Shown: positions 1 to 43,611 of the stretch, piece by piece | Layout of the letters: each line of letters opens with the position of its first letter | Position numbering within the stretch: position 1 is the first letter of the stretch | IMG/VR virus record: IMGVR_UViG_3300021062_000028 | Span: 1-43,611 of that record | Strand: one strand, 5' to 3' | DNA length: 43,611 nt | Origin: a virus | Notes under the pieces: generated by a model | What the model was told of the DNA's origin: nothing | The model's input: only the letters and a program-made list of their open reading frames with translations | The model's database searches: none | Made by a program: the position numbers and the translations under genes

Positions 1-596
1 CGCTCAGGCGTGAGTGGGAGGGTCAACCCCGGCAGGAGTTGCCGGACGATGAAGGCGGCAACCCCGGCAGGAAATGCCGCACACGTCGGCAGCATCTGCC
101 GGACTCGGGAGAAGGGGGAGCGGCAGCATCTGCCGGACCGCCCCGGCAGGATTTGCCGGACACCCCGGCAGCTAATGCCGCAACCCCGGCAGCATCTGCC
201 GACGAACCACCAAGAACCACCAAGAACCATCCAGTTGAACCACCATCAGGCGAGACGCGAAATGCACCACGACGAGAGGCCGCCGGAACGAGGCTTGACC
301 CCGCTTGGCTCCCGGATGCCGATGATCGGGCGTACGCCGAGGAGCGCGGCCTCAACCCCGATGTCGTCGGCGAGGAGTTCCGAAACTTCTGGGTCGGCGT
401 TCCCGGCGCCCGCGGCCGCAAGCTCGACTGGAAGGCAACGTTCCGAAACCGCTGCATCCAGCTTGCCGGCACTGCGCGACCAAGATCGGCAAGCCATCAC
501 CCAGGCGGCAACGGAGCGGGCCTCGCGCGAGGCGGTGATGGGATTGCTGGTGCGGCTCAGCGGGTCATGCAACGGCGTGGCCTGGTCGGCGCGTGA
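1..596 (+). CDS. O-like replication initiator, C-terminal part (gene continues from 43368)
   Basis: Codons in this frame begin at base 3 and read without a stop to TGA at 594-596. The same frame leaves the right end of the window from a TTG start at 43368, so the two pieces make one protein of about 279 residues if the molecule is circular. The middle is low-complexity because it is encoded by the iterons. The C-terminal part, nt 285-450, has the pattern LDPAWLPD ... FRNFWVGVPG ... GRKLDWKATFRNRC, typical of the DnaT/O-type DNA-binding tail of phage replication proteins. By family knowledge, such proteins bind origin iterons and recruit helicase loader and helicase. The last 40 or so residues are glycine/alanine-rich and overlap the next gene. 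The start is not in this piece. Confidence 0.85.
   Translation, partial: LRREWEGQPRQELPDDEGGNPGRKCRTRRQHLPDSGEGGAAASAGPPRQDLPDTPAANAATPAASADEPPRTTKNHPVEPPSGETRNAPRREAAGTRLDPAWLPDADDRAYAEERGLNPDVVGEEFRNFWVGVPGARGRKLDWKATFRNRCIQLAGTARPRSASHHPGGNGAGLARGGDGIAGAAQRVMQRRGLVGA
30..201. repeat. Seven palindromic iterons; probable replication origin inside the initiator gene
   Basis: Seven copies of the 15-bp palindrome CGGCA-N5-TGCCG lie at 30-44, 65-79, 87-101, 121-135, 144-158, 166-180 and 187-201. Start-to-start distances are 35, 22, 34, 23, 22 and 21 bp, close to two or three helical turns. Most copies are preceded by CCC and followed by GA. They lie in the coding sequence of the O-like initiator, just as the lambda iterons lie in gene O. 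Binding by the initiator is inference from this arrangement. Confidence 0.85.
205..247. repeat. Tandem 10-bp repeats next to the iterons (possible unwinding element)
   Basis: Directly after the last iteron the unit AACCACCAAG occurs at 205-214 and 215-224, a diverged copy at 225-234 and a partial copy at 238-247. The tract has few G residues on this strand and is poorer in G+C than its surroundings. In lambda-type origins an easily melted, strand-asymmetric tract follows the iterons, so this is a candidate for the unwinding element. The repeats also encode part of the initiator protein, so they could be a protein-level repeat only. Confidence 0.4.
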
Positions 597-1017
597 GGGC
601 TATGGTGCCGACGGCCAGTTCCAGAGCGAGATCGTCGCGGTGAGCGGCCTGCCTGCGGATGTCGATCGGTTGACGGCGATGCGCGACGCCTTGGCGCCCA
701 TCTGCGCGCCGGCAAAGGCGGATCCAAGGCATGAGCGGATGATCGTCAGCGAGTTGGCCCGTACCCTGGCTGTCACTGTCGGGCGCGAGCGCAAGGGCGT
801 TGACGAAGACGTGGCGCTCGACACGATGACTGATGAGCTGGCGCGCTTCCCGGTCGATTGCGTCGTGCGCGCGCTGGGCAGCTGGCGCAGGAACGACAAG
901 TGGCGCCCTTCGTTGGCAGAACTGCTGACCGATATTCGCTGGCGTGCCGCGCCGCGGATGGCGGCCATGGAGTCAGTCGAGAAGGCGCTGCAGCCCGCGC
1001 GCCAGAGCGCGGCGTAG
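538..1017 (+). CDS. Replication-module protein in helicase-loader position
   Basis: About 159 residues from ATG 538 (GTG 535 is adjacent; an in-frame TTG at 463 would add a plausible helical N-terminus). It overlaps the end of the initiator gene in another frame. The protein is mostly helical and charged; the C-terminal stretch with LARFPVDCVV, SWRRNDKWRPSLAEL and APRM resembles proteins that follow O-like genes in many phages. By position it would be the analogue of lambda P, loading the host helicase, but I see no AAA+ Walker motif, so that role is inferred from location only. The start is uncertain because the overlap with the upstream gene varies with the choice. Confidence 0.65.
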   Translation: MGLLVRLSGSCNGVAWSAREGYGADGQFQSEIVAVSGLPADVDRLTAMRDALAPICAPAKADPRHERMIVSELARTLAVTVGRERKGVDEDVALDTMTDELARFPVDCVVRALGSWRRNDKWRPSLAELLTDIRWRAAPRMAAMESVEKALQPARQSAA

Positions 1018-1030
1018 GGAGGATTGAACG

Positions 1031-1207
1031 ATGGGCGAAGTGGCGATGATCTTGATCGTGGTGTTTAACGGCACATTGGCGGGGAGCGTTTCATCAACGC
1101 AGATGGCATCCCAAGCCGTCTGCAAGGCGGCGATTGAGCAGGTGACGAAGGAGGCCAAGGATCGCGGCCATCGCGTGACGGGTGTCTGCGTTCGGGTGCG
1201 CCAATGA
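1031..1207 (+). CDS. Small hypothetical protein with hydrophobic N-terminus
   Basis: 58 residues. A clear GGAGG ribosome site lies about 10 nt before ATG 1031. The N-terminus is hydrophobic (MILIVVF) and could be a short membrane anchor or weak signal; the rest is helical with two cysteines (residues 31 and 53). Its stop overlaps the next ATG (ATGA), suggesting coupled translation. I do not recognise a family. Confidence 0.6.
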   Translation: MGEVAMILIVVFNGTLAGSVSSTQMASQAVCKAAIEQVTKEAKDRGHRVTGVCVRVRQ

Positions 1208-1485
1208 CCGACGATCGGCCCGCAGCCCACCCCGCGCGGCCCGTGACGGAGGCGGCCATGGGGATGACCGCTGAGCAGGAGCAACTCATCTGTGACATTG
1301 AGGATATGTTGGACGATGTATGGTGTCGCTCGTACGACCATCTCAGGGAGGATCAGCTCCGCTACATCTTCCGCACCCTGAGCTATCTGCAAAGCGTCGG
1401 AAATCTGCTGCCATCCCATAGCGGGCGGCAGACGTGGGGAGTTGGCCCTGCTCGCCAAGATCCGACGACTGTGAGGCCGCGATGA
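1204..1485 (+). CDS. Hypothetical accessory protein
   Basis: 93 residues from ATG 1204, overlapping the previous stop by 4 nt and the next start by 4 nt. The central part (residues 19-68) is acidic and helical with two cysteines; the C-terminal 20 residues are unstructured. Position between replication and packaging genes is where lambdoid phages carry nin-region and antiterminator genes, but nothing in the sequence identifies it as such. Confidence 0.55.
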   Translation: MTDDRPAAHPARPVTEAAMGMTAEQEQLICDIEDMLDDVWCRSYDHLREDQLRYIFRTLSYLQSVGNLLPSHSGRQTWGVGPARQDPTTVRPR

Positions 1486-1673
1486 CGCCCACGAAGAGCG
1501 CCATGTCGGCGTATCTGCTGCGACTCGCCGTCTGTATGCGGGCGGCAATTGTCATTGAGGAGAGGAAACCGCAGCCGGAGAATACCAGGCCTGTCGGATT
1601 AATCGGCGTTGGGGATGGAGATGTGGAAATGCTGAGGCAGATCGCCGCCGCGCTCGGCGAGGAGGGGACGTGA
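1482..1673 (+). CDS. Hypothetical small protein
   Basis: 63 residues from ATG 1482, coupled by short overlaps to both neighbours. The N-terminal half (residues 8-27) is amphipathic to hydrophobic with one cysteine; the C-terminal half is acidic. No family recognised. Short length and tight packing match the surrounding accessory genes. Confidence 0.5.
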   Translation: MTPTKSAMSAYLLRLAVCMRAAIVIEERKPQPENTRPVGLIGVGDGDVEMLRQIAAALGEEGT

Positions 1674-1807
1674 TGACGGCGAGAGAGGATGCCGCGCATC
1701 GACGCGCGGTGTGGCGCATCCGCTTGGCGATGGCGCTGCATGTTGTCGGGCTCGCGCTGCTGTTCGGCGGCATGTGCGCGATGGTCATGCTGGCGGACCG
1801 CGCATGA
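1673..1807 (+). CDS. Small single-pass membrane protein
   Basis: 44 residues from ATG 1673. A basic N-terminal stretch (residues 4-17) is followed by one strongly hydrophobic segment (about residues 18-41), consistent with one inner-membrane helix with N-in topology. Start and stop overlap both neighbours, so it fits the operon despite its length. A GGAGGGG ribosome site lies 5-11 nt upstream. Confidence 0.55.
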   Translation: MTAREDAAHRRAVWRIRLAMALHVVGLALLFGGMCAMVMLADRA

Positions 1808-2103
1808 CGACGGCGAGAGACGTGATCGCTGAGGAGCTTTACGCGCTCGGCGTGCCCGACGAGGGACTTGATCCGCCGCTAAAGGCTGCGCAGCAGGTCC
1901 TCGCCGCGCTCGACGCCGCCGGCTGGGTGGTGGTGCCGAGGGGCGCCGAAGCTGAGGCGTTCTGGGATTGGCTCACGCTGAACCGCGGCGATGCCCGCGA
2001 CCAGGAGCGATGGGACATGCTCGGCAAGCTGCGGGATGATCTGGAGCGCGCGTTCCCGCAGCTGGCAGGACGTAGCGCCATGGTCGGCGCGGCGGTGGGG
2101 TGA
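1804..2103 (+). CDS. Hypothetical accessory protein
   Basis: 99 residues from ATG 1804. Helical N-terminal half, then a segment rich in W and charged residues (EAFWDWLTLNRGDARDQERW, residues 50-69). Coupled to the preceding membrane-protein gene by ATGA. Last gene of the small-gene run before the promoter-like region at 2107. Family not recognised. Confidence 0.6.
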   Translation: MTTARDVIAEELYALGVPDEGLDPPLKAAQQVLAALDAAGWVVVPRGAEAEAFWDWLTLNRGDARDQERWDMLGKLRDDLERAFPQLAGRSAMVGAAVG

Positions 2104-2106
2104 GGC

Positions 2107-2135
2107 TGGACTTATGACATAGGTTCACATAAAGT
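2107..2135 (+). promoter_or_regulatory. Putative promoter of the GIY-YIG-type gene
   Basis: TGGACT at 2107-2112 and TAAAGT at 2130-2135 are separated by 17 nt and sit in a locally AT-rich gap. The -10 box ends 8 nt before ATG 2144, so the transcript would begin at or just before the start codon. Each hexamer matches consensus at four of six positions; this is a moderate candidate. Confidence 0.4.
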
Positions 2136-2152
2136 CGCAGTCGATGACTGCG
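2136..2152 (+). promoter_or_regulatory. Inverted repeat enclosing a start codon
   Basis: CGCAGTC-GAT-GACTGCG is a perfect 7-bp inverted repeat with a 3-nt loop; the start codon ATG 2144-2146 straddles the loop and the 3' arm. It could act as an operator at the promoter's +1 or as an RNA hairpin that limits initiation. Confidence 0.45.
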
Positions 2153-2476
2153 GCGACTGTCTACGCCATAGCTTGGGATTCGGAGGGGCCGACGAAGATC
2201 GGTATCGCTAGGTCGCCACTTAATCGCCTCATCAGCCTCCAGACTGCGTGCCCATTTAAGCTCAAGATATTTGCGGCGTATGTCTTTGATTATGAAGGCC
2301 CTTTCGCTACTCAACACAACGCGGTTAGGGTCGAGCGGCGCTGCCACGAGGTCAATTCATCTTCGCGCCTTGAGGGAGAGTGGTTCCGCCTGTCGGTGTC
2401 AGACGCGGTGGCCTCGATCTTGGGGGTGGCTGCGGAACTGGGGATTTCCACGCCTCCAGCGTGGGCCGAGAAATGA
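2144..2476 (+). CDS. GIY-YIG-type (T5orf172/MUG113-like) protein
   Basis: 110 residues. The order VYAIAWDSEGPTKIGIAR ... LISLQTACPF ... ERRCHE ... LEGEWFRLS is the pattern of the T5orf172/MUG113 branch of the GIY-YIG nuclease superfamily: Y in the first strand, KIG, the LQT turn, the H/R-E helix and the GEWF end. These proteins are common phage accessory genes; biochemical roles are mostly unknown. Base composition is visibly lower in G+C than neighbours and it appears to have its own promoter, suggesting later acquisition. A second protein with the same domain is at 38544. Start ATG 2144 is chosen because it follows the promoter-like element; no ribosome site is visible. Confidence 0.65.
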   Translation: MTAATVYAIAWDSEGPTKIGIARSPLNRLISLQTACPFKLKIFAAYVFDYEGPFATQHNAVRVERRCHEVNSSSRLEGEWFRLSVSDAVASILGVAAELGISTPPAWAEK

Positions 2477-2480
2477 CCTG

Positions 2481-2509
2481 TTGTCATAAGTGAATTTTAG
2501 GAATAGATT
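2481..2509 (+). promoter_or_regulatory. Putative promoter upstream of the packaging genes
   Basis: TTGTCA (2481-2486) and TAGATT (2504-2509) with 17-nt spacing lie in the only AT-rich stretch before the terminase genes. A short inverted repeat, TTCCG-N7-CGGAA (2522-2538), lies between it and ATG 2540 and could be an operator or hairpin. Late transcription may instead come from an upstream antiterminated promoter. Confidence 0.35.
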
Positions 2510-2539
2510 GGACGCCATTCGTTCCGCATTAGACGGAAT

Positions 2540-2857
2540 ATGGCGAACAAGAACCCGTCCCCCTCGACGCGGTTTCGCCCCGGTAACCCTGGGGGCCGAG
2601 GATCGCGAGAAGCCCGCGAGCGCATCAGCACCGCGTTCCTGCGCGCGCTCGCCGACGACTTCGAGGCCAATGGTGTCGACGCCATCGTTCGCCTGCGCAA
2701 GGAGGACGTTGCCAGCTACGTCAAGGTCGCCGCAGCGCTACAGCCGAAGGAAGTCCAGCACCGCCACATGCTTGAGGGCGTCGAGGACGCCGAGCTTGCG
2801 GGCGTCATTGACGAGCTGAAAGCGGTTGTCGCCGCTCGCGCCGGAGCGGTGCATTGA
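2540..2857 (+). CDS. Probable small terminase subunit (DUF5681-type N-terminus)
   Basis: 105 residues. The N-terminus (NPSPSTRFRPGNPGGRGSRE) has the TRF-PG-PGGRG pattern of DUF5681 proteins found directly before large terminase genes. The rest is helical, as expected for a DNA-recognition small subunit that forms a ring and selects the packaging site. Its stop overlaps the TTG start of the large subunit. Assignment as terminase small subunit rests on this context plus the N-terminal motif. Any packaging-initiation site would be expected in or near this gene but I cannot see a distinct one. Confidence 0.7.
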   Translation: MANKNPSPSTRFRPGNPGGRGSREARERISTAFLRALADDFEANGVDAIVRLRKEDVASYVKVAAALQPKEVQHRHMLEGVEDAELAGVIDELKAVVAARAGAVH

Positions 2858-4281
2858 GCGCGCTGGCGGTTCTCGACCGTGCCGGCGTCGATCCCACTGC
2901 CCTGTTGAAGGCCCTTGAGGGCGAGCAAGCCCGTCGCCGCGCCGAGAACCGCCTCCGCGACTACCGACCCTACGCCAAGCAACGCGCGTTCCACGCCGCC
3001 AGCGGCCCGTACCGCGAGCGCCTGCTGATGGCGGGTAACCAGCTCGGCAAGACGCTGGCCGGCGGCTTCGAGTCCGCCATGCACCTGACCGGCCGCTACC
3101 CCGACTGGTGGGAGGGCCGGCGCTTCGACACGCCCGTTCGCATGTGGGCATCGGGCGTGACCCGCGAGGGCGTGCGCGACGGCGCGCAGCGCGTGTTGCT
3201 CGGCAGGCCGGGCGAGCTGGGCACCGGCACGATTCCCAAGGCCGCGATCATCGGCACGCCGCTCAGCGCGCAGGGCGTGCCCGATGGCATCGCGTCGGCC
3301 AAGATCGAGCACGTCAGCGGCGGCGTCTCGCATCTGGCCTTCAAGAGCTACGACCAGGGCCGCGAGAAGTGGCAAGCCGAGACGCTGGAAATCGTCTGGT
3401 TTGACGAGGAGCCGCCCGAGGACATCTACACCGAGGGCCTGACGCGCACCAACGCGGCGCAGGGCGGCATGGTCTACATGACCTTCACGCCGCTGCTCGG
3501 CATGTCGCGCGTGGTCAAGCGGTTCCTGAGCGAACCGTCGCCGGATCGCAGCGTGACCACGATGACGATCGAGGACGCCGAGCACTACACACCCGAGCAG
3601 CGCCAGCGGATCATCGACAGCTATCCACCGCATGAGCGCGAGGCGCGGACCAAGGGCGTGCCGATGCTGGGCGGCGGCCTGGTCTACCCCGTGCCCGAGT
3701 CGCTGATCGCCATCGACCCGATCATCATCCCCAAGGTGTGGAAGCGCATCGTCGGTCTGGACATCGGCTGGGACCATCCGACCGCCGCGGTGTGGCTCGC
3801 GTGGGACGCCGACACTGACACGGTGTACGTGACCGATTGCTACCGCGTCCGTCAGGGCACGGTGAGCACGCACGCCAGCGCTATCAGGGCGCGCGGCCTA
3901 GAGATCCCGGTCGCGTGGCCGCACGACGGCTTGCAGCACGACAAGGGCAGCGGCGACCAGATCGCCGCGCTGTACCGCAAGGAAGGCGTCGCGATGCTGC
4001 CCGAGCGCGCGACCTTCGGCGACGGCACCAACGGCGTCGAGGCCGGCGTGATGGACATCCTCGGCCGCATGGAAACCGGCCGCTTCAAGGTGTTCCGCCA
4101 CCTCAACGACTGGTGGGAGGAGTTCAGGCTCTACCACCGTGACGAAGGCAAGATCGTCAAGGAAGGCGACGACCTGATGAGCGCCACGCGCTACGGCGTG
4201 ATGATGCTGCGGCATGCCAAGAGCGGCGAGACGCACGCCGCGCGCAAGCCCCGCCCCGGCGGCGGCTGGATGGCGGCGTGA
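2854..4281 (+). CDS. terL: Large terminase subunit (packaging ATPase/nuclease)
   Basis: 475 residues from TTG 2854, which overlaps the previous stop; no better start is seen before the conserved part. The ATPase domain shows a Walker A-like AGNQLGKT at residues 60-67 and a Walker B with acidic pair VWFDEE at about 181-186. The C-terminal RNase H-like nuclease begins with GLDIGWDHP, the first acidic residue at D303; further acidic residues occur near ATFGDGTNG and EGDDLMSATRYG. The protein would dock on the portal, drive DNA into the prohead and cut headful lengths. Length is normal for the family. Confidence 0.92.
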   Translation: MSALAVLDRAGVDPTALLKALEGEQARRRAENRLRDYRPYAKQRAFHAASGPYRERLLMAGNQLGKTLAGGFESAMHLTGRYPDWWEGRRFDTPVRMWASGVTREGVRDGAQRVLLGRPGELGTGTIPKAAIIGTPLSAQGVPDGIASAKIEHVSGGVSHLAFKSYDQGREKWQAETLEIVWFDEEPPEDIYTEGLTRTNAAQGGMVYMTFTPLLGMSRVVKRFLSEPSPDRSVTTMTIEDAEHYTPEQRQRIIDSYPPHEREARTKGVPMLGGGLVYPVPESLIAIDPIIIPKVWKRIVGLDIGWDHPTAAVWLAWDADTDTVYVTDCYRVRQGTVSTHASAIRARGLEIPVAWPHDGLQHDKGSGDQIAALYRKEGVAMLPERATFGDGTNGVEAGVMDILGRMETGRFKVFRHLNDWWEEFRLYHRDEGKIVKEGDDLMSATRYGVMMLRHAKSGETHAARKPRPGGGWMAA

Positions 4282-4496
4282 TGAAGCTCCCCAAGCGCTA
4301 CCACTCCCCGAAAGCCGGCCAATGGGTGCAGCCCATTCAGAAGGGCTATCGGATGCAGTGTTGCGACTGCGGCCTCGTGCATCGCATGGAGTTCCGCGTG
4401 GCTGGCAATGCCAGCGGCTACCGGCAGTGGGTGCAGTTCCGCGTTTGGCGTGACGAGCGCGAGACCAGGCGCAGGCGCAAGGCGAGGGGCGCCTAA
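4281..4496 (+). CDS. Small conserved protein between terminase and portal
   Basis: 71 residues from ATG 4281, in a TGATG overlap with the terminase stop (GTG 4278 is an alternative). It carries QCCDCGLVHRMEFRV at residues 27-41, with three cysteines and a histidine that might bind metal, and a basic tail. I have the impression that similar short proteins occur next to terminase genes in other GC-rich phages. Role unknown; a packaging accessory is possible from position only. Confidence 0.65.
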   Translation: MKLPKRYHSPKAGQWVQPIQKGYRMQCCDCGLVHRMEFRVAGNASGYRQWVQFRVWRDERETRRRRKARGA

Positions 4497-6721
4497 TGGC
4501 CCGCCGCCCCCGCGCCGAAGTCACGCCGCCCGCCACGCCCCGCCAGCCGCGCCGCTACCGCGCGCAGGCAACCGACGCCATCGACCAGAACGCTTCGCGC
4601 GCCGTCGTGCCGTACCAGGCGAAGGACGAGGAGGGCGGCAAGGACGATCCGCACGCGCGCGCCATGCGCGAGTTCGAGGAGGTCTGGAGCGCCGAGGAGA
4701 GCAACCGCGACGCGGCGGTCGAGGACCAGCAGTTCTACCTTGGGCACGAAAGCGGCGGCGACCAGTGGACGGCGCAGGCGCGCAAGGAGCGCGTCGATGC
4801 CGGCCGGCCGTGCCTGGAACTCAACGCGCTGCCGGCCACGGTGCGCCAGCTCACCGGCGACATTCGCCGCGACACGCCGGAGATCAAGGTTCTGCAAGCC
4901 GGCGGTGCGGCCACGAAGGAGATCGCCGAGATCAGGGGCGGCATCATCCGCCACATCCAGTCCGTCAGCGACGCCAAGGCGGCGTACGTCTCGGGCGCCG
5001 AGGGCGCGGCCATCTGCGGACAAGGCGGCTGGCGCGTCGTGGTGCAGTACAGCAACGACGACGGCTTTGAGCAGGACATCCGCATTCAGCGCATCGCCGA
5101 TCCGCTGGCGATCATGATGGATCCGTACTGCCGCGAGGCCGACCGCAGCGACGCGCGGTACTGCTTCGTGGTCGAGGACGTGCCCATTGCCGAGTTCAAG
5201 CGCCGCTATCCCGACGCCAGCGCCGCGCCGCTCGACAAGCCGCTGTCCTCACCGATCGGCGGCTGGGTGACGGGCGACACGATCCGCATCGCGGAGTACT
5301 GGTGCCGCAAGCCGGTGAAGAAGACGCTGGCGCTGCTGGAAGACGGCAGCGTGTGGGACATGGCGAAGGGCACGCCACCGCAGGCGATCAAGCGCAAGCG
5401 CGAGGTCGATAGCCACGAAGTCGTCATGTACGAGATCAGCGGGCACGAGATTCTGAGCGGCCCGCATGCCTGGGCCGGCAAGTACATCCCGATCGCGTTC
5501 GTGGCCGGCGACGAGGTGACGGTCAGTGGCGTGACGTACCGGCAGGGCATGGTGCGCGCCGCCAAGGACGCGCAGCGCATGTACAACTACACGCGCTCCG
5601 CCGCCGCCGAGGCCATCGCGTTGCAGCCCAAGGCGCCGTGGCTGGTCACGCCGGGCATGATCGCGGGCTACGAAGACGTGTGGGACGCGGTGGGCCGCGA
5701 GAACCTGCCGTGGCTGCCGTACATCCCGGACCCGAACGCGCCCGAGCTGATGCCCAAGCGCATGGAGCCGGCGCTTGCACAGCAGGGCTTCGACACGCAG
5801 GCCGCCATCGCCGCGGAGGACATCAAGCGCGTCACCGGCATCTACGACGCGAGCCTGGGCGCCAAGAGCAACGAGACTTCGGGCGTGGCGATCAACGCGC
5901 GGCAGCGCGAGGGCGACACGACCACGTACCTCTACGTCGATAACCTCGCGCGTGCGATCCGGCTGACGGGGAAGATCCTCAACGATCTGATCCCGAAAAT
6001 CTACGACAGCGAGCGCATCGTCCGCACGCTGGGCGAGGACGGCACCGAGGCACTGACCAAGATCAACGCCGCGACCGATGACGACGACGCGCCGATGGTC
6101 AACGGCAAGCTGTTCAACGACCTGAGCGCGGGCGAATACGACGTGGTGGTGACCACCGGCCCGAGCTTCGCGACCCGTCGCGCCGAGGCTGCGGCCCACA
6201 TGATCGAGCTGGTGAAGGCCGCGCCGCAGGTGATGGCGGTGGGCGGCGATCTGCTGGTCAAGAACCTGGACTTCCCGGGTGCGGACGAGATCGCCGAGCG
6301 CCTCAAGCGCGCGCTGCCGCCGGGCCTTGCGGGCGATGACGGCGCGCCGCCGCCGCAGCTTGGGCCGGACGGCCAGCCCGTGCCGCCGCCCGAGCAGCCC
6401 GCGCCCGAGCCGATCAATCCGAAGGACATCGCCGACGCCGAACTGGCCATGGCGAAGGCCGAGGGCCAGAAAATCGAGAACGCCAAGGCCAAGATCGAGC
6501 TGGGCGTGATGATCGACCAGATGGAGGCGGCCGGCCTGCAACCCGCCGCTGGCCCCGAGATGGCGCCCGAGCCTGAGCCTGCGCCCGAACCCGAACCCGA
6601 GATGCTGCCGCCGCCGCCCGCGCAGGACGACGACGGCATGCCGCCGATGATCGAAATCGGCGCGATCGACCCTGCGCAGCTCACCAGCGTACCCGGCACC
6701 GGGCCGGCACCCCCGGGCTAA
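4496..6721 (+). CDS. Portal protein (P22-type)
   Basis: 741 residues, close to P22 portal (725). Start ATG 4496 overlaps the preceding stop (TAATG). After a basic N-terminus, the core has features of P22-like portals: EDQQFYLGHESGGDQW near residues 79-94, the segment with DPLAIMMDPYCREADRSDARY, and GAKSNETSGVAINARQREGD around residues 457-476. The C-terminus, from about residue 600, is proline- and glutamate-rich with a helical patch, as in the barrel/tail extension of this family. It forms the dodecameric ring at one capsid vertex through which DNA enters and leaves. Confidence 0.9.
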   Translation: MARRPRAEVTPPATPRQPRRYRAQATDAIDQNASRAVVPYQAKDEEGGKDDPHARAMREFEEVWSAEESNRDAAVEDQQFYLGHESGGDQWTAQARKERVDAGRPCLELNALPATVRQLTGDIRRDTPEIKVLQAGGAATKEIAEIRGGIIRHIQSVSDAKAAYVSGAEGAAICGQGGWRVVVQYSNDDGFEQDIRIQRIADPLAIMMDPYCREADRSDARYCFVVEDVPIAEFKRRYPDASAAPLDKPLSSPIGGWVTGDTIRIAEYWCRKPVKKTLALLEDGSVWDMAKGTPPQAIKRKREVDSHEVVMYEISGHEILSGPHAWAGKYIPIAFVAGDEVTVSGVTYRQGMVRAAKDAQRMYNYTRSAAAEAIALQPKAPWLVTPGMIAGYEDVWDAVGRENLPWLPYIPDPNAPELMPKRMEPALAQQGFDTQAAIAAEDIKRVTGIYDASLGAKSNETSGVAINARQREGDTTTYLYVDNLARAIRLTGKILNDLIPKIYDSERIVRTLGEDGTEALTKINAATDDDDAPMVNGKLFNDLSAGEYDVVVTTGPSFATRRAEAAAHMIELVKAAPQVMAVGGDLLVKNLDFPGADEIAERLKRALPPGLAGDDGAPPPQLGPDGQPVPPPEQPAPEPINPKDIADAELAMAKAEGQKIENAKAKIELGVMIDQMEAAGLQPAAGPEMAPEPEPAPEPEPEMLPPPPAQDDDGMPPMIEIGAIDPAQLTSVPGTGPAPPG

Positions 6722-6743
6722 TCCGCTCCGAAAGGAACGCACC

Positions 6744-7577
6744 GTGTCTGAAGAGACCCCCTCCAACAACACGCCGGACAATGCGCCGGCCCCCACCGGC
6801 TCGCAGCCCGGCAATGCTGCGCCCCCGGCCGACACTGGCGTTCCGGCCACGCCACCCGCTGCTGATGCCAGCGCGGAGACCGACCAGCAGGGCGAAGGCG
6901 AGGGCGATCAGCCCAAGCCCAAGCACCGCGGCGGCTTCCAGAAGCGCATCGGAGAACTGACGGCGAAGAACCGTGAGTTGGAGCGACGGCTTGCCGAGGT
7001 CAGCGCCCCCAAGGGTGCGGGCCAGGGCGACGCCGACGCGCCCAAGCGCGAGAACTTCGCCAGCTACGAGGACTACATCGAGGCTCGGGCGGCACACACC
7101 GCCAAGCAGACCTTCGCCGACTTGGAGCGCGCACGCGCCGAGAAGGCGGTTGCCGATGCCCGCGATGAACGCCTCTCGACCTTTGGCGCGGAGATGAGCA
7201 GCGACGCCGCCGCCGACCCGACCTTTCAGAAGGCGTGGGCGACGGTGACGGCGCAGGGCTTCCCGGTATCGGAAGCCATGTTCGAGTTCGTGTCGGAGTC
7301 CGACGATCCCCATTCGGTGATCGAGTGGCTGGCAGAGAACCGCGCCGAGGCCGCCAAGCTCTATCACGCCTCTCCCGCTCAGGTCGCACGAGCGCTGGCG
7401 CGCGTCGAGGCCAAGCAGGCCGCGGCCCCGCCGGCACGAACCCCACAAGCGCCCCCGCCGCCGCCGACCCTCAACGGGCGGTCAACCCCTCGCGTCGATC
7501 TGGTGAAGCTCGCCGGCAACAAGAATGCCGGCGACTACATCGCCAAGCGCCGTGCGGAGATGGCGAAGGCGTCCTGA
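6744..7577 (+). CDS. Scaffolding protein
   Basis: 277 residues from GTG 6744, with AAAGGAA about 8 nt upstream. The first 60 residues are low-complexity (P, A, T, N), followed by a coiled-coil segment (about 68-90), an acidic helical middle and a C-terminal proline run with a short basic helix. This acidic, helical, disordered-N-terminus layout and the position between portal and coat are those of phage scaffolds, whose basic C-terminal helix contacts coat protein. Little sequence identity is needed for this call; context is the main support. Confidence 0.8.
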   Translation: MSEETPSNNTPDNAPAPTGSQPGNAAPPADTGVPATPPAADASAETDQQGEGEGDQPKPKHRGGFQKRIGELTAKNRELERRLAEVSAPKGAGQGDADAPKRENFASYEDYIEARAAHTAKQTFADLERARAEKAVADARDERLSTFGAEMSSDAAADPTFQKAWATVTAQGFPVSEAMFEFVSESDDPHSVIEWLAENRAEAAKLYHASPAQVARALARVEAKQAAAPPARTPQAPPPPPTLNGRSTPRVDLVKLAGNKNAGDYIAKRRAEMAKAS

Positions 7578-7594
7578 CAAGGACTTAACGGCCA

Positions 7595-8842
7595 ATGGTT
7601 GCCAATACGCTACTCACGAACGACGTGATCCTGTCCGAGGCGCTGATGCACCTCGACAACGAACTGGTGCTCGCGCAGCTCTGCAATCGCGACTACCAGG
7701 CTGAGTTCGACGGGCCGCAGAAGCCCGGCGACACCATCCGCATCCGCCGCCCTGTGCGCGGCACGGTGCGAACCGGCGCGACCCGCGTCGTGCAGGACGT
7801 GGTCGAGGGCCGCACCACCATGACGGTGGCGACCCAGATCGGCGCCGACCTCGACTTCTCCAGCGTGGACATGACGCTGAAGGTCGAGGACTTCAGCGAG
7901 CGCTACATCAAGCCGCAGATGATCTCTCTGGCGAACCAGATCGACCTCGCGCTGCATACCGAGCTGGTCAGCAACGTGTGGAACTGGGTCGGCACGCCGG
8001 GCCAGACCATCAACAGCTTCAACGACTTCGCCGCCGGCCCGCTGCGCCTCGACCTCGGCTCCGTGCCGCAGTCCGAGCGCGCCGCCATCCTGTCGCCGAC
8101 CGACCACTGGGCGCTGCTGGGCAGCAACACGGCGCTGTACATCAGCGACGTGGCGAAGACCGCCCTGCAGAAGGCCAAGCTGGGCCACTACGGCGGCTGC
8201 GATGTGTACATGTCGCAGAACGTCAAGACGCACACGGTCGGCTCCTGGTCGGCCGGCTCGCCGATCGCCGAGATCGACAACGGCACGCTCAGCACCGACT
8301 ACGCGACCGCCAAGGACTCGTGGGAGATGACGATCCACATCGACGGCCTGACCGCGAACACCGGCACGCTGGCGGTGGGCGACGTGTTCACCATCGAGAA
8401 CGTCTACGCGGTGAACGTCATCACCGGCGCGACCCTGCCGCATCTGCAGCAGTTCGTCGTCAAGCAGGCGGTGACCGCCGATGGCACTGGCGACGCCGAC
8501 GTGGTCATCAGCCCCCCGATCATCACCTCTGGTCCGTACAAGACCTGCAACGCCGCCGCAGTCGACGGCGCCAACATCGTGCCCATGGGCACGGTGAGCA
8601 CCGGCTACGCGCAGAACATCGTGATGCACAAGGACGCGATCACGCTCGCGGTGCCGCCGCTCTACACGCCGAAGGGCGCCGGCGCCGGCTCGGTGACGAG
8701 CAAGACCTACAAGGGCATCACCATGCGCCTGATCGAGGGCTACGACTTCAACAACGACCTCGCCGGCTGGCGTTTCGATCTGCTGTACGGCGTCAAGGCC
8801 ACCCAGCCCAACCTCGCCACGCGCTTGAGCGGCGCGTCGTAG
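7595..8842 (+). CDS. Major capsid (coat) protein, P22 gp5-like
   Basis: 415 residues; P22 coat is 430. The N-terminus (NTLLTNDVILSEALMHLDNE) and GDTIRIRRPVRGTVRTG followed by DFSERYIKPQM are characteristic of the P22 coat family with the HK97 fold and an inserted I-domain. It would form the icosahedral shell, assembled around the scaffold encoded just upstream. An AAGGA ribosome site is present. A stable hairpin follows the gene. Confidence 0.92.
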   Translation: MVANTLLTNDVILSEALMHLDNELVLAQLCNRDYQAEFDGPQKPGDTIRIRRPVRGTVRTGATRVVQDVVEGRTTMTVATQIGADLDFSSVDMTLKVEDFSERYIKPQMISLANQIDLALHTELVSNVWNWVGTPGQTINSFNDFAAGPLRLDLGSVPQSERAAILSPTDHWALLGSNTALYISDVAKTALQKAKLGHYGGCDVYMSQNVKTHTVGSWSAGSPIAEIDNGTLSTDYATAKDSWEMTIHIDGLTANTGTLAVGDVFTIENVYAVNVITGATLPHLQQFVVKQAVTADGTGDADVVISPPIITSGPYKTCNAAAVDGANIVPMGTVSTGYAQNIVMHKDAITLAVPPLYTPKGAGAGSVTSKTYKGITMRLIEGYDFNNDLAGWRFDLLYGVKATQPNLATRLSGAS

Positions 8843-8858
8843 TCCTTCGCAGCAACTC

Positions 8859-8876
8859 GCGGGGCTGCGGCCCCGC
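8859..8876 (+). terminator. Strong GC hairpin after the coat gene
   Basis: GCGGGGC-TGCG-GCCCCGC is a perfect 7-bp stem with a 4-nt loop, 16 nt after the coat stop codon. It lacks a T-run, so it is more likely an mRNA 3'-end stabiliser or partial terminator than a full intrinsic terminator. It would help give coat more mRNA than downstream genes. Confidence 0.5.
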
Positions 8877-8899
8877 ACCCTTTCGACAGGAGACTTTCA

Positions 8900-9193
8900 A
8901 TGGCTGCTGTTCACCTCACCCGAGGCAATAGCGACGGCTCGTATGTGGGCCAGTCGGCAACCGACAAGGTCGGATTCTTCGGTGTCACGCCGGCCGTCCA
9001 GCCCAGCGGCTCGACGCAGGCGGCGGTGACCGTGTCGACCATCACCACGGCGGCGACCACCACATCGCCGTGGGGCTTCGCCACCTCGACGCAGGCCGAC
9101 AACCTTGCGGCCAGCACCCGCAACGCGGTGACGCTGGTCAACCAGCTCCGCGCCGACCTGGTCACGCTGGGCATCATCAAGGGCGCGGCGTGA
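8900..9193 (+). CDS. Small virion-type protein after the coat gene
   Basis: 97 residues, preceded by a good AGGAGA site. Threonine- and alanine-rich with beta-prone repeats (residues 20-60) and a helical end (NQLRADLVTLGIIKGA). Proteins of this size and composition after coat genes are often annotated as head decoration or fibre-stabilising proteins; here that is only a positional guess. Confidence 0.7.
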   Translation: MAAVHLTRGNSDGSYVGQSATDKVGFFGVTPAVQPSGSTQAAVTVSTITTAATTTSPWGFATSTQADNLAASTRNAVTLVNQLRADLVTLGIIKGAA

Positions 9194-9894
9194 GCCTCGT
9201 CCCACATAGTGTGGACCCGGCGCGGCGCCTTTGGGTGGCCGTGCCGGCGTACACCGGCGAGATCTGTGCAGGCACGGCGCAGGCGATCTACTACGCCGGT
9301 CTGCACGCGCTGGCGGACGGGCTGTTCGTCTCGCTCGATATCCTCGCCGGCTGTTGCTACCTCGACTTGGCGCGCAACACGCTGGTCGATCGCTTTATGG
9401 CGAGCGACGCCACCGATCTGTTGTTCATCGACGCAGACCTGACGTTCCCGGCGGAAGCCATCGCGCAGATCGCGGCAGTGACCAAGCCGGTGGTCTGCGG
9501 CGTGTACCCCAAGAAGGGCGAGAACCAGGAATGGCCCGCCGAGCTGCCGGCTGGCGAGAACTGGTCCGATGCCGAGGGCTGTCTTGAGCTGACGCATGCG
9601 CCGACCGGCTTCCTGCGCATTCATCGCAGCGTCTTCGAAGCGATGGCGCCGCATGTGCCGGTGCACGGCAAGCCGGACAAGAGCGGGCCGATGCCGGCGT
9701 ATTTCCAGTGTGTTGCGCGCGACGGCATGTATTGGGGCGAGGATTACGAGTTCTGCAATCGCTGGCGCGCACTGGGCGGGAAGCTCTACTGCCTGCCGGA
9801 GATTCCCTTCGAGCACATCGGCCAGCGCCACTGGAAGGGCCGTTTCGGCGATTACCTGCGCGGCCGGCCGCTGCCGGCGCAGGAGGCCGCATGA
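9190..9894 (+). CDS. Glycosyltransferase-like protein (GT-A fold, Anp1/MNN9-like)
   Basis: 234 residues from GTG 9190, which overlaps the previous stop (GTGA). The N-terminus RLWVAVPAYTGEICAGTA, the DAD motif at residues 81-83 (FIDADLTFP) and the later GEDYEFCNRW block are those of a GT-A nucleotide-sugar-dependent transferase: DxD binds the metal and sugar nucleotide, and GEDYEFC is the usual acceptor/base region. It sits inside the head-assembly operon, so it should be made late in infection. Target unknown: a virion protein or a cell-surface sugar are both possible. Complete, with no broken motif. Confidence 0.75.
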   Translation: MSLVPHSVDPARRLWVAVPAYTGEICAGTAQAIYYAGLHALADGLFVSLDILAGCCYLDLARNTLVDRFMASDATDLLFIDADLTFPAEAIAQIAAVTKPVVCGVYPKKGENQEWPAELPAGENWSDAEGCLELTHAPTGFLRIHRSVFEAMAPHVPVHGKPDKSGPMPAYFQCVARDGMYWGEDYEFCNRWRALGGKLYCLPEIPFEHIGQRHWKGRFGDYLRGRPLPAQEAA

Positions 9895-10088
9895 CGAGCT
9901 TCCCGCGCTTCGGCCCCAACGGCGCCTTCGCCTTCTTCAGCGATGAGCGCGACGTGCCGCTCGGCTGGCAGAAGACGCCGGAAGACGCGCGCCGGATGCA
10001 GACGCTCGCGCCGCCGGTGATGACGATGGCGCCGCCGCCGGTCGACGCGGACGCCATCTGCCGCCCGCGCAAGGGGCGCCGCAAATGA
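9891..10088 (+). CDS. Small hypothetical protein
   Basis: 65 residues from ATG 9891, overlapping both neighbours by 4 nt. The N-terminus (FPRFGPNGAFAFFSDERDVP) is conserved-looking; the C-terminus is proline-rich and ends with basic residues. Family and role unknown; it is translated with the glycosyltransferase and the beta-sandwich protein that follows. Confidence 0.6.
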   Translation: MTSFPRFGPNGAFAFFSDERDVPLGWQKTPEDARRMQTLAPPVMTMAPPPVDADAICRPRKGRRK

Positions 10089-10414
10089 ACGTCCAGAACT
10101 TCGACATCCACTCCGGCGAGAACCGCACGCTCTCCATGGCGGCGCGCGACTCCGCCAACGCGGTTGCGAGCCTGACCAGCAAGACGGTGACGTGGCGCGT
10201 GTCGGAACTCGACGGCGTGCATCCGATCTTCAGCAAGACCGGCAGCGTCGTCAGCGCCAGCGCCGGCACGTTCACGGTGGCGATCACGCCCACCGACACG
10301 GCGGACCTTGCGGGCGACTACAAGCACCAGGCGATCACCACGGACGGCAGCGGCAACATTGCCGTGGTCGTGACCGGCCGCCTGCGCATCCGTCCCGATA
10401 TCGAGGCGACCTGA
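10085..10414 (+). CDS. Small beta-sandwich protein (head/tail module)
   Basis: 109 residues. The sequence is beta-rich with an Ig-like layout: SLTSKTVTWRVSE ... SASAGTFTVAITPTDTADL ... GDYKHQAITTDGSGN ... GRLRIRP. This is the pattern of short virion-associated Ig-like proteins near head-completion genes in other phages. Coupled upstream (ATGA) and directly abutting the gp4-like gene. Confidence 0.65.
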   Translation: MNVQNFDIHSGENRTLSMAARDSANAVASLTSKTVTWRVSELDGVHPIFSKTGSVVSASAGTFTVAITPTDTADLAGDYKHQAITTDGSGNIAVVVTGRLRIRPDIEAT

Positions 10415-10821
10415 TGGCGAGCCAGACGGCACAGGACGTGATCACCGGCGCGCTGCGGCGGCTCAACCTCATTTCCGAGGTCGAGACGATGAGCGCGGCG
10501 CAGGCGTCAGCCGGCCTGATCTCGCTCAACGAGATGATGCACGGCTTCAACCGCAAGGGCATTGCCTACGCGCACGCCGATCTCGGCCTGACCGATACGG
10601 TCAACATGCCCGATGACCTGATCGACAGCCTCAAATGGGTTCTGGCGCGCAAGCTCGCCGACGACGGCTATGGCGCGGTGCTGTCGATGCAGCAGATGGC
10701 GCAGATGGTGGCGGCGTTCAACACGCTGCAATCGGCGTACTTCATGGTCCGCCGCTCGCCGGTCGATAGCGCGATTCGCGCGCGCGGCTCCGGCGGCTTC
10801 AACTTCACGCGGGGCAACTGA
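10414..10821 (+). CDS. Head-completion/tail accessory protein (P22 gp4-like)
   Basis: 135 residues from ATG 10414. It begins with TAQDVITGALRRLNLI, has SAGLISLNEMMHGF, and includes the helical block VLARKLADDGYG, matching the P22 gp4 tail-accessory-factor family, which binds the portal ring first after packaging and closes the channel. P22 gp4 also has a reported peptidoglycan hydrolase activity; I see no motif that shows it here. Directly followed, with a 1-nt overlap, by the gp10-like gene, which is the assembly order in P22. Confidence 0.8.
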   Translation: MASQTAQDVITGALRRLNLISEVETMSAAQASAGLISLNEMMHGFNRKGIAYAHADLGLTDTVNMPDDLIDSLKWVLARKLADDGYGAVLSMQQMAQMVAAFNTLQSAYFMVRRSPVDSAIRARGSGGFNFTRGN

Positions 10822-12596
10822 TGGCGCGCACCGCCATAGCCCTCCAGGCTCCGGCCGGCCGCTCGCTTCAGCTCAGCGGCGAGCTTCTGGTGAACCTGTA
10901 CGCCGAGAAGGCGCCGCCGGGCGCGCGCGTCGAGATCGTCCTGCATGGCGCGCCGGGGCTCAAGCCGTTCGCGTCCGGCATGGGCAGCGGCCCGATCCGC
11001 GCCGTGCGCGAGGCGCTGGGCTACGTCTGGGTGCTGTCGAGCGGCACCGTGTACCGCGTCGATCTCGACACCGGCACGCCAACCGCGGCGCTGGGCCTGA
11101 CGGTCGATCAGAGCGGCCCGGCGATGATGACCGACGACGGCCAGTCGCTCACGATCCAGGCCAATATCAGCGCCTACAACGTGACGGCAGGCGCCGCGAC
11201 GCAGACCCTCACGCTGAGCGGCGTGGCCGTCAACGGCGAGACCGTCACCATCGGCTCGACCGTGTACACGTGGCGCACGGCCATCACCGCGGCGGCCAAC
11301 GACGTGCTGCTGACCGGCGTTGCCAGTACCGATATCGACAACCTGATCAGCGCGATCAACCGCACCGGCGCCGCCGGCACGGCCTACAGCGAGGCGACCA
11401 CGGCTCACGCGACCGTGTCTGCCGCTGCCGGCGCGGGCGACACGATGGTCATCACCGCGCGCGCTTCGGGCACGGACGGCAACGCGGTCCCGGTGTCGGA
11501 GACCATGACCAACGGTTCATGGGGCGGCACGACTCTGGCCGGCGGCAGCGACTGGACCGTCGCGGCGATCACCGACCCGGATTTCCAGGGCGCGTCGGCG
11601 GTCGATACGCTGGACAGCTACACGATCTTCACCAAGCCGGATTCGGGCCAGTGGTACATCAGCGACCTGCTGGCGGCCACGACGCTGGACGCGCTGGACT
11701 TCGCCACCGCCGAGGGCTCGCCGGACAAGCTGCGCCGGGTGTTCGTCGATCACCGCGAGGCCATTGCGTTCGGTGAGAAGACGATCGAGGTATACGCGCA
11801 CACGGGCGGCGCCGACTTCCCGTTCTCCCGCATCGACGGCGCCTTTATCGAGCGCGGCTGCATCGCGCCGGCCAGCGTCGCCAAGATGGACAACTCGGTG
11901 TTCTGGATCGCCGATGACCGCATGGTCTACCGGATGCAGGGCTACACGCCCGCGCGCATCAGCACGCCAGAGGTCGAGGAAGTGCTGCGCGAGGCGGCGG
12001 ACATCGCCGACGCCGAGGGTTGGACCTACACGCTGGCCGGCCACCACGTCTACGTCTTCACCCTGCCGACCAGCGGTATCACGCTCTGCTACGACGCGCA
12101 GACCGGGTTCTGGCACCAGCGCCGCAGCGGCACAGCCGAGACGGGCCGCTGGCGCGCGCAGTGGGGCTGCCTGACCAGCACGGGCAAGATGCTGGTGGGC
12201 GATTCCGAGGGCGGCAACCTCTTCGAGCTGGACCTCGACACCTACGACGAGAACGGCTCTGCCCGCCGCTGGGTCGCCCGCACGCCCGGCCTGTATGCCG
12301 AGGGCGCGCGCGCCAGCATGGATTTACTGGAGCTGGAATGCGAACTGGGCGTCGGCCTGTCCTCCGGGCAGGGCAGCGCGCCCGTGGTGATGCTGCGCAC
12401 CAGCGACGACGGCGGCAAGACGTGGTCGCCCGAGCGGCAGGCCAGCGTCGGCGCCCTGGGCGATGCGACCAAGCGCGCGCTGTGGCGGCGCAACGGCTCG
12501 TATCGGCACCGCATCATCGAGATCAGCGGCAGCGATCCGGTCAAGACGACGCTGTTTGGCCTGCGCCACGTCAGCCGAATGGGGGTGGCGGCATGA
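10821..12596 (+). CDS. Packaged-DNA stabilisation/tail hub protein (P22 gp10-like) with an inserted domain
   Basis: 591 residues; P22 gp10 is about 470. Gp10-type blocks are ITDPDFQGASAV (near 252), FATAEGSPDKL, DHREAIAFGEKTIEVY, GGADFPFSRIDGAFIERG and VAKMDNSVFWI. Between the N-terminal beta part and ITDPDF lies an extra segment, about residues 125-244, with the pattern TQTLTLSGVAVNGETVTIG, VYTWRT, STDIDNLISAIN, and GTDGNAV, an Ig-like module known from various phage structural proteins. The protein should bind the gp4-like ring and close the neck. The insertion explains the extra length. Confidence 0.85.
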   Translation: MARTAIALQAPAGRSLQLSGELLVNLYAEKAPPGARVEIVLHGAPGLKPFASGMGSGPIRAVREALGYVWVLSSGTVYRVDLDTGTPTAALGLTVDQSGPAMMTDDGQSLTIQANISAYNVTAGAATQTLTLSGVAVNGETVTIGSTVYTWRTAITAAANDVLLTGVASTDIDNLISAINRTGAAGTAYSEATTAHATVSAAAGAGDTMVITARASGTDGNAVPVSETMTNGSWGGTTLAGGSDWTVAAITDPDFQGASAVDTLDSYTIFTKPDSGQWYISDLLAATTLDALDFATAEGSPDKLRRVFVDHREAIAFGEKTIEVYAHTGGADFPFSRIDGAFIERGCIAPASVAKMDNSVFWIADDRMVYRMQGYTPARISTPEVEEVLREAADIADAEGWTYTLAGHHVYVFTLPTSGITLCYDAQTGFWHQRRSGTAETGRWRAQWGCLTSTGKMLVGDSEGGNLFELDLDTYDENGSARRWVARTPGLYAEGARASMDLLELECELGVGLSSGQGSAPVVMLRTSDDGGKTWSPERQASVGALGDATKRALWRRNGSYRHRIIEISGSDPVKTTLFGLRHVSRMGVAA

Positions 12597-13174
12597 TCAT
12601 CTCGCCGCGCGCCAACATCGCCATCGTCGCGCCCACAACGGGCGTGATGGCGCATCACTTCCAGCGCGTCATGCAGGGCTTGTGCGATGCGGCCAACGGC
12701 CTGTTCGCCGGCACCGTATCGGGCGCGCTTTTCGAGGTCGGCAGCATCCCGGCCGGCGCCTCGCTGCTGCGCATCAACTTCGACCTGACGTTCACCAGCG
12801 ACGGCGCGAGCCTGTACCTGGTGGGCCGTACCGGCGCGGCCGCAGACGTGACGGCCAACTCCTGGTCCAAACCCTACAACGACGACGCCGCCACCTTCAT
12901 CAGCCTGACCGACACCAGCGACGCGCAAGTCGTGCTGGCGCAGGCGGTGCAGGCCGATGCCAGCACCGGCGGCGTGCACGGCGAGGTGGTGATCAGCAAC
13001 ATCCGAAGCGCGGGCTACAAGCGCGTCGGCGGCTGGGTGACGCATTTCGACGGCAGCCGCGAGCGCGCGAACCTGATCGCCGGCCGGATCGACACGACCT
13101 CGCCGCTCACCGGCTTCTCGCTCGCGCCCTCGGCGGGGACCATCTCCGGCTATGTCCGGGTGGAGGCGCCATGA
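12593..13174 (+). CDS. Tail/fibre-type beta-sandwich protein
   Basis: 193 residues from ATG 12593 (ATGA overlap with the gp10-like stop). All-beta sequence. Its C-terminal half closely parallels the C-terminal half of the tail-fibre protein at 18244: IPAGASLLRI versus IPSWVNFLRV, SDGASLYL versus SDGVALNI, STGGV versus NTGGV, YKRV in both, and GYVRVE versus GRVRVE at the end. The shared module suggests a carbohydrate-binding or trimerising beta-sandwich in the virion. Specific role unknown. Confidence 0.7.
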   Translation: MIISPRANIAIVAPTTGVMAHHFQRVMQGLCDAANGLFAGTVSGALFEVGSIPAGASLLRINFDLTFTSDGASLYLVGRTGAAADVTANSWSKPYNDDAATFISLTDTSDAQVVLAQAVQADASTGGVHGEVVISNIRSAGYKRVGGWVTHFDGSRERANLIAGRIDTTSPLTGFSLAPSAGTISGYVRVEAP

Positions 13175-13620
13175 TCCGCGACGCGCGCCCCGACGACATG
13201 CCGGCGCTGCTGGATATGGGCGCGGCCTTCCACGCCGAATCCGCGTGGGCGTCGTCGCTGGCGCCGTTCGATCCGCGCACCTTCGGCGCCACGTGCGAGA
13301 CGCTGGCCGGCGGGCGCGGCCTGCTGATCGCCGAGGAGGGCGGCCAGCCGGTCGGCATGATCGGCGGCTCCGTCGTGCCGCTGTACTTCAACGCCGCCGT
13401 GCCGGTCGCGCAGGAGGTGTTCTGGTACGCCGCGCCCCAGCATCGCCGGGGCATCGGCATGGCGCTGCTCGACGCCCTGGGCGAGCGCGTGGCGTCCGCC
13501 AAGGCGCGGGCGCTGATCGTGGCGGCGCTGGAAAGCCTGCGCGGCGAGGCCGTGGGCGCACTCCTGGGGCGCAAGGGCTTCGTTCCCGCAGAGCGCATGT
13601 ACGCGAGGATCCTGCCATGA
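13171..13620 (+). CDS. GNAT-family acetyltransferase
   Basis: 149 residues from ATG 13171. GNAT order is visible: N-terminal IRDARPDDMPALLDMG, the beta-4 strand VPVAQEVFWYAAPQHRRGIG with the acetyl-CoA loop Q-H-R-R-G-I-G (about residues 90-96), and the C-terminal ALLGRKGFVPAERMYAR. It would transfer an acetyl group from acetyl-CoA to an amine. It is embedded in the structural operon with 4-nt overlaps on both sides, so it is expressed late; substrate unknown. Confidence 0.85.
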   Translation: MIRDARPDDMPALLDMGAAFHAESAWASSLAPFDPRTFGATCETLAGGRGLLIAEEGGQPVGMIGGSVVPLYFNAAVPVAQEVFWYAAPQHRRGIGMALLDALGERVASAKARALIVAALESLRGEAVGALLGRKGFVPAERMYARILP

Positions 13621-14276
13621 TCGGCTCCATCGTCGGCGGCATCATGGGCAAGATGGGCGGCGATGCCGCTGCCGAGTCGGCCGACCGGGCCGGCGAGCGC
13701 GCGGCCGCGCTGACGCGCGAGGGAACGGAACTCGCCCGCCGCGACATCTCACCCTTCCGCTACGCCGGACGCGCCGCCATCGACCAGGCCATTCAGGCGC
13801 TTGGCCTTGGCCGGCTGTACACGCGCGAGGACGGCTTTGACGACGTGACGCACGCCAACTGGCAGGCGGATCAGGCCGGCGCGCTGTCCAAGTTCAAGAC
13901 CGATCCGGGATACGAGTTCCGCCGCAGCGAGGGCGAGAAGGCGATCAACCGCAGCATGGCGGCGCGCGGCGGCGTGCTGAGCGGCGCGGCGGTCAAGGCC
14001 GGCCAGCGCTTCGCCGACAACCTCGCCGAGCAGGAATTCAAGAACTACTTCGACCGCCTGCTGAACGTGGCCACAGGCGGCACGTCGGCGGCCGGGGCCA
14101 GCGGCAGCGCCGCCGTGTCGGGCGCCAATGCGGGCGCCAGCGCCATCACGCAATCGGGCATCGCGGCCGGGCAGGCGCGCAAGAGCGGGTACGAGTCGCT
14201 CGGCTCGGGCATCGCCAGCGGCTTCAACAACACGCTCGCCGCCGCCCTGTACGGCAAGAACAAGGGGTGGATCTGA
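13617..14276 (+). CDS. DNA-ejection-type virion protein 1
   Basis: 219 residues. The N-terminus is a glycine-rich amphipathic stretch (IGSIVGGIMGKMGG), followed by helical segments and PGYEFRRSEGEKAINRSMAARG then GGVLSGAAVKAG, a pattern common in P22 gp7-like DNA-transfer proteins, then a Gly/Ala/Ser-rich end. These proteins are packaged in the head and released into the cell envelope ahead of DNA. First of three genes in the usual gp7/gp20/gp16 location. Confidence 0.75.
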   Translation: MIGSIVGGIMGKMGGDAAAESADRAGERAAALTREGTELARRDISPFRYAGRAAIDQAIQALGLGRLYTREDGFDDVTHANWQADQAGALSKFKTDPGYEFRRSEGEKAINRSMAARGGVLSGAAVKAGQRFADNLAEQEFKNYFDRLLNVATGGTSAAGASGSAAVSGANAGASAITQSGIAAGQARKSGYESLGSGIASGFNNTLAAALYGKNKGWI

Positions 14277-16072
14277 TGGCCGTCCAGTTCCCCAATCTCG
14301 CCAGCACCATCGCCGCTATCGAAGGCATCCGGCAGGGCGACGAGCGCACGGCGATCTACCGTGACCAGATCGCCCAGCAGAACCGCGCGCTCGACCTCAA
14401 GGACAACCGGGCGAAGGCCAAGGAGCTGGCTGACTGGACGCTGCGCACCGGCATGGCGATCCTGAGCGCGCCGCCCGCGCAGCGTGCCGCGCTGTACGCC
14501 GCCGCCCGCGCCGAGGCTGAGTCGCTTGGCTACGACACCAGCCGCCTGCCGGCGCAATACGACGCGGCCACCGAGGGCTTCATCAAGTTCAACGTGGACA
14601 AGGCGCGGCCGCTGGCGTCGTTCTTCAAGACGCAGGGCGCCGGTGCCGGTGGCGGTGGTGCGCCGGCCGATAGCGGCTGGACCAATCCTGGGCTGGCTCC
14701 TGCGCGCGTGTCTGCTGCGCCGCAGCCTGCCGTTCCGCCGACAGCGGTTGCGGCCACGCCGCAAGCCCCGCCAGCGCCTCAGCCGCAGGTGGCGGGCGCA
14801 GGGCCTATCCCCATGGCGATGCCTCCCAGCGCGCCCCAGATCGCGCCGGGAGCGACGCCGACGCAGATGGCTGGCACGCCGCCCCCCGACGACGCGGGCG
14901 ATGGCGAGTATGTCGAGGCCGGGCGAGTCGGCACCGGCCGCTGGATCGGGCTCGATCCCGGCGACACGATCAAGATCGACCGCAAGGGCGAGCCGATCGA
15001 CAAGGCGGGCATGCTGTTCGTGCGCAAGGCGGACGGCCGGCTGATGATGTTCGACCCCAAGGCGCGCAAGACCTTCACCACGGTCGACGCCGGCAATCGC
15101 TATGAGCTGATCGACAACGAGACGGGGCAGCCGACCGGCCGCACGATCGACAAGGGCCTGTCGCCGGCAGACCAGCCGGGGAGCATGGGCGTTGGTCCCG
15201 CCCAGCCCGACGCCGCCATTGCGGCGCTGCGGGGCTTCCAGCCTCCTCCGGGCTGGGGGGTCGCGACGCGCGGCGGCCGGCCGTTGGTGTCGGATGGCAT
15301 CGTCATGTTGACGCGACCCGACGACAATACGGCGGTGGCTTTCGTGCCGCTGCCGCAGCGCGGCGCTCCGGGCCAGACCGCCCGCTGGGACGACGTGCGC
15401 GACGACAAGGGCCGCCTTGTCGGCCAGCGCCGCATCGACACGAACGAGTACAAACCGATCGACCGCAATGCCGGCGGCAGCGGCCGACCGCTGACACAGG
15501 GCCATATCGACAGCCTCGGCGGTGCCGGCAGCGCCGCACAGGAGTTCGTTGGCCTGCGCGACACATTCGACGACTCGTTCGGCGGCCTGCCCTTCGCCGG
15601 CAACCTCGACAACTGGATCAAGCGCAACGTGCCGGACAGCATCGGCGGCGCCGACCCCAAGGGGCAGGCCGACTGGTGGCAGCGCTACCAGGAGCAGAAG
15701 AATCTCGTGCGCAATCGGCTGTTCGGCTCGGCCCTGACCGCGACCGAGAAGGCCGAGTTCGACAAGGCCAACATCGACCCGGGCATGAAGGCCGACAAGA
15801 TCAGGACAAATCTCGCGCGGCAGGCCGATGCGGCCATGCGTGCGGCGGCCAAGATGGCGCGCGCTCTTGAGGCGTCGGGTTACAACCGCGAGGCCATCGA
15901 AGCGGCCATCGGCATTCCGCTGGACTCCCTGCCATCGCCGACCGCGAAGCCCGCTGCCGACACGCCGAAGCAGCCGCCCGGCGCGCCGCCGGCCAATCCG
16001 GGCACTGCGCCGACCAAGGGCGCCGACAAGCCGACGCTGAAGTACAACCCCGCGACCGGGAGGCTTGAGTAA
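14276..16072 (+). CDS. DNA-ejection-type virion protein 2
   Basis: 598 residues from ATG 14276 (TGATG overlap; GTG 14267 is an alternative). Residues 1-110 are helical (AIYRDQIAQQNRALDLKDNR), 125-210 are a proline/alanine-rich linker, and the middle contains a beta-rich region. A helical C-terminal third ends in a proline-rich tail. Size and place match the second ejection protein of P22-like phages, but sequence family is not recognised, so the call rests on position and composition. Confidence 0.7.
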   Translation: MAVQFPNLASTIAAIEGIRQGDERTAIYRDQIAQQNRALDLKDNRAKAKELADWTLRTGMAILSAPPAQRAALYAAARAEAESLGYDTSRLPAQYDAATEGFIKFNVDKARPLASFFKTQGAGAGGGGAPADSGWTNPGLAPARVSAAPQPAVPPTAVAATPQAPPAPQPQVAGAGPIPMAMPPSAPQIAPGATPTQMAGTPPPDDAGDGEYVEAGRVGTGRWIGLDPGDTIKIDRKGEPIDKAGMLFVRKADGRLMMFDPKARKTFTTVDAGNRYELIDNETGQPTGRTIDKGLSPADQPGSMGVGPAQPDAAIAALRGFQPPPGWGVATRGGRPLVSDGIVMLTRPDDNTAVAFVPLPQRGAPGQTARWDDVRDDKGRLVGQRRIDTNEYKPIDRNAGGSGRPLTQGHIDSLGGAGSAAQEFVGLRDTFDDSFGGLPFAGNLDNWIKRNVPDSIGGADPKGQADWWQRYQEQKNLVRNRLFGSALTATEKAEFDKANIDPGMKADKIRTNLARQADAAMRAAAKMARALEASGYNREAIEAAIGIPLDSLPSPTAKPAADTPKQPPGAPPANPGTAPTKGADKPTLKYNPATGRLE

Positions 16073-18048
16073 TGGCCGACCCGATCATCGTCGAGTCCAC
16101 GGACGGCCAGCGGTTCGAGTTCCCGGCCGGGACTGACCGGCTGACGATGAAGCGCGCGATTGACGAGCACTATCGCTCGACCGCCGTAGGGCAGGGCGGC
16201 GCGCCGGTGCTGCCGCGCGACTCGACCAAGACGCCGGACAAGTGGTCGCCACAGGCGGTGATGCAGGACCGCTTTGGACCGAGCCCCATTCCGGGCGCTG
16301 ATCGGCTGCGCACTCAAGGCGTCAAGGGCGTGGCCGATGCAATCGACTTCGCCGATATGGTCAACCCGATCGCAGTCCCAGTCAAAGCGATCGGCCGTCT
16401 CATTGCGCCCGAGTTCGTCAACTCGCTGTCTGGCGGCCAGATCATTCGCCGGTCGGTGTTCGACAAGGCGCGCGTGGTGCCCGAAACGGACGCGACCAGT
16501 CCCGAGGGCAAGATCTTCGATGCTGCGGTGCGGGCGGCTGCCGGATCGGCCGTGTTTCCCGGCAGCTTCGTGCGCAATGCAGTGCCGGCCCTTGTCGGCG
16601 GCGGCATGTCAGAGGCAGCGGGGCAGGCGACTGCGGGAACGAACTGGGAAACCCCGGTGCGCGTCGCTGCGGGCCTGGTCGGCGGCGTCGGCGCTGCTGG
16701 CGTTCAGGCTGCCGGGGGCGCGGCAATCCAGGGCGCCAAGAATCTGCGCGGTGCGCCGGCTGCGGTTGATGACACCGCAGCTCGGATCGCCGGCCGCGCG
16801 CTGGAACGCGACAAGCTCACGCCGCAGCAGATGCTTGAGCGCATGAAGAACCTCGGCGATGACGCCATGCCCGTGGATGCCGGCGGAGAGAACCTCAAGG
16901 GCGCGCTGCGCGGCAGCATCGCGGCCCCCGGGCAGGCTCGCACGACTGTCGCCAACGTGTTCGCCGACAGGGCGGAGAAGGAAGGCGCGCGCGTCGGCGC
17001 CACCATCGACCGCAACGTGTCGCCCAAGGGGCTGACGCAGACGGTTGATGACATCAGCAGAGGACAAGCCAAGGCGTCAGGCGCCGCCTATGAGGCAGCC
17101 GGCATTCCGCGTGACCCGAAGGCCTTTGCGCAGGCGCCTCAGCTCCAGGGCGACGCGATCAAGGCGCTGATCACCGATAGTGCCGACGTGCAGGCCGCCA
17201 TCGCCGCTGCTCGCCGGTTGCCGGACTACAAGAACCTGCCCGACACGTCGATGGTCTTGCTTGACAAGGCCTACAAGCACATCGGCGGCATGGAGCGGGA
17301 GGCGGTTCGCGCCGGCAACGGCGCACGGGCATACGATCTCGGCAACCTCCGCAAATCGCTTGCCGAGGCGATCGACGCTGAAAACCCGAAGTACGGCGAC
17401 GCGCTCAGGGCCTTCTCGGAGCCCGCCGCGCTCAAGGATGCAGCCGAGCTGGGCGCCAAGCTGTTCGGCAGCAACGCGCGGCCCGACGCGGTGCGCGCCC
17501 AGTTCGCCGCCCTGCCGGACGACGCCAAGGATGCGTTCCTTGTCGGCGTCGCCGAACATCTGCGCAAGACAGCCGGCACTCGTGACGCCTCGGGGGTTGC
17601 CGGCCGCGTAGTGCCCGGTCCCGATGCGCGCGAGCGGCTTGCGGCGGTCCTCGGCAAGGAGCAAGCCGACGCGCTGTTCGCCGATCTCGCCCGCGAAAAG
17701 ACGTTCACGCGCACCGCGCGCGACGTGGGCATCGGCAGCCGCACGACGCCCATGGGGCTTGAGGCGCAGGACAATGCGGCGCAGGCCGCTGGCGCCATCG
17801 CGGACGTGGCGCGCGGACGCTTCGTCAACGCCCTGTCCCGCGCGACCGGCCGGCTCACCGAGGGCCGCACCGAGCGCGTCAACGCCCGAGTCGCCGAAAT
17901 CCTTACTTCCATGAAACCGGAGGAGCAGACGGCGTTCATCAATGCGCTGGAACAGACGATGGCGCGCCAGCGCCTACGGGCGCCGAGCAATGCGTTCCGG
18001 GCCGGTGCCGGTGCGCCGCTTCCCGATTCCTCGCGCGAACGAAAGTAG
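16072..18048 (+). CDS. DNA-ejection-type virion protein 3
   Basis: 658 residues from ATG 16072. The N-terminus (IIVESTDGQRFEFPAGTDRL) resembles short beta motifs at the start of many phage internal proteins. Residues about 80-230 contain hydrophobic/glycine-rich helices (AVPALVGGGMSEAAGQAT, AGLVGGVGAAGVQAAGGAAI) that could insert in membranes; the rest is long, charged helix. Corresponds in position and size to P22 gp16, which helps DNA cross the envelope. No lytic transglycosylase motif seen. Confidence 0.72.
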   Translation: MADPIIVESTDGQRFEFPAGTDRLTMKRAIDEHYRSTAVGQGGAPVLPRDSTKTPDKWSPQAVMQDRFGPSPIPGADRLRTQGVKGVADAIDFADMVNPIAVPVKAIGRLIAPEFVNSLSGGQIIRRSVFDKARVVPETDATSPEGKIFDAAVRAAAGSAVFPGSFVRNAVPALVGGGMSEAAGQATAGTNWETPVRVAAGLVGGVGAAGVQAAGGAAIQGAKNLRGAPAAVDDTAARIAGRALERDKLTPQQMLERMKNLGDDAMPVDAGGENLKGALRGSIAAPGQARTTVANVFADRAEKEGARVGATIDRNVSPKGLTQTVDDISRGQAKASGAAYEAAGIPRDPKAFAQAPQLQGDAIKALITDSADVQAAIAAARRLPDYKNLPDTSMVLLDKAYKHIGGMEREAVRAGNGARAYDLGNLRKSLAEAIDAENPKYGDALRAFSEPAALKDAAELGAKLFGSNARPDAVRAQFAALPDDAKDAFLVGVAEHLRKTAGTRDASGVAGRVVPGPDARERLAAVLGKEQADALFADLAREKTFTRTARDVGIGSRTTPMGLEAQDNAAQAAGAIADVARGRFVNALSRATGRLTEGRTERVNARVAEILTSMKPEEQTAFINALEQTMARQRLRAPSNAFRAGAGAPLPDSSRERK

Positions 18049-18213
18049 GTGCGAGATGCCGACGCTCCCCAGCCACGCCAGCGCGACGCCAAAGCCGAAG
18101 TACACCAGCCAGACGGGCTGCCCCTCCATGTGCTTGGGCACCGGGTGCGGCATGAACGAGACCGGGATGAAGCACCCGATGCAGAACAGCAGGACTTGCC
18201 AGACGTACATCAT
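17974..18213 (-). CDS. Possible antisense two-helix membrane protein
   Basis: 79 residues on the minus strand from ATG 18213, in the only sizeable gap between late plus-strand genes, overlapping the end of the previous gene by 75 nt. Two clear hydrophobic segments (residues 4-22 and 34-56) are joined by a polar turn (PHPVPKHMEG) and followed by a basic tail, a credible hairpin membrane protein. There is no strong ribosome site. A plus-strand frame fills the same gap (18056-18247), so strand is not certain; third-position G+C is high in both. Confidence 0.5.
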   Translation of the reverse strand: MMYVWQVLLFCIGCFIPVSFMPHPVPKHMEGQPVWLVYFGFGVALAWLGSVGISHLLSFARGIGKRRTGTGPERIARRP

Positions 18214-18243
18214 GGCCGACCAGCCTAGCAGGAGCGCCGCCCG

Positions 18244-19185
18244 ATGACCATGGTCCTTCCGCTCGGCTGGCAGGTGCTCGACGCCAACGGCAACCCGTAC
18301 AGCGGCGCCAAGGCGTACACCTACACCACCGGCACCAGCACGCCGCAGACGACGTACAGCAACGCCGCGCTCAGCACGCCGCATGCCAATCCGGTGGTCG
18401 CCGACGCCGCCGGCCGCTTCCCGGCGGTCTACGGCCCGACCTCGGCTGACTACAAGGTCGTCCTGAAGACCTCCGCCGACGTGGAGATCGCCACCTACGA
18501 CCCGGTGCAGATGACGGGCGCGGTCGCCAATCTCTCGGTCGATACGGCGCAGATCGCCAACGACGCGGTCACGAACGCCAAGCTCGCCAACATGGCGGTC
18601 AACACGGTCAAGGGGCGCAAGACCTCCGGCACGGGCGACCCGGAGGATCTGACGGTTGCCGAGCTGGGGCAATACCTCGGGCTGTGGGTGCCGCTAACCA
18701 CCGGCGGGTCAGAGGCGGTGTCTGCCGCTGCAAGCTACATCAAGGACGGCATCCCGTCGTGGGTGAACTTCCTCCGGGTGGCGATGGACCTGTTCCCGGT
18801 GAGCGATGGCGTCGCGCTGAACATCCTGCTGCGCAAGGCGAGCGGGACCGACATCACCGGGTCGTATGCCTACCAGAGCCTGGTGGGCGCCGACACGTCG
18901 GCATCTGCCGCAACGGCGACGGGGCAGACCGCCATCTCAACATTCGGCTCTGTCCAGAACGACGCCAACACCGGCGGTGTGAAAGCGATCCTTGAAGTCG
19001 CGCATATCCAGAGCAGCCGATACAAGCGGGTCACGCTGCGCACCATCGGCAACGACGGAACGCTACTCTACGTGCTGAATCACTCCTATCAGGTCAACGA
19101 CACCGCAGCGATCACGGGCATCAAGATCAGTTTCGGAAGCGGCAACATCAGCGAAGGCCGCGTTCGCGTGGAGGGCTGCGTATGA
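18244..19185 (+). CDS. Tail fibre / receptor-binding protein
   Basis: 313 residues from ATG 18244. Residues 1-95 have the widespread phage fibre head-binding pattern: GWQVLDANGNPYSGAKAYTY, TTGTSTPQTTYSNAALSTPH, NPVVADAAGRFPAVYG. Residues 100-140 form a linker with DTAQIANDAVTNAKLANMAV, typical of trimeric fibre shafts. The C-terminal 160 residues form the beta module shared with the 12593 gene. The protein should attach to the tail through the N-terminus and contact the host with the C-terminus. Confidence 0.8.
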   Translation: MTMVLPLGWQVLDANGNPYSGAKAYTYTTGTSTPQTTYSNAALSTPHANPVVADAAGRFPAVYGPTSADYKVVLKTSADVEIATYDPVQMTGAVANLSVDTAQIANDAVTNAKLANMAVNTVKGRKTSGTGDPEDLTVAELGQYLGLWVPLTTGGSEAVSAAASYIKDGIPSWVNFLRVAMDLFPVSDGVALNILLRKASGTDITGSYAYQSLVGADTSASAATATGQTAISTFGSVQNDANTGGVKAILEVAHIQSSRYKRVTLRTIGNDGTLLYVLNHSYQVNDTAAITGIKISFGSGNISEGRVRVEGCV

Positions 19186-19511
19186 GGGTCTACAAGAACG
19201 GCCGGTACGTTGAGCTGTCGGCTGAAGAAGAGGCGGCGCACGTCGCGCTCCAAGAGCAGATCGCGGCCGAACAGGCGGCGCGGGTGCCGGCCGCCGTCAC
19301 GCCCCTGCAGATGCGCCGCGCGCTCAGGGCCGCCGATCTCATGGTTCAGGTCGAGGCGCTGGTCGAGCAGCTCGACGATGAGGCGCGCGAGGCGTGGGAG
19401 TACGCAGTCGTCATCCACCGCAATGACCCGCTGATCACCAGCGCGGCGGAGCAACTCGACCTCACCAGCGCGCAGGTCGATGACCTGTTCCGCGCCGCCG
19501 CGCAGATGTAG
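19182..19511 (+). CDS. Fibre-associated small protein (possible chaperone)
   Basis: 109 residues, coupled by ATGA to the fibre gene. Starts MRVYKNGRYVELSAEEEAA and continues as helices with LQMRRALRAADLM and AWEYAVVIHRNDPLITSAA, a pattern I associate with conserved proteins found directly after phage fibre genes. A fibre-assembly or capping role is plausible from position; not shown by motif. Confidence 0.65.
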   Translation: MRVYKNGRYVELSAEEEAAHVALQEQIAAEQAARVPAAVTPLQMRRALRAADLMVQVEALVEQLDDEAREAWEYAVVIHRNDPLITSAAEQLDLTSAQVDDLFRAAAQM

Positions 19512-19521
19512 GAGGCAAGCC

Positions 19522-20181
19522 ATGGAAATCGCTCGCTACGACGACACCCCGCCGACCCGCACGGACGGCAAGCTGACGCGGCCACAGGTCGATATCAAGG
19601 GCCGCACCATCGTCACGGGCGATGCAACGGCGACGGCCATCCCCGTCACCTCGACCCCCGCCACGGTCGGCGCCGGCACGGCCGCGGCTGCCGCCCGCGT
19701 GACGCTGGCGAGCAACGATCCGCTTGTCGAGAACGTCGCGAATGTCACTGACGAAGCCGCCGAAGCGTTAAAGTTTCTCGCGGTCGATGAAACCGGCGCG
19801 GCGATCGACACCTCGTCTCCGGCACAGGTGACGCCAGGCGCGCCGATCGACGCATGGTCCTATGCGGCGCCAACCGGCGGTATCGACAACACCAGTACCG
19901 CCGTGACGGTTAAGACGGCGGCAGGTTCTGGTGTGCGCAACTACGTCACCGGCTTGGACATCTCGCACGCCACGCTGGGCGCGGCCACGGAGTTCGCGAT
20001 CCGAGACGGCGCGGGGGGCACGGTCCTCTGGCGAACCCTGCTGCACACGACAGCGATGCCGATCGACACCATCAAGTTCGATCCGCCGCTCGTGGGCACG
20101 GCCAATACGCTGCTTGAGATCGTCACGCTGACGGCGGTGACGGGCGATGTGCTGGTCAACGTGCGGGGCTTCTCGCGGTGA
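19522..20181 (+). CDS. Beta-rich virion protein upstream of the spike
   Basis: 219 residues from ATG 19522 with an excellent AGGAGG site. N-terminal half is T/A/V-rich beta with VTSTPATVG and ARVTLASNDPLV; C-terminal half (about 120-219) forms a compact beta-sandwich-like pattern (GVRNYVTGLDISHATLGAAT, TLLHTTAMPIDTIKFDPPLV). Such proteins are frequent between fibre and spike genes. Likely an adaptor or minor tail protein. Confidence 0.65.
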   Translation: MEIARYDDTPPTRTDGKLTRPQVDIKGRTIVTGDATATAIPVTSTPATVGAGTAAAAARVTLASNDPLVENVANVTDEAAEALKFLAVDETGAAIDTSSPAQVTPGAPIDAWSYAAPTGGIDNTSTAVTVKTAAGSGVRNYVTGLDISHATLGAATEFAIRDGAGGTVLWRTLLHTTAMPIDTIKFDPPLVGTANTLLEIVTLTAVTGDVLVNVRGFSR

Positions 20182-22700
20182 ACTTCGCAACCCTCTCCCT
20201 GAAGCTACGGCGCCTTGGTCGGGGCTCGCTGGCGCAAAGCCTCATCGCGGACTTTGCCAACGGCATTTATCGCCTTGGCGCGACCACCGGCACGACGCCT
20301 GCCGTCATCAGCCTGACCGTCACGCGCGACGGCGCGCTCAGTTATTATAACGGTGTCGGCGTCCTGTCCTATTCGGGCAGTAACGAGGGGCCGGTCGACT
20401 ATGAGCCGGTGACGCTTGGCTGCAAGGGGCTCTTGCTGGCGCCAGAGGCAACCAACCTGTGGGCCGGCTCGGCCGACCTAAGCGTGATGACCTCGATCCG
20501 CTCATCGCAGTCGGCAAATGCCGGAGTAGCCCCTGACGGTACGACAACCGCCGACAGGCTTGCAGAGGATTCAACCGCCAACGACTCACACTTCGTGCGG
20601 CGCACGATCAGTTTCACGGCGGGGTCCGTCTATCAGTTCACGACGGTGCTCGACGCGGATGGCCGGAATTGGGCGCGGCTGGAGCTGCCCTCTGCGGCCT
20701 TTGGCGCATCGCGGAACGCCTTTTTCGATCTGGCTAACGGCGTCGTCGGCACGAAGACGGCATCCGTCACTGCAGGGATCATTGCGTTGCCGAGCGGTCG
20801 CTTCCGCTGCTGGATTCGAGCAACCGCCACGGCCACAGCCTCGGGTTTCGTCACCATCGCGCTGGGTGAAGCGGACAACGACATCAGCTACAGCGGCGAC
20901 GGCACGTCTGGCGTGCTCGTCTGGGGAACGGAACTCAAGATCGGCACGACGCTCGATCCGTACATTCCGACCGCTGGCGCCACCGCATCGCGCCCCGCCG
21001 CGACGATCGCGGTGCCCGGCAGCGGCTGGCTGGCGGCCAGCGCGGGGACGCTCGTGGTTGCCGGCCAGAGCGTCGGGCCTGGTGGCGATGGTGTTGCTCG
21101 TGTTCTGTTCGGTTTCAGCAACACTGCGTCGCCCAGCGCCGATGACTGTGTCTACGTCGAGCAGGATGCGACGATTCCGGGCAAGATTAACGCGGTGCTG
21201 GTCAGTGGTGGCGACATCGCGGCATCACTCTCGGTCAGCGGGTTGACGCTGACGGCGCCCTTCCGATGCGGCCTGACTTGGGGAGCGCACGGCTTCAACT
21301 TCGCCGTCAATGGTGTGACTGGAACGCCCGAGGTCGGAGTCCTCTCTTTGCCGTCCGGCGTTGACAGGTTGGTTATTGGTGGCGCGCCGGAGGCACCAAC
21401 CACGCGCAACTTCAATGGCTGGATCAACCGGATCGACGGCTACCGGCAGAACATGGCGCCCGCTGCGTTGCTGGAAGCGGCGTCGCCGCCGGAAGGCGCG
21501 CCCGAGTTGCCGGTGACCGGCAGCGTGGTAGAGGTCTTCTTCGCCTCCGGGCAGAGCAACGCCGTTCGTGGGCTCGTCCCGCCGCTGGCTGGGCCGAACT
21601 ACCCCTATGCTCGGCTCTACATGCCGGCGTCCGAATACGACGAAATCTGGACCGGACAGTTCAGCGACAGCAACATCCTGCCGTTCGACCCGAACAGCGT
21701 GACCGGGCTTGAGCAGCTTGTCGGCACGAGCTTCGGCACGACGCAGCTTGAGGGCTTCGTCACACGCTACGCGGCGGACAATCCTGACAATTACGTATGC
21801 GGTTTCGTGTCGGCCGAGGGCGGGGCCGACGTTGAGGCCCTCGCCGAAGGCGGCTCAACGGGCTGCTTTGAGAAGTCGATCGCCATGACGGATCGGCTGG
21901 TCGAAATCGCGGCAAACTACGGCTCGACGATCAAGGTATTGGGCCTCGACTGGAACCAAGGCGAGGCCAATTCGGCGACCGCGACGCTCGGCGATGATCT
22001 CGAAACCATGATCTACGAGCCCTACAACACGCAGATCAAGGCGATCACCGGCCAGGCGGAAGACATCATTCTGACGTGCGTGCAGCCCAGCAGCTTCGGC
22101 AACTCGTCGAGTGGCGTTCGGAGCCTTCTCGACAAGGCGCTGGAGGACGGCAACATCGTGCTCATCGGGCCGACCTACTGGCAGCCATGGAACCCTGCCG
22201 ACTGGGTGCATCACACCGACTACGGCGTGTACTACATGGGCGAGCTTGCCCGACTTGCCTACCAGCGCAAGCTCGACACTGGCTCATCCCTGCCGACCCA
22301 CGTCGTCAGCGCTACGATGAGCGATGGCGGCACGACGATCACGATGACGTGGAACCGCAATGTCGAGGTCGTCGAGGATGACGATGTGGTGGCGGTCGAT
22401 CCGCGCACCTTCGACGGCTTGCAGGCGCGCACCGGCTCGTCGGGGAGCGCTGACTACCGCACGATCCTGAGCCACACGATCGACGGTGATACATCAACCA
22501 TCGTCATCGACAGCCCGTTCTCGGGTGACGATCCGCAAATCCTGATTGGCATGGTGGGGCACGGCGGCGATCCGCGCGCCGAGGCGACGATCCCGCGCAC
22601 GACGATCCGCTCCGTCACGCCGCTGGGCTATTCGGCTCTGGACGGCAAGGCGCTGCACGAGTGGGCGTGCCATCAGCAGGTGTTTGTGGAAGTGACATGA
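20178..22700 (+). CDS. Large tail spike with C-terminal carbohydrate esterase (SASA/SGNH) domain
   Basis: 840 residues from GTG 20178 (overlaps the previous stop). Residues about 60-280 look like concanavalin-type beta-sandwich modules (FTAGSVYQFTTVLDADGRNW, SGRFRCWIRATATATASGF); 280-420 a second beta module (FNGWINRIDGYR). From about 450 a sialate-O-acetylesterase-like SGNH hydrolase: FFASGQSNAVRG with Ser460, LDWNQGEAN with Gln594-Gly595-Glu596, and ADWVHHTDYG with the D675-x-x-H678 motif. All key blocks are present, so an active enzyme is expected. It would remove acetyl groups from a surface polysaccharide during adsorption. The last 130 residues form another beta domain. Confidence 0.8.
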   Translation: MNFATLSLKLRRLGRGSLAQSLIADFANGIYRLGATTGTTPAVISLTVTRDGALSYYNGVGVLSYSGSNEGPVDYEPVTLGCKGLLLAPEATNLWAGSADLSVMTSIRSSQSANAGVAPDGTTTADRLAEDSTANDSHFVRRTISFTAGSVYQFTTVLDADGRNWARLELPSAAFGASRNAFFDLANGVVGTKTASVTAGIIALPSGRFRCWIRATATATASGFVTIALGEADNDISYSGDGTSGVLVWGTELKIGTTLDPYIPTAGATASRPAATIAVPGSGWLAASAGTLVVAGQSVGPGGDGVARVLFGFSNTASPSADDCVYVEQDATIPGKINAVLVSGGDIAASLSVSGLTLTAPFRCGLTWGAHGFNFAVNGVTGTPEVGVLSLPSGVDRLVIGGAPEAPTTRNFNGWINRIDGYRQNMAPAALLEAASPPEGAPELPVTGSVVEVFFASGQSNAVRGLVPPLAGPNYPYARLYMPASEYDEIWTGQFSDSNILPFDPNSVTGLEQLVGTSFGTTQLEGFVTRYAADNPDNYVCGFVSAEGGADVEALAEGGSTGCFEKSIAMTDRLVEIAANYGSTIKVLGLDWNQGEANSATATLGDDLETMIYEPYNTQIKAITGQAEDIILTCVQPSSFGNSSSGVRSLLDKALEDGNIVLIGPTYWQPWNPADWVHHTDYGVYYMGELARLAYQRKLDTGSSLPTHVVSATMSDGGTTITMTWNRNVEVVEDDDVVAVDPRTFDGLQARTGSSGSADYRTILSHTIDGDTSTIVIDSPFSGDDPQILIGMVGHGGDPRAEATIPRTTIRSVTPLGYSALDGKALHEWACHQQVFVEVT

Positions 22701-22825
22701 TCCGCCGCCTCATCCTCCGCTGGCTGTTCCCGCCGCGCCCGCTGCTGGTGTGGAGCCCGTACGCCGAGGCGTGGGTGACGGCCGATGAGCGGCGCGAGGA
22801 GATTGAGGAGATGCAGGGACCATGA
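22697..22825 (+). CDS. Short protein after the spike gene
   Basis: 42 residues from ATG 22697 (ATGA overlap with the spike stop). Basic hydrophobic N-terminus (IRRLILRWLFPPRPLLVW) and acidic C-terminus (DERREEIEEM). Could be a peripheral membrane peptide. A 15-codon frame follows at 22822 with TGATG-type overlaps but is too short to support. Confidence 0.45.
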   Translation: MIRRLILRWLFPPRPLLVWSPYAEAWVTADERREEIEEMQGP

Positions 22826-22868
22826 CCCCCGAGGAACGCGACCGCCTCGCGCAGATGGAGGCCGCCTG

Positions 22869-23060
22869 ATGGACCCGACGCCGATTGCCAACAACCTGTG
22901 GGTGCAGTACGGGGCGCTGGGCTTCCTGGTGCTGATCCTGACGCTCGCGGTGGCGGCCCTGTGGAAGCGCAACAACGCGCTGGCCGATAGCGTTACAACG
23001 GCGCTGGTCAACAACACGGCGGCGCTGACGGCGCTCCGGGAAGGCTTGCGCCATGACTGA
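22869..23060 (+). CDS. Holin-like or membrane lysis protein
   Basis: 63 residues from ATG 22869 with GGAGG upstream. One strong membrane helix (about residues 14-33, YGALGFLVLILTLAVAALW) follows a short N-terminus, then a polar helical tail. With the endolysin at 23746 and spanins at 24839 this is the best holin or holin-regulator candidate. One membrane segment would make it a class III-like holin; not proven. Confidence 0.6.
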   Translation: MDPTPIANNLWVQYGALGFLVLILTLAVAALWKRNNALADSVTTALVNNTAALTALREGLRHD

Positions 23061-23262
23061 ATCGCTGCTCACCCGCATCTGGCGGCAGCTCTGGAATCCG
23101 CCGCCGCCGAGGTGTGTCCAGATTGCGGCGGACGCTCAGGCGGACGCTACGTCGCGGCTGGTGAAGAAGATCGAGCGCGAGGCGAGGCGGGGGCGGTCAC
23201 TGTCCATCGGCATTGATCGCGACCTGTCAGGGCGCCACGGCAGCGGGCACGCCGCCGACTAG
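23053..23262 (+). CDS. Small basic protein in the lysis region
   Basis: 69 residues from ATG 23053, overlapping the previous gene by 8 nt. Contains RIWRQLWNPPPPRC near the start and a basic helical segment (SRLVKKIEREARRGRSL). No membrane helix. Role unknown; a partner of the holin-like protein is possible from coupling. Confidence 0.5.
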   Translation: MTESLLTRIWRQLWNPPPPRCVQIAADAQADATSRLVKKIEREARRGRSLSIGIDRDLSGRHGSGHAAD

Positions 23263-23367
23263 CCCCCGCGCGGGCTTGGGCATGCCGGTAATCGCCAGCG
23301 CGAGGGCCATGGCGAGCAGGGCGGCTATGAGCGATTCCGGTACTTGCACGGCGCCTGACCGTAGCAT
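23227..23367 (-). CDS. Possible small antisense membrane protein
   Basis: 46 residues on the minus strand from ATG 23367, with a GGGCGGGA site just upstream. One hydrophobic stretch (about residues 10-28, ESLIAALLAMALALAITGM) and a short basic/proline end. It occupies the gap between 23262 and 23444, where no plus-strand gene is seen. The alanine/leucine bias of GC-rich DNA makes chance hydrophobic frames common, so support is limited. Confidence 0.35.
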   Translation of the reverse strand: MLRSGAVQVPESLIAALLAMALALAITGMPKPARGLVGGVPAAVAP

Positions 23368-23443
23368 TTTCCCGCCCTGATTGCATGCGGCGTGTAACCG
23401 GCGTCTGGCGCTTTTGCCGGTGAGGTGCTACACTTTTCGAAGC

Positions 23444-23743
23444 ATGCCCGTCTGCGCCCTCCTGCTGCTCCTGATCCTGACGACGCCCGCCGTCGCGCAC
23501 GATCCCTATTCCGATTGGAAGCTGCCGAGCGGGGCAAGCTGCTGCTCGAATCAGGACTGCCGGCCGGTGCGCGCCTACCGCGACCCCGACGACGGATGGT
23601 GGCGCGCCCAGGTAAACGGCCAGTGGCGGCCGGTGCCGCCGAGCGTGATCCTCGACCGCGTGGCGCCTGACGGCGGCTCGCACATCTGCATCAACCCGAT
23701 GGGCATCATCCTGTGCTTCGTCGGCGGCGTACCAAAGAGCTGA
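23444..23743 (+). CDS. Secreted cysteine-containing protein
   Basis: 99 residues from ATG 23444. A signal peptide is clear (hydrophobic LLLLLILTTPAVA then AHDP; cleavage near residue 18). The mature part has SGASCCSNQDCRPVRAY and HICINPMGIILCF, with five or more cysteines that could form disulfides in the periplasm. I recognise this as a type frequent in Hyphomicrobiales genomes and phages; function unknown. A possible -10 box (TACACT, 23429-23434) lies 9 nt before the ATG without a clear ribosome site. Confidence 0.7.
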   Translation: MPVCALLLLLILTTPAVAHDPYSDWKLPSGASCCSNQDCRPVRAYRDPDDGWWRAQVNGQWRPVPPSVILDRVAPDGGSHICINPMGIILCFVGGVPKS

Positions 23744-23745
23744 TC

Positions 23746-24609
23746 ATGGACCTCACCCCCGTCATCCTCGCCGCCTGCATGCCGCGCGCCTCGCGCGACG
23801 CCTGCCTTGCGTGGGCGCCGGGCCTCGACGCGGCGGCCAAGGAATTCGGGCTCACCGACCCTGACGAGCTGGCGGCGTGGCTGGCGTCGATCGCCAACGA
23901 AACCAGCCTCATGCGCTTGGAAGAGATCAGCTACTTCAGCACGCCCAACGAGCGCATCGCCTACATTTTCGGCGGCGCGGTGCCGGAGTCGGAAATCCAG
24001 CAATGGAAGGAGGAGGGCCGCGCCGGCTTCGACCGCAAGTTCTTCGGCCGCTACTACGGCGTCATTCTCGCCGACGCGCTGGGCAACGAGAAGCCGGAGG
24101 ACGGCTACACCTATCGCGGCCTCGGTCCCGGTCAGATCACCGGCCTGCGCAACGTGCGGTTCGTGAGCAAGGGGACCGGCGTCGATTTCGTGTCGCGGCC
24201 CGAGCGGCTGAAAGACCCGGTTGATGGCTCGCGCGCCTTCGCCTTCTTCTTCAAGGCCACAGGCACGGCAGCTAAGGCGGCGGACGGCTCGCAAGCGGGT
24301 TTCCTGCGCGCGATGAAGGCGATGAACAGCGGCTTGCGCGATGAGGTGTTTCTGACGCACCACCTGATGCGCTGGAAGGAGGTCCGCAAGGGGCTGGGCC
24401 TGACGGGCGCGGGAATCGGCCTCGACGCGGTGCAGCGCGCGCTCAACCAGCATCCTACGGGGCTGCCGCAGCTCGACCCTGACGGCCTCATGGGGCCGAA
24501 GACGCACGCGCGCCTGCGCGAGTTCCAGCAGAGCCACGGCCTGCCGCAGAGCGGGGAACCGGACGCCGACACGCTCGCGGCGCTGGGGCTGACGAAGGTG
24601 GCCGCGTGA
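23746..24609 (+). CDS. Endolysin: GH19-type domain plus peptidoglycan-binding domain
   Basis: 287 residues from ATG 23746. The N-terminal 200 residues follow the GH19/chitinase-like phage lysozyme layout: WLASIANETSLMRLEEISYF with probable catalytic Glu52 and a second acidic cluster near 60-61, then YRGLGPGQITGLRN (residues 125-138). Residues about 222-283 are a PG_binding_1 domain (AVQRALNQ, DPDGLMGPKTHARLREFQ). It would cut peptidoglycan once the holin opens the membrane. No signal peptide, so it depends on a holin. Confidence 0.85.
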   Translation: MDLTPVILAACMPRASRDACLAWAPGLDAAAKEFGLTDPDELAAWLASIANETSLMRLEEISYFSTPNERIAYIFGGAVPESEIQQWKEEGRAGFDRKFFGRYYGVILADALGNEKPEDGYTYRGLGPGQITGLRNVRFVSKGTGVDFVSRPERLKDPVDGSRAFAFFFKATGTAAKAADGSQAGFLRAMKAMNSGLRDEVFLTHHLMRWKEVRKGLGLTGAGIGLDAVQRALNQHPTGLPQLDPDGLMGPKTHARLREFQQSHGLPQSGEPDADTLAALGLTKVAA

Positions 24610-24842
24610 TGACTATCGACCCGTGGCCACACACTCACCCCGGCGCCATTGGGCCGTGCATCGTCCCCGACTGTCCGTGGTGCCTGCCTTCGGCGGCATG
24701 GCCGACGATGCCGGGCTACGAGCTTCGTTGGCCGTATCCGCTGCCACCGGCTGTCCCGCCGGGCGCCCCGCCGTGGGTCTACAACGGCTTCAAGACGAAG
24801 CCCCGCATCCGCGTGAAGGCCTGCCGCGAGGTAGTCGCATGA
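24609..24842 (+). CDS. Small proline-rich protein in the lysis operon
   Basis: 77 residues from ATG 24609 (TGATG overlap; GTG 24606 possible). Rich in P and W. CIVPDCPWC near residues 17-25 places three cysteines close together, suggesting metal binding or a disulfide. No family recognised. Overlaps the i-spanin start by 4 nt. Confidence 0.5.
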   Translation: MTIDPWPHTHPGAIGPCIVPDCPWCLPSAAWPTMPGYELRWPYPLPPAVPPGAPPWVYNGFKTKPRIRVKACREVVA

Positions 24843-25180
24843 TCGGCCTCGGCACCAAGATCGCAGGCGGCGTCGCCATAGCCGCCGTCGCAGTGAGCAT
24901 TGGCCTTGGCCTGCTGTACCGCGCCGAGGTCCGCGAAAGCGCCGTCCTGCGCAGCGCCAACAAGACGAACACCGAGACGATAGCCCGGCTGGAGGCTGAC
25001 GCCGCGATCGCCGAAGCCGTCGCCATCGTCGACGCGCAGGCGCGGCGCGAGCTGGAGAATGAGACCGATGCCCTCAAGAAAGCCGCCGCTGACGCGCCCG
25101 ATGGTGATTGCCCTGGCCTTCGCGCTCTTATCGAGCGTCGCCGCCTGCAGCGACCCAGTGACGGAAACCCGCCTCGTTGA
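24839..25180 (+). CDS. Rz-like inner-membrane spanin
   Basis: 113 residues from ATG 24839. One N-terminal membrane helix (about residues 6-26, KIAGGVAIAAVAVSIGLGLL) is followed by a long periplasmic coiled-coil (about 30-85), the layout of an i-spanin. The o-spanin gene starts inside it in the +1 frame. The pair would bridge inner and outer membranes and fuse them in the last lysis step. Confidence 0.8.
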   Translation: MIGLGTKIAGGVAIAAVAVSIGLGLLYRAEVRESAVLRSANKTNTETIARLEADAAIAEAVAIVDAQARRELENETDALKKAAADAPDGDCPGLRALIERRRLQRPSDGNPPR

Positions 25181-25352
25181 CCGCAAGCCGCCGCCGACGC
25201 TGATGGTCCCATGCGCGCGCGAGCCGGCGCCGCCTGAGGCGCTGGGCAAGACGGCTGCGGAGGACTGGGTTGCCGACGTGATCGCGGCGGGCGAGGACTG
25301 CCGGCGTAAGGCAGACGACCTTCAGAAGCACCACCGCGCCCCGCCCAGGTAG
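25059..25352 (+). CDS. Rz1-like outer-membrane spanin lipoprotein
   Basis: 97 residues from ATG 25059 (ATG 25068 also fits), overlapping the Rz-like gene by 122 nt. Basic N-region, hydrophobic VIALAFALLSSVAAC with a lipobox ending in cysteine, then a proline-containing mature part (KPPPTLMVP). Longer than lambda Rz1. Two further cysteines could give disulfides. Together with 24839 it forms a classical overlapped spanin pair. Confidence 0.8.
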   Translation: MRPMPSRKPPLTRPMVIALAFALLSSVAACSDPVTETRLVDRKPPPTLMVPCAREPAPPEALGKTAAEDWVADVIAAGEDCRRKADDLQKHHRAPPR

Positions 25353-25374
25353 CGCGGGGGCCGTCACGGGGTGG

Positions 25375-25746
25375 CTACCGTACGATCTTGGCCGCGCGTA
25401 GCGCCTTCTCGACCTCGTTCGCTCGGCTGTTGACGATGCGCTGGTCGGGGCCTTCCGCGACTAGCTCAAAGATGGCCGTGTTCCAAATCGCACCCCAAGC
25501 GTCGGCGATGCGCTTACGGTCTTCACCTGACAGCATCATGGCGCCAGCATCACTGAAGGTCACGCCCGGCTCTGCGCCCGCGTTTTTCAGCCAAGCGTCA
25601 ATCTCCGGCGAGGCGTTGAGCAGCCAGTCCACTTCGGCGTGTCGGTAGAGATGGCTTTCGCGCGACTGCACGTCCTCGATCTTGCTGATGGCGCGCCTCG
25701 CCAGATTGAGAAGGCGCCCCGCCTGTTTGATCAGATCATCGCTCAT
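25375..25746 (-). CDS. Hypothetical accessory protein
   Basis: 123 residues on the minus strand from ATG 25746, chosen because GGGTGGGAG precedes it. Helical throughout (IKQAGRLLNLARRAISKIED). Converges on the spanin genes and is coupled to the thermonuclease gene upstream (4-nt overlap). Family not recognised. Confidence 0.6.
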   Translation of the reverse strand: MSDDLIKQAGRLLNLARRAISKIEDVQSRESHLYRHAEVDWLLNASPEIDAWLKNAGAEPGVTFSDAGAMMLSGEDRKRIADAWGAIWNTAIFELVAEGPDQRIVNSRANEVEKALRAAKIVR

Positions 25747-26234
25747 CTCCCACCCCTCTTTGCCGCCCGCCATTCCTCGGGCCGCATGAACGGCCCCGCC
25801 CACATCCCGCGCCCGGCTGCGCGCGCCCGCGCCTCATGCGCGACGTAGCGGTCAGTATACCTGATGAAGGCGAGCGCCAACCCGCTTTCGACCAGCCAGC
25901 CGTTGATCTCGACGCCGCCCACGCTGCAAATCCCCAACAGGCGCCCATAGCGATCGGTCACGCCGCCGTCCGGCTGCACCACGCCCTCGCACGTCACGGG
26001 GCGCCCGTCGATGAACCGGCGCAGCTCGGCGGCGGCCACGCGACCGCAGGGCCAGGGGCGGGGCGGCTCGCGGCGGTGGCAGTGCTGCGTCATCTCGGGA
26101 GCGTCGAGCCCCTCTAGGCGCACCATTTGGCCGGCGACGACGATGCTATCGCCGTCGATCACCCGCGCCGGCCCGCTGACCTGCGCGCCGGCCGGGGCGG
26201 CGAGGAGGGTGAGGAGGAGCAGGGCGGGGCGCAT
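25743..26234 (-). CDS. Secreted thermonuclease-family (SNase-like) nuclease
   Basis: 163 residues. Signal peptide: hydrophobic LLLLTLLAAPAGA, cleavage near residue 17. SNase fold: RVIDGDSIVVAGQMVRLEGL with Arg39, DAPE with Glu47, then DRYGRLLG with Arg95/Arg98, covering the catalytic Arg-Glu-Arg set of staphylococcal nuclease. Cysteines at 52, 63, 82 and 103 could form disulfides. It would degrade nucleic acids outside the cytoplasm. It lies in a leftward accessory cluster next to attP, so it may be a cargo gene of the lysogen. Confidence 0.8.
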   Translation of the reverse strand: MRPALLLLTLLAAPAGAQVSGPARVIDGDSIVVAGQMVRLEGLDAPEMTQHCHRREPPRPWPCGRVAAAELRRFIDGRPVTCEGVVQPDGGVTDRYGRLLGICSVGGVEINGWLVESGLALAFIRYTDRYVAHEARARAAGRGMWAGPFMRPEEWRAAKRGGR

Positions 26235-26242
26235 GGATAGGC

Positions 26243-26410
26243 TTACGCGGCGGCGTCTTCATCTATCCCCGGGTCTTCGTCATCGCCCGGCGGATCATTC
26301 TTGTCGAGGCACGCCTGACACCACTCGCCGCACCACGCAAAGCTATAGGCGCCCATCGCGCCGCAGTCCTCGCAGCGCAGATTTGGATAGAACGGCACCG
26401 TCTTGCCCAT
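26243..26410 (-). CDS. Small zinc-ribbon-like protein
   Basis: 55 residues from ATG 26410. Two cysteine pairs, NLRCEDCGAMG and AWCGEWCQAC, form a likely zinc site; the C-terminus is very acidic (DDEDPGIDED). It is 8 nt upstream of the thermonuclease gene in the same operon. Role unknown; zinc ribbons of this size often mediate nucleic-acid or protein contacts. Confidence 0.65.
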   Translation of the reverse strand: MGKTVPFYPNLRCEDCGAMGAYSFAWCGEWCQACLDKNDPPGDDEDPGIDEDAAA

Positions 26411-26412
26411 GG

Positions 26413-26628
26413 TTAAGCCTTCCTCTGCCAGTGGTCGTAGTCCAGCCCGTCAATCAGCTTCCCGCGCCAGAGGCGATAGATGGCGGCAGAAACGCTTTGG
26501 AATCGGCGCCCTATCGCGTTCGCTACGGCGGGGATACCGACGTATCCCTCAAAGGGAATCTGCTCAAGAACCTCGCGTTCGAAGTCCGTGCAATCGTCAA
26601 TCGACGTGGGCGGCTTTCTGTATGTCAT
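26413..26628 (-). CDS. Small HTH-like DNA-binding protein
   Basis: 71 residues from ATG 26628. The stretch GIPAVANAIGRRFQSVSAAIYRLWRGKLI (written here in two parts: GIPAVANAIGRRF then QSVSAAIYRLWRGKLI) has the spacing of a helix-turn-helix or winged helix. First well-supported gene of the leftward cluster, so it may regulate it. Confidence 0.55.
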   Translation of the reverse strand: MTYRKPPTSIDDCTDFEREVLEQIPFEGYVGIPAVANAIGRRFQSVSAAIYRLWRGKLIDGLDYDHWQRKA

Positions 26629-26720
26629 TGGATTCCCGGGGCGGCGATGACGTGCCGGCGAAGTAGCTTGGCCATGCGCGCAATTTGCGCGCTGTTCCCG
26701 GAACGTCTCAGGTTTTCCAT
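26625..26720 (-). CDS. Possible 31-residue leader peptide
   Basis: 31 codons on the minus strand, with TGA overlapping the ATG of the next gene. It contains the palindrome GCGCGCAATTTGCGCGC. Basic, arginine-rich. Supported only by the coupling; could be a leader or chance frame. Confidence 0.3.
   Translation of the reverse strand: MENLRRSGNSAQIARMAKLLRRHVIAAPGIQ
26676..26692. repeat. Left palindrome: candidate integrase arm site
   Basis: GCGCGCAA-T-TTGCGCGC is a perfect 8-bp inverted repeat 80 nt left of the attP core. The same TTGCGCGC word recurs on the other side of the core (26853). Confidence 0.45.
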
Positions 26721-26730
26721 AGATTCAGCG

Positions 26731-26744
26731 ACGACCAAAGTCGT
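26731..26744. terminator. Hairpin directly after the integrase gene
   Basis: ACGAC-CAAA-GTCGT is a perfect 5-bp stem, 4-nt loop, 1 nt past the integrase stop codon. In the plus direction it is followed by GTTATTT, so it could terminate rightward read-through; leftward it has no T-run. Confidence 0.4.
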
Positions 26745-26745
26745 G

Positions 26746-27879
26746 TTATTTCCGCCGCTTAGCATATGCCCTCTTCCTTGACATGGTAGGGGTCACAGGT
26801 TCAATCCCTGTCGCGCCCACCACGCTTTTGTGGTCGGTTGCCAGCATATCATTTGCGCGCGATTTGCGCACTCTATTGTGGGCAACTGCGTCCGCCGCCT
26901 CGCGCAGATCGGCCGCCATGTGCTTGCCATAGACGCGCTGAAGCGTGCGCAAGCTGGTGGCCGTCATGCCCTCGACCATCCAAGGGGAGACGACGCGCAG
27001 CGCCCACGTGACGGCGGTGTGCTTGAAGACGTGCGGCGTGACCCAGGGCAGCCCCGCCGCCTTGGCGACAGTGCGAAACGCGCGCTTGATGCTGCCGACC
27101 GGCTTGCCGTGCCGACTGATGACGTTCGTCCCGCGCGCCTTGGCCTTGCGCCTGCGGAGCGTCGAGACCAGCTTGGCGGGCAACGCGGTCACGGCGCGCC
27201 GCTTGCGGCGATGCACGACGCCAGGCAGCCGGAAGTCAACGACGCCGGTAGACAGATCCACCCTATCCCATGTGAGCTGCAGGATCGCTTGGCGTCGCGC
27301 CCCGGTGTAGACGGCGAGTCGGATGAACAGCGCCACATGCGGGTGTTCGTGACGAGCGGCGCGGAGCAGCGCGGCGACTTGCTCGCGAGTCAGCGCATCG
27401 GCGCGCGGAGGCGGCTCAGGCTCGGCGGGCACGAACGGCGCCGACTTCAACTCCTGCCGCTTGACCGCATCCTTGAGCGCGGCGCGCAGCACGGCGCGGC
27501 GACGGTTGATCGAGGAAGGCGACAAGCCTTTGTCGATGCAGCGCTGGCGGTAAAGATCGTGACTGGCGGTGTTAATGCCCGCGACCGAAGCCTTGCCGTA
27601 GAAGTCCTTGAGGTCGGCAATGGCGATGCGGGCCTGATGTGCGCTCGGCAGCGCAGAGCCGTGCCGCGTGTAGTAGCGATCCAGCGCATGGGCCACGATG
27701 ACATCTGATGCGTCGCGCTCTTGCGGCTTGCTGGCCTCTAGGATGAACGTTGCAAGCGCGATCTCAGCTTTGCCGCGTTCCGCTGTGCCCGTAGTAACAC
27801 GGCGCGATCTTCGTCCTTCGCTCCAAACGATGTACCACCGTCGATTGTCGGGGTGCCGCCAGAGTTTGAAGCTGGGCAT
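26746..27879 (-). CDS. int: Tyrosine integrase
   Basis: 377 residues from ATG 27879 (a longer in-frame start at 27948 adds 23 unlikely residues). N-terminal arm-binding region, SAM-like core-binding region (about residues 70-150), catalytic domain from about 165. Visible catalytic residues: Arg195 in YTGARRQAIL, His283 in TPHVFKHTAVTW, Tyr317 in LQRVYGKH. The usual second Arg of HxxR is Lys286, a variant I associate with related integrases. The tail VGATGIEPVTPTMSRKR is encoded by the tRNA-like attP core, so the gene's end changes when the phage integrates. Leftward, last gene of the early left arm. Confidence 0.92.
   Translation of the reverse strand: MPSFKLWRHPDNRRWYIVWSEGRRSRRVTTGTAERGKAEIALATFILEASKPQERDASDVIVAHALDRYYTRHGSALPSAHQARIAIADLKDFYGKASVAGINTASHDLYRQRCIDKGLSPSSINRRRAVLRAALKDAVKRQELKSAPFVPAEPEPPPRADALTREQVAALLRAARHEHPHVALFIRLAVYTGARRQAILQLTWDRVDLSTGVVDFRLPGVVHRRKRRAVTALPAKLVSTLRRRKAKARGTNVISRHGKPVGSIKRAFRTVAKAAGLPWVTPHVFKHTAVTWALRVVSPWMVEGMTATSLRTLQRVYGKHMAADLREAADAVAHNRVRKSRANDMLATDHKSVVGATGIEPVTPTMSRKRAYAKRRK
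26773..26822 (+). other. attP core: 3' half of tRNA-Val(GAC)
   Basis: The 50 nt fit a tRNA 3' half exactly: anticodon stem CTTCC/GGTAG (one mismatch), 7-nt loop TTGACAT with anticodon GAC, variable loop GGGTC, T-stem ACAGG/CCTGT with TTCAATC loop, acceptor CGCGCCC, A, CCA. No 5' half lies before it, so it is not a complete tRNA gene. Integration into a host tRNA-Val(GAC) would restore the tRNA end. Confidence 0.85.
26852..26870. repeat. Right direct repeats: candidate integrase arm sites
   Basis: TTTGCGCGC (26852) and TTTGCGCAC (26863) are direct repeats 30-50 nt right of the attP core, inside the end of the integrase gene, sharing TTGCGCGC with the left palindrome. Arm-type binding is inferred. 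Confidence 0.4.
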
Positions 27880-28064
27880 AGGATCGCGGTCCTGTAGGCG
27901 TTGATCTGCGACATAGGATAGAACACGCGACGACGCACACGCACGCATCCGAGGCGGCCGTCTTCCCGCTCGGCACGGACCGTCGCTGGCGAGACGCGCA
28001 GCTCGCGCGCCGTCTCCCGCTCTGTCAGCCAGGGGTCTCGGTTATCGTTCACCACATCCCCCAC
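27738..28064 (-). CDS. Excisionase-like HTH protein
   Basis: 108 residues from ATG 28064, overlapping the integrase start by about 140 nt in another frame. Residues about 11-56 show a MerR/excisionase-type helix-turn-helix: WLTERETARELRVSPATVRA then REDGRLGCVRVRRRVFY. It precedes int in the same operon, as xis genes do. The C-terminal half is low-information and may be shaped by the overlap. Confidence 0.65.
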   Translation of the reverse strand: MGDVVNDNRDPWLTERETARELRVSPATVRAEREDGRLGCVRVRRRVFYPMSQINAYRTAILCPASNSGGTPTIDGGTSFGAKDEDRAVLLRAQRNAAKLRSRLQRSS

Positions 28065-28085
28065 GTCTGCCGCCCGCGCCGCGCG

Positions 28086-28337
28086 TCACGGCTTGAGCCT
28101 GTGCCCGAGCGCGATGGCGGCCGATTTGGCGCGCTCCTTCGCTTCGGCGAACGACTCGTAGTGGCCGGCGACGGGGAGATGGCCGCCCGACTCGCCGATG
28201 GTCAGTCCGATGGCCCAGTAACCTGTGAGAGGACGGTAAAGGCGCCAGCGAACGATCGTTGTGTCGCCGCCTGAGCTGTCGAAGTACGTGTCCGCCACGT
28301 ACTCGCCAATGCGTCGCTGCCATTTCATCTCAAGCAT
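28086..28337 (-). CDS. Small early protein, unknown
   Basis: 83 residues from ATG 28337, chosen because GGGGGGAAGG lies just before it. Mixed alpha/beta: KWQRRIGEYVADTYFDSSGG, then VAGHYESFAEAKERAKSAAI. The end (ESFAEAKERAKSAA) is an amphipathic helix seen in many short phage proteins. No function assigned. Confidence 0.6.
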   Translation of the reverse strand: MLEMKWQRRIGEYVADTYFDSSGGDTTIVRWRLYRPLTGYWAIGLTIGESGGHLPVAGHYESFAEAKERAKSAAIALGHRLKP

Positions 28338-28633
28338 CCTTCCCCCCTCTCCACAGCAGCGGCAACGGCCGCGCGGGCTACATTGCGCCAGTGCTGCCGA
28401 AGGCCCGGCCGCAGGCTGTCGAATGTGTCTTCGCCGTGATCGGTCGCGTAGGCTGCGGCCGCCACCCGCTCGATCACCGCATCGCTGGTCATATGCGCGA
28501 CCACGGCGCGGGCGCACCAGTGCGGCTCTGTGCAGGCGTAGGGGATTTGACCGCGGAGCCACTGGTCCATCGCGTCGCCGAGCACCTTCTCCAGCGCCGG
28601 CAGCTTCAGGTCATCAGGCGTTTGCATCGTCAT
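28325..28633 (-). CDS. Early left-operon protein, unknown
   Basis: 102 residues (ATG 28633 or 28627). Helical; DTFDSLRPGLRQHWRNVARA near residues 69-88 is a pattern seen in short phage proteins of unknown role. Overlaps both neighbours slightly. No catalytic motif seen. Confidence 0.6.
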   Translation of the reverse strand: MTMQTPDDLKLPALEKVLGDAMDQWLRGQIPYACTEPHWCARAVVAHMTSDAVIERVAAAAYATDHGEDTFDSLRPGLRQHWRNVARAAVAAAVERGEGCLR

Positions 28634-28974
28634 CGCCCGCCCCCTGCCGCAGCGCGGGCACGAAGGGCGACGGCGAAACGGGCGCGAGCCTCGGCGTCGG
28701 GACCGGAGGCTGCCCCGATGTGCTCAACGTCGCTGTCAAAGCACCACATTCTGGCGACAATCTCCCCATTGCCCTGCGAGTCTACGTCGCAGAACCATTC
28801 TTGAGGGCGCAGCATGTCCGCCGCGTCGAGGTGAGCGCCGACATCCATGAACTTGTCAAAGGAGTAGAGCGAGTAATACGCCTCTCCACCGGCCGCATCG
28901 AATGCCTCACGCCATAGCTCGCGACTCACCGGCTCCCGCTCAACCCGGTCCGCCAGCGCCAGTAGCTCATTCAT
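28630..28974 (-). CDS. Early left-operon protein, unknown
   Basis: 114 residues from ATG 28974. Start chosen for its 4-nt overlap with the upstream gene. Begins MNELLALADRVEREPVSREL, with aromatic-rich YYSLYSFDKFMDVGAHLDAA in the middle. Resembles short phage proteins of the DUF-type; not identified. Confidence 0.6.
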   Translation of the reverse strand: MNELLALADRVEREPVSRELWREAFDAAGGEAYYSLYSFDKFMDVGAHLDAADMLRPQEWFCDVDSQGNGEIVARMWCFDSDVEHIGAASGPDAEARARFAVALRARAAAGGGR

Positions 28975-29288
28975 TGGTCGTCTCCGATGATAGCGCGAAG
29001 TTCGTCCATCGACACACCGTTGAACCAAGCTGCGATGTGGTTGTGATGCATGACGGGGGTTGGCGGATAATTCAGCAACGTCCTCGCCGCGATCACCGCG
29101 CGGAGGGCGGCGGCCGTTGCCTCACAGTCCGAGGCCATCACGTTGCGCGCGGATGCCTCGTTGCTGAGTGGCAGGAACGTAGCGGCTTCGTCTCGATATC
29201 GCCTGGCGGCGTTCTCCATCCTTGCCGCCAACTCCCGCAGCCTCTCCGTCGTCGGCAGAGGCGCAGGCGGGGTGGGGTGGGTGGTCAT
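28971..29288 (-). CDS. Early left-operon protein, unknown
   Basis: 105 residues from ATG 29288. Proline-rich N-terminus, then a long charged helix (TERLRELAARMENAARRYRD) and an MHHNHIAAWF segment. No family assigned. It is 4 nt from the gene upstream and overlaps the one downstream. Confidence 0.55.
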   Translation of the reverse strand: MTTHPTPPAPLPTTERLRELAARMENAARRYRDEAATFLPLSNEASARNVMASDCEATAAALRAVIAARTLLNYPPTPVMHHNHIAAWFNGVSMDELRAIIGDDQ

Positions 29289-29292
29289 GGGG

Positions 29293-29799
29293 TCAGTGAA
29301 AGTCAACACAGCCTCCATCGGCCGCAAGCTCGAACGCCCTACGCCACCTGCGATACATCTCCGCTTCGTAGCCTTGGGCGCCGCCGATGATGTGCTCTTG
29401 ATGCTCGGCGAAGTCCTTGGCGAGCTTGGCACAGACGACTGGGCCGATGATCCCCTCGCAATCGGAGAAGTTGATCAGCTCGACAAAAGGTCCGACCGTG
29501 ACTCGGCCATCCCAAATGTCACTAGGCGCCCCGTGCCCCGCCGCTTCGCAGAGCCATTCGCGCCAGCGATTGTATCGGCTGTATGGGCCACACGGCAGGT
29601 CAAGATGCTCGGCGGCAGTGTAGATGCCGGCGACTAGCGGGATGGTGCGGCCAGGCCAATGTTCTTCGGTCCCGTCCAGCGTTTCCTTGCGAAGCCGGAT
29701 GTAGTTTTTCCACTCCACCGGATCGCCATCGTCATCAACCGCCGCATCCGGCGCGAGCGTCAACCCGCGATAAGCTCTGACATCGAGTCCCATGTTCAT
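29293..29799 (-). CDS. Conserved phage hypothetical protein
   Basis: 168 residues from ATG 29799 (second ATG, MGLDVRAYRG, also plausible). Start GLDVRAYRGLTLAPDA and the block LDLPCGPYSRYNRWREWLC, then FVELINFSDCEGIIGP, are the pattern of a protein I have seen in many phages of GC-rich hosts; function unknown. Compact alpha/beta with four cysteines. G+C appears lower than in neighbours. Confidence 0.65.
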   Translation of the reverse strand: MNMGLDVRAYRGLTLAPDAAVDDDGDPVEWKNYIRLRKETLDGTEEHWPGRTIPLVAGIYTAAEHLDLPCGPYSRYNRWREWLCEAAGHGAPSDIWDGRVTVGPFVELINFSDCEGIIGPVVCAKLAKDFAEHQEHIIGGAQGYEAEMYRRWRRAFELAADGGCVDFH

Positions 29800-30176
29800 T
29801 CCTTCCTGAGGAAAGCCTCGAACTCGCGCAACGCCTCGACCTGATGCGGCTCCAGCCGATCAAGCGCGCGCTGCAATTGCTCGCCGATGTCCGGGATCAG
29901 CTTGCGCATCGCTGACGCCAGCGCCCGCACCGCCTCGTCCCCGGCGCGGGCCTGCGAGGCGAGGGCGGTGTTATGTGCGTCGACGATCGCCTGCGCGTAA
30001 CCCTCGGGCAGAGCGCTCACGGCAACAACAAACGTCGGACCGTCCGGTCTGCCGTGCCACTGATGATCGGTCGACGGTCGCGGCGGCGTGTTGATGATGA
30101 ACAGGCCGTCGTTCATAGAGCCGAGATACCAGCGGCCTTCGTTGGTGAGCGTCACGCTCGCCGGGGTTTCAGGCAT
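29796..30176 (-). CDS. Early left-operon protein, unknown
   Basis: 126 residues from ATG 30176 (4-nt overlap downstream; 8-nt upstream). N-terminal beta region (GRWYLGSMNDGLFIINT), then helices, ending in LEPHQVEALREFEAFLRKE. No family assigned. Confidence 0.6.
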   Translation of the reverse strand: MPETPASVTLTNEGRWYLGSMNDGLFIINTPPRPSTDHQWHGRPDGPTFVVAVSALPEGYAQAIVDAHNTALASQARAGDEAVRALASAMRKLIPDIGEQLQRALDRLEPHQVEALREFEAFLRKE

Positions 30177-30384
30177 GGGGCTTCTCCAACGCCATCTTGA
30201 TAGACGGATGGTCAGCACCAGGAAGTCGGCTCGCGATCCTCATCAGCGCTGCCTCGGCATCGGCGAGGCGAAACGGCGCGTTGAAGGCTTTGCGAGCCTC
30301 GCGCCATTCGATGAGGGCCGCCGCCACATCGGGCTGCATCCGAAAGCGCTCGACGAACGTCATGTGCTGTTGCTGATCAGCCAT
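30169..30384 (-). CDS. Small early protein, unknown
   Basis: 71 residues from ATG 30384 (GGAGGGG upstream; GTG 30387 adjacent). Helical with FVERFRMQPDVAAALIEWRE. Start codon overlaps the stop of the upstream gene. Confidence 0.55.
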   Translation of the reverse strand: MADQQQHMTFVERFRMQPDVAAALIEWREARKAFNAPFRLADAEAALMRIASRLPGADHPSIKMALEKPHA

Positions 30385-31040
30385 CACTCCCCTCCGTCGC
30401 TGGGCGGCGCTGGCAGCGGGCGCCAGTGGGTGGGCTTCACCTCAAACCCGCCGCCGAACCAAGCTCCTTTGCCGCCGTTCTCGTTTGGCTCCCACCAAAT
30501 CACTTCTATGCAACCAAGGGGGGTTGCGCCTTCCTCGGGACAGTAGCCCAACAAATAAACTCCGCGTACGAACTTGCCGCCCGGTACATCTTCACTCGTA
30601 CTCTTCGGCGCGCTCTCCATCGTCCGCCACCCCTGCGCGGCGGGCGTTAGCTGGCCGGCGCGGTCTATTTCCTCGACGATCAGCGCAGTCAGCTCCTCGC
30701 CTGTTACCAGCAGCATGTCCGGCTGATCCTCAGGACTATTGCGATCATCGAAGTCGAGGATTCGTTGGAGTACGCGAGACGCCACCAACCCCCGCGCGTC
30801 GGCGGGCTGGGCGGCGGGGCGCTCGATCCGGCGCTCGTCGATTTCATCCCAATGACGATCTTGGAAGACCGTTCTAACGCCTGACACCCTCCATCCGAAC
30901 TCATTTGGATACGCGTCAGTTGTCGGCAGCCATTGAGCTACCAACCACGCCTCACCATCGAAGACGTGATAGTAGCCGGGCGCACGAGGCAACAGCGGCT
31001 CGCGCTCTGCCGGCGGCTCGCGATTCGTGTCGTCGGTCAT
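30384..31040 (-). CDS. Protein with C-terminal DUF551-like domain
   Basis: 218 residues from ATG 31040. The C-terminal third matches the DUF551 layout: GWRTMESAPKS, then VIWWEPNENGGKGAWFGG and PTHWRPLPAPP. The N-terminal part also has YYHVFDGEAWLVAQW, reminiscent of a second, diverged copy. DUF551 proteins are very common in phages and have no agreed function. Confidence 0.7.
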   Translation of the reverse strand: MTDDTNREPPAEREPLLPRAPGYYHVFDGEAWLVAQWLPTTDAYPNEFGWRVSGVRTVFQDRHWDEIDERRIERPAAQPADARGLVASRVLQRILDFDDRNSPEDQPDMLLVTGEELTALIVEEIDRAGQLTPAAQGWRTMESAPKSTSEDVPGGKFVRGVYLLGYCPEEGATPLGCIEVIWWEPNENGGKGAWFGGGFEVKPTHWRPLPAPPSDGGE

Positions 31041-31327
31041 GTCGGCGCTCCTGGCAGGCGCATCCAGTGGGTCGGCGCCTCGGCATAGTTCCAGTCGTCA
31101 CCGAAGCGCCCGCCGGCCGCTTCGAAGTAGGTCGGCTCCTCCCAATGCTTTCCACCGTGATAGACGACGACATGCCAACTACCGCCGACGACCTCGTCGG
31201 TGAGGTTGTAGTCGTCATCGAGCTTGACGTGCGGATACCACGCGAGGATCGGCTCGTGCTTCGGCACGCGCTCGTCAATCGGGCAAGGCTCGCGCTCTGC
31301 TGGCGGAGACGGGCGGGCGGGGGTCAC
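31037..31327 (-). CDS. DUF551-like small protein
   Basis: 96 residues from GTG 31327, which overlaps the upstream stop (GTGA) and has AAGGAG 11 nt before it. It ends APTHWMRLPGAP, the DUF551 signature end, with WHVVVYHGGKHWEEPTYFE in the middle. Tandem with the longer DUF551-like gene downstream, suggesting duplication and divergence. Confidence 0.6.
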   Translation of the reverse strand: MTPARPSPPAEREPCPIDERVPKHEPILAWYPHVKLDDDYNLTDEVVGGSWHVVVYHGGKHWEEPTYFEAAGGRFGDDWNYAEAPTHWMRLPGAPT

Positions 31328-32484
31328 TTCACCTGCTCCTTGCGCAGATCGACCGCGTCCATCACGCGCTGCCACGCTTCGGGATCCTGCTCGCGGAGCT
31401 GCGCCAGGTTCTCCGCGTGCGTGACCTTGACGTACTGGTCGATGCCCTTGCGGTCCTTGAAGCGCCGGAGCTGGTTGACGAACGCTTCCTCGAACAGGGA
31501 CACGTCGAGCGGCGGGCGCTTGGGCTGCGGCGGGGTGTCAATCGGCAAAGTGGGAGCCTCTGGCGCAGGCGTCGCGGGTTGTGAGGCAGCAGGCGCCTCG
31601 CCAGAGGCATCGGCCGGGGGCGTCGCGGCCGACTCGGTTGTCGGGGTTGCCGCCGCGTCAGGCTTCGGCGTGCTGGCGATTGCCGCCGCTGCCGCTTCGC
31701 TGGTCACGGTCGGAAATTCTTCGTCGGCGGAGATCTCGCGGCGGGCAATCGAGCCGTAGATCACCTTGAGTTGCGCCATGTCGACCGGCGTCCACAGTGA
31801 CACCTTGGAGCCGACGCGCGCTTCCAGCCGGGCCACGGAAATGCCGAGCTGCGCGTACGCCTCCAGCATGGCCTTCTTCTTCTCGGCCGGCGACACGTCG
31901 GCGTCGGACACCAGCGTCTTGTTGCAAACGTCCTTGGCCTCCTCGGTGAACCACGGCGGCAGCACGCGAAAGATCATCTCGCGCAGCCGGCGCGCGCCCA
32001 TGTTGGCGTTGTTCTCGTAGATATCGCGCATGTCGGTGAGCGGCACCGGGCCATCCTTCTTGTCGCGCATGTGCGGCACGATGAAGGTGGTTTCCGACTG
32101 AGAGTTGGTCTGCAAGTCCCAGGCGTAGGCCATCATCTCGGATTGCCCCGCCTCATCGTCCCGCGACATTTCCTTGAGGCCGTACTTCACGTTTCCCCAG
32201 CACCGCGCGAGGTCCACCGCCAGATGGATCGACGGGCCGGTGACGGCGGTGCCGCCGCGCGAGTAGCGGAAGAAGGCGCGCTCCGCGAGGCCGGGCTGAG
32301 CGCACGACGCCTGCATGGCAAGGCGGCACATGCCTTCGTTGCGCGGCACTTGCTGGGCGACGATCACCATGGCCTTGACCTCGGCGACGGCGCGCGACTG
32401 CTCGACCTTCGTCGCCTCCGAGCGGGCGACGTTGCTCTGCGGCAGCTTGGCAATGGCGGCGCTGGCCTTGACTGCGGTGTTCAT
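31324..32484 (-). CDS. Candidate single-strand annealing recombination protein (RecE partner)
   Basis: 386 residues from ATG 32484 (upstream in-frame residues are low-complexity). Residues about 15-210 are well-ordered and strongly patterned: SRAVAEVKAMVIVAQQVPRN, AERAFFRYSRGGTAVTGPSI, HLAVDLARCWGNVKYG, ENNANMGARRLREMIFRVLP. A proline/alanine-rich linker (about 265-325) and a helical end follow. I recall similar proteins beside phage exonuclease genes, treated as RecT/Erf-like; here the role is inferred from the adjacent RecE-like gene with which it overlaps by 4 nt. Confidence 0.65.
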   Translation of the reverse strand: MNTAVKASAAIAKLPQSNVARSEATKVEQSRAVAEVKAMVIVAQQVPRNEGMCRLAMQASCAQPGLAERAFFRYSRGGTAVTGPSIHLAVDLARCWGNVKYGLKEMSRDDEAGQSEMMAYAWDLQTNSQSETTFIVPHMRDKKDGPVPLTDMRDIYENNANMGARRLREMIFRVLPPWFTEEAKDVCNKTLVSDADVSPAEKKKAMLEAYAQLGISVARLEARVGSKVSLWTPVDMAQLKVIYGSIARREISADEEFPTVTSEAAAAAIASTPKPDAAATPTTESAATPPADASGEAPAASQPATPAPEAPTLPIDTPPQPKRPPLDVSLFEEAFVNQLRRFKDRKGIDQYVKVTHAENLAQLREQDPEAWQRVMDAVDLRKEQVK

Positions 32485-33353
32485 CCGTAAATCTCCTGTT
32501 GCAGACGCTCGATGGATTGCAGGGTGCCGCCGGGCACGGGAACCTCGTGCACGTCGCCGGCATAGGTCGGCCACACGCCGCGCTCCGCGCATTCGGCCCA
32601 GCGGCGCAGCGACTTGCGCACGATCAGCTCACCCTCAAGGGCTAGCTGCTCCGGTAGCGTGTAGTGTTCGATGATCGGCCAGCGCTTCGCCTTTTCGATC
32701 ACCAGGAACACGTAGGGGCGCGGGTCGGCCTGCAGGGACTTCAGGACAAGGTCGGTCATCGCCTGCGAGACCATGTAGCCGTACTTGCGTGCGTCGCTTG
32801 CCCAGAACACCGTCTTGGCGCTGGCAGCAGTCTTGATGTTGACCGCCAGATTGCCGCGCATGGCGTCCGGCCGCGACTTGATCGCCAGCCCGGTTTCCGT
32901 GTCCTTGGCGAGTAGCGTCACCTCGGCGTCGCATTCGGCGAGCGCGGCCATTGCGGTTGCGTCGGCCTTGATCGCGGCAGCCCAGAAGCGCGCGGCGATC
33001 CAGTCGGCCTCGGTGACGATCTCAAGGCCGGCGTCTTCCTGCTCGCGCTGCCACGCCTTGCCCTCGGTCGTGTTGAACCTCATCCCCTCGGGCTTCATCG
33101 CGAAGCGCTCGGCGGCGACGTTCTCGCCCTCCAGTATCAGCGTGTGTGCAAGGCTGCCGATGGACAGCGCCTCCGACTCGCGGCCCGGCTCGCGATCCGG
33201 GCAAATCGGATGCCGCACATAGGCGTAGCGCGGGCAGAACTTCTCCATGTTCCAGCAATCGGAAGCGCCGACCGCCTCGCATTCGAGATACTGCTCCATC
33301 GGGACGTGGTGATAGATCCCCGCCGCGCCGATCACGAGTGAACCGTCAGGCAT
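32481..33353 (-). CDS. RecE-like PD-(D/E)XK exonuclease (DUF3799 type)
   Basis: 290 residues from ATG 33353. Hallmarks: early VPMEQYLECEAVGASDCW, the helix with SIGSLAHTLILEG (motif His), then KSRPDAM with Asp163, the VNIKT strand with Lys174, and a helix ending YGYMVSQAM. The family normally has VDIKT or VDLKT; here the second acidic residue is Asn172. The fold is clear; catalytic competence is not. It would resect double-stranded ends for annealing by the downstream partner. Confidence 0.8.
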   Translation of the reverse strand: MPDGSLVIGAAGIYHHVPMEQYLECEAVGASDCWNMEKFCPRYAYVRHPICPDREPGRESEALSIGSLAHTLILEGENVAAERFAMKPEGMRFNTTEGKAWQREQEDAGLEIVTEADWIAARFWAAAIKADATAMAALAECDAEVTLLAKDTETGLAIKSRPDAMRGNLAVNIKTAASAKTVFWASDARKYGYMVSQAMTDLVLKSLQADPRPYVFLVIEKAKRWPIIEHYTLPEQLALEGELIVRKSLRRWAECAERGVWPTYAGDVHEVPVPGGTLQSIERLQQEIYG

Positions 33354-33516
33354 GGAACATCACCACGAACGCAGCGACGATGAAGATGATCGAGAAGACC
33401 ATGCCGACGATGACCCAGACGGCTTCGTCTTGGCGGCCCTTCTCGCACTTGGCGCCAGCGTTGAAGGCGCTGATCAGCGAGAAGAAGGTGAGAAAAATAG
33501 AAACTGCGGTCAGCAT
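33346..33516 (-). CDS. Small two-helix membrane protein
   Basis: 56 residues from ATG 33516, with GGAGGGG upstream. Two membrane segments (about 3-19 and 34-54) are separated by a short charged loop (GAKCEKGRQDEA). Coupled to the exonuclease gene by an 8-nt overlap. Role unknown; small membrane proteins in left early operons sometimes act in superinfection exclusion or host takeover. Confidence 0.65.
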   Translation of the reverse strand: MLTAVSIFLTFFSLISAFNAGAKCEKGRQDEAVWVIVGMVFSIIFIVAAFVVMFHA

Positions 33517-33737
33517 TGCGCCGCCCCTCCATCCCCGCTCCCCGCCTCGGCGCCGGCCTGGATCGCCGCGGCGTCGGCGCGGGCGGCGCGCAACGCCCGC
33601 CGCAGCTCGGGATGCAGGCGCCGCAGGAACAGCAGCCCCGTCTCGCGCGTGTGCTGCGGGCCGTCGCTCAGCGCCATGCCCACAGCGTCGCGGAAGTGCC
33701 GGCGCCAGAAGGGCAGGGGATAGATGGTGGCGGTCAT
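33510..33737 (-). CDS. Small early protein, unknown
   Basis: 75 residues from ATG 33737. Basic and helical: PLPFWRRHFRDAVGMALSDG, then LLFLRRLHPELRRALRAARA. Overlaps both neighbours by a few nucleotides. No family recognised. Confidence 0.55.
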   Translation of the reverse strand: MTATIYPLPFWRRHFRDAVGMALSDGPQHTRETGLLFLRRLHPELRRALRAARADAAAIQAGAEAGSGDGGAAQC

Positions 33738-33913
33738 TGCCGCTTCTCCTCAGCCTCGGCGAGCAGATCGAGGATCGCCTCGTATGCCGTAGCGCCGTAG
33801 CCCTGCGGATCGCTCGGCTCACCGCTGTAGCTGTCGAACGTGGCGCAGTAGTCGAACTGGCGCAGCGGGATCGGCTTGGCCCAGTACTCGACGGTGATGC
33901 GGTCGGCGGTCAT
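33734..33913 (-). CDS. Small early protein, unknown
   Basis: 59 residues from ATG 33913, with 4-nt overlaps on both sides. Begins MTADRITVEYWAKPIPLRQF, followed by FDSYSGEPSDPQGYGATAYE and a helix. The beta-turn-helix layout is a common short phage protein type; function unknown. Confidence 0.6.
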   Translation of the reverse strand: MTADRITVEYWAKPIPLRQFDYCATFDSYSGEPSDPQGYGATAYEAILDLLAEAEEKRQ

Positions 33914-34365
33914 GGCGCGGCCGGCGCCGGCTTCTCGACCGTCTCCCAGTAGGAGCGGAAGTTGCGCAGAAAGTACTCGCGCCGCAGCTCGATATCGGCG
34001 ATCTCGCGGCGCTTCGTCTCGATCTCCTTGTCGAGCACCTGCAGGATGCGCTCCTTGTCGAGGTCGAGGCTGTCGTCGTCGATGGCCTTGACGATCTCGG
34101 TTTCCTTGGTCTGCGCGTTGAAGTGCAGGAACTTGATCTCGGCCTTCTGCCAGTCCTTGCTGACGTAGGCGACGATCACAGTCGGCAGGTTCTTGAACGG
34201 CTCGAAGCCGATCACGACGCCTGCGTGCACCTGGTAGTCGCTGTAGGTCTTGACCAGCACCTTGACGCGGTCGCCAACGCGCAGCTCATCGACGCGCTTG
34301 GCGTGCCGCAGGTCGATCTCCAGCTTGACGCCGTTGACCTCGATAACCGTCTTGCCTTCGCTCAT
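33910..34365 (-). CDS. Early protein with beta-barrel and coiled coil
   Basis: 151 residues. ATG 34365 is preferred over ATG 34371 because AAGGAG is 7-8 nt before it but only 1-2 nt before the first. Residues 1-85 are beta-rich (VGDRVKVLVKTYSDYQVHAG, VVIGFEPFKNLPTVIVAYV), suggesting an SH3/KOW-like barrel; 95-140 form a charged coiled coil (RILQVLDKEIETKRREIADI). A nucleic-acid-associated role is possible. Confidence 0.65.
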   Translation of the reverse strand: MSEGKTVIEVNGVKLEIDLRHAKRVDELRVGDRVKVLVKTYSDYQVHAGVVIGFEPFKNLPTVIVAYVSKDWQKAEIKFLHFNAQTKETEIVKAIDDDSLDLDKERILQVLDKEIETKRREIADIELRREYFLRNFRSYWETVEKPAPAAP

Positions 34366-34389
34366 GTCCATTCTCCTTGGTTGAACTTG

Positions 34390-34725
34390 CTACTCCGCCG
34401 CCAGCGCCAAGGCCGCAGCCATGCGCGCCGCGTCGTACTTGGCGTTCCAGTCAACATCGAGTTGCCGCGCCAGCGCCCGCAGCTCCGCGCCGATGGCGTA
34501 GCCCGCCTCGTGCGCCATCTGCCCCAGCGCCTCGCAGTCCGCTCGGATCGTGTCGTGAAGTGCATCGGCCACGCTCTTGCGCGAGGCGTCAAAAGCCTGC
34601 TCGGCGCCGAAGTCGCCAGCGCGGTCCATCAGCGTCAGGAGCGTGAGCGCGGCGCGCGCGACGTCCGCCTGACGACGGCAGGCGTCGTGCAGAGCGTCGG
34701 CGGTTGCGAAATCGGTGCGGTCCAT
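34390..34725 (-). CDS. Helical early protein, unknown
   Basis: 111 residues from ATG 34725. Almost entirely helical, alanine-rich, with ALHDACRRQADVARAALTLL and DFGAEQAFDASRKSVADALH. Lies 24 nt upstream of the next gene. No motif to assign function. Confidence 0.6.
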   Translation of the reverse strand: MDRTDFATADALHDACRRQADVARAALTLLTLMDRAGDFGAEQAFDASRKSVADALHDTIRADCEALGQMAHEAGYAIGAELRALARQLDVDWNAKYDAARMAAALALAAE

Positions 34726-34727
34726 CC

Positions 34728-34994
34728 TCACTCCTCCCCGCTCTGCGCGCCGGCCGCTGCGGCGAGCGCGGCGCGGGCTTCGATCATCGCGTCGGCGGCT
34801 TCGTAGGCGCGCGCCACTATTTCGTGGACGCCATCGAGGTATTGGAGCTTGGTCAGCCACTCGGGTTTGCTGGCGATCAAACCCTGCATCGCCTGCCCCG
34901 CGAACCAGTCGCGCAGGGACATGCCGGGCCGCGTGCCCGTGTCGCCTGAGTCGTGATGCGGAAACGCCGGCCCGCCGTCCTCGCGCTTGGGCAT
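34728..34994 (-). CDS. Conserved phage hypothetical protein (GMSLRDWFAGQA type)
   Basis: 88 residues from ATG 34994. EDGGPAFPHHDSGD ... GMSLRDWFAGQAM is a very widespread phage signature in left early operons, followed by a helical C-terminus. Function unknown; recognition is from recurrence of this motif. Confidence 0.7.
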   Translation of the reverse strand: MPKREDGGPAFPHHDSGDTGTRPGMSLRDWFAGQAMQGLIASKPEWLTKLQYLDGVHEIVARAYEAADAMIEARAALAAAAGAQSGEE

Positions 34995-34995
34995 G

Positions 34996-35226
34996 TCAGG
35001 CTCCCTCGATGGCGGTTTCGATAGCCGCGTAGATCGCGGGCATCTTCGACGTGAGCGTGAACTGGCCGGCGCGCTGCATCTGCTCGGCGATACCGAAGCG
35101 GATGTAGGCGAGGCTCGGGCTGTCATCGCCGGGCATGGCGTAGCAGGCGCGCGTCAGGCGCTCTTGCGTGGCCGCCGCCTCGTTGTAATCGCCGCGCGTC
35201 CACTTGGTGCGGCCAGCCTTGCGCAT
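34996..35226 (-). CDS. Small early protein, unknown
   Basis: 76 residues from ATG 35226. Helical, with NEAAATQERLTRACYAMPGD and IRFGIAEQMQRAGQF. Overlaps the gene upstream by 73 nt in another frame, larger than the usual 4-nt overlaps here. No family recognised. Confidence 0.55.
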   Translation of the reverse strand: MRKAGRTKWTRGDYNEAAATQERLTRACYAMPGDDSPSLAYIRFGIAEQMQRAGQFTLTSKMPAIYAAIETAIEGA

Positions 35227-35459
35227 CCGGTTGGCGGTACTGACCGACCCGGATCGGGCGGCGCCGGAAACCTCTGTCTGATCGCCTCGAACCAGCGCAG
35301 GGTGTTAGCCTGCGGCGACCATGCCGGCCACGTCACCGAAGTTGGATCAAGGCCTTGCAGTTTCGCGATCTCGGCATGCGCCGAAACGAGGTCGCGCTCG
35401 ACCTGATCCATGATGGCGTGAAGGACTGCGCGTTCGTCGTCAGAAACTACGTGCGCCAT
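35154..35459 (-). CDS. Small early protein, unknown
   Basis: 101 residues from ATG 35459, directly abutting the upstream gene. The N-terminal 45 residues are a good amphipathic helix (ERAVLHAIMDQVERDLVSAH); the C-terminal 30 are basic low-complexity and lie in the overlap with the next gene, so the true product may end earlier through a sequencing or frame difference. Confidence 0.5.
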   Translation of the reverse strand: MAHVVSDDERAVLHAIMDQVERDLVSAHAEIAKLQGLDPTSVTWPAWSPQANTLRWFEAIRQRFPAPPDPGRSVPPTGCARLAAPSGRAAITTRRRPRKSA

Positions 35460-35627
35460 CTATGCCTCCGAATATGCCTGGATCAGGTGGATGAAGATCG
35501 CCACGTAGGCGCCCATGCACGACCGCTCGCGGCCGATGGTCCATTCGCCCGACGCGAGGTCCGTCACCTTCCAGCACCACCAAGGCGACCGGCGGACGTG
35601 CCACCAGGTGACCGTGAACTTCGCCAT
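35460..35627 (-). CDS. Small tryptophan-rich early protein
   Basis: 55 residues from ATG 35627. FTVTWWHVRRSPWWCWKVTD is unusually tryptophan-rich, followed by an amphipathic helix (VAIFIHLIQAYSE). Compact beta-beta-alpha layout. Function unknown. Confidence 0.55.
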   Translation of the reverse strand: MAKFTVTWWHVRRSPWWCWKVTDLASGEWTIGRERSCMGAYVAIFIHLIQAYSEA

Positions 35628-35637
35628 CCCATCCTCC

Positions 35638-35868
35638 CTAAATCGCCCGCTCGATCTCGGCGGCGAGCGCGCGGGCCTCGGGTGCGACCGCTTCCCCGTC
35701 CGTCCGCAGGTACTCGCGACACCGCCGCAGAAGGTCGGCCATCGTCGGCACGCGCTCGGCGGCATCGCAGACGATGACCACCGCCCCGGCCGTCTCGGAC
35801 GCGCCCGACCAAGTTGCGGCGATGCCCCGGAGGCGGGCGATTGCGGCGGTTAGTTCGGTGGCGTCCAT
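35638..35868 (-). CDS. First gene of the leftward early operon, unknown
   Basis: 76 residues from ATG 35868, only 7 nt after the -10 box of PL, so this start is on a nearly leaderless mRNA. Helical (DATELTAAIARLRGIAATWS; RVPTMADLLRRCREYLRTDG). Position corresponds to lambda N, but there is no arginine-rich N-terminus, so I do not call it an antiterminator. Confidence 0.6.
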   Translation of the reverse strand: MDATELTAAIARLRGIAATWSGASETAGAVVIVCDAAERVPTMADLLRRCREYLRTDGEAVAPEARALAAEIERAI

Positions 35869-35875
35869 GGGGAGG

Positions 35876-35904
35876 ATATAAGCACGACTTATAGGAGGGT
35901 GCAA
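35876..35904 (-). promoter_or_regulatory. Leftward early promoter PL
   Basis: On the minus strand TTGCAC (35904-35899) and TTATAT (35881-35876) are exactly 17 nt apart. The -10 box overlaps operator 1 and the -35 box overlaps operator 2, so repressor binding would block RNA polymerase. ATG 35868 is 7 nt downstream of the -10 box. Confidence 0.75.
35877..35893. promoter_or_regulatory. Operator OL-a
   Basis: TATAAGCACGACTTATA, a perfect TATAAG-N5-CTTATA palindrome, over the PL -10 box. Best copy of the five-member operator family. Confidence 0.8.
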
Positions 35905-35916
35905 GTGATACTTATA
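35900..35916. promoter_or_regulatory. Operator OL-b
   Basis: TGCAAGTGATACTTATA, 23 bp centre-to-centre from OL-a, over the PL -35 box. One half-site is degenerate (TGCAAG). Confidence 0.75.
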
Positions 35917-35967
35917 GGGCGCGAGAAAATGTTGCCGCCTACAATCCCTTGCTCACAGGGGGCGGAA

Positions 35968-36189
35968 ATGCGGCTGATTTTGATTGCACTGGCGGTGCTG
36001 GCGCTTGTCGGACCGGCTGAGGCTAGGGGCGGGAGTCACTCGACTCGGGGCTACGTCACCAAAAAGGGCACCTATGTAGCGCCTTACCGCGCGACAAATC
36101 CAAACCAGACGCAACGGGACAATTTCAGTACCAAGGGGAACGTCAACCCGTACACTGGCAAGGCCGGCACGCGCACCCCGCGCTACTGA
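35968..36189 (+). CDS. Small exported protein, probable lysogen-expressed
   Basis: 73 residues from ATG 35968 (GGGGGCGGAA upstream). Signal peptide RLILIALAVLALVGPAEA, then a short mature protein with GYVTKKGTYVAPYRATNP and STKGNVNPYTGKAGTRTP, a motif recurrent in small secreted proteins of Proteobacteria. Runs opposite to the flanking early operon and cI. A weak -10 (TACAAT, 35940) precedes it; promoter not convincing. Lower G+C suggests acquired cargo. Confidence 0.7.
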   Translation: MRLILIALAVLALVGPAEARGGSHSTRGYVTKKGTYVAPYRATNPNQTQRDNFSTKGNVNPYTGKAGTRTPRY

Positions 36190-36512
36190 TGCGCCGCCTG
36201 CTTTTGATGGCATTCGCTGCTGTGGCAGCTTGCGGCCCTAGCCCGGAGCCGAGGCCGATATATATGCCGCCGCCCCTGCCGCCCCCGCCGAACTTCGCTG
36301 CGCTATCGAACAAGTTGGCGCCGCAGATGACAGAGGCGGATGTTCAGGCGGTCATGGGCGGGCCGCCACGCTCAACAGACTTGACCACCTGTGGCGCCGC
36401 GGTAGGAACGCCGTTCCGCTGCAAGAGCTGGACCTATGGCAACGCCCTAATCATTTTCTTCGGCGCCGATCAGCGCGGCACTTGGCGAGTGCTGGGCTGG
36501 GGCAATCTTTAG
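36189..36512 (+). CDS. Lipoprotein, probable lysogen-expressed
   Basis: 107 residues from ATG 36189 (TGATG overlap). Lipobox AVAAC at residues 11-15 after RRLLLMAF, so the mature protein should be lipid-anchored. A proline run (PPPLPPPP) is followed by LAPQMTEADVQAVMGGPPRS, C67/C77 that could pair, and an aromatic C-terminus. The MTEADVQAVMG-PP pattern is reminiscent of the SmpA/OmlA (BamE) fold. It converges on cI with a 4-nt overlap. Envelope location makes superinfection exclusion a reasonable guess. Confidence 0.7.
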   Translation: MRRLLLMAFAAVAACGPSPEPRPIYMPPPLPPPPNFAALSNKLAPQMTEADVQAVMGGPPRSTDLTTCGAAVGTPFRCKSWTYGNALIIFFGADQRGTWRVLGWGNL

Positions 36513-37135
36513 CCGTCGCCCTGTTTCGCCCACACGATGCGCCAGACGCCCGCAATGGCGCCGCTGGCGATCGGATGCCCTCTGAAGTCAATGATCTGAG
36601 CTGAGCGGCCCGCGCCGGCCAGCACCTTGCCGGCCACCGTCTCGCCGGTTCTCAGCCGCACCAGGCACCGGCGGCCGATGTGCCGCCGCCAATCCTGGTC
36701 TAGCTCTTTCGGGTGATAGAGCACGTCGCCGTCTGAGTAGGCGGGCTCAAGTTCGTCACCCTTCACCCGTGTCGCTTCCAACGACCCAGGTGTCATTCCC
36801 CCGAGATATCCCATAGGCAGCTCTTCGGCTTTTTCAATGGGGTCATGTTCATTGAAATTTTGTCGCCGTCCACTGCGAATCTCGCCTGTAATGAAGATTA
36901 ATGGTTCACTCTGCGGATCGTCCTTCATGGGGCCCGTTCCCTTTATCAACCATTCCGTGCGCACGCCCGTCAAAATCGCCAACTCTATCAATCGCTCCGT
37001 CGCCGGCTTGGTCTTCTTGGGCTTCGTCCATTGGTTTACCGCGCTGGCTGATATGCCAAAGTGACGCGCCACCTTCGATTGATCGAGATGTGACTCATCA
37101 ATTGCGCGTTGGATGCGTTCTGCGAGCGTCGGCAT
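36509..37135 (-). CDS. CI-like repressor lacking the S24 catalytic serine
   Basis: 208 residues from ATG 37135. N-terminal helix-turn-helix (residues about 5-40: LAERIQRAIDESHLDQSKVA then RHFGISASAVNQW). C-terminal half has the LexA/CI fold: EATRVKGDELEPAYSDGDVL, then CLVRLRTGETVAGKVLAG. The position of the nucleophile, normally GDSMEP, reads GDELEP with Glu128; the probable general-base lysine (Lys170) is present. It should dimerise and bind the 17-bp operators, but self-cleavage is not expected. ATG lies 6 nt from a TATACC -10 box. Confidence 0.85.
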   Translation of the reverse strand: MPTLAERIQRAIDESHLDQSKVARHFGISASAVNQWTKPKKTKPATERLIELAILTGVRTEWLIKGTGPMKDDPQSEPLIFITGEIRSGRRQNFNEHDPIEKAEELPMGYLGGMTPGSLEATRVKGDELEPAYSDGDVLYHPKELDQDWRRHIGRRCLVRLRTGETVAGKVLAGAGRSAQIIDFRGHPIASGAIAGVWRIVWAKQGDG

Positions 37136-37141
37136 GGCGAG

Positions 37142-37147
37142 GGTATA
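37142..37147 (-). promoter_or_regulatory. Probable repressor-maintenance promoter PRM (-10)
   Basis: On the minus strand TATACC (37147-37142) precedes the cI ATG by 6 nt; no good -35 is seen 17 nt upstream, as expected for a promoter that needs activation by bound repressor at an adjacent operator. Confidence 0.5.
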
Positions 37148-37162
37148 CAAGCCACGCTTATA
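37146..37162. promoter_or_regulatory. Operator OR-a (cI-proximal)
   Basis: TACAAGCCACGCTTATA. Overlaps the PRM -10 by 2 nt, so binding should repress cI, like lambda OR3. Confidence 0.7.
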
Positions 37163-37170
37163 GGACGCGC

Positions 37171-37187
37171 TAGAAGTATCACTTGCA
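37171..37187. promoter_or_regulatory. Operator OR-b (middle)
   Basis: TAGAAGTATCACTTGCA, the weakest match, 25 bp from OR-a. Its right end overlaps the PR -35. Confidence 0.6.
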
Positions 37188-37212
37188 GATGGGTGTAAGT
37201 CTGACTTATACT
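37183..37212 (+). promoter_or_regulatory. Rightward early promoter PR
   Basis: TTGCAG (37183-37188), 18-nt spacer, TATACT (37207-37212). Operator OR-c covers the spacer and -10. The cro ATG (37221) is 8 nt past the -10, so transcription should start at or next to it. Confidence 0.75.
37194..37210. promoter_or_regulatory. Operator OR-c (cro-proximal)
   Basis: TGTAAGTCTGACTTATA, 23 bp from OR-b; a good match to the family, placed to block PR. Confidence 0.75.
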
Positions 37213-37220
37213 CACCGGCC

Positions 37221-37427
37221 ATGAGCCCCAAACAAGCCCTGAAAGCGGTCAAGGATCACTTCGGTTCCGGCTCCGAGCTGGCGCGGAAGCTCGCCATCAG
37301 CCCGGCGGCGGTCAATCAGTGGCGGTGCGTGCCGATCAAGCGGGTGAAGCAGATCGAGCGCCTGAGCGGCGGCACGTTCTCCCGCTACGACCTTCGCCCT
37401 GACGTATTCGAGCGCGAGGCGGCCTGA
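37221..37427 (+). CDS. Cro-like protein (YdaS-type HTH)
   Basis: 68 residues from ATG 37221. SPKQALKAVKDHFGSGSELA then RKLAISPAAVNQWRCVPIKR and RYDLRPDVFE fit the YdaS/Cro-like family: five-helix HTH with the terminal LRPD-F. It shares the AVNQW recognition-helix word with the divergent repressor (SAVNQW), consistent with recognition of the same operators. First gene of PR; no ribosome site, matching a leaderless mRNA. Confidence 0.8.
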   Translation: MSPKQALKAVKDHFGSGSELARKLAISPAAVNQWRCVPIKRVKQIERLSGGTFSRYDLRPDVFEREAA

Positions 37428-37481
37428 GCGATGCGCGCGGGGGATGACGGATCGCTGTTCACCTGCGGGGGCGCGTAGGCG

Positions 37482-37817
37482 ATGGAAGGCACGCTGCTCC
37501 AAGCCACTTGGTATGCGGTGCAGTGCGAGCGGATGCGCGGCGGCTTGCAGCCGCAGCCGTGTGCGGTGTGCGGGTGCGAAAAGGCAGTGGCGCACCATGA
37601 GGACTACACCAAGCCGCTGGATGTGACGTGGCTATGCCGCACTCATCACCAACTGCGGCATAGCGAGATCAACCTCGCGCTATTCGGCCGGAAGCAGGTC
37701 GGCTTCCCCTACGCTTGGGTATTCGAGTTTGGCCTTGAGCCGTGCCGGAAGTTGGCCGAGCGGCGCGACATCAGGTTCGCCCCCGATCAGGTCGACTTCT
37801 TGAAGGCCGCCGCATGA
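37482..37817 (+). CDS. HNH/zinc-finger-like protein
   Basis: 111 residues from ATG 37482. Metal-site pattern CAVCGCEKAVAHHEDYTKPL then WLCRTHHQLRH: two Cys, an HH pair, then Cys and HH, the layout of small HNH-type zinc proteins. A complete HNH active site is not clear. The C-terminal half is mixed alpha/beta. Only 54 nt follow cro; a 15-codon frame at 37431 in that gap is not supported. Confidence 0.65.
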   Translation: MEGTLLQATWYAVQCERMRGGLQPQPCAVCGCEKAVAHHEDYTKPLDVTWLCRTHHQLRHSEINLALFGRKQVGFPYAWVFEFGLEPCRKLAERRDIRFAPDQVDFLKAAA

Positions 37818-38107
37818 CGCCGGCCCGCTCACCGATCTCCCCCTGGCGCGGTGACAGCACAGCCGCGCCCACCTTCGGCGCGCGTGCGTTGCGCCGTCTT
37901 TATTGCCGCGACGATCTCGGCTGCGACGGTTCCGACCGCGCGCCAGTTGTCGCTCGTGATTCCTCCCTCGCGCTCAGCGGTGTGACCGCCAAGTCGTTGC
38001 TGAGCTGCGAGGCTGTGACCGCTGCACATGGTCAACACCATGGAGCAGCCCTTGTCCCCTTTCCGACAGAAGCCGTGCCGAAAGCGACACGACAACCCCA
38101 TGCGTAG
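37814..38107 (+). CDS. Doubtful reading frame between HNH-like and HTH genes
   Basis: 97 residues from ATG 37814 (ATGA overlap with the previous stop). Composition (T, A, S, R, H-rich, little secondary structure) is not protein-like compared with neighbours. Direct repeats of TGTGACCGC occur at 37981 and 38015. The stretch may be a regulatory region rather than a gene. Confidence 0.3.
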   Translation: MTPARSPISPWRGDSTAAPTFGARALRRLYCRDDLGCDGSDRAPVVARDSSLALSGVTAKSLLSCEAVTAAHGQHHGAALVPFPTEAVPKATRQPHA

Positions 38108-38540
38108 TGCGGGAATCATCGACGACGCACGCGAGATCATCGGCATGGCTGCCGGTCCTCGCGGCTGGAACGACACGCGCGAGACGTGGCTTTCCCGCGC
38201 CGCGCGCCGGCTCGGCATGTCCTACGCCCGCGTGCGCAAGGTCTGGTATCGGCGCGTCGATGACCTGTGGGCTTCGGAGTGGCTGAGGCTGCAAGAAAAA
38301 GCGGAGGAAATCCGCCACCAACTACAAGAAATCGAGGCTGCGAATGCTCGGCTACATCAAGCGCTCAATGATCGCGCGCTTCGCCCAGTGGAGGGCGCGG
38401 GCGCTGAACCGGAAGGCGGAACGGCTGGCGCAGCGGGCGCACAAGGCGGCGATCGACGCGAAATGCTGGCTGGACCTGGAGAAGCGAGCGCGCGGGCCGG
38501 CGCCGCTTCGACTCTTCGACTGGGCAAAGTGGGGGAATGA
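38100..38540 (+). CDS. HTH-like regulatory protein, in CII position
   Basis: 146 residues from ATG 38100, chosen because the conserved domain starts just after it; ATG 38028 and 38040 are alternatives. DDAREIIGMAAGPRGWNDTR then WLSRAARRLGMSYARVRKVW is the same domain as the C-terminal part of the 38544 protein (GPRDWN ... LSYARIRALFY). Followed by a charged helix (about 65-85). The last 60 residues are Gly/Ala-rich and overlap the next gene in another frame. DNA binding likely; function unknown. Confidence 0.6.
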   Translation: MRSAGIIDDAREIIGMAAGPRGWNDTRETWLSRAARRLGMSYARVRKVWYRRVDDLWASEWLRLQEKAEEIRHQLQEIEAANARLHQALNDRALRPVEGAGAEPEGGTAGAAGAQGGDRREMLAGPGEASARAGAASTLRLGKVGE

Positions 38541-38544
38541 CTGA
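38344..38544 (+). CDS. Small basic helical protein overlapping the HTH gene
   Basis: 66 residues from ATG 38344 (GAGG 8 nt upstream), almost entirely inside the end of the 38100 gene in another frame. Basic helical: YIKRSMIARFAQWRARALNR and KAERLAQRAHKAAIDAKCWL. Its stop overlaps the ATG of the next gene (TGATG), which supports translation. Confidence 0.5.
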   Translation: MLGYIKRSMIARFAQWRARALNRKAERLAQRAHKAAIDAKCWLDLEKRARGPAPLRLFDWAKWGND

Positions 38545-39110
38545 TGCCGACGTACATCGTCCGCGCTGGCGATAACGGCCCCGTCAAGATCGGCTGGGCT
38601 GACGACGTCGCCGCGCGAGTCGCGGATCTTCAGACCGGCCACTACGAAACCCTCCGCGTCATTCGCGAGGTTGATACGTGGTGGAACTCTGAGCCGCAAT
38701 TCCACGAGCGCTTTAAGGACCGGCGGCTGCGTGGCGAGTGGTTCACCTTTGACCCCGAGATGCTGACGTTCATTCCGCGCGAGGCGAAATCAAAACGAGA
38801 GCGCCTTCTGGTCAAGGTCGAACGCAGCGAGAGCTTGGAGGAGGCGCGCAGCCTTCTGGAGGTAATCGCTGGTCCGCGCGATTGGAATGAGAAGCGTCAC
38901 GAGATTCACCGGCGCCTCTCTGAGCTTACCGGCCTTTCGTATGCGCGCATTCGTGCGCTGTTTTATGGCGACGCCAAGCGCATCGACATTCACGAACTTG
39001 AGGCCTTACGCCAAAAGGCGGCGGTTGTGCGCAGCCTTCCGACAATCAGAGGCGCAGCGGCCGACCTCGACGAAGAACACGCCGCTGTTCGATCCGGACG
39101 CGACACCTGA
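38544..39110 (+). CDS. GIY-YIG-type (MUG113-like) domain fused to HTH-like domain
   Basis: 188 residues from ATG 38544. Residues 1-75: YIVRAGDNGPVKIGWADDVA, RVADLQTGHYETLRVIRE, then HERFKDRRLRGEWFTF, the T5orf172/MUG113 GIY-YIG pattern. Residues 90-165: SLLEVIAGPRDWNEKRHEIH then LTGLSYARIRALFYGDAKRI, an HTH-like domain shared with the 38100 protein. A nuclease-like module joined to a DNA-binding module suggests sequence-directed action on DNA, but catalytic activity is unproven. Confidence 0.7.
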   Translation: MPTYIVRAGDNGPVKIGWADDVAARVADLQTGHYETLRVIREVDTWWNSEPQFHERFKDRRLRGEWFTFDPEMLTFIPREAKSKRERLLVKVERSESLEEARSLLEVIAGPRDWNEKRHEIHRRLSELTGLSYARIRALFYGDAKRIDIHELEALRQKAAVVRSLPTIRGAAADLDEEHAAVRSGRDT

Positions 39111-39151
39111 GCAACGCGCCCGAAATCAGGACGGGCAATAGGAGGAAGACA

Positions 39152-39406
39152 ATGGCTGAAGTTCTGTATGGCATCACGAAAGACGACGTGTCCGACTCGG
39201 CCGCCGCGCTGATCGACATCAACTTCAACGTCGCCGGTCGCGCCGACATCACCGAGATCAAGACGCTCGCCGCGCGGCTCGTCACGCTGATGGAGCCGTA
39301 TCAGGCCAAGCGCGATGCGTCGGGCCGGCTGGCGTCCATCGCCATCACCGATATCGAGAAGGCCGCCATGGTCATGGTCAAGGCCGTGACGAGGCCGCAG
39401 ACGTGA
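39152..39406 (+). CDS. Acb2/Tad1-hairpin-like small protein (possible anti-defence)
   Basis: 84 residues from ATG 39152 with an excellent AGGAGGAAG site. The C-terminal half is a two-helix hairpin: ITEIKTLAARLVTLMEPY, then RLASIAITDIEKAAMVMVKA and VTRP. The pattern (K-L-A-L-E, then R-S-A-T-E-A-M-KA) matches what I know of the widespread phage family now grouped with Acb2/Tad1 (DUF7681), proteins that sequester cyclic nucleotide signals of CBASS or Thoeris. Similarity is by eye only; an unrelated hairpin is possible. Confidence 0.55.
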   Translation: MAEVLYGITKDDVSDSAAALIDINFNVAGRADITEIKTLAARLVTLMEPYQAKRDASGRLASIAITDIEKAAMVMVKAVTRPQT

Positions 39407-39672
39407 GCGCCGCCGGTCACGCGCCGATCGAGGCGAAGCACGTCGAGACGATGAACGACCTCGCGCGCTTCCTCGACGAGCGGTTCAACGGTCCGTTACG
39501 CGGCAAGCATCGGCCCTACGGCTTCGTGTTGTTGGTGTTCGACTACGGCGAGCCGAAGGACGGTCGGATGAACTACATCAGCAACGGCGCCGACCGCGGC
39601 GACATCGTGGTCGCGCTCAAGGAGCTGATCGCGAACTTCGAGGGCCGCGTGCAGGCGGCCGGCCACGCATGA
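39403..39672 (+). CDS. Conserved phage protein of unknown function
   Basis: 89 residues from GTG 39403 (overlaps the previous stop). FLDERFNGPLRGKHRPYGFV then LLVFDYGEPKDGRMNYISNG and DRGDIVVALKELIANFEG is a pattern seen in many phages of GC-rich hosts: a compact alpha/beta protein with NYISNGADR. Function not established. Translationally coupled to the Acb2/Tad1-like gene. Confidence 0.7.
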   Translation: MSAAGHAPIEAKHVETMNDLARFLDERFNGPLRGKHRPYGFVLLVFDYGEPKDGRMNYISNGADRGDIVVALKELIANFEGRVQAAGHA

Positions 39673-39797
39673 ACGGCACCTCCGGGCCGCACATGCCCCG
39701 CCCGCGCCCCTGGCGCTGGCTGGCCGCGAGCGCGCGCGATGTGGCGGCGTGCGTGGGCATCGTCGCGGCTATCGAGCTGGTGTTGAGGGTGACGTGA
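39669..39797 (+). CDS. Small membrane-associated protein
   Basis: 42 residues from ATG 39669 (ATGA overlap). Proline/basic N-terminus (PRPRPWRWLA), then a hydrophobic segment (DVAACVGIVAAIELVL), likely one membrane helix. No family. Confidence 0.5.
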   Translation: MNGTSGPHMPRPRPWRWLAASARDVAACVGIVAAIELVLRVT

Positions 39798-39816
39798 GCG
39801 AGGGAGGGGAGTCGTG

Positions 39817-40035
39817 ATGCGGCACATCGGCAACGTCATGTCGCACGGGCTGGGCGCAGCCACGAAGATCGACGAGGCGCTATCTCTGGCAACCAACACC
39901 GAATGCCGACGCGTGCTGCTGAGCGCCCTGCATAGCGTCCTGATCATTGTCGAGGAAGCGCGACAAGCGATGGACGAGGACATCCCGCGCGCGATGAGCG
40001 CGATCGACGAAGCGCAGGCGCGCGCCAATGGCTGA
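39817..40035 (+). CDS. Small helical protein
   Basis: 72 residues from ATG 39817 (GGAGGGG 8 nt upstream; GTG 39814 adjacent). All-helical: IDEALSLATNTECRRVLLSA and VLIIVEEARQAMDEDIPRAM. Overlaps the GapR-like gene by 8 nt. Role unknown. Confidence 0.6.
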   Translation: MRHIGNVMSHGLGAATKIDEALSLATNTECRRVLLSALHSVLIIVEEARQAMDEDIPRAMSAIDEAQARANG

Positions 40036-40972
40036 CGACCTCCACAGCTTCGCCCGTCGCATCGACGCGCTCGACGAGATCATCGACAACGCCAACGCCG
40101 ACAAGGCCCAGGTGTACCGCGAGGCGAAGAAGGCGTTGCGCGAGGACTTGCCCGCCTTCCGTGAGGCGATGTCCCAGCGCCGCAAGCGCGACAAGAACCC
40201 TGCCGCTTACAACGCTCTGAAGGGTCGTGCCGCCGAACTGCTCGACGCGCTTGACAACGGCGTCGTTTTGGAGCACGCGCGCGCGCCTGCACGCGCACGA
40301 GAGCGCACCACCGACCTCCGCTCGCCAGAACATCGCGCCGCTGTTGCGGCCAAGAAACCGGACCGCGCCGAGACGCCCGAGGCGCGCCCGCAGGCGGGAG
40401 AGGAGCGAGCCACCGCTCCCGCCGACCATATCACCGAATCGGAGGCAGGGCCGCCTATCCGCGAGGACGGCGAGCGGCCCGGCGATAGGAGCGATGCTCC
40501 GGGGGCTAATCCTTCCCCTTGCACAGTCGCCGCCCCGCCTAGCCTCTCTGCCTCCGATACCCCGTCCACCGCGCCGGCCGCGCCGCTCGCACCGTCCTCT
40601 CCCGGCGAGCCTGAGCGCACCTCCCCCAGGCCGGACGCGGTGGGCACTGCTCAGACTGCGGCTGACGAGGCACTACGGCCCGAGCGGCAGCAGGTTGCGC
40701 GGTCACGCGATGGTCACAGCGCAATGGCCGAGTACCTCGCCGACGCGGCTGCGAACTACACCGAGGCCGTGGGCGCCATCCGCGCCGGCATCGTGGAGCG
40801 GGGCGAGGCGAGGTTGCAGACGCCGCACGGCGCTGAACTCTGCATCGGTCCCGGCTGCCCAGCATGCGCAGCGATTGCGCCCTTCAAGCAGCCGTCCACC
40901 GACGACCTCGCGCGGCCCGCGTTCCTGAAGCACGGCACGCCGGAGAACAAGATGGCGAGGGGCGGGCGATGA
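40028..40972 (+). CDS. GapR/DUF2312-like domain protein with long disordered linker
   Basis: 314 residues from ATG 40028. Residues 1-55: LHSFARRIDALDEIIDNANA then DKAQVYREAKKALREDLPAF, the helical GapR/DUF2312 pattern of alphaproteobacterial proteins that bind overtwisted DNA. Residues 85-230 are a proline/alanine/charged linker, probably disordered. Residues 230-290 are ordered (HSAMAEYLADAAANYTEAVG; CIGPGCPACA) and may hold a small metal site. It lies in the replication arm, upstream of RusA. The GapR match is from pattern only. Confidence 0.65.
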   Translation: MADDLHSFARRIDALDEIIDNANADKAQVYREAKKALREDLPAFREAMSQRRKRDKNPAAYNALKGRAAELLDALDNGVVLEHARAPARARERTTDLRSPEHRAAVAAKKPDRAETPEARPQAGEERATAPADHITESEAGPPIREDGERPGDRSDAPGANPSPCTVAAPPSLSASDTPSTAPAAPLAPSSPGEPERTSPRPDAVGTAQTAADEALRPERQQVARSRDGHSAMAEYLADAAANYTEAVGAIRAGIVERGEARLQTPHGAELCIGPGCPACAAIAPFKQPSTDDLARPAFLKHGTPENKMARGGR

Positions 40973-41352
40973 GTGGCTTCATCGTCGAGATCGACGTGCC
41001 CCCGTCGTTGAACAACGCCTACGGCAACCGCGCCAAAGGCGGCCGATACCTCAAGAAGTCCGCACGCATCTGGAAAGTGGCGGCGTGCATGGTCATCAAA
41101 ATGAATGTCGCCTCGGCGCGCGCAATCACGGGCGCCTACGAGGTCGACCTGTTCCTGCCGGCCAAGATGCGCGGCGACGCCGACAATCGCATCAAGCTCG
41201 CCCTCGACGCCCTCGTGATGTCTGGCCGCGTGCCCGACGACTGCAAGGCAACGAAGGTCACGGCGAGCAAGTGCGAGAGCGTCGATCCGGGGGTCGCGAT
41301 CCTGCATGTGAGGGCAGCAGAGGGCGCCGGCTGGCGCAAGGTGGCGGCGTGA
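40969..41352 (+). CDS. rusA: RusA-type Holliday junction resolvase
   Basis: 127 residues from ATG 40969. IDVPPSLNNAY at the N-terminus, KMRGDADNRIKLALDAL, GRVPDDCKAT. Acidic residues Asp70, Asp72 and Asp91 and Lys76 fall at the same positions as the catalytic set of E. coli RusA. It would cut branched DNA formed during replication or recombination before packaging. Confidence 0.9.
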   Translation: MSGFIVEIDVPPSLNNAYGNRAKGGRYLKKSARIWKVAACMVIKMNVASARAITGAYEVDLFLPAKMRGDADNRIKLALDALVMSGRVPDDCKATKVTASKCESVDPGVAILHVRAAEGAGWRKVAA

Positions 41353-41639
41353 GGATCACCGACCCCGATCAGCTCGCCGCACACGACGCCTTGCTGGCTG
41401 ACGTAAACAAGGCCGTGAAGTCTGCCGGCGTGACACAGCTCGCGCTAGCGGAAGCGTTGGACATATCCCCTCAGTTCGTCTGCGACCTGCTGGGCGGCAG
41501 GCGCAAGCTGTCACCTGGGAAAGTGAATGCCATCGGCAAGGCCGTCGGCGTGCATCCGGTTCGCTGGCGGCAGTGGCAAGCGCTTGGAGCGCGGGCGGCT
41601 GGCTGGAACATCGCGACACGCAAGGCGCATCCGACATGA
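41349..41639 (+). CDS. XRE-family HTH protein
   Basis: 96 residues from GTG 41349 (overlaps the RusA stop). Helix-turn-helix about residues 22-60: KSAGVTQLALAEALDISPQF then VCDLLGGRRKLSPGKVNAIG. Short basic end. Possible transcription regulator of the right arm; targets unknown. Confidence 0.75.
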   Translation: MRITDPDQLAAHDALLADVNKAVKSAGVTQLALAEALDISPQFVCDLLGGRRKLSPGKVNAIGKAVGVHPVRWRQWQALGARAAGWNIATRKAHPT

Positions 41640-41818
41640 CCCGCCTCACCATCGCCGAGCGCCGCGTGCTGGAGGCCAAGGCCGCGTATGACAGCGCGCC
41701 GCCGGGGCGCAAATGGCTGTGGCTGGTCCGCCTCCGCGACGCACGCACGGCTGCGCTCAGAGGCGCGCGGCGGCGCAAGGTCGGGGGTGCGCGCGCGGCA
41801 GGGAGGGGGAGCAGGTGA
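41636..41818 (+). CDS. Small basic protein
   Basis: 60 residues from ATG 41636 (ATGA overlap). Helical start (TIAERRVLEAKAAYDSAPPG), then strongly arginine-rich end. Nucleic-acid contact is plausible. Stop overlaps the GTG of the methyltransferase gene. Confidence 0.5.
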   Translation: MTRLTIAERRVLEAKAAYDSAPPGRKWLWLVRLRDARTAALRGARRRKVGGARAAGRGSR

Positions 41819-42507
41819 CCCGCGTCGAGACCATAGGCGCCGCGACGCTGTATTTGGCGGACAGCCGAGAGGTGGTCGCAGGCTTGCGTGGCGTGAGCGT
41901 GACGGTCACTGATCCGCAGTACGGCGTGAAACTCGGCGAGCGCACGGGAACGTCGCGCTACCTCAATGAGCCTTACAGCGCCACCGAGGATTCGCCTGAG
42001 TACGTGCGCAACGTGTGCGTGCCCATTGTGCAGGCCTGCCTGACCCTGGCGCCGCGCTTGGCCATGACGCCCGGCAACAAGTGCATGTGGATGTACCCTG
42101 AGCCTGCCGACGTGGGCATCTGGTACAACCCTGCGTCGACGAACAGAGGGAAGTGGGGCTTCTCGTTCGCCAACGCCTTCATCTTCTACTATGGCCGCGA
42201 CCCTCACAACGTTGGGCGCGGGATGCGCCCCAACTCGCTATCCGGCGCCTGTGATTCCGTCGATGACATAGACCACCCTTGCCCAAAGCCTCTGCTGTTC
42301 ACGCGCTGGCTTGTCGAGCGCGCGAGCCTCGCCGGCGAGATCGTACTCGACCCGTTCATGGGCAGCGGCACGACTGGCGTTGCCGCCGTCACCATGGGCC
42401 GCCGCTTCATCGGCATCGAGATCGAGCCTCGCTACTTCGAGATCGCGTGCAGGCGCATCGAGGAAGCGCAGCGCCAGCGCGATCTATTCATCGAGCCCGC
42501 CGCATGA
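41815..42507 (+). CDS. DNA methyltransferase (N4/N6 amino type)
   Basis: 230 residues from GTG 41815, with GGGAGGGGGAG upstream. Motif IV region VTVTDPQYGVKL at residues 29-40 (Asp33-Pro-Gln-Tyr36; the usual form is DPPY), CPKPLLFTRWLVER (motif X-like) and motif I DPFMGSGTTGVAAV from Asp179, then IGIEIEPRYFEIACRR (motif II). Order IV-X-I fits the beta class. A short middle region leaves little room for a target-recognition domain. It would modify adenine or cytosine amino groups, perhaps protecting phage DNA from restriction. Confidence 0.8.
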   Translation: MTRVETIGAATLYLADSREVVAGLRGVSVTVTDPQYGVKLGERTGTSRYLNEPYSATEDSPEYVRNVCVPIVQACLTLAPRLAMTPGNKCMWMYPEPADVGIWYNPASTNRGKWGFSFANAFIFYYGRDPHNVGRGMRPNSLSGACDSVDDIDHPCPKPLLFTRWLVERASLAGEIVLDPFMGSGTTGVAAVTMGRRFIGIEIEPRYFEIACRRIEEAQRQRDLFIEPAA

Positions 42508-42584
42508 GCGCCGCCGCCCAAAGCCTGATCCTCGCGCTCGCGGTGGCGACGCTGATCCTGCTCGTGACCGGAGGGAAGATATGA
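42504..42584 (+). CDS. Very small membrane protein
   Basis: 26 residues from ATG 42504, with 4-nt overlaps on both sides. AQSLILALAVATLILLVTGG is a single hydrophobic helix. The double overlap supports it more than its length does. Confidence 0.45.
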   Translation: MSAAAQSLILALAVATLILLVTGGKI

Positions 42585-43246
42585 CGCTGCAAGACGAGTT
42601 CGGAATCGTCACGCGCAATCGCGAGATGCGGGCGCTGTATGGCGACAGGCGCGGGCATGGGGTGGCCAAGCATGTGCCGACGCTGCCGCCTGTGGCCGCT
42701 CCAGCGCCGCCGCCCGAGCCGAAGCGGCCGGCAGCCGTGAACAGGGCGCCCGTCGTGCCGCGCGTCATCAGCGATGAGACGATGCGACGTGCCGCCAATC
42801 TTGAGATCCTTACCGTCAGCCTCGGCGTGAGCCTTGCCGAAACGAGCGCGCGACTGGGTGAGATCGAGACGATGCTGGCGGAGGCAGCGGCGGAGCGCGT
42901 TGTCGAGATTCGCCACATCATCCGCGTCGTCTCGGTGCTGTCCGGCATTTCAATCGCCGAGCTGATGTCCGAGCGCCGCGCACGCCACATAGCCCGGCCG
43001 CGTCAGGTAATCATGTACCTCGCGAAGATTCACCTTGGCTTATCCCTGCCCAAGATCGGCCGCGCCATCGGCAATCGCGACCACACCACCGTCATGCACG
43101 CGCACCGCAAGATCGACCGGCTGCTGAGGGTCGGCGACCCCGAGCTGCAGGCGTTCGTCGAGCGCTGCGAGCTGGTGCTGGAGCGCAAGCGAAACGGGGT
43201 GGTCAATGCGGAACATTCCGGGGCCGCGCTACTTTTGTCCCCGTAA
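42581..43246 (+). CDS. DnaA domain IV-like DNA-binding protein
   Basis: 221 residues from ATG 42581. The C-terminal 90 residues carry the DnaA DNA-binding domain: VVSVLSGISIAELMSERRAR, HIARPRQVIMYLAKIHLGLS, and the signature GNRDHTTVMHAHRKI at residues 164-178. No AAA+ domain is present, so it is a stand-alone binding module with a helical/proline-rich N-terminus. It lies directly before the O-like initiator and could direct the phage or host initiator to DnaA-box-like sequences, or act as a regulator. Confidence 0.85.
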   Translation: MTLQDEFGIVTRNREMRALYGDRRGHGVAKHVPTLPPVAAPAPPPEPKRPAAVNRAPVVPRVISDETMRRAANLEILTVSLGVSLAETSARLGEIETMLAEAAAERVVEIRHIIRVVSVLSGISIAELMSERRARHIARPRQVIMYLAKIHLGLSLPKIGRAIGNRDHTTVMHAHRKIDRLLRVGDPELQAFVERCELVLERKRNGVVNAEHSGAALLLSP

Positions 43247-43260
43247 TTGTGGGGATTTTT
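43238..43260 (+). terminator. Intrinsic terminator at the end of the DnaA-like gene
   Basis: TCCCC(GT)-AATT-(GT)GGGGA followed by TTTTT: 5 bp plus two G-T pairs and a T-run. The stop codon TAA lies in the hairpin. Reading into the initiator gene would need antitermination or a separate promoter. Confidence 0.6.
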
Positions 43261-43367
43261 AGAACAACGGGAAGAACGGACTAGCACAGTTATTCAGAGG
43301 GCCTAGAATTGAGTAGTGGCCTTCCCGTCGAACGGACATCCCCTCTAATCAACAAGGCAATCTGTAC
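43247..43367. promoter_or_regulatory. Control region before the initiator gene
   Basis: 121 nt without a gene. An 8-bp inverted repeat ACGGGAAG (43267-43274) / CTTCCCGT (43321-43328) brackets the middle. A TAGAAT -10-like word is at 43304 but no matching -35 is seen. AAGG (43354) is the only ribosome-site-like word. Confidence 0.4.
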
Positions 43368-43611
43368 TTGAGCTACGACGCCCTCCGATGGGCCTTCGCC
43401 CTCCACATGACGGACGCCAGCGCCAAGGCGGTGCTGATCGCGCTTGCCGATCATGCTGACGATGAAGGGCGTTGCTGGCCGGCTGCCGAGCGGCTTTGCC
43501 AGTTCACGGCGCTCGCCGATCGGACGGTACGTGGCGCGCTTCAGCGGCTCGCCGACATGGGCGCGATCACCCTCCAAGAGCGCAAAGGCAAGTCGCCGAT
43601 GTGTTCGCTCA
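43368..43611 (+). CDS. O-like replication initiator, N-terminal part (continues at base 1)
   Basis: TTG 43368 starts LSYDALRWAFALHMTDASAK then VLIALADHADDEGRCWPAAE and LADRTVRGALQRLADMGAI, the winged-helix domain found at the N-terminus of phage O-like initiators; proteins of this type begin MSYEALRWAF, which supports the TTG start. An in-frame stop at 43314 excludes a much longer N-terminus. The frame runs out at 43611 and continues at base 3, where iterons and the C-terminal domain follow. Confidence 0.85.
   Translation, partial: MSYDALRWAFALHMTDASAKAVLIALADHADDEGRCWPAAERLCQFTALADRTVRGALQRLADMGAITLQERKGKSPMCSL

Follow-up and report, generated by a model that had tools for sequence, protein, structure and literature searches.

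The window, i.e., the whole stretch of DNA analysed here, which is an entire virus record of 43,611 bases, most probably carries the phage replication origin within the gene of the phage's own initiator, with an HTH_36 protein binding iterons and an adjoining GAACC array being opened; we put the probability of this reading at about 0.86. Judged from sequence features, the arrangement is best read as a lambda-style in-gene origin, consisting of iterons and an A-rich unwinding element, which would be served by a non-lambda HTH_36 initiator. New in this work are a residue-base rule extending over the initiator family and the array with units of about 11 bp. The elements concerned are the following.

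43368..43611, plus strand: N-terminal winged-helix DNA-binding domain of the initiator (HTH_36 match, AlphaFold2 model)
1..596, plus strand: rest of the initiator, comprising the iteron-coded linker and the C-terminal domain (stop at 594-596; phrog_1032)
30..44, no strand: iteron 1, CGGCAGGAGTTGCCG
65..79, no strand: iteron 2, CGGCAGGAAATGCCG
87..101, no strand: iteron 3, CGGCAGCATCTGCCG
121..135, no strand: iteron 4, CGGCAGCATCTGCCG, as iterons 3 and 7
144..158, no strand: iteron 5, CGGCAGGATTTGCCG
166..180, no strand: iteron 6, CGGCAGCTAATGCCG
187..201, no strand: iteron 7, CGGCAGCATCTGCCG
204..245, plus strand: A-rich tandem array, likely unwinding element (GAACC at 204, 214, 224 and 237)

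The initiator gene appears in the record as two open reading frames on the plus strand, one at 3..596 lacking its 5' end and one starting at 43368 and lacking its 3' end at the end of the record. When the end of the record is joined to its start, positions 43368-43611 and 1-596 stay in frame and encode a protein of 279 residues, and the frame is likewise kept if CGCTCA, constituting both the first and the last six bases, is collapsed as an overlap. The record would accordingly be circular, and hence the initiator gene joined across its ends. The preliminary description had placed the iterons inside the initiator gene, which holds true, albeit for a gene that is incomplete at the window start and has its first 81 codons plus one base, beginning with a TTG start codon, at 43368-43611. 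Profile matches of the joined protein are phrog_1032, 'replication initiation protein', over residues 1-240 (E 4.5e-24) and Pfam HTH_36 (PF13730) above the cut-off (E 7e-11), and its C-terminal part alone matches phrog_1408 (E 1.8e-9). These sequence matches place the joined protein among the HTH_36/phrog_1032 replication initiators. RepA_N (PF06970) was not found in the joined protein by Pfam, which reports HTH_36 instead, and a Pfam match of RPA_interact_N to the window was set aside as being below the cut-off. The AlphaFold2 model of the initiator domain (pLDDT 95) is a winged helix with the order H-H-H-H-E-E, in which the helix of residues 51-64, including Arg55, takes the recognition position. 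The iterons encode the linker between this N-terminal DNA-binding domain and the C-terminal domain.

In line with the preliminary description, which had reported seven copies of CGGCA-N5-TGCCG at 30-201, all seven are exact inverted repeats with perfect 5-bp arms around N5, and no further exact copy is present elsewhere in the window. Under a first-order Markov null, 0.29 palindromes are expected on average per whole window (maximum 3 in 100), and redrawing the host gene with synonymous codons gives a mean of 0.15 (maximum 3 in 5000 draws). Relative to the reading frame of the initiator gene, the iterons have phases 0, 2, 0, 1, 0, 1 and 1 and thus occupy all three frames, indicating selection on the DNA and not on a repeated peptide. 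The start-to-start spacings are, in order, 35, 22, 34, 23, 22 and 21; hence, the helical spacing proposed earlier is correct for the distances of 21-23, corresponding to two helical turns, but only approximate overall, as 34-35 amounts to about 3.3 turns.

Comparison of the repeat with related phages, as suggested in the preliminary description, demonstrates that the palindromes track the initiator family and that their sequence covaries with the recognition helix. When IMG/VR was scanned at the DNA level only, for two palindromes 5-30 bases apart and using no protein information, 81 of the 120 matches listed overlapped an open reading frame with the same HTH domain, compared with none of 56 loci for the composition-matched scrambled control GACGC-N5-GCGTC (Fisher 3e-20 for overlap with the initiator family, palindrome matches listed versus control). 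In the reverse direction, relatives were chosen by protein from annotated phages, IMG/VR and bacterial genomes, and the best N5 palindrome family was sought in the 450 nt after the HTH against codon-shuffled nulls. Searching IMG/VR with the single protein as query gave no relatives; the searches in IMG/VR and bacterial genomes were based on a 7-sequence alignment. A significant N5 palindrome family was detected in about 55% of unique relatives (49/88), and the other approximately 45% showed no significant N5 palindrome in these 450 nt. As a positive control, the method recovers the four annotated iterons of lambda. The half-sites of relatives mostly differ from that of the window (CCGCA, GTGCA, CCGAA, TGCCA, GTGTC, GGTCA and others), and the palindromes are kept at the DNA level in different reading frames rather than being destroyed by synonymous changes. 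Regarding annotation, in the initiator ORF 1938-2699 of Pseudomonas phage PseuP_224 (locus L181) the GenBank entry is not full length; its annotation, 'primosomal protein I', is limited to a short 3' part and leaves out both the HTH domain and the probable origin region.

The covariation can be traced to individual residues. Among protein-chosen relatives, Arg in the place of window residue 55 is paired with CGGCA in 10/10 cases and Gln or His with CCGCA in 12/12 (p 1.5e-6 for the association), and the window itself, combining Arg55 with CGGCA, agrees with this rule. Asp replacing Glu four residues earlier, in DR-x-x-Gln helices, is associated with CCGAA. An unbiased mutual-information scan of all HTH columns against the five half-site bases returned Arg55 and base 2 as the top pair, with z values of 15.9 for all genes, 13.5 for the protein-selected ones and 12.8 for genes clustered at 60%; the pair formed by the Asp51 column and base 4 likewise ranks among the top ones, being weaker after clustering. 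Forward scans of IMG/VR with CCGCA and CGAA palindromes led to 16 and 12 unique initiator genes, respectively, with Arg at the key position in none of the 28 (pooled p 0.003 with 27/128 Arg as the base rate in the family, and p 1.6e-9 against the CGGCA-scan matches listed) and Asp in 7/12 of the CGAA-scan genes. Gln or His is found in only 9/16 of the CCGCA-scan genes, and the positive half of the prediction is therefore weaker than the exclusion of Arg. The tree, for which at most about 55 columns were available, is weak and poorly resolved; it has 14 residue changes and 13 base changes, of which only five supported independent pairs can be counted; the pairings nearly all agree and none disagree, with p 0.0625 being the floor for five pairs.

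The one-residue rule is not universal, as a subfamily with an 'RSTVQ' helix pairs Gln with CGGCA. Since Arg occupies the Glu/Asp position in these proteins, an alternative contact is likely. Members of this subfamily (loci L020 and L060 and about 20 more among the matches listed) have CGGCA palindromes exactly 24 bp apart and a different, TAACGACCCCT-like downstream motif. In many cases, the site type can be predicted from the sequence of the initiator protein. Across the family, iteron spacings cluster at 16-17, 21-24, 33-34 and 44-45 bp, and the central gap of 5 stays constant even though the arm sequence changes with the specificity class. These regularities, together with the covariation between arm sequence and DNA-recognition helix, speak against the repeats acting as RNA hairpins in the initiator message, i.e., as an attenuator or translational control, a highly improbable explanation even if 5-bp arms and 5-nt loops could give short hairpins.

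Directly 3' of the iterons, the composition of the DNA changes. The window has a G+C content of 0.52-0.56 at 201-275, compared with about 0.67 around, and in 116 genes of the family the 25 nt that immediately follow the last iteron on its 3' side deviate from the gene mean by -0.116 in G+C and +0.125 in A, with the G+C dip on the 5' side being at most 0.05. GAACC arrays of at least two copies lie downstream in 54/122 genes and upstream in one, with 5.0 expected from codon shuffles. Their unit spacing is mostly 10-12 bp with a mode of 11, and in 40/54 genes the copies fall in more than one reading frame. Related arrays occur in many of the remaining genes, for example, AACCGTCA, GATCCGT and AACTAAATACA. 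In a DNA-only scan for the GAACC array, 83 of 118 loci lay within genes of this initiator family, in the orientation of the gene and for the most part 130-260 nt past the HTH; among the remaining loci, initiator genes cut off by the end of a contig and simple repeats of hexanucleotide units predominate. Several of the IMG/VR contigs (L569, L571, L603, L642, L661 and L668) are rich in GAACCGTAACCG-type hexanucleotide repeats; these are unlike phage replication genes and possibly non-viral. No description of the approximately 11-bp GAACC array was found in the literature searched, which was covered in part.

This anatomy also bears on whether the palindromes are operators, for self-repression of the initiator or control of the downstream operon, with replication starting elsewhere. 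The binding code does resemble that of a GntR-type repressor, and autoregulation could coexist with origin function. The sites, however, are seven in number and lie 270-450 nt inside the gene rather than at a promoter, and in relatives they are followed by the conserved A-rich array, so that the anatomy fits origins and not operators; as the sole function of the repeats we regard repression as improbable. A promoter and terminator scan of 42500-43611 found none.

Favouring the origin reading, the first step is well supported by the covariation: dimers of the HTH_36 initiator would fill the seven palindromes, using the recognition helix for contact and Arg55 to read base 2 of the half-sites. 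Modelled on lambda (PMC5043065), the loaded iteron array would then bend or stress the DNA, the adjacent A-rich GAACC array (204-245) would open, and the host helicase would be loaded there, possibly aided by a phage partner, as the start of theta replication. The open reading frame at 538-1017, immediately downstream of the initiator, has no Pfam or phage match and could be a helicase loader by its position. Annotated relatives carry a P-like loader or DnaB beside the initiator. This neighbourhood, along with the annotation of the family as replication initiators, is difficult to reconcile with a partition or centromere-like site lacking origin function. Arrays of sites bound by winged-helix proteins do exist in partition systems, and TubR is among the structural matches of the domain, but no partition gene was noticed near the site in an unsystematic look, and this explanation appears scarcely credible.

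With respect to known systems, lambda ori is the closest in layout, sharing inverted-symmetry iterons within the initiator gene that code for a linker and are spaced at 20-24 bp, as well as an A-rich stretch directly 3' of the iterons (PMC5043065, PMC7466680). The corresponding 3' 50 nt of lambda are A-rich with 28% G+C. That the repeat itself is unlike lambda's, as noted before, is borne out, with seven copies of CGGCA around N5 here compared with four of TCCCT around N7 in lambda, and the A-rich element, a tandem GAACC array with units of about 11 bp, is also unlike lambda. The family HMM run on lambda O gave no match, the DNA-binding domains being different, and the initiator is therefore not filed in the lambda O family. 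By analogy, the site would work like lambda ori without its initiator belonging to that family. The earlier proposal of a probable origin and its cognate initiator in one stretch is supported by the phrog_1032/HTH_36 assignment, the covariation and the lambda-like anatomy, from which we infer origin activity.

The structural neighbours of the modelled domain include the Rep/initiator entries 4pql, 4pt7 and 5kbj, which we take to be RepA_N structures, at weak fold similarity (E 0.009-0.04). RepA_N initiators such as that of pSK41 have a winged-helix N-terminus and carry their origin boxes in the middle of the rep gene (PMC5703833), as is the case here, but are set apart since Pfam calls the window protein HTH_36 rather than RepA_N. 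More directly comparable is the staphylococcal plasmid pPR9, whose Rep has pfam13730 (HTH_36) as N-terminus and differs from pSK41 in this domain and the origin as one block of about 500 bp, and for whose region autonomous replication and compatibility with pSK41 are reported (PMC5703833). Thus, pPR9 Rep combines an HTH_36 N-terminus and the origin in one module, as in the window, though it belongs to a plasmid of a low-GC host and has a RepA_N-type C-terminus, unlike the phage initiator. Tandem repeats beside iterons as an initiator-bound unwinding element are likewise known from the 13-mers of plasmid RK2 (PMC5043065; PMC4081077); these are A+T-rich, in contrast to the GAACC units of about 11 bp in mostly GC-rich phages, for which single-strand binding is putative.

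An HMM alignment was made between the initiator helix and a FadR-family protein, in which residues 51 and 55 presumably correspond to Arg45 and Arg49 in FadR numbering. In FadR, Arg45 makes a base contact and Arg49 a backbone contact (PMC4494728), so that the direct base contact suggested by covariation for Arg55 would differ from that of the aligned FadR residue. The sequence relation of the helix to GntR/FadR regulators, for which a covariation approach has also been used (PMC4494728), is weak, and these are transcription factors whereas the window protein is an initiator.

Distant relatives also occur on two small plasmids, L678 (8,461 bp, E. coli, circular) and L679 (8,600 bp, Klebsiella), in which the replication genes that can be recognised are limited to those of an O-like HTH protein and P. 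By analogy, both look like natural lambda-dv-like mini-replicons of a prophage O-P region. Because of this distance, their support for origin function is indirect. The initiator gene of the Klebsiella plasmid has significant N4 palindromes of other sequence, and in that of the E. coli plasmid no palindrome family reaches significance (p about 0.3 at N5). Mycobacteriophage RepA (Babsiella), considered because it is related to a group that has been studied experimentally, was rejected as a relative due to its different N-terminus and lack of clustered palindromes, in line with PMC7157519, where no repeats were found.

The replication genes are accompanied by the following features.

42581-43246, plus strand: DnaA domain-IV DNA-binding protein (PF08299, E 6.5e-25), directly upstream of the initiator
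41824-42507, plus strand: N6/N4 DNA methyltransferase gene, just upstream of the replication genes
2144-2476 and 38544-39110, both plus strand: two T5orf172/MUG113-domain genes, GIY-YIG-like, flanking the origin region
36509-37252, minus strand: CI-like repressor (HTH_3), on the opposite strand

With a CI-like repressor present, the phage is probably temperate. The DnaA domain-IV protein may target DnaA sites of the host or serve as an additional replication factor, and its gene just upstream makes a second origin possible. Going further, the true origin could be sought in the AT-richer gap at 43247-43367 between this gene and the initiator, having a local G+C of about 0.48-0.52, with the iterons being accessory or silent. 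No consensus DnaA box (TTWTNCACA) exists anywhere in the window, though, and family-wide conservation falls on the iterons and the adjoining array, rendering an origin in the gap quite improbable. The cumulative GC skew of the window gives no clear pointer to the iteron site.

To our knowledge, most temperate phages that do not belong to the lambda group still lack a mapped replication origin. With palindromes, residue-base rule and downstream array, such origins may be located and typed from sequence. We lean slightly towards a general recognition code among HTH_36 initiators, combined with a two-part origin of iterons and an A-rich array of about 11-bp units that would be bound single-stranded by the initiator or a partner. 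If this is true, much of the iteron would be readable from the recognition helix alone, and the origins of hundreds of uncharacterised phages would be locatable from sequence. The system may also offer a simple test case for the evolution of initiator specificity where the gene of the reader itself contains the site.
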